This document shows, one piece after another, positions 1-31,368 of a DNA stretch of 31,368 nucleotides. Within the stretch, counting starts at the first letter, position 1. Every line of letters starts with the position of its first letter. The notes under the pieces were generated by a model. That model saw nothing but the letters and a program-made list of their open reading frames with translations, searched no databases and was not told the origin of the DNA. A program made the position numbers and the translations under genes. The DNA comes from a virus. The stretch lies in the IMG/VR virus record IMGVR_UViG_3300033149_001645, positions 1-31,368 of that record; one strand, 5' to 3'.

Positions 1-368
1 TTAATGGTTATAAGCCTGTAATGCTTTGTTGATTGGTTTGTTAAAAATTCCATTTTTTCTAAATTAACAATGGCCGTCCTTATGTTTTGAATACTTATCC
101 CTTTGCCGCAAGCTTTTTTTATGTTTTTAAGCGAAGTTATAAGCTGCCCACGCTTAACAGGTATCCACTCCTTCTTCCAGTTATCCCACCATTCTGTATC
201 TTTGTGATTGGCCATCATTATAAGCGTTATCATTACTACCTTTTGAACCGGGTTTAAGTTCTTCCAAGTTTTACTATGCTTATAAGTGCCGCGTGCCAAT
301 ACAACGTATCCATCATTGATATGTTCTTTTAAATCTAAATCGTTGTTTGGGATTTCATAGTCTTTCAT
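1..368 (-). CDS. Phage replication protein, replisome-organiser/DnaD-like N-terminus (partial)
   Basis: The reading frame opens at ATG 368 behind AGGGGGAACTTT and is still open at base 1, so only the first ~122 residues are visible and the C-terminus lies outside the window. The visible part has the layout of the N-terminal winged-helix domain of phage replisome organisers: a 'GYVVLARG' start, a 'WKNLNPVQKVVMITLIM' helix, 'VKRGQLITSL', then 'GISIQNIRTAIVNLEKMEFL' as the helix-turn-wing. Such proteins bind the phage origin and, with a DnaC-like loader, recruit the host helicase. It ends the leftward early operon in this window, 10 nt after the preceding gene. Domain assignment is by pattern only; whether a DnaD-type C-terminal domain follows cannot be seen. 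Confidence 0.7.
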   Translation of the reverse strand, partial: MKDYEIPNNDLDLKEHINDGYVVLARGTYKHSKTWKNLNPVQKVVMITLIMMANHKDTEWWDNWKKEWIPVKRGQLITSLKNIKKACGKGISIQNIRTAIVNLEKMEFLTNQSTKHYRLITI

Positions 369-378
369 AAAGTTCCCC

Positions 379-657
379 CTATTTTGCTGCCCAAACTTTA
401 GCAAACTTCACCGCTTTCCGATTACCTTCCCTGTGCAACTCCGCGCACTCCGAACAAAGCAGGTATATTTTCTCTACAATCTCTGTCGCTGTTTTGCCGT
501 AGGCGTAGCACTTAACTGCTTCCAGGTTGTGCGGGAATGTCTGCACTTCGTAATCTCTGCCTATTCCCCTGATAATTATCCACGGTCCGCGGCGGCCTAT
601 TACTTTTAGCATTGTGCCGTTGCAGTTTTTGTAGCGGACTAAATCACCTGGTTTCAT
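379..657 (-). CDS. Small phage protein with SH3-like N-terminus and a CxxC motif
   Basis: 92 residues, not recognised as a named family. The N-terminus (KPGDLVRYKN, then TMLKVIGRRGPWIIIRG) looks like a small beta-barrel of SH3/KOW type. The C-terminal third contains CSEC followed by a histidine and is basic, compatible with a small metal-binding or nucleic-acid-binding region. Its ATG overlaps the stop of the DNA methyltransferase by 4 nt (ATGA), so it is translationally coupled to it. Role unknown. Confidence 0.6.
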   Translation of the reverse strand: MKPGDLVRYKNCNGTMLKVIGRRGPWIIIRGIGRDYEVQTFPHNLEAVKCYAYGKTATEIVEKIYLLCSECAELHREGNRKAVKFAKVWAAK

Positions 658-1604
658 AAACCAATCACCTCGTAACTATCGTTAAATATGTTTGTTTGCT
701 GATACTCACCAAACCCAACACGTTTCAGGGCCATTTTTAGGTATTTCGGGTTCATGTCAATGTATACTGAGTTCCGGCCCAACTCCTTAGCTACCATGCT
801 CGTCGTACCGCTGCCGCTGAACGGGTCTAGGACTGTGCCACCTTCAGGGCAGCCTGCTAGGATGCAGGGCTTGATTAAGTCGGGCGGGAACACTGCAAAG
901 TGTGCGCCTTTGAATGGGTTGGTGGCTACTGTCCAAACAGTGCGTTTGTTGCGACCTTTAGGATGTGTTCCCACTGGTCCACTTTTGTTTCGTGCCGCTG
1001 AAAGAATTACTCCGTTCCCATATTCCTTGCATTTACGCTTTAAGGGACGTGCTGACTCCCTTATCGCGTCCTGGTCGTAGTAGTAATGCGGCGATTTGGT
1101 TAACAAGAAGATATACTCATGCGCTTTTGTCGGCCTATCCTTCACGCTTTCAGGCATCGGATTCGGCTTGTACCATATAATGTCACTACGGAGATACCAA
1201 CCGTTTGCTTGTAATGCAAAGGCCACTCGCCAGGGTATGCCGACGAGGTCTTTGGGTTTTAAGCCAGGAGCATTTACACCAGATCTGTTTAAATATTTAC
1301 CCTGTTTGGGTCTCCATTGTTTTTTCCCGCCTGGATGTCCGCCATTTCTACCAGCATTGTAAGTATCCCCCAGATTCAGCCACAACGTCTCATCATCTTT
1401 CAACACCCGTCGCACTTCGCGAAATATCTCAACTAACCGGTTAACGTATTCTTCCGGTGTTTGCTCTAAACCAATCTGTTCGGCCACGCCATAATCGCGC
1501 AAGCCGAAGTAATGAGGAGAAGTAACACAACAGTTTACGCTTTCACTTGGCAACTGTTTAAGTATGCCCAATGCGTCTCCGCAATAGAATTTATGGTGCG
1601 TCAT
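654..1604 (-). CDS. Site-specific DNA methyltransferase, beta class (N4-cytosine or N6-adenine)
   Basis: 316 residues from ATG 1604, which sits 9 nt after GGAGG; an upstream TTG touches the ribosome site and is less likely. Motif IV comes first (TSPHY, residues 28-32, followed by FGLRDYG) and the AdoMet motif I last (VLDPFSGSGTT, about residues 258-268). This IV-to-I order defines the beta amino-methyltransferases. The usual fourth residue of the catalytic tetrad is P (SPPY); here it is H, a small deviation. Methylation of phage DNA would protect it from host restriction or alter regulation. It overlaps the small gene upstream and the CxxC gene downstream, and lies in the same operon as the PAPS-reductase-like gene. 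Target base and site cannot be read from sequence. Confidence 0.88.
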   Translation of the reverse strand: MTHHKFYCGDALGILKQLPSESVNCCVTSPHYFGLRDYGVAEQIGLEQTPEEYVNRLVEIFREVRRVLKDDETLWLNLGDTYNAGRNGGHPGGKKQWRPKQGKYLNRSGVNAPGLKPKDLVGIPWRVAFALQANGWYLRSDIIWYKPNPMPESVKDRPTKAHEYIFLLTKSPHYYYDQDAIRESARPLKRKCKEYGNGVILSAARNKSGPVGTHPKGRNKRTVWTVATNPFKGAHFAVFPPDLIKPCILAGCPEGGTVLDPFSGSGTTSMVAKELGRNSVYIDMNPKYLKMALKRVGFGEYQQTNIFNDSYEVIGL

Positions 1605-1779
1605 TGCTAACAACCTCCAGATAATACTCCCACCACGTCAACTTATACGGTTGCACCGGTGCGGGGAACAAGCTGCAAACCCGCACCAGTTTCAACCCCT
1701 TCCTGTCCAACACGTGTTTGATATTCTGCATCGCTTCTTCTTTGTTGGACGCTACTGTGCGACCCATTTGGATTAGCAC
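1591..1779 (-). CDS. Small hypothetical protein between PAPS-reductase-like gene and methyltransferase
   Basis: 62 residues, unrecognised. The GTG start overlaps the stop of the PAPS-reductase-like gene (TAGTG) and the end overlaps the methyltransferase start by 14 nt, so it is embedded in the operon. An internal ATG at 1767 is an alternative start. Codons for 'IKHVLD' contain one exact copy of the 13-bp motif found elsewhere in the window. The C-terminal WWEYYLEV segment looks beta-stranded. No function can be proposed. Confidence 0.55.
   Translation of the reverse strand: MLIQMGRTVASNKEEAMQNIKHVLDRKGLKLVRVCSLFPAPVQPYKLTWWEYYLEVVSNDAP
1708..1720 (-). repeat. 13-bp motif copy (CAAACACGTGTTG)
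   Basis: Exact copy of the window-wide motif CAAACACRTGTTG on the minus strand, inside the small gene 1591-1779. It is followed by GACAGG, as at 3582-3594. Confidence 0.7.
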
Positions 1780-2482
1780 TATCCATCACTCACTTTTAAC
1801 TCTAACTGGTACGGGTTATAGTTCCGTTTAATTAGCTCTCTTAATGTCGTATCGCGTTTAAGCGTATATCCTATCTCCTCTTCCAACTTTGCCACCTTTT
1901 CAAATAAATCAGGATAATATCTGTAAAGTTGAATCCACTCGTTTACTGTGTTAAACACGCAACAATAACAACCAAGTCGCGTAAAATGTTTATAAATAGG
2001 GTGCGGACTTAATCCTGCTTGTCTTATCACTTCCCAAACCTCATGGGTTGTCCAATTGAGTATCGGCCTATACCCTTGTATTCTTAGATTCTTGTTAAAA
2101 TAACTAGCTTGATAATTAGCTCGTCTGTTGCTTTCTTGACGGCGTTCTCCGGTAATAAAGATATCTTCCTTGCGATTACAGCTTGCAGTTATCCATTTAG
2201 CTGTCGGTTCAGTTTTTAGCCTGGAAGTGCAAGTTCTATACTTAGCGTCGTAGAATTTGCCCATGTAGCGAACTAGACTAAACCAGTTCCACTTATCGTT
2301 TTTAACTCGGTGTATTTTTATGTTTAGCTTTTTTCAATGTATTCTAGGTACTCGTATGTTTCGGGAAACTCTGCGCCAGTATCGTTGAACACCGTAACAA
2401 TGTCTTTTTTCCCGTATTTTGATAAAGTCCATAATAATGTTGCTGTGCTGTCTTTGCCTCCGCTATAACTCACGATATACAC
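1779..2482 (-). CDS. PAPS-reductase-family protein, split by an apparent frameshift
   Basis: Two open segments together make one N-type ATP-pyrophosphatase of the PAPS reductase/DndC-like superfamily. The first (2324-2482 from GTG; also open from TTG 2506) holds the P-loop SYSGGKDST and 'VFNDTGAEFPET'. The second (ends 1779; first ATG at 2264) holds 'RTCTSRLK', 'ITGERRQES', a 'LNWTTHEVWEVI' segment and the late cysteines 'LGCYCCVFN'. Reading the bases between them in the second frame gives continuous, sensible protein (LNIKIHRVKNDKWNWFSLVRYMG), and the frames meet at a run of six A residues (minus strand, 2334-2329) that would need one more A. It is a real mutation, a sequencing indel, or slippage on the homopolymer. 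Phage relatives are suspected of roles in DNA or nucleotide modification; the substrate here is unknown. Confidence 0.75.
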
Positions 2483-2879
2483 GTACCTCCACCCACTTTC
2501 TGCCAAATTCCAGCGCTTCTTTGCGCGTTTCCATGAACACGTCTATCCGCAACCCTTTAATCATTCCTCCGGTGTCCTCCGCCCGCGCCCAGCCGTAACC
2601 TTCAATCCATAGCACCGTGTTAAAGGGAATGATTGTCGGGTCTACTGCACACACTCCGCGCCGTGGCCTGGTCATTGTAGCCGTGTAACCGTCGCCCGTG
2701 CCATTTATGTCACCTCCGGGTTTTGCGTGGGTGTAGGCTGTGGCTTCCATGTACAGTACATAATACGGCCTATCCACTTCAAACGGCTCAATCGTGATTA
2801 TCGGTTCTTTTATCTCCGGTGCTTCAACCAGCGCAGGGTTAAGCAGTATAATCACTATCACAAATAAAACAATAAACAT
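2463..2879 (-). CDS. 3D-domain cell-wall protein with N-terminal membrane anchor
   Basis: 138 residues from ATG 2879 behind GAGGCGG. Residues 1-18 (MFIVLFVIVIILLNPALV) are an uncleaved anchor or signal peptide. The C-terminal half is a 3D domain of the double-psi barrel type seen in YabE/MltA-like enzymes: 'MEATAYTHAKPGGDINGTGDGYTA', 'VCAVDPTIIPFNTVLWIEGYGWARAEDTGG' and 'RIDVFM', with the conserved aspartates. Family knowledge suggests peptidoglycan lytic-transglycosylase-like activity at the outer membrane face. It lies in the early/accessory region, far from the lysis cassette, just after a terminator. That suggests a function in lysogeny, superinfection or wall remodelling rather than lysis timing. 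Confidence 0.8.
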   Translation of the reverse strand: MFIVLFVIVIILLNPALVEAPEIKEPIITIEPFEVDRPYYVLYMEATAYTHAKPGGDINGTGDGYTATMTRPRRGVCAVDPTIIPFNTVLWIEGYGWARAEDTGGMIKGLRIDVFMETRKEALEFGRKWVEVRVYREL

Positions 2880-2903
2880 ATTACCGCCTCGCCTATGCAC
2901 ACA

Positions 2904-2938
2904 AAAAAGCCCGCCACCGTCACTTCGGTATGCGGGCC
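2904..2938 (-). terminator. Intrinsic terminator (leftward)
   Basis: On the minus strand GCCCGC and GCGGGC flank a short loop and are followed by TTTTTT. It lies just upstream of the 3D-domain gene and overlaps the 3' end of the Com-like gene. The downstream genes may therefore need their own promoter or antitermination. Confidence 0.75.
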
Positions 2939-3067
2939 TCTCCGGGCCTCGTTGTTAGTGTGTTTGCTGTTTTACACTTGCGGCAAACTATTTCAACTTT
3001 ACCTGTCAAGTCGCTACTGTACTTGAGCAGCAAGGCATTGCACCTTTTACACCTGAAAGGGTCTCAC
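2920..3067 (-). pseudogene. Com-like zinc-finger translational regulator, frameshifted near its start
   Basis: With one nucleotide removed at CCCTTTC (about 3053-3059), GTG 3067 opens a ~48-residue protein: MRPF, then RCKRCNALLLKYSS, a middle VEIVCRKCK and a basic tail RPGEARIPK. Two CxxC pairs spaced like this, with 'RCK-C-LL' at the N-terminus, are the signature of the Mu Com family of small zinc-binding proteins; Mu Com activates translation of the mom DNA-modification gene. GTG 3067 has a good ribosome site (AGGGGGTGGTAAA) but its own frame stops after six codons. The gene is therefore broken, misread by one base, or uses +1 shifting. Downstream genes include a PAPS-reductase-like gene and a DNA methyltransferase. 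Confidence 0.6.
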
Positions 3068-3180
3068 TTTACCACCCCCTTTTTTGGCGTTTTCAACACT
3101 CGCTAATTTTTTACGATACCTATCATACTAGCCACCTCAATTTAGGTTCTGGATATGTTCACTTATGAGGTACTTCTGGA

Positions 3181-3432
3181 CTAATTAGGCGATTTTTTGC
3201 TTGTCCTTCCACCTATGTTTATGAGCTTTTTCCCAGGCCTGATTCTTACCGCACTTTTAGGAAATTCATATTCCCATCCTGTTACCTCGCCATTGTTGTC
3301 TTTGTAAACTTTATCGGGTTCAATTCCACGGTAAGCTAATATCTTTGCTACTCTCATGCTTGCCGTATAAAGTATTGCATCTTTGCTTTCCTCGTCAAAC
3401 CGAATAATTGTTTCACTTTCAAAAGCACTCAT
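3181..3432 (-). CDS. Conserved phage hypothetical protein
   Basis: 83 residues from ATG 3432, preceded by GGGAGTTGATACC. It has an acidic N-terminus (SETIIRFDEESKDAILYTAS), then 'GWEYEFPKSAVRIRP' and a basic tail. This sequence style is familiar from small early proteins of Firmicute phages, but no function is known to me. It is translationally coupled to the membrane protein upstream (4-nt overlap). Confidence 0.7.
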   Translation of the reverse strand: MSAFESETIIRFDEESKDAILYTASMRVAKILAYRGIEPDKVYKDNNGEVTGWEYEFPKSAVRIRPGKKLINIGGRTSKKSPN

Positions 3433-3617
3433 GGTATCAACTCCCAATATTTGATTAAATGATAAGTCAAATAACCAACCGATAAAACAATTACCACCAC
3501 CGCCGCGAACAATCCGAATCTGCTCATCATCAGGTCTGCTGCTTTAGTCGTGATTTTGTTTTCTTCTTCTTTGAGCCTGTCCAACATGTGTTTGGAGAAG
3601 TATTTGACTTTGTTCAT
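3429..3617 (-). CDS. Small single-span membrane protein
   Basis: 62 residues from ATG 3617 (AGGTG six bases upstream; ATGs at 3623 and nearby are alternatives). Residues ~30-58 are a clear transmembrane helix (FGLFAAVVVIVLSVGYLTYHLI) after a charged, helical N-terminus. Codons for 'SKHMLD' contain an exact copy of the 13-bp motif. Possible roles include superinfection exclusion, but nothing specific is visible. Confidence 0.65.
   Translation of the reverse strand: MNKVKYFSKHMLDRLKEEENKITTKAADLMMSRFGLFAAVVVIVLSVGYLTYHLIKYWELIP
3582..3594 (-). repeat. 13-bp motif copy (CAAACACATGTTG)
   Basis: Exact copy of CAAACACRTGTTG on the minus strand within the first codons of the small membrane protein gene. 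Confidence 0.7.
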
Positions 3618-3622
3618 GGGCA

Positions 3623-3817
3623 TCACCTAACCCACAGAATAACTATAAACGGACCTACCTGAACTTCAATTCCCCAATTCCCAAATTCTAACCTCAACGG
3701 AAGTGCCCAGTTATCCCACTCTATAAACAAATCAAATCTGAGTTTACTTTTTGGGTTCCGTTTGTATGTGCTCGCCACTTCTTTCCTTGACGCTTTTAGT
3801 AAATCTAAATCACCCAT
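3623..3817 (-). CDS. Small hypothetical protein
   Basis: 64 residues from ATG 3817 with a strong site (GGGGGTGGAAGT). The N-terminal helix is basic (KASRKEVASTYKRN); the rest alternates hydrophobic residues in a beta pattern (RFDLFIEWDNWALPLRLEF, VQVGPFIVILWV). Unrecognised. Confidence 0.6.
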   Translation of the reverse strand: MGDLDLLKASRKEVASTYKRNPKSKLRFDLFIEWDNWALPLRLEFGNWGIEVQVGPFIVILWVR

Positions 3818-3829
3818 ACTTCCACCCCC

Positions 3830-4258
3830 TCAATCCGGATGCCCGTCGTCTTCGTCGTCGGTAATGTAGGCGGCGGGTTTAGGGTTTAGTGCTTGCTTAG
3901 CATCTTGCAGAACATATATTGCCATGTGGTAGTCAGGATGGTTTTCTGGGACATGATACTTCAGTAATTCTACAGCGTTCTCAATAGCTTGTTTTGCTTT
4001 TCCTAACGCTTCACGCAGTTTGACGTTTTCTTCCTCTAGCTTCAATGCGCGTTTGATTTCTGGAAGTTCGAGAATTTTGCGCGCCCATTTGCGGTCATGT
4101 TCTTTTACTTCTTCAGATAAGTCTTTATAAGGCACCCAATATTTCTCCCAACGCGAACGCCTTGTTTGGTGTACTTCTCTAGCAGTTGCCTTTGACCAGG
4201 TCATCCATTGTTTGTGTTCCAGCTTTGCCAATTTTTCAAGTAAATCTTTACTTATCAA
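3830..4258 (-). CDS. Helical acidic hypothetical phage protein
   Basis: 142 residues from TTG 4258, six bases after AAGGAGG; ATG 4276 is in frame but lies upstream of that ribosome site and overlaps the previous stop. The N-terminal half contains 'LEHKQWMTWSKA' and 'WVPYKDLSEEVKEHDRKWARKI', a pattern seen in phage and plasmid accessory proteins. A coiled-coil segment (~75-110) and a very acidic tail (DDEDDGHPD) follow. Function unknown. Confidence 0.65.
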   Translation of the reverse strand: MISKDLLEKLAKLEHKQWMTWSKATAREVHQTRRSRWEKYWVPYKDLSEEVKEHDRKWARKILELPEIKRALKLEEENVKLREALGKAKQAIENAVELLKYHVPENHPDYHMAIYVLQDAKQALNPKPAAYITDDEDDGHPD

Positions 4259-4269
4259 CTTCAACCTCC

Positions 4270-4539
4270 TTACCATCCTGGAAACTCTGGAAGCAGTTCA
4301 TACTCTGTTATGCTCATTTCACCGCATTCAATAGTAAAAACACCTAAATGTGCCTTTTCTCCAACTGATAAATTTTTGAGTGATTCGATAAAAGGTTTTA
4401 TTTGTTCTTTAGTGTAGCCACATTTTCTTGGGAATTTATCTAATTCTGTCTCTAGTTCAGTTGCAAATATTTCTGTTTTATCTGACGGTATTGTATACCC
4501 CCTACCATTATCTGCGTGGAAAATCGTGTAAATTTTCAT
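4270..4539 (-). CDS. Hypothetical protein
   Basis: 89 residues from ATG 4539 with TTAGGAGGG upstream. Alternating beta segments (KIYTIFHADNGRGYTI, AHLGVFTIECGEMSI) flank a helix, a compact alpha/beta fold. Its start overlaps the stop of a 19-codon frame (TAATG). No family recognised. Confidence 0.6.
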   Translation of the reverse strand: MKIYTIFHADNGRGYTIPSDKTEIFATELETELDKFPRKCGYTKEQIKPFIESLKNLSVGEKAHLGVFTIECGEMSITEYELLPEFPGW

Positions 4540-4598
4540 TAATTAACCCTCCTAACCTTCAACAGCTTTCCATTAACTTCAACCTCCTTAGTGTTCAT
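4539..4598 (-). CDS. Possible 19-residue coupled micro-ORF
   Basis: ATG 4598 opens MNTKEVEVNGKLLKVRRVN and stops at TAATG, so termination overlaps the start of the 89-residue gene. The ribosome site (AAGAAGTG) is weak. It could be a true micro-peptide, a leader that couples translation, or chance. Confidence 0.3.
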   Translation of the reverse strand: MNTKEVEVNGKLLKVRRVN

Positions 4599-4622
4599 AC
4601 GGAGCACTTCTTTTTTAAGTCA

Positions 4623-4814
4623 CTATCCATACGGGTCAATCTCCTTAAAAATCCTCACGGCTTCATCAATGCTAATGCCGTGCTTAAACATTAGTTGGTA
4701 AGCTTTCCATTTTGGTTCTGCCGCCTTGTATTCTGGCTTGGAATACCCTAAACGGCGATAATGTTCAATTTGTTTCAAATATTCTCGTTTGAGTGATTTA
4801 ACTCTCTCAAACAT
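4623..4814 (-). CDS. Small helical hypothetical protein
   Basis: 63 residues from ATG 4814, behind AAGGAGATGATTAGC. Mostly helical and basic (FERVKSLKREYLKQIEHYRRLGY), ending 'HGISIDEAVRIFKEIDPYG'. Unrecognised. It lies directly downstream of the TGT-like gene. Confidence 0.55.
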   Translation of the reverse strand: MFERVKSLKREYLKQIEHYRRLGYSKPEYKAAEPKWKAYQLMFKHGISIDEAVRIFKEIDPYG

Positions 4815-4881
4815 GCTAATCATCTCCTTTATGCAGGATATACATGGTTTATACACGACTTCACATTTTTGGATTGTGTGG

Positions 4882-5511
4882 TCAAGAAACTCTTTGCCAG
4901 AATTTCACAATATTATCAATTGATTTTTTAACCAAAATACTCATATCAACTTTTTTGTATTTTAAAGACCTATCCCATTTTAATTTTTCGTTTATAAACT
5001 CGCCATATTGGGCTGCTTTCAAGTAACTGTTGCCGTCAATACTGACTACATTTTGAATATATTGCCATATTTCGTACTGTTGCCTGGGGGTGCCTCCAAG
5101 CAAGTGTACTTTGCGCCCTGCTAACTCCCATAATCCAATTTCCGCCCCTCCGTAACTTGTCGGTACCGAATAACCTATAATAAATTCTTCAGGGATTTTG
5201 TTAATTATTCCCGATATATGAGGAACAACAATTACACTAGATGCATATACGCTGAGTTTTTTTGCTTTTATTAGCACTTCTTTTATATCTTCTTCTTTAA
5301 AAATGTCTGGTGCCACCGCATATTTAGGTTTGTATTTTTTAACTACAGATAAATGAAGTTCCCAATTTGGTTTATGAAAGTTGAAGTCTAAAAACTCTGG
5401 CTTGCAACAACTTAACTGTTGTTTATGGTCTGTACGTGCCCCAATTATCATTCCTTTTTCTTTTGCATAACAACAAAAGGGAGGTCTGCTACATAGAATT
5501 AAATCAATCAT
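4882..5511 (-). CDS. TGT-like (DpdA-like?) putative nucleic-acid base-exchange protein
   Basis: 209 residues from ATG 5511; this ATG overlaps the stop of the GNAT gene (ATGA) and lacks a good ribosome site of its own, so translation is probably coupled. The sequence resembles a shortened tRNA-guanine-transglycosylase barrel. 'KPKYAVAPDIF' could supply the first acidic residue, 'GYSVPTSYGG' the loop before the late strands, 'KVHLLGGTPRQQYEIWQYI' matches the LGxGTP-type strand and helix, and 'VVSIDGN' could supply the late Asp. Phage TGT paralogs (DpdA) exchange guanine for 7-deazaguanines in DNA. No zinc cluster or preQ0 synthesis gene is visible here. The assignment rests on motif pattern and the GNAT neighbour, and is inference. 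Confidence 0.5.
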   Translation of the reverse strand: MIDLILCSRPPFCCYAKEKGMIIGARTDHKQQLSCCKPEFLDFNFHKPNWELHLSVVKKYKPKYAVAPDIFKEEDIKEVLIKAKKLSVYASSVIVVPHISGIINKIPEEFIIGYSVPTSYGGAEIGLWELAGRKVHLLGGTPRQQYEIWQYIQNVVSIDGNSYLKAAQYGEFINEKLKWDRSLKYKKVDMSILVKKSIDNIVKFWQRVS

Positions 5512-5798
5512 AGTTCTAAACACCATACATTTAACGATCTTTCTTTCCTAACTAACTTAAATCCATTTTTTTGATACCATTCATTTGCCTTTAAGTGTTC
5601 AGGACATTTGGCTACAATACACTTTGCATTTTTAACATTTTTAAGCATCTGTAAAATCTTTTGACCTTGTCCTTTCTTATCAGAAATGATTTCATAAATG
5701 GTTATTTGCCCATCTTGTCGCAAATGCCATCTACACATTGCTCTATCCAATAAAATCAGTTCTCCCCGTTTATAACTTTCATAAAGTTGTGGGAACAA
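5508..5798 (-). CDS. GNAT-fold acetyltransferase-like protein
   Basis: 96 residues from TTG 5798, six bases after GTAGGTGG (GTG 5807 is in frame but has no ribosome site). It is a compact GNAT fold: 'MCRWHLRQDGQITIYEIISDKKGQGQKILQML' gives the beta4/motif A region with a reduced acyl-CoA loop, and 'AKCPEHLKANEWYQKNGFKLV' is the typical GNAT motif B end. The following gene overlaps it and looks like a base-exchange enzyme, so the pair may act on one substrate. Mu Mom, which modifies adenine in phage DNA, is also a GNAT relative. Substrate unknown; it could equally acetylate a protein or metabolite. Confidence 0.7.
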   Translation of the reverse strand: MFPQLYESYKRGELILLDRAMCRWHLRQDGQITIYEIISDKKGQGQKILQMLKNVKNAKCIVAKCPEHLKANEWYQKNGFKLVRKERSLNVWCLEL

Positions 5799-5834
5799 TT
5801 TTTCCACCTACTTTTAATAATTCCTACAACCAAA

Positions 5835-5871
5835 CACCCCTAGCCCGGACTGTGCGGCCCGGGCTGGGGTG
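5835..5871 (-). terminator. Strong stem-loop, putative terminator or attenuator
   Basis: CACCCC-t-AGCCCGG pairs with CCGGGCTGGGGTG (13 bp with one bulge) between two gene groups. On the minus strand the stem is followed by TTTGGTTG, a poor U-tract, so partial termination or RNA processing is as likely as full termination. Confidence 0.5.
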
Positions 5872-5877
5872 GACATT

Positions 5878-6609
5878 TTACGCAAACGGATTTTCTTTGT
5901 CCTGCACTACTTCGCTGATAAAATCTTGGTTATCAGTAGCACCGTAGTCTTCATCCTCAATTCCAATTTTCTGTGCAGCTTTGACTACTTCTTCGCGCAT
6001 TTGCAGTAAACTGATAATTGTTTTCTTGTCTAACTGTTCGCATATCTCCGGTACAATTTTAGAGTAGTCAAAACTGCCGGTATTGGCCTTTTCAAGAGTA
6101 AACTTTGTTACAAAGGCCAACGGTATCTTTTTTTTGCTTACAAGAGTGCTGACGTAGCTGTCCCAGTTTCTTAATGATGTAGGCGGTATTGATAAGATAG
6201 ACGGGTACATATCGCCTTCCTGCAATACGAACAGCCTTCTCATTTCTTTGCAGGCTTTACCCTTACCACCTTTTAAATCTGAACCAAACTGGTTATAAGG
6301 GCAGCTGGAACAGTTTTGTAGTTCTCCGGTTTCTGTAACTGTACCTTTCTTGCCGTCCATGCTTGAACAGGTCGGCATTGATTCTCCTTCATCTCTCCAA
6401 AAGCCCCTTGCACGGTGGAAGTAAATAACCACGCCTTTGATTTCCTTGGTAGCCTTACCGTCAGGGAGAAGGAACTGCTTTTCCCTGTGCATGATTTTAA
6501 TTCTCCCCGGCTGGAAGTCTATGTTGTCCATGACTTCCTGCAATAATTCACGCTCCATTACCTGATCCAGATTCTTTTCAGTTACGTTAATTAAACTGGT
6601 CTCTACCAT
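5878..6609 (-). CDS. Conserved phage protein with cysteine motif (replication/recombination region)
   Basis: 243 residues from ATG 6609 (AAGGGGG upstream). A central cluster 'PTCSSMDG...NCSSCPYNQFGSDLKGGKGKACKEMRR' gives four cysteines suited to a metal-bound or knuckle structure. It is followed by 'LSIPPTSLRNWDSYVSTLVSKKK' and 'FVTKFTLEK', and an acidic C-terminus (EDEDYGATDNQDF, VQDKENPFA) of the kind found in single-strand-binding partners. I recognise the overall pattern from early regions of Firmicute phages but know no proven function. Its place next to a coiled-coil protein suggests DNA replication or annealing. Confidence 0.7.
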   Translation of the reverse strand: MVETSLINVTEKNLDQVMERELLQEVMDNIDFQPGRIKIMHREKQFLLPDGKATKEIKGVVIYFHRARGFWRDEGESMPTCSSMDGKKGTVTETGELQNCSSCPYNQFGSDLKGGKGKACKEMRRLFVLQEGDMYPSILSIPPTSLRNWDSYVSTLVSKKKIPLAFVTKFTLEKANTGSFDYSKIVPEICEQLDKKTIISLLQMREEVVKAAQKIGIEDEDYGATDNQDFISEVVQDKENPFA

Positions 6610-6613
6610 ATGA

Positions 6614-7033
6614 CTAAAACCCCCTTGAGATTATTCTTAATTCCGCTTCGGTAATACGCGCTATATAGTGCGTTGCGCGAAACTCGTCATAGAGCAGTTC
6701 AAGGTTAAGCTGTGCATTGTCGAGTTTACGCTGAATATGTTTTAAGTTTTCGAGTACGGCTTGGTAATCTTCGCTGTTTGCTTGCCGTTTGATTAGTTCA
6801 GCCTGCCTTGTCCTTTCATTGCCGAACTTAGGCTTGCCGTTGCCATTGGTTTCTAAGGCGATTTCTGTGATTAACATGGCCTCGGCTTCCTTGAGTTCCG
6901 TTTCAGCCATCTTGAGTTCCTCGCGTATATTGTTTACAGCTTCTTTTGCTTCAAATATATATTGAGGATATTTGGCTAGCTGGTTTTTAATTTTTTCAGT
7001 TTCAAAGTGTTCAAGGATTTCACGTGCGGTCAT
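6614..7033 (-). CDS. Coiled-coil early phage protein
   Basis: 139 residues from ATG 7033 with AGGAGGGGAGAATAG upstream. Long heptad-rich helices (about 25-60 and 80-115) are separated by 'NGNGKPKFGNERTRQAEL', a segment typical of early coiled-coil proteins of Firmicute phages. It ends 4 nt before the cysteine-motif protein and is probably its partner. A Gam-like nuclease inhibitor is an alternative, but the sequence is not close enough to say so. Confidence 0.65.
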   Translation of the reverse strand: MTAREILEHFETEKIKNQLAKYPQYIFEAKEAVNNIREELKMAETELKEAEAMLITEIALETNGNGKPKFGNERTRQAELIKRQANSEDYQAVLENLKHIQRKLDNAQLNLELLYDEFRATHYIARITEAELRIISRGF

Positions 7034-7057
7034 TCTATTCTCCCCTCCTATTTATAC

Positions 7058-7231
7058 TTATTGACGAACTTCTTCGTATTTCTTCTGCCACTCGGGCGTG
7101 AATAATTCCGTGGGTAGCCCCCTGCGCCGCATTTCTTTCCAGAGTTTCATGGCCAAGGAAGCGCCATTTACTTCGGCTATCATGTGCGCTTTCATCAATT
7201 CAGCGTCGGACATTTCTTTTATACTTTTCAC
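7058..7231 (-). CDS. Small helical hypothetical protein
   Basis: 57 residues from GTG 7231, behind AAGGAGAGTGATACC; the frame runs further upstream without a ribosome site. 'MSDAELMKAHMIAEVNGASLAMKLWKEMRRRGLP' is an amphipathic helical pair. Unrecognised. The ribosome-site block GTGATACCGTG is shared with the next gene upstream. Confidence 0.6.
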   Translation of the reverse strand: MKSIKEMSDAELMKAHMIAEVNGASLAMKLWKEMRRRGLPTELFTPEWQKKYEEVRQ

Positions 7232-7244
7232 GGTATCACTCTCC

Positions 7245-7415
7245 TTAAAACGGTATATCTTCTTCCCTCTTAAACATTCCACAAATGGTATCTACGAAGT
7301 GTCTCACCTTTATGATAGCCTTCTGCCACCAAGGGGTAATTGACCATTCATACATAGCATTTAGCTTATCTGTCTCGTATGTGTCGGTGTGCTGGTCTAT
7401 TTGGAATGAGTACAC
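7245..7415 (-). CDS. Small hypothetical protein
   Basis: 56 residues from GTG 7415, preceded by AAGGAGTGATACC. The open frame continues about 50 codons upstream into a GC-rich stretch with no ribosome site and odd composition, so the short form is preferred. The C-terminal half 'WSITPWWQKAIIKVRHFVDTICGMF' is an amphipathic, membrane-active-looking helix. Function unknown. Confidence 0.5.
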   Translation of the reverse strand: MYSFQIDQHTDTYETDKLNAMYEWSITPWWQKAIIKVRHFVDTICGMFKREEDIPF

Positions 7416-7682
7416 GGTATCACTCCTTTTTGACGGGGCAGGGCCGGGTTCCCAACCGGCTCCCTTACACTTCCTTTCCCTCGGCACTGGCACGCCGCCC
7501 GCCCCATTTTTCAGCCGCCCCGCCGCCAAGCAGGAATCCTGGTCATCATCTCCTGCGCCGCCCATCCGTGAAAGCGCTTGCGCTCACCGTCCCGTCGCGT
7601 GCGGGGGCAGCCTTGATTTTCGGTTTTCATTGTGCTAAAATATGTTTTGAGCGTTTTAACGTGCCGCCTTTTGGCGGCTTTT
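7416..7682. other. GC-rich non-coding stretch
   Basis: About 270 bases with GC content clearly above the neighbours, stem-loops (for example GCCGG...CCGGC at about 7443-7460) and no reading frame with a convincing ribosome site. It contains a plus-strand promoter and terminator near its right end. It could be an origin-type region, an untranslated leader, or the relic of an acquired gene. Confidence 0.4.
7613..7641 (+). promoter_or_regulatory. Candidate plus-strand promoter
   Basis: TTGATT, 17 nt, TAAAAT on the plus strand, pointing against the leftward early operon. The predicted start near 7648 is only about 15 nt from a terminator stem. Confidence 0.45.
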
Positions 7683-7685
7683 TTA
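7648..7685 (+). ncRNA. Candidate ~38-nt terminated antisense-direction RNA
   Basis: Bounded by the promoter at 7613-7641 and the terminator at 7663-7684. It would overlap the last codon of the 7683-7991 gene. An oop-like short RNA or a transcription roadblock are the obvious readings; no experiment supports it. Confidence 0.3.
7663..7684 (+). terminator. Intrinsic terminator (rightward)
   Basis: GCCGCC-TTTT-GGCGGC followed by six T on the plus strand. The minus strand has no U-tract after the stem, so it acts only on rightward transcription although all nearby genes run leftward. Confidence 0.75.
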
Positions 7686-7991
7686 TTTGCCTTCGGCTTT
7701 GGCCAGAGCTTGACTAATTGTGTGCATCACCGGAGGCAAATCTTCTGCTTTTGCCCATATAGGCTGTTGACTTCTGATATACGCCTGCGCTTCTTTCAAC
7801 GCCTTACGCATATCCGGCGCGGCGGCTATTAGTTGAGCATTAGCCTGCTGATTTCCGTTACCCCAATTCCCGTATACGCGAGCAATTTGCTGCCCTTCTT
7901 TGCCATACTCACCAAAACATGGTGTTACTATTGGCGTACCGCCTCCATCGTTCCATTTGCCTACTCTCCACGGCCCTGGTGTAAACTTCAC
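7683..7991 (-). CDS. Conserved small phage protein ('NAQLIAAAPDM' type)
   Basis: 102 residues from GTG 7991 (GGGAGGTGGTAAGG upstream). It has the hallmark of a widespread family of small phage proteins: N-terminal 'FTPGPWRVG', a middle 'QQIARVYG', and 'ANAQLIAAAPDMRKALKEA' leading into a helix. These are common in early and accessory regions of temperate phages; their function is not established. Confidence 0.8.
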   Translation of the reverse strand: MKFTPGPWRVGKWNDGGGTPIVTPCFGEYGKEGQQIARVYGNWGNGNQQANAQLIAAAPDMRKALKEAQAYIRSQQPIWAKAEDLPPVMHTISQALAKAEGK

Positions 7992-7993
7992 CC

Positions 7994-8248
7994 TTACCAC
8001 CTCCCGTAAACTATTCGTTCAATTATTTCGCGCCTTTCGTTTTCCGCTTCGTATTTTGCTTTTTCTACTTCCGCCAGCCATTGTACAACAACACTTCTCA
8101 ACGCTTCTCTGTGCGCATTTCGGCTGTACTCAAATTTCTGCGCGGTCTCCGGTTTATAAATCCCGTCATTCGCCTGTCTTAGCTTCAAATTGTACTCGCT
8201 TACCCGCGCCGCATGGTGGAAGATTTCATCTTCAAGCCGTTCAAGCAC
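7994..8248 (-). CDS. Small helical hypothetical protein
   Basis: 84 residues from GTG 8248, behind GAGGGGGAGGAAGGCGA. It overlaps the end of the preceding gene by 49 nt; a longer open frame upstream has an implausible arginine-rich composition and is a shadow. Mostly helical (ERLEDEIFHHAARVSEYNLKLRQ, WLAEVEKAKYEAENERREIIERI). Unknown function. Confidence 0.55.
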   Translation of the reverse strand: MLERLEDEIFHHAARVSEYNLKLRQANDGIYKPETAQKFEYSRNAHREALRSVVVQWLAEVEKAKYEAENERREIIERIVYGRW

Positions 8249-8430
8249 TCGCCTTCCTCCCCCTCCTCTTTCAATATTCTCCGAATTTTCGCCGCCGTGC
8301 GTTCGTAGACTTCTGCCATGCCGCGATAGTTGCCGTCGAGCCACTCGGTCAGCGGCTTTTTGTCCTTGCAGTATTTTGCAAGGTCTTCGTAGCTTTCGGC
8401 AAGGCAAAGGAGTTTTTGTTCCAGGTTCAC
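8200..8430 (-). CDS. Small helical hypothetical protein
   Basis: 76 residues from GTG 8430 with GGGAGGGACGATAAA upstream; the GTG overlaps the previous stop (GTGA). It consists of helices rich in charge (LAESYEDLAKYCKDKKPLTEWL, VYERTAAKIRRILKEEGEEGE). Unrecognised. Confidence 0.6.
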   Translation of the reverse strand: MNLEQKLLCLAESYEDLAKYCKDKKPLTEWLDGNYRGMAEVYERTAAKIRRILKEEGEEGECLNGLKMKSSTMRRG

Positions 8431-8531
8431 TTTATCGTCCCTCCCGATTTAAAGTACTGCGCCCACTTCCGCTTCCGTCTTAGCTCGTCAAGCCACTCGT
8501 CGAACCAGCGGCGGATCCATTTGATTGGCAC
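8427..8531 (-). CDS. 34-residue basic amphipathic protein
   Basis: GTG 8531 follows GAGGGGGTGAAGCG and opens a 34-residue protein beginning MPIKWIRRWFDEWLDELRRK. Its stop overlaps the next start by GTGA. The good ribosome site, the tight coupling and the start region duplicated at 8894 support it as a real gene. A helical, tryptophan-rich, basic peptide could bind membrane, RNA or another protein; nothing more can be said. Confidence 0.55.
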   Translation of the reverse strand: MPIKWIRRWFDEWLDELRRKRKWAQYFKSGGTIK

Positions 8532-8561
8532 CGCTTCACCCCCTCAACATGTGTTTGGTTT
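8529..8561 (-). repeat. Duplicated ~33-bp gene-start segment, copy 1
   Basis: Runs from AACCAAACAC through the 13-bp motif and GAGGGGGTGA to the GTG start. It matches 8892-8924 with about five differences, so motif plus ribosome site plus start has been copied as a unit. Confidence 0.7.
8545..8557 (-). repeat. 13-bp motif copy (CAAACACATGTTG)
   Basis: Exact copy in the short gap between the 103-residue zinc protein gene and the 34-residue gene. GAGGGGGTG follows directly. Confidence 0.75.
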
Positions 8562-8582
8562 GCATTAAACTCCACTTTTCAT

Positions 8583-8894
8583 TTATTCCTTTATAAAATT
8601 TGGTAATTTGATTTTAGGTGGACCGTCTTTGTAAACTGGTCTTCCGCACTCGTTTTCTTTGTCTAGTCGAAAATAACTTTCTCCTTTATGAATTTGCCTA
8701 GGTTCAAATTCCTCGTCCTTGTGCCAATCAACATGAACCATATCTAGGGCGCCACATTCAGGACATATAATACAGAATGGACAGGGCATTTTCTTTTTCC
8801 CGGGCGGCCCTTCTACACCTACTTCTAGGTACATTCTTTCTTCGTGTCCGCAACTTTCGCAACGATACAGCATTGAACCCCAAACTTTTTTCAC
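8583..8894 (-). CDS. Small zinc-ribbon protein
   Basis: 103 residues from GTG 8894, preceded by GAGGGGGTGAGACG; its start overlaps the previous stop (GTGA). Three cysteine pairs are visible: 'YRCESCG', 'PCPFCIICPECG' and a later 'NECGRP'. The first and the CPEC pair can form one zinc ribbon around 'HEERMYLEVGVEG'. Such proteins are frequent in early phage operons, with nucleic-acid or host-protein binding as the usual guess. Confidence 0.6.
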   Translation of the reverse strand: MKKVWGSMLYRCESCGHEERMYLEVGVEGPPGKKKMPCPFCIICPECGALDMVHVDWHKDEEFEPRQIHKGESYFRLDKENECGRPVYKDGPPKIKLPNFIKE

Positions 8895-9109
8895 CGTCTC
8901 ACCCCCTCAACGTGTGTTTGGTTTTGGGCCTCCTTCCTGCCAGGATCAGGCCAATAACAGTCTAATGTTTTCCCCTGCGGGCTTTGTATAAGCCTAGCAT
9001 GTTCAAGGATTCCACAATAGGGCAAACCATAGAAGTAGAGAAACTTTTTGCATCCTTTGCAGTATTTGGCTTTGTTAATATCCGCAAAGTATTTAGGTTT
9101 GTTATTCAC
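8891..9109 (-). CDS. Small cysteine-rich protein
   Basis: 72 residues from GTG 9109 (AAGGAAG eight bases upstream, GTGA overlap with the previous stop). 'YCKGCKKFLYFYGLPYCGILEH' and a later 'LDCYWPD' give four cysteines in zinc-ribbon spacing. It sits between two other cysteine-rich genes in one coupled run. Unknown function. Confidence 0.6.
   Translation of the reverse strand: MNNKPKYFADINKAKYCKGCKKFLYFYGLPYCGILEHARLIQSPQGKTLDCYWPDPGRKEAQNQTHVEGVRR
8892..8924 (-). repeat. Duplicated ~33-bp gene-start segment, copy 2
   Basis: Partner of 8529-8561, here overlapping the last codons of the upstream gene. Confidence 0.7.
8908..8920 (-). repeat. 13-bp motif variant (CAAACACACGTTG)
   Basis: One substitution from the consensus at the ninth base. 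The position relative to the ribosome site is the same as in the 8545 copy. Confidence 0.65.
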
Positions 9110-9303
9110 AATGAGCACTTCCTTTTTTGTGTTGACGGCAGTTCCTGCCATCCTACATATCGGTAACCTTTTAAGGTCTTCCCCGGCTTGTCGTGGTCGT
9201 ATTTACATGCCGGGTTGCAGTAATGAATGTATCCCTGCTTATCTACCGAAAACTTGCACCCACAAGGGTAATCGTATATTTTGCCCTTTTCGTATAACTT
9301 CAT
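9106..9303 (-). CDS. Small cysteine-rich protein
   Basis: 65 residues from ATG 9303 with GAAAGGAAG upstream; an in-frame GTG at 9327 lies inside the repeat motif and before the ribosome site, so it is not used. 'YPCGCKFSVDKQGYIHYCNPACKYDH' contains four cysteines plus histidines in a knuckle-like arrangement. Function unknown; first of three consecutive cysteine-rich genes. Confidence 0.6.
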   Translation of the reverse strand: MKLYEKGKIYDYPCGCKFSVDKQGYIHYCNPACKYDHDKPGKTLKGYRYVGWQELPSTQKRKCSL

Positions 9304-9320
9304 TTTTTTAACTTCCTTTC

Positions 9321-10019
9321 TCAACACGTGTTTGATTTTAATAACTTCCCAATATAGTCCACACCTTTTGCCGTAACCAGCGTCTGCGCCTTGTTAATCG
9401 TGTTCCCACCCATTGCTATAGGCTTTTCGATTACACGGAAGTATCCGGCATCAATGTACCGCTGATAAGGCACGTTGTTTGCCATGAGTATTTTCTTTTC
9501 GCGCAAGAACTCAAACAGTTTGTTGCGGCCAATGTCCAGCGACTTTGCTACTACGCCGACGGGTTGTGCGTTTTTGCCGCCTAAAAACATGTCGTGCATT
9601 TCGGCTTTAGGCTTTAACCGCTCGTTTTCTTCGGCAAGGTCGGCGGCTAGCCGTAAGGCTTCTGGGTAGGTTTTGGGAATTTGGTACTGGCCTATTGAAT
9701 AGGAGCCGGTTTTGCGGATTGACGGCAAGACCTCATGTTTCACCCAGCGTTTAAATTTTTTAGCTTCGGGTTTTCTGCTGGTCATGATTAACTCATATAA
9801 ACCCGGCTCGCTAACTACAACCATTTCCTGATTTCCGCCAGGGGTGTCGATTAAAACTACACCCTTTTCATCATGATCTAATCTGCTTACCGCATCTCTA
9901 CTGTTGACAATCTCTAATATGTTGCAAACGTCTTTTGCAACAAACCAGGGCTCCCCGTCTTTAATGATTGTGCGAACCTCTTTGCCTTGATAATCAAACA
10001 CTTGTTGGAGTTGGTTCAT
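9321..10019 (-). CDS. Phage antirepressor, BRO-N plus ANT domains
   Basis: 232 residues from ATG 10019, with GGAAGGAGG about ten bases upstream. The BRO-N domain covers ~1-105: 'VRTIIKDGEPWFVAKDVCNILEI', 'VSRLDHDEKGVV', 'MVVVSEPGLYELIMTSRKPEAKKFKRWVKHEVLPSIRKTG'. The C-terminal ANT/KilAC-like domain covers ~120-232: 'VGVVAKSLDIGRNKLFEFLREKKILM', 'GYFRVIEKP', 'TLVTAKGVDYIGKLL'. These proteins counteract phage repressors or bind DNA during induction. It lies early in the leftward operon behind Cro, as expected. Its last codons and stop lie within a 13-bp motif copy. Confidence 0.92.
   Translation of the reverse strand: MNQLQQVFDYQGKEVRTIIKDGEPWFVAKDVCNILEIVNSRDAVSRLDHDEKGVVLIDTPGGNQEMVVVSEPGLYELIMTSRKPEAKKFKRWVKHEVLPSIRKTGSYSIGQYQIPKTYPEALRLAADLAEENERLKPKAEMHDMFLGGKNAQPVGVVAKSLDIGRNKLFEFLREKKILMANNVPYQRYIDAGYFRVIEKPIAMGGNTINKAQTLVTAKGVDYIGKLLKSNTC
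9322..9334 (-). repeat. 13-bp motif copy (CAAACACGTGTTG)
   Basis: Exact copy overlapping the antirepressor stop codon. GAGAAAGG, the ribosome site of the next gene, follows directly. Confidence 0.75.
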
Positions 10020-10143
10020 TTAACGTGGCCTCCTTCCTTTCTTGCTCCAGGGCCAGTTCGATAAGGAAAGCTAAAAACTGTATTTTTTTCTCCTGGTTGT
10101 TCCCGCGTGTAACTTTGATGGTAGGTTGATGAGGCTTGCCCAT
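9994..10143 (-). CDS. 49-residue hypothetical protein
   Basis: ATG 10143 follows AAAGGAGGGATTTA and opens MGKPHQPTIKVTRGNNQEKK; a helix QFLAFLIELALEQERKEA follows and the frame stops inside the antirepressor start region (26-nt overlap). The strong ribosome site and its place between Cro and antirepressor support it. Function unknown, possibly a small DNA-binding or regulatory partner. Confidence 0.6.
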   Translation of the reverse strand: MGKPHQPTIKVTRGNNQEKKIQFLAFLIELALEQERKEATLNEPTPTSV

Positions 10144-10155
10144 TAAATCCCTCCT

Positions 10156-10389
10156 TTATTCAGTACCTGTGGGTCTTATGTGCGGTTTTGTTACTTCAGA
10201 AGGTATAAAAATATCTTCTACGCAGCAATTTAAAGCATGAGCTATTTTGAGGGCTACTTCTACGCTGGGGTTTCTTTTACCGCCTTCAATGCGGGTATAA
10301 GCTGTTCTGTCTATACCTGCCTTTTTTGCAACTTCGGCTTGCGTCAAACTCATCTCTTTTCGTTTTTGAAACAGTCTTTCACGTTTCAT
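10156..10389 (-). CDS. Cro-like XRE-family HTH regulator
   Basis: 77 residues from ATG 10389 (AGAGGTGGTAGAG upstream). An XRE helix-turn-helix fills residues ~5-60: 'RKEMSLTQAEVAKKAGIDRTAYTRIEGGKRNPSVEVALKIAHALNCCVEDIF'. It is the first gene of the leftward operon, divergent from the repressor, the classic place of Cro. It is probably expressed from the promoter at 10457-10429, where operator-like repeats overlap the -10. Confidence 0.88.
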   Translation of the reverse strand: MKRERLFQKRKEMSLTQAEVAKKAGIDRTAYTRIEGGKRNPSVEVALKIAHALNCCVEDIFIPSEVTKPHIRPTGTE

Positions 10390-10428
10390 CTCTACCACCT
10401 CTTTTGTTGTGCGCCTCTGTCACCTATT

Positions 10429-10457
10429 ATTATAAGTGCGTTTACGTCACCTGTCAA
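10429..10457 (-). promoter_or_regulatory. Leftward early promoter
   Basis: Consensus TTGACA (10457-10452), 17-nt spacer, consensus TATAAT (10434-10429) on the minus strand, reading into the Cro-like gene. Operator half-sites overlap both boxes. Confidence 0.9.
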
Positions 10458-10501
10458 GGGGTAAATTAAAAATTTTGTGCGGAAATTTCACTTTTATTAT
10501 G

Positions 10502-10530
10502 TTGCAAATAGTCACGTTATAGGTAATAAT
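10502..10530 (+). promoter_or_regulatory. Candidate repressor promoter
   Basis: TTGCAA, 16-17 nt, TAATAA/AATAAT on the plus strand upstream of the repressor gene, overlapping the tandem ATAGGTAATA repeats. This is consistent with autoregulation. Confidence 0.5.
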
Positions 10531-10563
10531 AGGTAATAGTAAAAATAAAGGAAGGTGATAATA

Positions 10564-11214
10564 ATGAAGGAAGACAAAAAGGCAAGTAACTTGCTTGGAG
10601 AAAGGTTACGAGAATTAAGAAAACAGAAAAACTTGACACAAGATGAACTTGCAAAATTAATCTCTACTTCCAGGTCTAGCTTGACTTATTGGGAATTAGG
10701 TAAAAGAAATCCCGATTTTGTCACACTTAAAAAATTGGCCAATTATTTTAATGTGTCTACAGATTATTTACTTGGTCGTACTGATAATCCGTACTATTTG
10801 CTACCAGATGCTGACAGTATTGATTATGATGAATCTATCCCCATCCCGATTTACGGTGAAGTGCGAGCCGGAAAGCCTATGTTTGCCCATGAAGAATTGC
10901 TTGGTTATGAATATTTACCAAAAGATTTTGCACGCGGCGGTGATTACTTTTTTCTCCGTGTCAAAGGTGACAGTATGATTAATGAAGGTATAAAAGAAAA
11001 TGACTTGGTATTAGTGAGAAAGCAACCTGTGTTAGAAAACGGGCAAATAGGTGTCGTGATTGTAAATAATGAAGCAACAATAAAAAAATTCTATCGTAAC
11101 GGCAACGTAATAATACTCAAGCCAGAAAATCCGGCATATGAACCAAAAGCATATCCTATTGAAAACGTTTATATTGTTGGAAGGGTTGTTAAATCAATAA
11201 GAGACCATAGATGA
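10564..11214 (+). CDS. LexA/CI-like phage repressor (XRE HTH plus S24 peptidase)
   Basis: 216 residues from ATG 10564; a GTG at 10555 is part of the ribosome site AAGGAAGGTG. The N-terminal XRE domain covers residues ~10-65 (LRELRKQKNLTQDELAKLISTSRSSLTYWELGKR). The C-terminal S24 domain has a likely self-cleavage bond Ala102-Gly103 (EVRAGKP), catalytic Ser137 (VKGDSM) and Lys174 (ATIKKF). Such repressors hold lysogeny and self-cleave on RecA filaments, so induction by DNA damage is expected. It is divergent from Cro and ends 10 nt before the recombinase, with which it is probably co-transcribed. Confidence 0.93.
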   Translation: MKEDKKASNLLGERLRELRKQKNLTQDELAKLISTSRSSLTYWELGKRNPDFVTLKKLANYFNVSTDYLLGRTDNPYYLLPDADSIDYDESIPIPIYGEVRAGKPMFAHEELLGYEYLPKDFARGGDYFFLRVKGDSMINEGIKENDLVLVRKQPVLENGQIGVVIVNNEATIKKFYRNGNVIILKPENPAYEPKAYPIENVYIVGRVVKSIRDHR

Positions 11215-11224
11215 AGGTGATACC

Positions 11225-12712
11225 ATGCAGGCAGCAATATACCTCCGCGTATCGACCGACGAACAGGCCAGGGAAGGCTTTTCTATCGACAGCCAGAAGG
11301 AGCGACTGGACGCCTTCTGCAAATCCCAGGACTGGGCTATATACGACTATTACATTGACGACGGTTACTCCGGCAAGGACTTGGACAGGCCCGCCGTGAA
11401 GCAGCTCCTAAAAGACGCAAAAGAAAAGAAATTTGACATTGTGCTTATTTATAGATTGGACAGGTTCTCCCGCCGCGCCCTAGACCTGCTTAAAGTAGTA
11501 GAGGAAGTCTTTGAACCGAACAAAATATTTCTGCGTTCGGCCACAGAGCCGTTTGACACTTCCACAAACGCGGGCAGAATGATGCTAACCATGCTGGTAG
11601 CCTTCGCGCAGTTTGAACGCGAAAGCATTGCCGAGCGGGTGAAAATGAACATGATGCACAAAGCGAAGCGCGGTGAATGGTGCGGCGCAAACCAGGCTCC
11701 GTACGGCTATAAGAACGTTGATAAGAAGCTGGTCGTCGTGCCGGAGGAAGCGGCAGTTATAAGGAAGATATTTGAGTGGTACGCTTCCGGCAGGTACGGC
11801 TTGAGAAGCCTGTGCGAAAAACTGAATAACTGCGGCTTCCGCACCAGGCGGGGCAATTATTGGGTTACTCCTGCATTGAGAAACGTGATTGTAAACCCCG
11901 TCTACGCGGGGTATATGGCGTGGAACAGGACGAAGCGCAAAAACACGAAGACGATCCGCCGCAAACCTTCGGAATGGGTAGTTTCCGAAGGCCGGCACGA
12001 AGCAATAATTTCTAAGGAACTTTTTGACCAAGCGCAGAAAATTCTCAAAGAAAGGGCAAAATATACTCCCAGGTCCGCCGGCAGTCCTTATCCTTTAACC
12101 GGTCTCGTGTACTGCGGCAACTGCGGCAGCAAATATCGCGGCTGGTACAAAAAAGCCAAAAAGCCGGGTAGGTTAGTTTATTATTACCGCTGCAGTGGGT
12201 ATATGACTGGTAAGATATGCAAGTCGCCTCATATCCAAACGCATAACTTAGAAGAATATGTTATTTCAAAGATTGAAAGGCTTGGCGAGGACGAAAAAAG
12301 AATCGCTGCCGCATATAAACAAGTTATGGCTGCGAATGAGAGTAAAATGGCCACATTTAAAGCAGAAATGCAGAACGCTAAGAAAACGCTTGAATCAATA
12401 GCAAACAAGAAGAAGCGGTACTTTGAAGCGTTTGAAAATAACCTGTTAAATCCGAGCGATATAAAAGAAAGGATCCATGAATTAAACTTGGAACAAGAAA
12501 AAATAAGAGAAAGAATTCAACAATTGGAAGTGTCGCTGTCAAACCTAGACAATCGCACTGGGCATTTTGAAGAAATTGCCGAGAAAATAAAAAATATCCG
12601 CAAGCTGTGGGAAGCTGCAGATACAGAACAGCGTAAAATGCTGATGCACTTAGTTGTTAAAAAGATTATAATTCACGATAGAGACAATATTGAACTAATT
12701 CTGCATTTTTAA
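11225..12712 (+). CDS. Large serine recombinase (phage integrase)
   Basis: 495 residues, AGGTGATACC before the ATG. The catalytic resolvase domain (1-~150) has Ser10 in 'AIYLRVSTDEQ', then 'YRLDRFSRRALDLL' and 'MLTMLVAFAQFERESIAERV'. A recombinase domain (~160-265) follows, then a zinc ribbon ('GLVYCGNCGSKYRGW' and 'YYYRCSGYMTGKICKSPHI') and a long coiled coil (~365-450) of the type that controls integration direction. It joins attP to attB; excision normally needs a directionality factor, which could be any of the small unknown genes. GC content is slightly above that of the repressor gene, hinting at modular exchange. Confidence 0.95.
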   Translation: MQAAIYLRVSTDEQAREGFSIDSQKERLDAFCKSQDWAIYDYYIDDGYSGKDLDRPAVKQLLKDAKEKKFDIVLIYRLDRFSRRALDLLKVVEEVFEPNKIFLRSATEPFDTSTNAGRMMLTMLVAFAQFERESIAERVKMNMMHKAKRGEWCGANQAPYGYKNVDKKLVVVPEEAAVIRKIFEWYASGRYGLRSLCEKLNNCGFRTRRGNYWVTPALRNVIVNPVYAGYMAWNRTKRKNTKTIRRKPSEWVVSEGRHEAIISKELFDQAQKILKERAKYTPRSAGSPYPLTGLVYCGNCGSKYRGWYKKAKKPGRLVYYYRCSGYMTGKICKSPHIQTHNLEEYVISKIERLGEDEKRIAAAYKQVMAANESKMATFKAEMQNAKKTLESIANKKKRYFEAFENNLLNPSDIKERIHELNLEQEKIRERIQQLEVSLSNLDNRTGHFEEIAEKIKNIRKLWEAADTEQRKMLMHLVVKKIIIHDRDNIELILHF

Positions 12713-12732
12713 GGTACTCTGCCGCCTACAAG

Positions 12733-12790
12733 GAGTTGTCTTACTAAAAGCGTCGGCTGGCCGACTTTTTCGGAAAGACAACTCTTTTTT
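12733..12790 (+). terminator. Intrinsic terminator after the recombinase
   Basis: GAGTTGTCTT (12733-12742) pairs with AAGACAACTC (12775-12784), then six T. A second small hairpin, GTCGG-CTGG-CCGAC plus TTTTT, is nested inside. Confidence 0.85.
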
Positions 12791-12795
12791 CTTTG

Positions 12796-12845
12796 CTTTG
12801 CACACCAAGATTTTACTTCGTTTTGTCGCTAAAATCAACATAAAA
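12796..12845. other. Candidate attP region
   Basis: The only untranscribed gap between the recombinase and the lysis genes, bounded by facing terminators. It contains an inverted repeat GATTTTA / TAAAATC with 14 nt between, the size range of serine-integrase sites. The crossover dinucleotide cannot be identified without the bacterial junction. Confidence 0.4.
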
Positions 12846-12875
12846 TGAAAAAATAACCCCGGCACATGGCCGGGG
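12845..12875 (-). terminator. Intrinsic terminator of the lysis operon (leftward)
   Basis: On the minus strand CCCCGGC-CATGT-GCCGGGG is followed by TTATTTTTT. It ends leftward late transcription before the recombinase. Confidence 0.8.
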
Positions 12876-12926
12876 CATCAGGGGGAAAATTGAGTGCCTT
12901 CACTAGACAAGCAAAGGCATCACTCC

Positions 12927-13085
12927 TTAATCTAATTTTCTTATTTCATACCACTCGCCAAGAATCTTTTCATGCCCATGTGTTTTGCCTGTCATTGTTA
13001 TATTTTTAAGTGTAAAATACAGGTGTACATATCCTGTAAGTAACCCCATAACAACACCGGCTAAAATGTACGACGTACTATCCAT
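12927..13085 (-). CDS. 52-residue membrane protein in the lysis cassette
   Basis: ATG 13085 opens MDSTSYILAGVVMGLLTGYV and continues to a charged end 'HEKILGEWYEIRKLD'. Residues ~5-27 form one transmembrane helix; a soluble tail of about 25 residues follows. The ribosome site (AAGGAG) overlaps the holin stop. As the last gene of the cassette it could be a second holin, an antiholin or a spanin-like accessory. Confidence 0.65.
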   Translation of the reverse strand: MDSTSYILAGVVMGLLTGYVHLYFTLKNITMTGKTHGHEKILGEWYEIRKLD

Positions 13086-13093
13086 TTATTATC

Positions 13094-13300
13094 CTACTCC
13101 TTATCGTCAAAGTAACCTTTATTCTTAGTTGTAGGGTTGTTTAAAATCCCCGCTAGCACAAATATACCCAGCAAAGCTGTTACCAATTTGTCATAATTTC
13201 CAGGCAATACGATTGAAATATCGTATACCTTTAAAGCATCTGCCAGTAGGGGAATAAACATCAAAATTGAAAACCAAAGGCCGTAGTTTCTCCAGCGCAT
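13094..13300 (-). CDS. Phage holin, phi-LC3 family-like
   Basis: 68 residues from ATG 13300 (AGGAGGTGGTAAAC). 'MRWRNYGLWFSILMFIPLLADAL' gives the first membrane helix, 'KLVTALLGIFVLAGIL' the second, followed by 'NNPTTKNKGYFDD', the typical end of phi-LC3-type holins (…DPTTKG…DS). Holins open the membrane so that the endolysins reach the wall. It sits directly after the two wall-degrading genes. Confidence 0.85.
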   Translation of the reverse strand: MRWRNYGLWFSILMFIPLLADALKVYDISIVLPGNYDKLVTALLGIFVLAGILNNPTTKNKGYFDDKE

Positions 13301-13313
13301 GTTTACCACCTCC

Positions 13314-13745
13314 TTATAAATTCCATCTCACTTTTTCGCCGCGTATATCACAATGGACATGCCCGTCCCTGTATCGTCCCAGCCCGCCATCCTGGAAATA
13401 CTTCTCCGCAACGTCGGCCAGTTCTTCCATGCTCATGCCCTTGACGCGAATATCGGCGGCATTGCCAAACAAATGTTGGCTTTGTTTTGCGCCGCCGACG
13501 GCCTCGTTATGCTTTTCGCAACGGTAGCCGGAAATTATTACGATTGGTTTGCCTATTTCGTCTCGCAGTTTCTGTAAGCGTCTTACCAATTCAGGATTGA
13601 TTTTTACCGCATTGCAGCACGAGCATTGAAATTCCTTTAACGAAAAATCCTTGCTAATTTGTATGTCGTTCAAGTCGCTTCCTAGAGATTGTTGCCTGAT
13701 TATTTCTGCGAACATTTTTGCTATTTTAAGCATGTTGCTGCTCAC
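13314..13745 (-). CDS. Peptidase M15 (D-Ala-D-Ala carboxypeptidase-like) endolysin
   Basis: 143 residues from GTG 13745 with GGGAGGTG upstream. It fits the M15A family: 'FSLKEFQCSCC', 'LQKLRDEIGKPIVIISGYRC', 'GAKQSQHLFGNAADI' and 'GHVHCDI'. Likely zinc ligands are His91, Asp98 and His131. It would cut peptide bonds in peptidoglycan stem peptides. It lacks a signal peptide, so export depends on the holin. Start and stop lie within a few nucleotides of its neighbours. Confidence 0.88.
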   Translation of the reverse strand: MSSNMLKIAKMFAEIIRQQSLGSDLNDIQISKDFSLKEFQCSCCNAVKINPELVRRLQKLRDEIGKPIVIISGYRCEKHNEAVGGAKQSQHLFGNAADIRVKGMSMEELADVAEKYFQDGGLGRYRDGHVHCDIRGEKVRWNL

Positions 13746-14633
13746 TTACAACACCTCCCGCATTTTGCCCAAAGTCTGCGGGCCTACAATGCCATCAACA
13801 ATTATGCCCTTTTCTGCCTGAAACTTTATAACCGCACTTTTGGTTAATTTGCCGAATATGCCGTCAATCGGGCCAGGGTCGTAGCCGAGTGAATGTAAAG
13901 CAGACTGAAGCTCTCTCACGTCCGAACCCCTCTTGCCGACGTACAGCAAGCGGTGTATGTCTAACACCTTTTTGCTTCCCTTTTTAAAAAACAACAAAGC
14001 CGCAGGCTGTGGCCTCTCGCAGCCGTCAGACGGTCGGTTCCTCACTCTGCTATTAATATATGCTTCACTTGAGCCCCCGCCGTCGGACATGACGGCAGTA
14101 TCACAGCCCAAAGACGCCATGTATTCTGCCAGTTCCGGACCCGTCATGCCCCTGCCGTACCTTCTACCGTCTACAGTGACGACAATGAAAGTGTTGCCCT
14201 TAACTCCGTAGGCCGTCCTTGGGTGTCGTGCCTTCACCAAGCCGTGCAGCCAGTCTCTGCGGTACTGCAAGTCCACCTTGCCGTCTTTAACGAGTTGGGC
14301 GCAAACGCCGAATCCCCACCTCATTTCGTGCATTTTATAGCCGAGGTACTTGTCCGGCGGAAGGCGGTATACCCTGTGCTTGCCTTCCAAATCCTGATAG
14401 AACAGCACGTCGCCTTTGTAGTCGTAATGCAGGTTCCCCCAAGTGTAGACGGACTGGACGGGTATTCCGGTGTTTATAGCGTACAAAACGGTACCTCCTG
14501 CGCCGTGGCAGGTTCCGTGCTCTCTTGCTATGCGCGATATTCTTTTTCTTTTTCCCGCAAAGACAAGTTTAGGCTCGTACTTGTCCAGCGGAATTTGCCA
14601 AACCAACACGTCGCCGTCACGGTAATAACGCAT
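13746..14633 (-). CDS. Phosphodiester-glycosidase (NAGPA-like) with peptidoglycan-binding domain
   Basis: 295 residues from ATG 14633 (TTAGGGGGTAAATAT). Residues ~25-215 match the phosphodiester glycosidase/NAGPA fold: 'HGAGGTVLYAINTGIPV', 'ARHPRTAYGVKGNTFIVVTVDGRRYGRGMTGPELAEYMASLGCDTAVMSDGGGSSEAYI'. Residues ~230-295 are a PG_binding_1 domain ('LLYVGKRGSDVRELQSALHSLGYDPGPIDGIFGKLTKSAVIKFQ'). In the known fold the DGGGSS loop is part of the active site. It is the largest lysis-cassette protein, so it probably acts on the wall, possibly on wall-polymer phosphodiesters or glycans. No signal peptide. Confidence 0.85.
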   Translation of the reverse strand: MRYYRDGDVLVWQIPLDKYEPKLVFAGKRKRISRIAREHGTCHGAGGTVLYAINTGIPVQSVYTWGNLHYDYKGDVLFYQDLEGKHRVYRLPPDKYLGYKMHEMRWGFGVCAQLVKDGKVDLQYRRDWLHGLVKARHPRTAYGVKGNTFIVVTVDGRRYGRGMTGPELAEYMASLGCDTAVMSDGGGSSEAYINSRVRNRPSDGCERPQPAALLFFKKGSKKVLDIHRLLYVGKRGSDVRELQSALHSLGYDPGPIDGIFGKLTKSAVIKFQAEKGIIVDGIVGPQTLGKMREVL

Positions 14634-14637
14634 ATAT

Positions 14638-14898
14638 TTACCCCCTAACATAAGAAAGGACTGCAATAAACACTGCAACCCCGGCAATTATCCAGCTGGT
14701 GTAATCTTTTCTCGTTTCCGTTGCCCCCTGTATGCTGGAAACTTTTCTCATTAACTCGTTAACCTGTTGCCTCAAGTTGTTGTAGTCGCGTATCAATGTA
14801 GTTGTGCGTATCATTTCTTCTCGCAGTGTTTCCATGTCTTTTTTGAGTTGCGAAAGCATTTCAAAGAGGTCCTTGTTTGAGTACCATTGCTCGTTCAA
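14638..14898 (-). CDS. XhlA/hemolysin-like holin-associated protein
   Basis: 86 residues from TTG 14898, behind AGGGGGTGTAATTC. A coiled coil (residues ~10-55) with 'LREEMIRTTTLIRDYNNLRQQV' precedes one C-terminal transmembrane helix (SWIIAGVAVFIAVLSYV). This is the build of XhlA-like proteins that assist holins in Gram-positive phages. It is the first gene of the lysis cassette, after the late-operon terminator. Confidence 0.8.
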   Translation of the reverse strand: MNEQWYSNKDLFEMLSQLKKDMETLREEMIRTTTLIRDYNNLRQQVNELMRKVSSIQGATETRKDYTSWIIAGVAVFIAVLSYVRG

Positions 14899-14929
14899 GA
14901 ATTACACCCCCTGGGGAATATTGGTTTGC

Positions 14930-14942
14930 CAACATGTGTTTG
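14930..14942 (-). repeat. 13-bp motif copy (CAAACACATGTTG)
   Basis: Exact copy in the gap between the late-operon terminator and the lysis cassette, about 30 nt upstream of the XhlA-like start codon. Confidence 0.75.
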
Positions 14943-14984
14943 AAATGGTAAAGTTAAAGTGCAGGCTAGGTGGTGTACACACCG

Positions 14985-15013
14985 AAAAGCCCGCTCACCC
15001 TGGGGAGGCGGGC
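14985..15013 (-). terminator. Intrinsic terminator of the morphogenesis operon
   Basis: On the minus strand GCCCGC and GCGGGC are followed by TTTT, 10 nt after the stop of the 1124-residue gene. The weak U-tract suggests some read-through into the lysis genes. Confidence 0.65.
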
Positions 15014-15023
15014 CTGCCTGTGC

Positions 15024-18000
15024 TTATGGTGCTTTTGGCAATTTAGGTAGCTTGCTTTCCAACTTAGGTAATTCTAACTTTTTCTTCTTTCTCGGCTGGA
15101 ATATTGATTCTAGTGTCCTAGATTTCACCCCAAACGGCAATTCGCCCCGCGCCATTGGATAACCGGCAATGGGCACGTTGCCGCGAACTGCCGAGCGCAA
15201 GGCTGCTGCCGTTAACTGCCTTGGCTTTACTTCTTCGCCTTTTACTGCTCTTTCTAAGCCAGTTATACCTTGCTTTGCCACTCCAAATGCAGATTCAGCT
15301 AAACCGGAAGTCGGACCAAGCAGGTTCATAATAGCCTCTTGCTCGTCCCACGCCAACTGTTGTGCAGTATCGGATACAATACCAAGGCCGCCTACCCACG
15401 TATAAGCATCAAGGTAATCCATTACAAGCTGCCTTATATCACGTTCAGATATAGCTTCTTTTGTACGTCCAATTTTTTCTGCCGGCGCTTCCTTGCCGGA
15501 AATCCAATCGCGGATAAGGCCAACAAGCCAGCCTGCGGACGGGAATAACGTCAAGAACGGCCCCCATGCTCTTAAAGAACCGTCCCTGCCGCCGGTCTTG
15601 AAAAAACGTACCGCTTCATCTAGCAACTCACGTTTCAACAATCTTCCCTGGTTGAAAGCATAACGCTTAAATTGAAATAATACTCTGCCCCAGGGCGAAC
15701 TTGCCCATAAAGGCACGTCCAATTGGCTAGCCGGGAACTGCGTCCTCAATACGTTCCAACGCGCAACTTTGGCCAATTCTTCTTCAGTTAAAGAGCCGCG
15801 TCTAAGCGCTTTGTCAATATCTATCCCAGCTTCTCTAAACAGGCGTTTGATTCGCTCCGGCTGTTTGCCTGCCACTCTTTGCACCCATGATACGGAACCC
15901 GGTTTTTTAAGAGCCTTAAACATGTCCTCCGCCCAACCCTTGGCGGCTTGTAAAGATACCAGCCTGTTCCAGTATTCAGTTGTATTAAAGCCGGTAGCTT
16001 GCATGAACTTGGTCGCGAAAAGAGAAGGCCCACCCCTCGTCTCCGCGATAGTCCTGGCCATATTGGCAGGGTCAAGATAAATGCCTGCCATTTTCGCAAA
16101 TTGTTCCGCTTCTTTGCGGTTGGCGAAAGCGCTTTTAATGCCCTTAATAAGTGAAGCTACCCCTAATCTTAATGCCGTGTTGACATTCTGCGTAGCGTTT
16201 GGTATTGCTGCCAAGCCAAGCTTAGATATAACATTATATGACAACAAGCCTTCAATCAAGTGCTTTTCAATATCAGCTCTTGCATCAATGCCCCTCAACC
16301 TGTCGGCAACTTTAAGCGCATAAGCCCGGTCAACCGGCGCCATGCTCTCTACCGCTTCTATTAGCCGTTCATCTTTGGGGCCATATTTAAGCGCCTGCGC
16401 TATCCTGGTTTCGCCTTCCGCAAGGTCGCTCTGTAACGCAAGTAGCGGGTCTAATTCATACTCCGGCAGTTCAATTTTCTTCGCTTCGTGCTGAAATGTA
16501 GCGTGGCGTTCAAACTTTGCCCTTCTCAATAGCCGCAGCAGTCTTTCTGCCTCTTGAATGTCTTTTGCCTGTCCGGTCTTGACTAACTTCTGCAGTACAT
16601 CAGGTCTTATCTGCCCCGTCTTGTCCTCAATTTTTTTCCAGTCTAAGCGCAGCGGAAAATGGTTTTTAGCTTCCTTAAAGGGTATATTTTCTCCATCTAC
16701 AGTACGTAAAGTTAAGCCTGCTTTCCTAATCCTGTCCGGCCGTTCATTATAGTAAGCTTTTACCACCTCTGCCGCTTTTCTAACTTTGTTGTTTATTGGT
16801 TTCTCTTTTCCTCTTACAACTGTCCGCATGTTCAGCCTTTCTTTTTTACTAAGGGCGGCTACCTGTTTTAGCATTTTGTTTGTCCAGTTAACAATTTGCT
16901 GGTCGGCTAACCTTTCAACTTCGCGGCTCATTTGCAATATTTTTCTGCCAGGCTCACCTTTGGTTGACAGCCAGCCTTCGACAGAAGATAACGTCCTATT
17001 GATAAACTCACGTACTGCCCCAGGCTGTTTATAGGTGCTCACCGCCGCTTTGGGTGCAGTTGTAGGCGATTGTACTTTTTCAGCCAGGTCTTCTGCTATC
17101 CTGCGCACGCCTTGGAAAACCGCCTTCCGGTTTTCAGGCGTCGGTTTAATACGTTTCATTACTTCTTCCCATTCCGGCATCTCTGGCCTAACTACGCGCT
17201 GTTTGGAATAAGGCACTTTGCCTGTTGTTTCGGTAGTTGTCGGTTTGAACGGCTCAACAAACTTTTCCTCAACTAGTTTTCCGGACCGCTTTAACTTGGG
17301 CTTCGGCCTTAATCCAACAACCATTGCCCAGTGGTTACGGTTGGCCAGTGCCTTAAATCTGTCTTTGACAGGTAAATCAGCAAGCGCAAACTCTTCTTCA
17401 AGATTATATCCCCTTAGTCTTGCAACTCGTTCTGCAATCTTGGTTAGGCCTTTGCTTTCTGCCCCCTTAGATATAGATTGAACTATCTCGTTAAGTTCGG
17501 TTATATCTGCCCTCTGCCACGTCTTTTTAGGCACTTCCGGCAGCACTTCCGACAGAAATTCTACCATTGCGCGTTTGGATTCTGTCGGCAGTGCGCCTTC
17601 GCCGGAAATAATCTGTCTTATCCTAGCCGCCTGCTGGGCTTGACGTTCGGTTTCCGGTTTAATTTCTTCAATAATTTTAGTAAGTCGTTCCTGACCCGTT
17701 TCCGGCTTAAATGTACGCGGTTTTAATACTTGTCTTATGCCTGCTGTGAACTGTGTGCCGGGTGGTAGTAGCAAAGGTTTTTGTTTAGGTGCCGGCGGTT
17801 CGATTTTTGGTGCCGGCTTCGGCGCACCTTTAAATACGCGCCTTAACCCTGCGCCGGCAATTGGGCCTGCCGCACCGAACGCGCCAAATATAGCGGTTTC
17901 TTTGGGTATATCCTTTATGGCTTCAAGCGGCTTTTCTCCCTGCGCTATTTTCGCCCCTGCGCTCATAGTGCCAAATGCGGCTCCCGTTCCTGCAGTTCTC

Positions 18001-18398
18001 ACGGCTCCAGAAGCTACGCGCCCCGCCAGCGGCCCAAACCTTGCCGCCGCTCCAAGCCCTGCGCGTCCGGCTAGAGGTGCAATTGCCGCTCCACCGGTAA
18101 GACCGGCCAGCGCAACTGGTGCCGCAATGCCAACCAAACCGCCAAGTATATCTGCTACAATGTCAGCTGTCCCTTTCCTAGGGGCTATTTCACCCGGTGC
18201 AAGGCCGAAAGTGGCAGATTCGGCGGCAGAACGTCCCAAACGGCTAAAAAACCTGCCGACGCCTGATTCTTCGGTAGTTGGCTTGGTTTTTATTTCTTTT
18301 TCAAACTCATCAAAGATAGAATCTATACTTCTGTCGGTGGATTCTTTGTTGCTTTTTTTGAAATCGTCAAATATTGCATCTATATTATCAGTTGCCAT
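15024..18398 (-). CDS. Very large internal virion / DNA-ejection protein
   Basis: 1124 residues from ATG 18398 (GTAGGTGG). The N-terminus carries two copies of a short acidic element (IDAIFDDFKKS, then IDSIFDEFEKE). Residues ~50-180 are Gly/Ala-rich with several hydrophobic stretches (ADILGGLVGIAAPVALAGLTGG), which look membrane-inserting. The rest is long charged helices, then a C-terminal region with 'NVISKLGLAAIPNATQNVNTALRLG' and 'LPLWASSPWGRVLFQFKRYAFNQGRLL'-like segments known from large polyvalent/internal virion proteins of podophages. Size, place at the end of the operon and membrane-active N-terminus fit a protein injected with the DNA to form a channel. It lacks an obvious lytic domain. 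Confidence 0.75.
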   Translation of the reverse strand: MATDNIDAIFDDFKKSNKESTDRSIDSIFDEFEKEIKTKPTTEESGVGRFFSRLGRSAAESATFGLAPGEIAPRKGTADIVADILGGLVGIAAPVALAGLTGGAAIAPLAGRAGLGAAARFGPLAGRVASGAVRTAGTGAAFGTMSAGAKIAQGEKPLEAIKDIPKETAIFGAFGAAGPIAGAGLRRVFKGAPKPAPKIEPPAPKQKPLLLPPGTQFTAGIRQVLKPRTFKPETGQERLTKIIEEIKPETERQAQQAARIRQIISGEGALPTESKRAMVEFLSEVLPEVPKKTWQRADITELNEIVQSISKGAESKGLTKIAERVARLRGYNLEEEFALADLPVKDRFKALANRNHWAMVVGLRPKPKLKRSGKLVEEKFVEPFKPTTTETTGKVPYSKQRVVRPEMPEWEEVMKRIKPTPENRKAVFQGVRRIAEDLAEKVQSPTTAPKAAVSTYKQPGAVREFINRTLSSVEGWLSTKGEPGRKILQMSREVERLADQQIVNWTNKMLKQVAALSKKERLNMRTVVRGKEKPINNKVRKAAEVVKAYYNERPDRIRKAGLTLRTVDGENIPFKEAKNHFPLRLDWKKIEDKTGQIRPDVLQKLVKTGQAKDIQEAERLLRLLRRAKFERHATFQHEAKKIELPEYELDPLLALQSDLAEGETRIAQALKYGPKDERLIEAVESMAPVDRAYALKVADRLRGIDARADIEKHLIEGLLSYNVISKLGLAAIPNATQNVNTALRLGVASLIKGIKSAFANRKEAEQFAKMAGIYLDPANMARTIAETRGGPSLFATKFMQATGFNTTEYWNRLVSLQAAKGWAEDMFKALKKPGSVSWVQRVAGKQPERIKRLFREAGIDIDKALRRGSLTEEELAKVARWNVLRTQFPASQLDVPLWASSPWGRVLFQFKRYAFNQGRLLKRELLDEAVRFFKTGGRDGSLRAWGPFLTLFPSAGWLVGLIRDWISGKEAPAEKIGRTKEAISERDIRQLVMDYLDAYTWVGGLGIVSDTAQQLAWDEQEAIMNLLGPTSGLAESAFGVAKQGITGLERAVKGEEVKPRQLTAAALRSAVRGNVPIAGYPMARGELPFGVKSRTLESIFQPRKKKKLELPKLESKLPKLPKAP

Positions 18399-18413
18399 TT
18401 TATCCACCTACCT

Positions 18414-19604
18414 TTATTCTCCGCCTTGCCAATTTTTGTACAGGTATAATTTTTCTATATCTACGCCTTTTCTAGCTAATGCAGCAAGTTTTTGTTCGTC
18501 GCTTAAAAATTCCTTTCTTTCTTTTATTGACAATGGCAAAAATCTGCTTAGCGCTTTATTTGTTTGAACCTGGTCAATTTCTGTCGGCTCTTCACCCGGA
18601 ATTTCTATTCCCAACAATGACTGGGCAAGCACCTTTTCGTCGTCGGTCAAAAAGTCCAGGCCGTAGTTGTTAATTTTATTCCATAATTGCTGTTTAACCT
18701 GATATTCTGGGTCTTGTTCCATTAATTGTTGTTTAAGTTTATATTGCTCTCGCAATCTTTGCAAAGCTGCCGCATTATTTTCTCTGGCAATCTGAAGCTG
18801 TAACTGTCTCCTGGCAATAGCTTCCCTTGCGTCTGCCGTCTGCGTCCCAGGCTCAACGCCCAGTATAGATGCCGCCTCGTTGGACACGTAACCTAACTGC
18901 TGCGCCAGGGACAGCGCGTTGTCAAACTCTCTCTGCTGCTGTTCCAGCTGCGCCTGCTCCCTTGCTAAAGCATCTAATTCAGCTTGTCTGGCGCGTTCGT
19001 ACTCCGTCTGCTCCAAACCCTGGTATGCGCCTAAAAGGTTCAAAAGGTTGCTAAGTTCGGATTGGCGGCGCGTATAAGCCTGCTGTATAAGCTGCGGCAG
19101 TATCTGGCTCTGTACTTGGCCCATATATCTCTGCTGTATATTTGCTATCTGGTCTCTGGTTATGGTAGACGGCAGTATGCCGCGCACGTTCAGTTCTTCC
19201 ATAGCCCTTTGAGAAGCCAACTCTGCCTGCCTTTTAGCTTCTTCCAAAGCGGCCTGATACGCGGGGTCTTCTTCAGGTTTATAGGTAAAAGGCTGTGTTG
19301 CTCTCTGCCGCAATCTACTCAGTATATCGCTCATTTGCATCCTGTATTGTTGCTGCTGTTGCTGCTGCGGACTAAGGCCGGTTCTTCTTAATGCGTTGGT
19401 TATATCTGACAAAGAAGCGTAGCTTCTGCCCTGTTGTACCATGGCAGGCTTTAGCAGGTCTATGCCTTTCAGGGTTACCGTGCCTCCGTTTTGTCCCTGT
19501 TTCCAGCCTATTTCTTCGTCCTTAAAGCCTAAACCCCTCAAATAGTCTCTTACCCGCGTTAAATTTGTGGTGTTGGGGTTTTTAGTATTCAATGTATTCG
19601 GCAT
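18414..19604 (-). CDS. Internal virion protein, glutamine-rich helical
   Basis: 396 residues from ATG 19604 (AGGCAGGTGATATA). The N-terminal ~70 residues include 'VRDYLRGLGFKDEEIGWKQGQNGGTVTLKG', resembling the small wall-active or docking domain found on phage and spore proteins. A poly-Gln run follows (~residue 80), then about 250 residues of Gln/Ala/Arg-rich helix with heptads (YERARQAELDALAREQAQLEQQQ). It ends 15 nt before the large ejection protein. In podophages such pairs are co-ejected internal proteins; that role is inferred from order and composition. Confidence 0.65.
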   Translation of the reverse strand: MPNTLNTKNPNTTNLTRVRDYLRGLGFKDEEIGWKQGQNGGTVTLKGIDLLKPAMVQQGRSYASLSDITNALRRTGLSPQQQQQQQYRMQMSDILSRLRQRATQPFTYKPEEDPAYQAALEEAKRQAELASQRAMEELNVRGILPSTITRDQIANIQQRYMGQVQSQILPQLIQQAYTRRQSELSNLLNLLGAYQGLEQTEYERARQAELDALAREQAQLEQQQREFDNALSLAQQLGYVSNEAASILGVEPGTQTADAREAIARRQLQLQIARENNAAALQRLREQYKLKQQLMEQDPEYQVKQQLWNKINNYGLDFLTDDEKVLAQSLLGIEIPGEEPTEIDQVQTNKALSRFLPLSIKERKEFLSDEQKLAALARKGVDIEKLYLYKNWQGGE

Positions 19605-19621
19605 TATATCACCTGCCTTCT

Positions 19622-19635
19622 CAAACGTAGGTTTG
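19622..19635. repeat. Degenerate palindrome related to the 13-bp motif
   Basis: CAAACGTAGGTTTG, with arms CAAAC/GTTTG. Leftward it is followed by GAGAAGG like the 9322 copy; rightward it abuts the -35 box of the cargo-gene promoter. Confidence 0.35.
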
Positions 19636-19636
19636 C

Positions 19637-19665
19637 TTGCCAAAATGAGTAAGAGCAAGTATAAT
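19637..19665 (+). promoter_or_regulatory. Moron promoter
   Basis: TTGCCA, 17 nt, TATAAT on the plus strand, 38 nt before the first cargo gene. It runs against the surrounding late operon, so the cargo can be expressed in the lysogen. Confidence 0.8.
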
Positions 19666-19702
19666 GTGTTAAATTAAATAAATATAGATAAGGAGGTCGT
19701 GC

Positions 19703-19945
19703 ATGAAAAACACAATCATTGTTGCTATAGTTATTTTGTTTCTTTTATTTTCCACTATCATTGCATATACTTTTACAGACCGTTATTATCTCCAGGTGAC
19801 AAGTGAAGGTCATGCATTTAAAATTGATAAAATAACAGGCAAAACATGGGTTATATATCCTAATGGCAATATACAGTTAACCGAAACAACCGAGGAAAAA
19901 GCTAAAAAAATAGAAAAAATTTTTAATGACTTTAAAAACAACTAA
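19703..19945 (+). CDS. Small membrane-anchored cargo protein
   Basis: 80 residues; AAGGAGGTCGTGC precedes the ATG. Residues 4-24 are a membrane helix (TIIVAIVILFLLFSTIIAYTF); the remainder is an extracytoplasmic beta segment (RYYLQVTSEGHAFKIDKITGKTWVIYPNG) with a charged helical end. AT-rich relative to the late genes. Unrecognised; probably surface-exposed in the lysogen. Confidence 0.7.
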   Translation: MKNTIIVAIVILFLLFSTIIAYTFTDRYYLQVTSEGHAFKIDKITGKTWVIYPNGNIQLTETTEEKAKKIEKIFNDFKNN

Positions 19946-19974
19946 TTTATTTTTTTAGAAAGGATGTGTTTTAT

Positions 19975-20661
19975 ATGAAAAAGGCAGCTGTATTAGCCGC
20001 TACCGTAGTGCTGTGTCTTGTTTTTGTAGCTGTTGTAATGGCTTCTGTAAACGGAGAATACAACGGCTATCCGATAGTTAAACTAGTAATAAACGGTAAA
20101 ACGGTTAAATCGGACGTTCCAGCAATAATCATGGGCAACAGAACTATGGTTCCCATTGCAATTGTTAGTGAAACATTGGGTTGCAATGTCGGGTGGAACC
20201 CAGAAACGTATACTGTTACGATTTCTGATAAAAAATCAACAGCCGCCAACACAGGCAAAAAAGAAGCCTGGTATTCGCCAGAAGAAAGAAAGCTTTACCT
20301 GCCCACCAAAAATTCTGATGGATTCTTAGAAGTCACGCTTGAAGATACTTATTTTATTTGCGATTTTGCGCCGGAAAGAAAAGAACTTATTATGATGGCT
20401 AAAATTAAAAATCCTACATCAAAATACGAAATGGCCAGTTATGGATTTAAAGCAGCCGTTGAACCTAATGACGGACGCGGCGCAGGTGGATTTCTTGGCA
20501 TCAGAATAAAAGAAACTAAAAATGGTTACATTCCTCCTAATTCAACCGTTCAAGCCTTTGTTAAAGTAAGATTTCCAAGTGATTTAATAATAACAAAAAT
20601 TGAAGCCCCTGGCGGCTATAATATTCTTGAAGGTTGCACAGAAAAAGCTCCACCTAATTAG
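19975..20661 (+). CDS. Secreted protein with copper-amine-oxidase N-terminal-like domain
   Basis: 228 residues from ATG 19975 (AAAGGA upstream; GTG 19966 touches the ribosome site). A signal peptide covers residues ~1-26 (KKAAVLAATVVLCLVFVAVVMAS). It is followed by a Cu_amine_oxidN1-type stalk domain: 'VKLVINGKTVKSDVPAIIMGNRTMVPIAIVSETLGCNVGWNPETYTVTI'. That domain is a wall-associated module in Clostridia and does not imply oxidase activity. The C-terminal half is an unrecognised beta domain that includes 'MMAKIKNPTSKYEMASYGFKAAVEP'. With its own promoter and terminator it is a lysogenic-conversion candidate. Confidence 0.8.
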   Translation: MKKAAVLAATVVLCLVFVAVVMASVNGEYNGYPIVKLVINGKTVKSDVPAIIMGNRTMVPIAIVSETLGCNVGWNPETYTVTISDKKSTAANTGKKEAWYSPEERKLYLPTKNSDGFLEVTLEDTYFICDFAPERKELIMMAKIKNPTSKYEMASYGFKAAVEPNDGRGAGGFLGIRIKETKNGYIPPNSTVQAFVKVRFPSDLIITKIEAPGGYNILEGCTEKAPPN

Positions 20662-20680
20662 AGTTTGGAGCTTTTTCTTT
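20641..20680. terminator. Bidirectional terminator at the moron edge
   Basis: GAAAAAGCTCC (20641-20651) pairs with GGAGCTTTTTC (20667-20677), giving T-runs on both strands. It overlaps the stop codons of the converging genes. Confidence 0.85.
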
Positions 20681-20884
20681 TATTGCATTTTCTAAGTCTT
20701 TTCTTTCAGTTTGTATACGTTCAAGTTCTGCATTTAATTGTTCTTCACGCCTTTTTAATTGTTTTATAGTATTTTGCGCTTCTTGTAAATTAAAAGCATA
20801 TTCAATTGTTTGCACCTTACGCATTATAAAGTAGTTATTTCCTACTTTTTTAAAAGATTTTTCGGTATTTACGCTAGGTTTCAT
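20654..20884 (-). CDS. Small coiled-coil structural protein
   Basis: 76 residues from ATG 20884 (TAAGGAGGTTAATT). An N-terminal 'KKVGNNYFIMRKVQTIEYAFNLQEAQ' is followed by a ~40-residue coiled coil (IKQLKRREEQLNAELERIQTERKDLENAI). It sits between fibre protein and moron and may be a fibre chaperone or small virion protein. It converges on the moron and shares its terminator. Confidence 0.6.
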   Translation of the reverse strand: MKPSVNTEKSFKKVGNNYFIMRKVQTIEYAFNLQEAQNTIKQLKRREEQLNAELERIQTERKDLENAIKEKAPNSN

Positions 20885-20895
20885 AATTAACCTCC

Positions 20896-21534
20896 TTACG
20901 CAGTAGCGTAATTTATGCATCTACTTTCATGGGAAGATATAGCATTATCACAATAATTTTCAGTAGCGACTACTTGATTGGTATTCATGTAAATAGTATT
21001 ACCACATGTAAAAATTTCATCGCAAGTTAATTGTCCTGAACAATAAACTTCATTAAATCCTATAAACTGGCATGTAGGGTCAACACCTGTTACTCCGGGA
21101 GCCATAACTATATAAATTGCATCATCGTTTTGAAATGGATATATTCTTCTTTCTTGACTACTCGTATAATCAGCATTCATATACAAATCTTCGCCTATAA
21201 AAATATTCCCCGTAACCAGTATGTTATCTCCGTAAAACGTGCCGCCGTCTATCAGCGCGGTTAGCCCCGCATCGTCGTACACTCTAAAATTGCCGTTGTA
21301 GATTTCGATACCGGTACTATCGATATAAACGCCGCCGGTTGCAGATTCAATGTTAATCCCCAGATCAACGTCTATGGTCCCCGCGCTGATATGGTCAGCA
21401 GTTAACTCTCTCACGTTTAAGCTGTCCAGGTTAGCCAAAAGCCACTGCAAGTATTTCTGCATTTTGGCTATTTCGTCCGCAATTTCTTCTGTACTGCTGA
21501 ATTGGTTTATCACTCCAACTTCCGGAAACGGCAT
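20896..21534 (-). CDS. Putative tail fibre / minor structural protein
   Basis: 212 residues from ATG 21534 (AGGTAGGTGATTGT). The N-terminal ~40 residues form a coiled coil (EEIADEIAKMQKYLQWLLANLDSL). Then comes 'VRELTADHISAGTIDVDLGINIES', a repeat style typical of phage fibre shafts, and a beta-rich, cysteine-containing C-terminus (CQFIGFNEVYCSGQLTCDEIFTCGN). The C-terminal half is AT-rich and may have been acquired separately. Confidence 0.65.
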   Translation of the reverse strand: MPFPEVGVINQFSSTEEIADEIAKMQKYLQWLLANLDSLNVRELTADHISAGTIDVDLGINIESATGGVYIDSTGIEIYNGNFRVYDDAGLTALIDGGTFYGDNILVTGNIFIGEDLYMNADYTSSQERRIYPFQNDDAIYIVMAPGVTGVDPTCQFIGFNEVYCSGQLTCDEIFTCGNTIYMNTNQVVATENYCDNAISSHESRCINYATA

Positions 21535-21542
21535 ACAATCAC

Positions 21543-22949
21543 CTACCTAAAAGGCATTAATCTTTCTTGTCTGGTCATTTCATAAATCGTAGCCGGACCA
21601 GTACCGGCAAACTTTACCCTCACCCAGTTGGCATTAGCCACGGTCTCTACCGGGATAATTATTCTCGTACTCTGTATATCCGAAGCCGCATCTATTGACT
21701 TAACCAGCGTCCAGTCGCTGTCGCCTTCCGCCGTCTTGGTCAAATACACATTGCAGGTACTTCCCGTCGGCATATCGGCAACAATCCACAGCTTGTACCA
21801 CTGCTTGGGTTGAACCAAACTACCAGCGCCGAAAGGCTTTGTAACAGCTTCCCATTCGATAGCATTACCGTTGTCATCCGTGCCGCCGACCTTAACTACC
21901 TGCCCGGCATCGTCGCCGAAGTACATTTCTTCCTGCATACAGGCAAAAGCCGTTATGTCGTTGGAATACTCCCACACGTACCAGGTGCCAAAATTTGGGT
22001 CATATTCTAGGATTACATTAGGCTCTGTGGCGCTACCGTACGGAATGGCTAGATAATACCTTCTCCCGTCCGTACCGGCGCAGGATAAGTGTCGCTTTTC
22101 CTTGTTTATGCCTTCAATATAATACCAAACAGGCAAAGAAAAATCGTTCTTTGGCGCAACACCGCCTGTATATCTTTCTACCCCCTGGTGGCTTAGCCAA
22201 TATAATACTCCACCTACCATCAAACACGTGTTGTTTGCCACGCAGCCCTTTTTGCCCGATATTTGCTGCATGCGGTAATTTAAAGGGCCGGTGCCGTACA
22301 GTTCATGCGTCGTATGAGGTGTAAAGCACACTATATGTTGAGGTCCCGCTTTAAGCCCGCTAATGCTCTCGCCGCTCGGAACCTCTACTGCAATTTGCCC
22401 AGCATCCTCGGCAGTAGTCCAGTCGTCAGCCTTTCTCAATGCGGAAAAGTACACTATATTGCCCACAGCAGCGTACAAGCGGTTATCGTGCTGGTCAATG
22501 TAGTTGGCACCTGCCGGTGCATCGGTCAAGTCTTGAACGGTATTGCCGTCATACCGCTTAACCGCATCTGCACCGTTAGCCATAATAAGATTAATATCGG
22601 ATAAGTTGCCTTTGAAGTTGCAGAAGGAACACAATGCGCTTGTGCTTAAACTGCTTGCCAACGTTGTACTCCATGACGAACCATCCCACTTCTTCCACTC
22701 GCCGCCGGCAATGGCATGAAGTTCTGTGTCTTTCCATGTGCTCAGGCCGGTTACTTTAGCGCCAAGGCTTGATCCGAGCAATGAAAAACCCGGTCGCACT
22801 TTCAGCGCCGGGTATTTGGAGGCAGTAAGATTTTTAACCTGCGTCAAATACGTTTCTTTTATTGAAAAGGCGTTAAGTTTGCTGACACCTTTAAATTCCC
22901 TTAGCGGTATTGGTTTTAAAACATCGGGGAGTAATTGCCAGAAGCCCAA
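21543..22949 (-). CDS. Tail hub / stabilisation protein (propeller-like)
   Basis: 468 residues from a TTG start at 22949 (AAAAGGCGGTGAG). It begins 'IPLREFKGVSKLNAFSIKETYLTQVKNLTASKYPALKVRPGF', typical of podophage tail hub/stabilisation proteins that close the portal exit. Repeated 'blade' segments follow: 'NRLYAAVGNIVYFSALRKADDWTTAEDAG', 'SISGLKAGPQHIVCFTPHTTHELYG', 'GGVLYWLSHQGVERY', 'RYYLAIPYG..PNVILEYDPNFGTWYVWE'. The C-terminal ~120 residues are a beta sandwich. It contains the one exact 13-bp motif copy in the opposite orientation. Confidence 0.75.
   Translation of the reverse strand: MGFWQLLPDVLKPIPLREFKGVSKLNAFSIKETYLTQVKNLTASKYPALKVRPGFSLLGSSLGAKVTGLSTWKDTELHAIAGGEWKKWDGSSWSTTLASSLSTSALCSFCNFKGNLSDINLIMANGADAVKRYDGNTVQDLTDAPAGANYIDQHDNRLYAAVGNIVYFSALRKADDWTTAEDAGQIAVEVPSGESISGLKAGPQHIVCFTPHTTHELYGTGPLNYRMQQISGKKGCVANNTCLMVGGVLYWLSHQGVERYTGGVAPKNDFSLPVWYYIEGINKEKRHLSCAGTDGRRYYLAIPYGSATEPNVILEYDPNFGTWYVWEYSNDITAFACMQEEMYFGDDAGQVVKVGGTDDNGNAIEWEAVTKPFGAGSLVQPKQWYKLWIVADMPTGSTCNVYLTKTAEGDSDWTLVKSIDAASDIQSTRIIIPVETVANANWVRVKFAGTGPATIYEMTRQERLMPFR
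22221..22233 (+). repeat. 13-bp motif copy, opposite orientation (CAAACACGTGTTG)
   Basis: Exact copy on the plus strand inside the tail hub gene, the only exact copy that does not face leftward. Confidence 0.6.
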
Positions 22950-23015
22950 ATCGGCTCACCGCCTTTTGAAAAACTCAATCTTTTGCACATCAATTGCAGG
23001 GCCCCGCCTTATAAT

Positions 23016-24269
23016 TTACAACAAATCTGTTACAACAGCGCCGGTGTTATCTACGCGAATCCTATATTTATTAGCCCCATCAGGGGTAGTTACAACCCAT
23101 CCCTTGCCAGCCTGTTCATTAACATACTCACCAGCTGTATAAACATCGTTATAGTCATCGCCAGTTACATTGCCAGAATCAGCATGGACAACATAATCAA
23201 CACGCTGTCCATTCGTAGAAAATAACTTATCTTTATATATCCCGGCATCAATACTGTTAAGATAAACGCGTTCTAGTGTGATAATATCGGGAGCCGCATT
23301 AGCAGTAGACATAGCACGTAAAAATATTGCGCCCGTCCTTAAAGCGGCATGGGTATCACGGACAACAATATTATTATTGCCAGTGGTCTTGATAATTTCA
23401 GTTTGTCCATCGGCCATTACGGCAAAATAAGTATCAGAGATAATAATATTCTTGTTATTTATGGTAGCGTTACTTATATCTATAACAGGAACATCAACTC
23501 CACCACAATTTTCAAAATATGATGCACCGTTAATTGTTAAATTTCTAATACTGCCGCCAAGCGATATAGCAGAACCAGGCGAATCTTCAAACCAACACCC
23601 AGTAAATTTATTTGCTACCTTAACCACATTAGTATCGCCAAACTTAACACCGTTTGTTTTGAATAACATAAAAGTACAATTATCAAAACGATTTACATTA
23701 GTTTGCCCGGCTCCTATGCCAGTAAAATGCACGCCAATCCCTATACTATCCGACGCTCCATCTCCATGCCCAAAATGACACCCCCGCCATTCATTGCCCA
23801 CAGCAGAATCAAGATAAAAACCTGTTCCTATATCATCCGCTGCATCACCGTAAAACGCCATGTCAACAAATCTGCAATAGGCCAAAGCAGAATCACCGAT
23901 TGATTTAAACACGTTGTTACAATGCTTGAATTTTCCGCCATACCAATTAATGCGACGCTTACCGGATATGTCAAACAGGTCCTCATTACCATTTAAGCCA
24001 GTGAAAACGGTCTCTGGCGATAAACAAATTATTGTCTTATCGTTTGGAATGGCGACAGTAGTACCAATTACAAATGTTCCAGCACCAAAAAAAATAGTCT
24101 TGTGATCATTTAAAACCTTTTGTATTGCAACACTATCATCCGTCACACCGTTACCTTTTGCGCCGTAACCCTTTGCATTAGCAACAGGAGTTATCAGAGT
24201 TTTTATATTAGCATTAGCCGCCTCCTGGCTGGACTGTAAAAGCTCGGCTATTTTTTCGGCAACTTTCAT
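23016..24269 (-). CDS. Tailspike with pectate-lyase-like beta-helix
   Basis: 417 residues from ATG 24269 (AAGCGGGTGATAAC). A short N-terminal helix precedes the classic opening 'AKGYGAKGNGVTDDSVAIQKVLND..TIFFGAGTFVIGTTVAIPNDKTII' of pectate-lyase-fold spikes. Repeated beta-helix rungs follow ('NRFDNCTFMLF', 'NKFTGCWFEDSPGSAISLGG', 'LTINGASYFENCGG'). The C-terminal ~60 residues (VVHADSGNVTGDDYNDVYTAGEYV…KYRIRVDNTGAVV) may be the trimerisation domain. Such proteins bind and often cleave host surface polysaccharide; the sugar cannot be predicted. Confidence 0.88.
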   Translation of the reverse strand: MKVAEKIAELLQSSQEAANANIKTLITPVANAKGYGAKGNGVTDDSVAIQKVLNDHKTIFFGAGTFVIGTTVAIPNDKTIICLSPETVFTGLNGNEDLFDISGKRRINWYGGKFKHCNNVFKSIGDSALAYCRFVDMAFYGDAADDIGTGFYLDSAVGNEWRGCHFGHGDGASDSIGIGVHFTGIGAGQTNVNRFDNCTFMLFKTNGVKFGDTNVVKVANKFTGCWFEDSPGSAISLGGSIRNLTINGASYFENCGGVDVPVIDISNATINNKNIIISDTYFAVMADGQTEIIKTTGNNNIVVRDTHAALRTGAIFLRAMSTANAAPDIITLERVYLNSIDAGIYKDKLFSTNGQRVDYVVHADSGNVTGDDYNDVYTAGEYVNEQAGKGWVVTTPDGANKYRIRVDNTGAVVTDLL

Positions 24270-24273
24270 GTTA

Positions 24274-24933
24274 TCACCCGCTTTGCACTATAACTTCAAC
24301 AGTTTTGCGCCTGTTTGTCCTTATAAAGGGCCGAACATTTTTTGTTTTCATTGGCCTGCCGTAATTTATTTTCGATATTGCTTCTCGTAAAAGTTCATCA
24401 TAATCACGCTGATAATTATTTGCTAGAACCACATCATTCTGAATCTTTGCCAATTCAGCACATAAGCCATAAACGAAAAGCATGTGATAGTCTTTAAAAA
24501 ATCTTGGTACAGTTGTCATATCCGTACTTGAGAAAGTATTGGGTCCATCTTCAAAGGTAATTAAAATAAGCCTTCCGGTTTCAGAAGGCTCTGGGTAAAG
24601 CCCAATCATCCGCTCGTCCGGTGTTTCAAACGTAAAATAACAGTAATACTTTAACGTTTCATCATGCCCTCGGTATTCGTACTCGCGTGGGTTAGAACCG
24701 TCAGAATCCGTTACCACGACGTTTTTTATCCTTGGAAGTTGGATATAATCTGGCAATGTATAAAATGCCTGGTCTGCTACAGTTTCCAGTTTTTCTATTT
24801 CATTGGGAAACCTGAATATGCGATATAATTTTCTTTGGAGTTGGTCTAAAAATGCAACCTTGTCACTATTGGATTGGGTATTTGGTACTCTGCTGTCTGC
24901 CATGTCTACTATTTGTTGCAAAGTTAAAGCCAT
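24274..24933 (-). CDS. Head-tail adaptor (gp4/gp11-like connector)
   Basis: 219 residues from ATG 24933. 'LTLQQIVDMADSRVPNTQSNSDKVAFLDQLQRKLYRIF' forms the helical N-terminus found in podophage adaptor proteins. A beta part ('FYTLPDYIQLPRIKNVVVTD', 'GLYPEPSETGRLILITFEDGP') and a helix bundle follow ('DYHMLFVYGLCAELAKIQNDVVLANNYQRDYDELLREA'). It would bind the portal and the tail hub. Its position between capsid and tail genes agrees. Confidence 0.75.
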   Translation of the reverse strand: MALTLQQIVDMADSRVPNTQSNSDKVAFLDQLQRKLYRIFRFPNEIEKLETVADQAFYTLPDYIQLPRIKNVVVTDSDGSNPREYEYRGHDETLKYYCYFTFETPDERMIGLYPEPSETGRLILITFEDGPNTFSSTDMTTVPRFFKDYHMLFVYGLCAELAKIQNDVVLANNYQRDYDELLREAISKINYGRPMKTKNVRPFIRTNRRKTVEVIVQSG

Positions 24934-24985
24934 TAACTACCACCACCATTCGGCTTGAATTGTATTCTTGATATTTAACCGGCAT

Positions 24986-25885
24986 TTACAACACCCCCTT
25001 GGCAGACCAATAAAACTGGTTATTGCCAGCGGTCCCGCTTCTTGTCGCCGTAAATCCTGTTGTACTCCCTGATACCGCCCTGATTACTTCTTCACTATCT
25101 ATCGGCGTAATTTGTATGCTCAATAGCTTTGTAAATTCCTTCGGGAATGTTATAGCCTTTGTACTCGCTGTATCGTCAATCTGTGCAATGCCATTTTGTT
25201 CTGCGATAAGACCATACTCATAATTCGTCCCATTATCCTGATAATCCACCGCCTTCAAGTGCTGGTCGTTGGGGTGGCTTGCGAAGCTCACGGGGAGTTC
25301 GCCGATGACGAGCATTGCCCAGTCTATGTCAGCGGTAATAACAGAACCACTGCCTATAAGTAAAGGCCAAGCATAAACAGTAGTTGCATCATTTTGTATC
25401 GTCTTGGTTACAATTAATGTTTCATACCCTCCACCACCCGAATGGTAACTGCTATAACTTGTTTCAACGTTAGTTCCATCGTTATCTTGTATAGCAATCC
25501 TTACCCTATCTGCATCAGAAGCTTTTACAGATGTTATCAATGTTACGGTTTTTCCTTTTACTAAACCAGGTGTTATTGTCTGCCTTAAAAGAGCATAATA
25601 AGTATCACCATTAGTAACGCTTGCTACATATCCCAAACCTGATGGAGAAGGCTGTTGACTAATCGTTGCGCTAGTGCCGAGCAATTTAAAGCCGTCTGGT
25701 GCACTAGAAGTACCTGCGCTCCAACTTGCAAAGTCACCGCCTTTGAGAAGTTGAGCAGGATTGAGGTTTTGGAAAATGTCTGTTGCAAGTTTGGGGAGGA
25801 TTACACTTCCGTCAGGGTGGTCTAGCACAGTTTTAGTCTTATGCGAAACAATTAATCCCGTATTATCTAATCTCATTCCATTCAC
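24986..25885 (-). CDS. Tail fibre protein with carbohydrate-binding-like domain
   Basis: 299 residues from GTG 25885 (AAGGAG upstream; ATG 25876 possible). After an N-terminal attachment part ('LDHPDGSVILPKLATDIFQNLN'), residues ~45-195 look like a CBM4/9-type jelly roll ('LLKGGDFASWSAGTSSAPDGFKLLG...GLVKGKTVTLITSVKAS'). The last ~70 residues ('KAITFPKEFTKLLSIQITPID..NNQFYWSAKGVL') match the C-terminal knob of many phage fibres. It is probably a second receptor-binding protein beside the tailspike. Confidence 0.75.
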   Translation of the reverse strand: MNGMRLDNTGLIVSHKTKTVLDHPDGSVILPKLATDIFQNLNPAQLLKGGDFASWSAGTSSAPDGFKLLGTSATISQQPSPSGLGYVASVTNGDTYYALLRQTITPGLVKGKTVTLITSVKASDADRVRIAIQDNDGTNVETSYSSYHSGGGGYETLIVTKTIQNDATTVYAWPLLIGSGSVITADIDWAMLVIGELPVSFASHPNDQHLKAVDYQDNGTNYEYGLIAEQNGIAQIDDTASTKAITFPKEFTKLLSIQITPIDSEEVIRAVSGSTTGFTATRSGTAGNNQFYWSAKGVL

Positions 25886-25891
25886 AATTTA

Positions 25892-26275
25892 TCAACTCCT
25901 TGCCAGCCAGTTTACAGTAGCGGTTCCACTGGTTGTTTTGGCATATATAAGGCTTACATTGTTTACTGGAATTGTAGCTGAAACACCAGGTTTAAGTCGC
26001 AAGGGTTGAATTGTGCTATTTCCAATAAATACATCCACAGAATTATCCGGGTCTGCCTGAACTAAAACCTCGTTACATTTTTGAGAACCGCCTATTGCTG
26101 CCGCAGTAGTGCCAACATCTGTTTTCGTACCTGCGTATAATATATTGCTGCCCGTTAGTTGAGTAGCAGTTTCTACCTTATTATTTGCATCCAGCGGAAC
26201 TATGCTAAATGTCCCATCGCCGTTGTCAAAAAGCCTTATTTTGTGACCGTTTATGATTGTATAAGTATCAGCCAA
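25892..26275 (-). CDS. Small beta-rich virion protein
   Basis: 127 residues from a TTG start at 26275 (GGAGGTGAGATAA). Two parts: 'YTIINGHKIRLFDNGDGTFSIVPLD', then 'CNEVLVQADPDNSVDVFIGNSTIQPLRLKPGVSATIPVNNVSLIYAKTTSGTATVNWLA', a sandwich seen in small phage structural proteins. Likely a decoration or tail accessory protein; not assigned further. Confidence 0.65.
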   Translation of the reverse strand: MADTYTIINGHKIRLFDNGDGTFSIVPLDANNKVETATQLTGSNILYAGTKTDVGTTAAAIGGSQKCNEVLVQADPDNSVDVFIGNSTIQPLRLKPGVSATIPVNNVSLIYAKTTSGTATVNWLARS

Positions 26276-26302
26276 TTATCTCACCTCCTAATAGAGCCAA
26301 CA

Positions 26303-26321
26303 GGGAGGCATTAAGCCTCCC
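26303..26321 (-). terminator. Stem-loop after a structural gene, attenuator-like
   Basis: GGGAGGC-TTAAT-GCCTCCC, located between the 205-residue gene and the next. The U-tract is poor (TGTTGG), so it is more likely an attenuator or RNA-stability element than a full stop. Confidence 0.5.
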
Positions 26322-26322
26322 C

Positions 26323-26940
26323 TTATGCAGCTAATTCAATATAAACAATATACAGATTTCCGGTAAACTCGTTCCAATCAGCAGAACCCGGCGTCCAGGT
26401 TATTTCTTTACCGCCCATTGTGGTGTCTGGAAATTCGTAATAAGTACCTACATCAGTAGCGGTGTCGCTACCTGCAACCAGAGTAGCAAGCAAAGCCCCC
26501 TTTGTAGTGGCAGAAAAATATGTTTCATTTGAACCAGTCGTAAGAGTTGCCTTGCCTCTTACTAACCCGGTTGCAGCTACACTAACTCCCGCAAGGTACC
26601 CGTCTGCATCCCCGCCGTCTGCTGAATCAGTACCTACATTCATAGTTTTAGTCCCGCCTGTTGATTCTGCAGTAGTAATGTCAAGGAATACATCTAATAC
26701 TACTGCTTTTGAGGGTAATGAAAAGCCTGTAGATTGTTCACTGCCATCAGAAGGAGTTGAAAGTTCAATTTTCTTTACTTTTACCAATGCTCCCGCAACA
26801 GATAAATCTAGCAGATTTAACTCTGCCGCAGTAGCAGTTACTTTAGTACCGCGCTGGTACAGGTAACCGTCCGTGTCCGTTATCTGCCGCGCCGCATCGC
26901 TTGAATCTTTCATGTAAATGCTGTCAATAAACTTAGGCAT
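26323..26940 (-). CDS. Virion structural protein with ATAAELN motif
   Basis: 205 residues from ATG 26940. 'DTDGYLYQRGTKVTATAAELNLLD' is the common module of phage head or tail surface proteins. A Thr/Gly-rich beta domain follows ('VVLDVFLDITTAESTGGTKTMNVGTDSADGGDADGYLAG', 'DWNEFTGNLYIVYIEL'). It follows the capsid gene and may decorate the head. Exact place in the virion unknown. Confidence 0.7.
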   Translation of the reverse strand: MPKFIDSIYMKDSSDAARQITDTDGYLYQRGTKVTATAAELNLLDLSVAGALVKVKKIELSTPSDGSEQSTGFSLPSKAVVLDVFLDITTAESTGGTKTMNVGTDSADGGDADGYLAGVSVAATGLVRGKATLTTGSNETYFSATTKGALLATLVAGSDTATDVGTYYEFPDTTMGGKEITWTPGSADWNEFTGNLYIVYIELAA

Positions 26941-26962
26941 TTAGCTCACCTCCATTTAAAGG

Positions 26963-26989
26963 AAAAGAGAGGGGATATAGACCCCTCTC
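26963..26989 (-). terminator. Stem-loop just downstream of the capsid gene
   Basis: On the minus strand GAGAGGGG-TCTATAT-CCCCTCTC is followed by TTTTCC, 13 nt past the capsid stop. Partial termination here would raise capsid mRNA over downstream genes. Confidence 0.65.
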
Positions 26990-27001
26990 AATTATTTATT
27001 A

Positions 27002-27892
27002 TTAGCCCTGGCTGGCCACCAGCCCTCTAAAATCAACATAACCCTGTGACCACCTGGCATATCCGTACATAAAGTAGTCAACAGTCTTGGGTATAGGCTG
27101 GCTGTCGTACAGCGGACGCTCTCTCCACATAAACAGCAGGTTGTCAATGGAACTGTCGCAAATGCCCCATATATTCCCGTTAATATAGTCCATAATTACA
27201 GGGGTAAGATTCGGGAGAGTGTTGGCATCATTAGACAGCTCGCCGGCGGGACCGGAGCTTTTGAGCAGCGCGTACAGGGTATATTCATTGTCCGGGCCGC
27301 AGAAAGCCTTATCCGCCACCGCTTGAATCTTTACATTGGCCTCGTCCACCTGGTTTCTCATAAGGGTGAGAGCGGCCTTCATGTTAGCGTCGGTCAGCGC
27401 GCCGGTAATAAGGTTATCGCATGTGCTTGCGCTGTCCGCCAGCGGGTGGCTGTTGGAAAATAGCGCAACGCCGTCATAGCCGGTATTGCTGAAACCGTTG
27501 TTGATAACGTCCGCGCACTTGGTCTCAATAGTAGCCCTGAGCCCGCGCCCGAGCGCTTTCGCGCTTCCGCCTTTGCCGATACCCTTCATCACATTGTAGA
27601 GGTCATCCTGCACCAGCTCCCAGGTGAGTTCGTAGCCTTTATCGTAACGGGTAGCGACGAAGGTAGCCTTTTCGCCTTCAGACATTTGGTCTTCATTGAT
27701 AGTGTTACCTTCAGTGTTTTCAGACCACAGGCCAAAAGCGCCCATGTGCGGAAAAGTTTCTTCTTTCTTGTTCATTTTATCGACTTTGAACAGTTTGGAG
27801 TACTGCTCTGGCTTTTCGTCATAGCTCTCGAAAAAAATCTTCTTGTGAATCGGGGTTAAAAGTTCCCCGAAATTATCTCTGGTCAGTTTCAT
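27002..27892 (-). CDS. Major capsid protein, Mu gpT-like
   Basis: 296 residues from ATG 27892. The sequence follows the Mu-like head major subunit (gpT) family: 'ELLTPIHKKIFFESYDEKPEQYSKLFKVDKMNKKEETFPHMGAFGLWSENTEG', 'YDKGYELTWELVQDDLYNVMKGIGKGGSAKALGRGLRATIETKCADVINNGF', 'GYDGVALFSNSHPLADS' and 'NVKIQAVADKAFCGPDNEYTLYALL'. An HK97-type fold is expected. Preceded by scaffold and decoration-like genes and followed by an attenuator hairpin. Pairing a gpT-like head with a podovirus tail is notable. Confidence 0.85.
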   Translation of the reverse strand: MKLTRDNFGELLTPIHKKIFFESYDEKPEQYSKLFKVDKMNKKEETFPHMGAFGLWSENTEGNTINEDQMSEGEKATFVATRYDKGYELTWELVQDDLYNVMKGIGKGGSAKALGRGLRATIETKCADVINNGFSNTGYDGVALFSNSHPLADSASTCDNLITGALTDANMKAALTLMRNQVDEANVKIQAVADKAFCGPDNEYTLYALLKSSGPAGELSNDANTLPNLTPVIMDYINGNIWGICDSSIDNLLFMWRERPLYDSQPIPKTVDYFMYGYARWSQGYVDFRGLVASQG

Positions 27893-27918
27893 CTGCTAAT
27901 CACTCCTTTAACTAGTAG

Positions 27919-28365
27919 TTAAGCCATACCATAGACGCGGTTGCAGAGAACCACGTTAACAAGGCCGTCGTCCGTGTTGGCCCCGCTTCCGTCCTCTTGC
28001 GGAACCACCTGCAGCCAGCCGTCCGTGGTGTCGTCCGCGTCAAGCTCATAAGCGGCAGTTCCAAGGTCGTACTTGGTGCCTACCGCCGGGGTTGCGCTGC
28101 CGGTGTAGGGCATCTCATAAATGCTCATTGGATTTACGTCTACTTTAATAACGTCAGAAGCAGTTGCAGTAGTTGTGGTAATGCTAGTAGCAGATACCCC
28201 CAGCACCGTACCAGCAGAAGCACCGTCCGCAGCTATGCTGGCCTTACCGCTTGACAGCACAACAATATCGCCGGCATAAATGGTCTGGCTGTCATTAACT
28301 TGAAAGATTTTATAGATAGGAGCAGAACCGTCAAGGCTGCCCTTGTAAACACACCGTCTGGCCAT
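27919..28365 (-). CDS. Head decoration-like protein
   Basis: 148 residues from ATG 28365 (AAGGAG). A beta-rich sequence beginning 'VYKGSLDGSAPIYKIFQVNDSQTIYAGDIVVLSSGKASIAADGASAGTVLGVSA', the pattern of small capsid-stabilising proteins encoded between scaffold and capsid. It alternates beta strands with Thr/Asp-rich loops and lacks cysteines until the last strand. It would sit on the outside of the capsid; not proven. Confidence 0.7.
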   Translation of the reverse strand: MARRCVYKGSLDGSAPIYKIFQVNDSQTIYAGDIVVLSSGKASIAADGASAGTVLGVSATSITTTTATASDVIKVDVNPMSIYEMPYTGSATPAVGTKYDLGTAAYELDADDTTDGWLQVVPQEDGSGANTDDGLVNVVLCNRVYGMA

Positions 28366-28377
28366 CAATATCACTCC

Positions 28378-29178
28378 TTACTTTTTCTTTTTACTGTTGC
28401 GGTGTTGACTAAGCTGATAACCCTTGCTCTTGAGCCTCGCGTATTCGGCGTAGCTTATGCCTGCCGCATCTGCTATTTCTTTCTCAACGTCGGTCAGTTT
28501 AACGCTGGTTTTAACCTTTGTCTCGCCGCTGGGCGTGGTGTCAATTTTTGCCTTTTGTTTTTTGCTGCGGTTATTAAGCACGCGCTGCTCAATCTCTCGC
28601 TGATACTCGACTTGTCTCACATCGCCTCGCAGCGCCAGGTACGCCTGCTTTACGGAAAGACCCGTACGGTCGGCAAGGTCCTCCACTTCGTCCCGGTAAT
28701 ACTCAATGTCGCTAAAAAACGGTTCCTGTTTAAGGGCCGCTATTTCGGCATCTCTTTGTTGTTTATTAAGCCGTTTTTGGATTTCCGCCATTTGCCTTTG
28801 CTGCTGGACTAACTGCTGCGCCATTACCGGGTCCATGCCGTGCTCTGTATACTGGTTAATTTGCATCTGGTCAAGTTCCTGCTGGATAGCGTCGTAATCT
28901 TTTCCAGTGGTTTGCTTTAACCTGTCTGCTATCGCTTTTGCTTTCTGGATTTCCGGGTCGTTTAACCTTTCTTTCCACTTCTTGCGCTCCGCTTCCAGAG
29001 CACGGAGAGGAACCATTTTTTCTTCTTCTTTTTCTTCTTCTTCCGTTTCTTGCTTGGTCTTTTCTTCTGTTTCTTCTGTAGTAATTTCCTCGTTACTTTC
29101 CGTCTCTTTTTCTTCATCAACATCTACTTCAAAAGTTTCCTCTTCTTTGGTTTCAACATCTTTAAGCTCGTCAGCCAT
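28378..29178 (-). CDS. Scaffolding protein
   Basis: 266 residues from ATG 29178 (CAAGGAGGT). The N-terminal ~55 residues are almost entirely Glu/Asp/Lys/Thr. Long Gln/Arg-rich helices follow ('RALEAERKKWKERLNDPEIQKAKAIADRLK', 'MAQQLVQQQRQMAEIQKRLNKQQRDAEIAALKQ'). The C-terminus is strongly basic (KSKGYQLSQHRNSKKKK), the usual capsid-binding end. Composition and place just before the capsid genes identify it. It is expected in procapsids and absent from mature heads. Confidence 0.85.
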   Translation of the reverse strand: MADELKDVETKEEETFEVDVDEEKETESNEEITTEETEEKTKQETEEEEKEEEKMVPLRALEAERKKWKERLNDPEIQKAKAIADRLKQTTGKDYDAIQQELDQMQINQYTEHGMDPVMAQQLVQQQRQMAEIQKRLNKQQRDAEIAALKQEPFFSDIEYYRDEVEDLADRTGLSVKQAYLALRGDVRQVEYQREIEQRVLNNRSKKQKAKIDTTPSGETKVKTSVKLTDVEKEIADAAGISYAEYARLKSKGYQLSQHRNSKKKK

Positions 29179-29310
29179 ACTAAATACCTCCTTGTGTTTT
29201 TACGTGTCACCCACGAAAATTAAAAACGGTATTTTACTGATACCGAAACAGGATTTTTTACGTGGTTCACTCCACGAAGCGCGGTTCAAGGCCCACCACG
29301 AAAGGCATGG
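29179..29310 (-). promoter_or_regulatory. Structured leader upstream of the scaffold/capsid genes
   Basis: Tandem hairpin-type repeats in a 130-nt gap. TTTTTACGTG(...)CCACGAA occurs at 29197-29219 and 29254-29278, with a partial third GGTTCA...CCACGAA at 29283-29303. CGGTAT/ATACCG (29227-29245) lies between the first two. No open frame. Possible processing site, late-promoter element or protein-bound RNA. Confidence 0.5.
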
Positions 29311-29332
29311 AAAAGGCCGTTTTATACGGCCT
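29311..29332 (-). terminator. Terminator or attenuator before the scaffold leader
   Basis: On the minus strand AGGCCG-TATAAAA-CGGCCT then TTTTCC, overlapping the stop of the upstream gene. It separates portal-side genes from the scaffold/capsid block. Confidence 0.6.
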
Positions 29333-29672
29333 GTTTTAACATTTCAATTAATTCTGCTTTAGTGTACTTTACATAACTTTTTATCCCTACTTCTTTCGCA
29401 AGTTTGCGCAGTTCGTTTATACCCATATCTTCCAACTGCGTACCTTTATTTTTAGGCGGCTCTAAAGGAGTTACCTTCGCTACCTCGTAACTCTGGTGCA
29501 CCGGTTTAAGCCACAACAGCCACTCTCTCCCACATTCGGGGCACCTGGCTTTCGAGAACCGCTTCACCCTGCCGCCGAGCAGGTTAGGGTCGTACTTGCC
29601 AAACACTTGCTGCTGGGTTACCAAAGGCGGCTTAATGTCTTTGGCAGTGAATTTATAACTGCAGCACTGCAC
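29322..29672 (-). CDS. Zinc-motif protein with Rho-N/SAP-like C-terminus
   Basis: 116 residues from GTG 29672 (GGAGGTGATAAG). The N-terminus has 'MQCCSYKF' and a 'RCPECGREW' pair that can make a zinc site. The last ~37 residues (LEDMGINELRKLAKEVGIKSYVKYTKAELIEMLKQ) form a Rho-N/SAP helix-extended-loop-helix, a nucleic-acid-binding module often found in phage head proteins. It lies between portal and scaffold, so a role in packaging or head completion is plausible. Confidence 0.7.
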   Translation of the reverse strand: MQCCSYKFTAKDIKPPLVTQQQVFGKYDPNLLGGRVKRFSKARCPECGREWLLWLKPVHQSYEVAKVTPLEPPKNKGTQLEDMGINELRKLAKEVGIKSYVKYTKAELIEMLKQAV

Positions 29673-29676
29673 CTTA

Positions 29677-29832
29677 TCACCTCCGCTTCTTTTTGTCGGG
29701 TTTGCCTTTTAGATTCTGGTAAATGCTGTTGATGTATTTGTAATTTTTGGCCTTTCCCTTCTTTGCGGCTAGTTTTTTAGCTTTTTTCCACAGTTTTTCG
29801 TCTTTTTTGGTTTTAACCAGGTTAGATGGCAT
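29677..29832 (-). CDS. Small lysine-rich phage protein
   Basis: 51 residues from ATG 29832 (GGGTGGTTATTA); the frame upstream is open but overlaps the previous gene and lacks a ribosome site. 'KTKKDEKLWKKAKKLAAKKGKAKNYKYINSIYQNLKGK' is the compact 'DEKLWEKAK…YINSIYK..KG' family found beside portal and scaffold genes in many phages. Function unknown; very basic, so DNA or RNA contact is likely. Confidence 0.65.
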   Translation of the reverse strand: MPSNLVKTKKDEKLWKKAKKLAAKKGKAKNYKYINSIYQNLKGKPDKKKRR

Positions 29833-29986
29833 TAATAACCACCCGCAGTTTAGCAGATATTTTTTTCGCAAGCGTATCTGATAATTGTATATAACGCATC
29901 CCTTCTGGCTCATCTTTGTCTGCACCTATACGTTCAGCTTTGTCAAGCATATCAGCAATTTCATGTAAACACTCTTTGTTATCCAT
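29822..29986 (-). CDS. Small conserved phage protein
   Basis: 54 residues from ATG 29986, overlapping the previous stop (TGATG). 'MDNKECLHEIADMLDKAERI' then 'EPEGMRYIQLSDTLAKKISAKLR' is two helices, a pattern I have seen in small Firmicute-phage head-region genes. Function unknown. Confidence 0.6.
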   Translation of the reverse strand: MDNKECLHEIADMLDKAERIGADKDEPEGMRYIQLSDTLAKKISAKLRVVINAI

Positions 29987-30249
29987 CAGCGATAACCCCT
30001 TTCCCGTAAATATCCTCTTAAAACTTTCTTCGCCACTCCGGTATCTCCACAGTGAGGGCAGGCATATATCCTGTTCGTACTCCACCCGTGGTGTCTCAAC
30101 GCCACCCTTTCACACTTGTTGCAAATAGGATGTTCCATGACTTCTTTCACGTTGTTGTGATTGTGCTTAAACTCTTTAGGTTTTCTTGGAGCATTTAAGG
30201 CATGCTTTAAATATTTCTGTTCATCCATGTCATTAGGTATTATTATCAC
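29986..30249 (-). CDS. Small zinc-ribbon phage protein
   Basis: 87 residues from GTG 30249 (GAGGTGAGACGG; GTG 30258 also in frame), overlapping the portal end. 'HPICNKCERVALRHHGWSTNRIYACPHCGDTG' has two CxxC pairs 20-odd residues apart, a clear zinc ribbon, with a basic tail (KKVLRGYLRERGYR). Function unknown. Confidence 0.65.
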   Translation of the reverse strand: MIIIPNDMDEQKYLKHALNAPRKPKEFKHNHNNVKEVMEHPICNKCERVALRHHGWSTNRIYACPHCGDTGVAKKVLRGYLRERGYR

Positions 30250-31368
30250 CCGTCTCACCTCCGAGAACGCCGAGCGCCGCCGGGTTCTGGTCTTGGCTCA
30301 GCCCTTCAATGTCAGCGCTTAAGCCCGCCTGCTGCATTTCTTCCTGCGCCTGCTGCTGCTGTTCTACCATCTGTTCCTCTATGGTCTTATCCTCGATAGG
30401 CAGGCTGATATATTCGCGAAGAAGCTTCCTGTACTCATTCTTAGTTATGGCGCTGTCTCTGTAAGCCTCTTTGATAGCCTGGTACAGGAAAGCCTTGTTC
30501 CTCGGCATGCCGGCGCCAACTATAACCTCAATGTCGAAAGTGGCATTTTTCTTCAACTTTTCAGGGTGTTCCATCCACTTCGGCGGCTCCACATCCGGGT
30601 TCCTCGCCTTAAATATCCTTATAAAACCTTCGCTCGCCGGTATCAGCACGGGTATTTCCTTCAACTGGCTGCCCCTGAACCAGATAAACTCGTCTTTTTT
30701 CTCGGTAATCCTAAAAGCCATTTCTTCCGTGTAATACTCTTTTATAAGTTCGAGGCAGTATTCAAACACTTCGGATAAAGTTTCCTGGAGAAGAAGTTTC
30801 TTATGGTCTATCCCAGCCATCCCGCTCTGCTGCAGAGCAAGCGCCTCGGTAGCCGTGTCTACCCCTTCCTGCTGTTTGCCGAACATCTGGTCGGAAAACC
30901 GGGAAATTATCTGGCGCTCTATATTAAGCGCAAATTCCCTTCTCTCTCTAATGTAAGCTGGCAATCCCGGCGGCTCTACAATCCTGAAGCCGTTGGCGTC
31001 GTTGGCCGGTATGTTCAAACCCTCTTCGTTAGTCCACTTGTCCACGTCTATGCCGGAGCTTACCTCGATAACCTTTTGTATGTTGCCCGTCAGGCGGGCG
31101 TTTCTCCTTATTTGGTCATCAAGGTCATCAATTAAGTCCTGAGTGTTTATGAGAAGTTCCGCACCGCCCTTAGCCCACACAGTGCCCTCTCTATACATGC
31201 AGGGAGTAAAAAAGTACGGATACTTATTGTTAGGAAAGTAGTCTTCATCCTCCTTGAAAGAATCGTAAAGAATAACTCCGTCTCCGGACTGCTGGACAAG
31301 GCGGAGCTTTATCTCGCCGTCCTTCTCTTCCTTTGTCCAGACAAACATGTGCAGGTAGGTATCCCTAC
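30233..31368 (-). CDS. Portal protein (partial, C-terminal part)
   Basis: The frame is open through the right window edge; an internal ATG at 31348 is not the start. About 378 residues are visible. 'GGAELLINTQDLIDDLDDQIRRNARLTGNIQKVIEVSSGID' and 'LNIERQIISRFSDQMFGKQQEGVDTATEALALQQSGMAGIDHKKLLLQETLSEVFEYCLELIKEYY' are the stem/wing helices of podophage portals. The C-terminus is Gln/Glu-rich (EQMVEQQQQAQEEMQQ), as in many portals with a barrel or tail extension. It forms the DNA gate of the head; the terminase genes are expected just beyond the window. Confidence 0.85.
   Translation of the reverse strand, partial: RDTYLHMFVWTKEEKDGEIKLRLVQQSGDGVILYDSFKEDEDYFPNNKYPYFFTPCMYREGTVWAKGGAELLINTQDLIDDLDDQIRRNARLTGNIQKVIEVSSGIDVDKWTNEEGLNIPANDANGFRIVEPPGLPAYIRERREFALNIERQIISRFSDQMFGKQQEGVDTATEALALQQSGMAGIDHKKLLLQETLSEVFEYCLELIKEYYTEEMAFRITEKKDEFIWFRGSQLKEIPVLIPASEGFIRIFKARNPDVEPPKWMEHPEKLKKNATFDIEVIVGAGMPRNKAFLYQAIKEAYRDSAITKNEYRKLLREYISLPIEDKTIEEQMVEQQQQAQEEMQQAGLSADIEGLSQDQNPAALGVLGGETGDNNT

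Follow-up and report, generated by a model that had tools for sequence, protein, structure and literature searches.

What does a phage gain from a very small GNAT-fold protein whose gene runs into that of a putative transglycosylase? Such a pair lies on the minus strand of the 31,368-base IMG/VR virus record IMGVR_UViG_3300033149_001645 (the window, i.e. the whole stretch of DNA analysed), and the features of the locus are collected in Table 1. Our tentative answer, to which we assign a rough probability of just under one half, is that the phage DNA carries N-acylated 7-aminomethyl-7-deazaguanine, with the GNAT and a minimal DUF6610 protein working as one unit.

Layout of the locus

Both of the ORFs that a first-pass annotation had described as overlapping between 4882 and 5798 were found there, coupled through an ATGA in which the TGA stop of the GNAT gene overlaps the ATG of the DUF6610 gene, and they do not represent a chance ORF pair, as homologues of both genes are conserved. 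The listed GNAT ORF opens at GTG 5807; however, a Shine-Dalgarno-like AGGTGG precedes TTG 5798, and this codon also matches the aligned start of the family, MIFETLYES. The start is therefore best set at this TTG, in keeping with the gene end annotated first. The pair is AT-rich, as had been remarked, with a GC content of 35–37% compared to 40–50% in its surroundings. The strong hairpin reported to precede it is also there, with a 15-bp GC-rich stem, a folding energy of -31.9 kcal/mol and a significant z score of -2.35. A preQ1 riboswitch or other known RNA at this position was considered and rejected, as the Rfam search yielded zero matches. The integrase encoded in the window is similar to integrases from phages of Geobacillus and Paenibacillus, which suggests, rather than proves, a Firmicute host. 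No PADLOC model matched the GNAT-DUF6610 pair.

Table 1. Positions of the gene pair and nearby features in the window.
Feature	Position	Strand	Description	Basis
DNA methyltransferase	654–1613	(-)	accessory region, near the left end of the window	
PAPS-reductase-type PP-loop domain	1779–2264	(-)	accessory region, near the left end of the window	
DUF6610 protein, 209 aa	4882–5511	(-)	ATG 5511 to stop 4882; predicted DNA-guanine transglycosylase, compact TGT/DpdA-type TIM barrel	
ATGA stop/start overlap	5508–5511	(-)	translational coupling, GNAT to DUF6610	sequence
Minimal GNAT, 96 aa from TTG 5798 (99 aa from GTG 5807)	5508–5798	(-)	predicted acyl-CoA-dependent N-acyltransferase	
AGGTGG, Shine-Dalgarno-like site	5804–5809	(-)	5 nt before TTG 5798	sequence
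GC-rich hairpin	5835–5871	(-)	separates the pair from the gene upstream of it; lacks a T-run and any Rfam match	folding, Rfam search

The DUF6610 protein, its fold and its gene neighbourhoods

The larger ORF belongs to Pfam family DUF6610 (PF20314), which it matches over the entire profile (1–198 of 198; E=1.2e-53, 182 bits against a curated cut-off of 27), and it also matches two PHROGs of unknown function. A sequence search of the PDB returned no relative for either this protein or the GNAT, and scanning the viral collection with each of them as a single sequence gave zero matches, so that alignments were needed as queries. Homologues of DUF6610 were drawn from haloarchaeal viruses, mycobacteriophages, haloarchaeal plasmids, IMG/VR and bacterial genomes, and 78 sequences were aligned with the window protein placed first. 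Three aspartates, D42, D69 and D159, are invariant in all 78 sequences, and the same holds for P97, S115, H136, L138, G139, G140 and Q145. The strand motifs VAPDIF, HLLGGTP and VSIDGN, on which the initial suspicion of a transglycosylase had been based, are present and fall within the most conserved stretches of this large family.

The AlphaFold2 model of the window protein is a TIM barrel (pLDDT 96.1, pTM 0.91) in which D42 ends strand 3, D69 follows strand 4 and D159 ends strand 8, with VVPH, GYSVPTSYGG and HLLGGTP located at strands 5, 6 and 7, respectively. In tRNA-guanine transglycosylases (TGTs) the catalytic aspartate pair occupies strands 3 and 8 and the base-binding aspartate strand 4. 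The E. coli enzyme presents, in this order, DSGGFQ (D89), DECTPYP (D143), GGLAVGE, YLMGVGKPED and MFDCV (D264), and D42, D69 and D159 share the motif order of D89, D143 and D264; the barrel with catalytic acids predicted for this ORF was thus borne out by the model and by the invariant residues. The corresponding motifs of canonical phage DpdA are VFLDSGAFSA, LDVIGD, FH, GGMVG, HGFG.T and SVDSSSW. When the model was compared with the PDB by Foldseek, a TGT with guanine (2pwu) ranked second (E 3.5e-4) amid generic TIM barrels, and in the comparison with viral models the named hits that ranked after the DUF6610 members were for the most part queuine tRNA-ribosyltransferases, TGTs or known DpdA-type proteins, including one from Vibrio phage nt-1. 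The hhalign comparison of DUF6610 with DpdA1 was not significant (probability 0.8%, E 0.065, 24 columns), and the transglycosylase assignment therefore stands on fold, motif order and context and not on sequence similarity. Of the TGT/DpdA-like label given initially, the barrel and the order of the aspartates were retained, whereas the protein belongs to a separate DUF6610 family and not to canonical DpdA, to which no profile link is detectable. DUF6610 is likely a compact DNA-guanine transglycosylase and probably one of the "DpdA4" type, a class of DNA-guanine transglycosylases that Cui et al. reportedly described in 2023 as specific to archaeal viruses.

The neighbourhoods of DUF6610 genes point in the same direction. 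Haloarchaeal virus proteins HVTV-1 gp69, a DUF6610 homologue with 35% identity to the window protein, and HCTV-1 gp64 are encoded next to FolE, with QueE, QueC, QueD and QueF nearby, and HVTV-1 DNA carries dPreQ1 at approximately 30% of its guanines, no DpdA having been recognised there in 2019 (PMC6884629). In phage contigs, ParB-DUF6610 fusions were found inside QueF-QueC-QueD-QueE-FolE operons in which DpdA was undetected (L068, L081/82, L101, L110 and L120). Moreover, DUF6610 is fused to an N6/N4 DNA methylase (N6_N4) downstream of QueF in one phage (L065:6887-8686), and in a Nostoc record (L133) a single chain continues from GNAT-DUF6610 into a C5-cytosine DNA methylase domain that covers only part of its model. 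As DUF6610 is fused to DNA methylases and the DNA of HVTV-1 contains dPreQ1, the substrate is likely DNA and not RNA, and the "DNA or RNA" modification put forward at first shifts towards DNA. The fold kinship of DUF6610 to TGT would also agree with a phage enzyme that alters host tRNA, on which the GNAT would then act; this is very improbable in view of the methylase and ParB fusions, of the window, in which no tRNA gene was found, and of the dPreQ1 located in the DNA of HVTV-1 (PMC6884629).

Several of these loci have further peculiarities. The phage with the N6/N4 methylase fusion carries two DUF6610 genes, the second one in a separate GNAT-DUF6610 pair. QueF overlaps DUF6610 on a haloarchaeal plasmid (L008:5532-6726), a possible plasmid-borne dPreQ1 system. 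Mycobacteriophages Rinkes and Funsized (L005 and L006; genes 1 and 3) have, within a single preQ cluster, a canonical DpdA in addition to a ParB-DUF6610 fusion, so these two proteins may not be interchangeable. In two other records (L053:7693-8814 and L055:7693-8826) a second ParB-like protein directly follows ParB-DUF6610; its diverged C-terminal half gave zero Pfam matches, and it is possibly a degenerate DUF6610 paralogue.

A separate clade of DUF6610 proteins, with 100/100 support, comes from Pseudomonadota and Bacteroidota genomes (L096, L112, L122-L132 and L135; e.g. L131:7929-9229), and in the loci inspected the next gene after DUF6610 encodes a conserved protein of about 210 aa that seems to contain membrane helices and matches neither Pfam nor PADLOC. 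This layout resembles that of a sensor with a membrane effector and possibly corresponds to an undescribed defence system. By extension, the pair in the window could serve in counter-defence or signalling, the barrel sensing or cleaving a nucleotide and the GNAT modifying a protein, with DNA not being the substrate. We give this interpretation little chance, as the clade with the membrane protein is separate and the associations with DNA methylases, ParB and the preQ1 pathway indicate DNA modification.

The GNAT and its association with DUF6610

According to its model, the smaller ORF is a complete minimal GNAT, for which acyl-CoA transfer activity is predicted. The window protein on its own matches PF13508 (Acetyltransf_7) weakly (E=0.0045), with members of its family reaching 1.5e-16. 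AlphaFold2 produced a complete small GNAT fold (pLDDT 96.9), and the best 50 matches listed in a fold search of the PDB were all GNATs, in agreement with the minimal GNAT-fold protein proposed by the first-pass annotation. The G-x-G of the CoA-binding loop is kept, as GQG in the window protein and as RQGQGIG in relatives, and so is the N..Y..GF motif of beta4-alpha3 (ANEWYQKNGF). In two records a small protein without Pfam match is encoded directly upstream of the GNAT (L002:3697-4008, which is R5C gp87, and L022:5706-6008); by eye it resembles a degenerate second GNAT and is perhaps a non-catalytic partner. In another record (L045:5929-6798) the gene immediately before a solitary GNAT of the window family encodes a DUF4326 protein with an apparent ASCH domain.

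Co-occurrence of both genes across phages, anticipated from the window, was observed in the neighbourhood survey. Among 80 distinct DUF6610-bearing viral records (window included), the GNAT is adjacent to DUF6610 in 30, mostly overlapping and with the GNAT first, and in 7 further records both are fused. Fusions are known as GNAT-DUF6610 (L097, L113, L119 and the cyanobacterial L133 and L134) and in the opposite order (L075/76 and L085/86). In the reverse approach, scans that used only the GNAT as query recovered 23 viral contigs, 15 of which have DUF6610 directly beside it. The two genes are thus a conserved module. Well-supported branches of the DUF6610 tree require no fewer than 7 changes in GNAT adjacency and no fewer than 2 in fusion, which implies repeated gain or loss of this linkage. 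In 7 records (L014, L018, L022, L025 and L043-L045), some of them fragmentary and three only partly searched for DUF6610, the GNAT is present and neither DUF6610 nor DpdA was detected, and records with DUF6610 only exist as well, several being fragments; neither gene, therefore, strictly needs the other on the same contig.

Mu Mom is a GNAT-fold protein that acts on phage DNA bases, and the GNAT sometimes stands alone, so the window protein could be a Mom-like modifier of adenine that neighbours DUF6610 by chance. This is the least credible of the explanations weighed here, given that adjacency and fusion recur; kinship to Mu Mom was rejected (hhalign probability of 0.1%). The fact that many unrelated phages keep the genes adjacent or fused supports that the phage probably swaps guanine for a 7-deazaguanine, which is then acylated.

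Source of the base and proposed modification

In Dinoroseobacter phage R5C, genes gp82-88 follow the order queC, folE, queF, hypothetical, DpdA, gp87 and GNAT, and the related phage Pan1 shares this cluster except for the GNAT and gp87, a difference that fits the GNAT as an optional tailoring step. A YkgJ-family cysteine-cluster protein precedes DpdA in Pan1 (L136:3847-4497) and is absent at that position in R5C; possibly it is an alternative tailoring enzyme. In L053 the genes after ParB-DUF6610 encode a Vut_1 (YhhQ-like) transporter, QueF, the GNAT and QueC, with 4-nt overlaps. Since the GNAT of this phage overlaps two enzymes of free-base synthesis, and TGT-type enzymes accept free bases (as established for bacterial TGT), the steps could also run in the reversed order, with free preQ1 acylated by the GNAT and ready-made N-acyl-preQ1 inserted into DNA by DUF6610. 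We regard this sequence of events as rather unlikely, because the GNAT is found fused with the transglycosylase, on either side of it, as well as with a DNA methylase, which suggests that it acts at DNA.

PreQ1, the product of QueF, is the 7-deazaguanine precursor that bears a primary amine, the usual acceptor of GNATs. No QueC, QueF, TGT or other preQ gene was found in the 31 kb of the window, and host supply is therefore assumed; as QueF was above cut-off in 9/10 bacterial genomes bearing DUF6610, such a supply is plausible. QueC and QueF are also missing from most of the paired records. This scarcity of QueF, and the variety of known 7-deazaguanine side chains (PMC6884629), could mean that DUF6610 inserts preQ0, CDG or an unknown base, the GNAT targeting another amine there or on a nearby base. 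We consider this clearly unlikely: the side chains of preQ0 and CDG carry no primary amine, QueF is found with DUF6610 in most of the relatives that encode preQ genes, and the R5C cluster contains it.

The preferred reading, a two-enzyme DNA hypermodification module in which DUF6610 inserts a 7-deazaguanine, likely preQ1, before the GNAT N-acylates it, has in our view even chances of being right. In such a scheme D159 would attack the glycosidic bond, with D42 as acid/base and D69 holding the base, and selected guanines of the phage DNA would be exchanged for a 7-deazaguanine, most likely preQ1 taken from queuosine synthesis in the host. Bound or fused to DUF6610, the GNAT would then acylate the primary amine on the aminomethyl group, in the simplest case with acetyl from acetyl-CoA; for this acylation of preQ1 we see the odds as balanced. 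The product, N-acyl-dPreQ1, would hide the DNA from restriction.

We know of no report of an acylated 7-deazaguanine DNA base, and a search of openly available papers returned none on DUF6610, DpdA4, or an acetyltransferase together with 7-deazaguanine. If the proposal is true, it would add an acylation step to 7-deazaguanine bases, a major phage shield against restriction. The product would represent a class of DNA hypermodification not reported before, and the GNAT would be the first of its fold to tailor 7-deazaguanine in DNA. The proposal would also assign a role to DUF6610, so far without known function in Pfam, and to a very small GNAT family, and suggest gp69 as the enzyme that modifies HVTV-1 DNA. 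Finally, a two-enzyme system of about 300 residues, which also occurs naturally as a single chain, could be of use for labelling DNA.

Compared with known systems, the window DUF6610 protein has in common with canonical DpdA1, bacterial DpdA and TGT the TIM barrel and the order of the catalytic aspartates and glycine motifs, but it is much shorter (209 aa), has no significant profile similarity to them and lacks the Zn-binding domain of TGT. Mu Mom acts alone, on adenine, and the window GNAT has no detectable sequence relation to it. The R5C GNAT belongs to the same family as that of the window (36% identity, E 6e-12) and likewise follows a transglycosylase, which in R5C is a canonical DpdA instead of DUF6610, accompanied by an encoded preQ1 pathway and by the extra small upstream protein gp87. 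HVTV-1 gp69, compared here as a candidate DpdA4, is a DUF6610 protein encoded among the preQ1 genes of a virus whose DNA contains dPreQ1, whereas the window protein, without preQ pathway or ParB domain, comes from a bacterial phage and is coupled to a GNAT.
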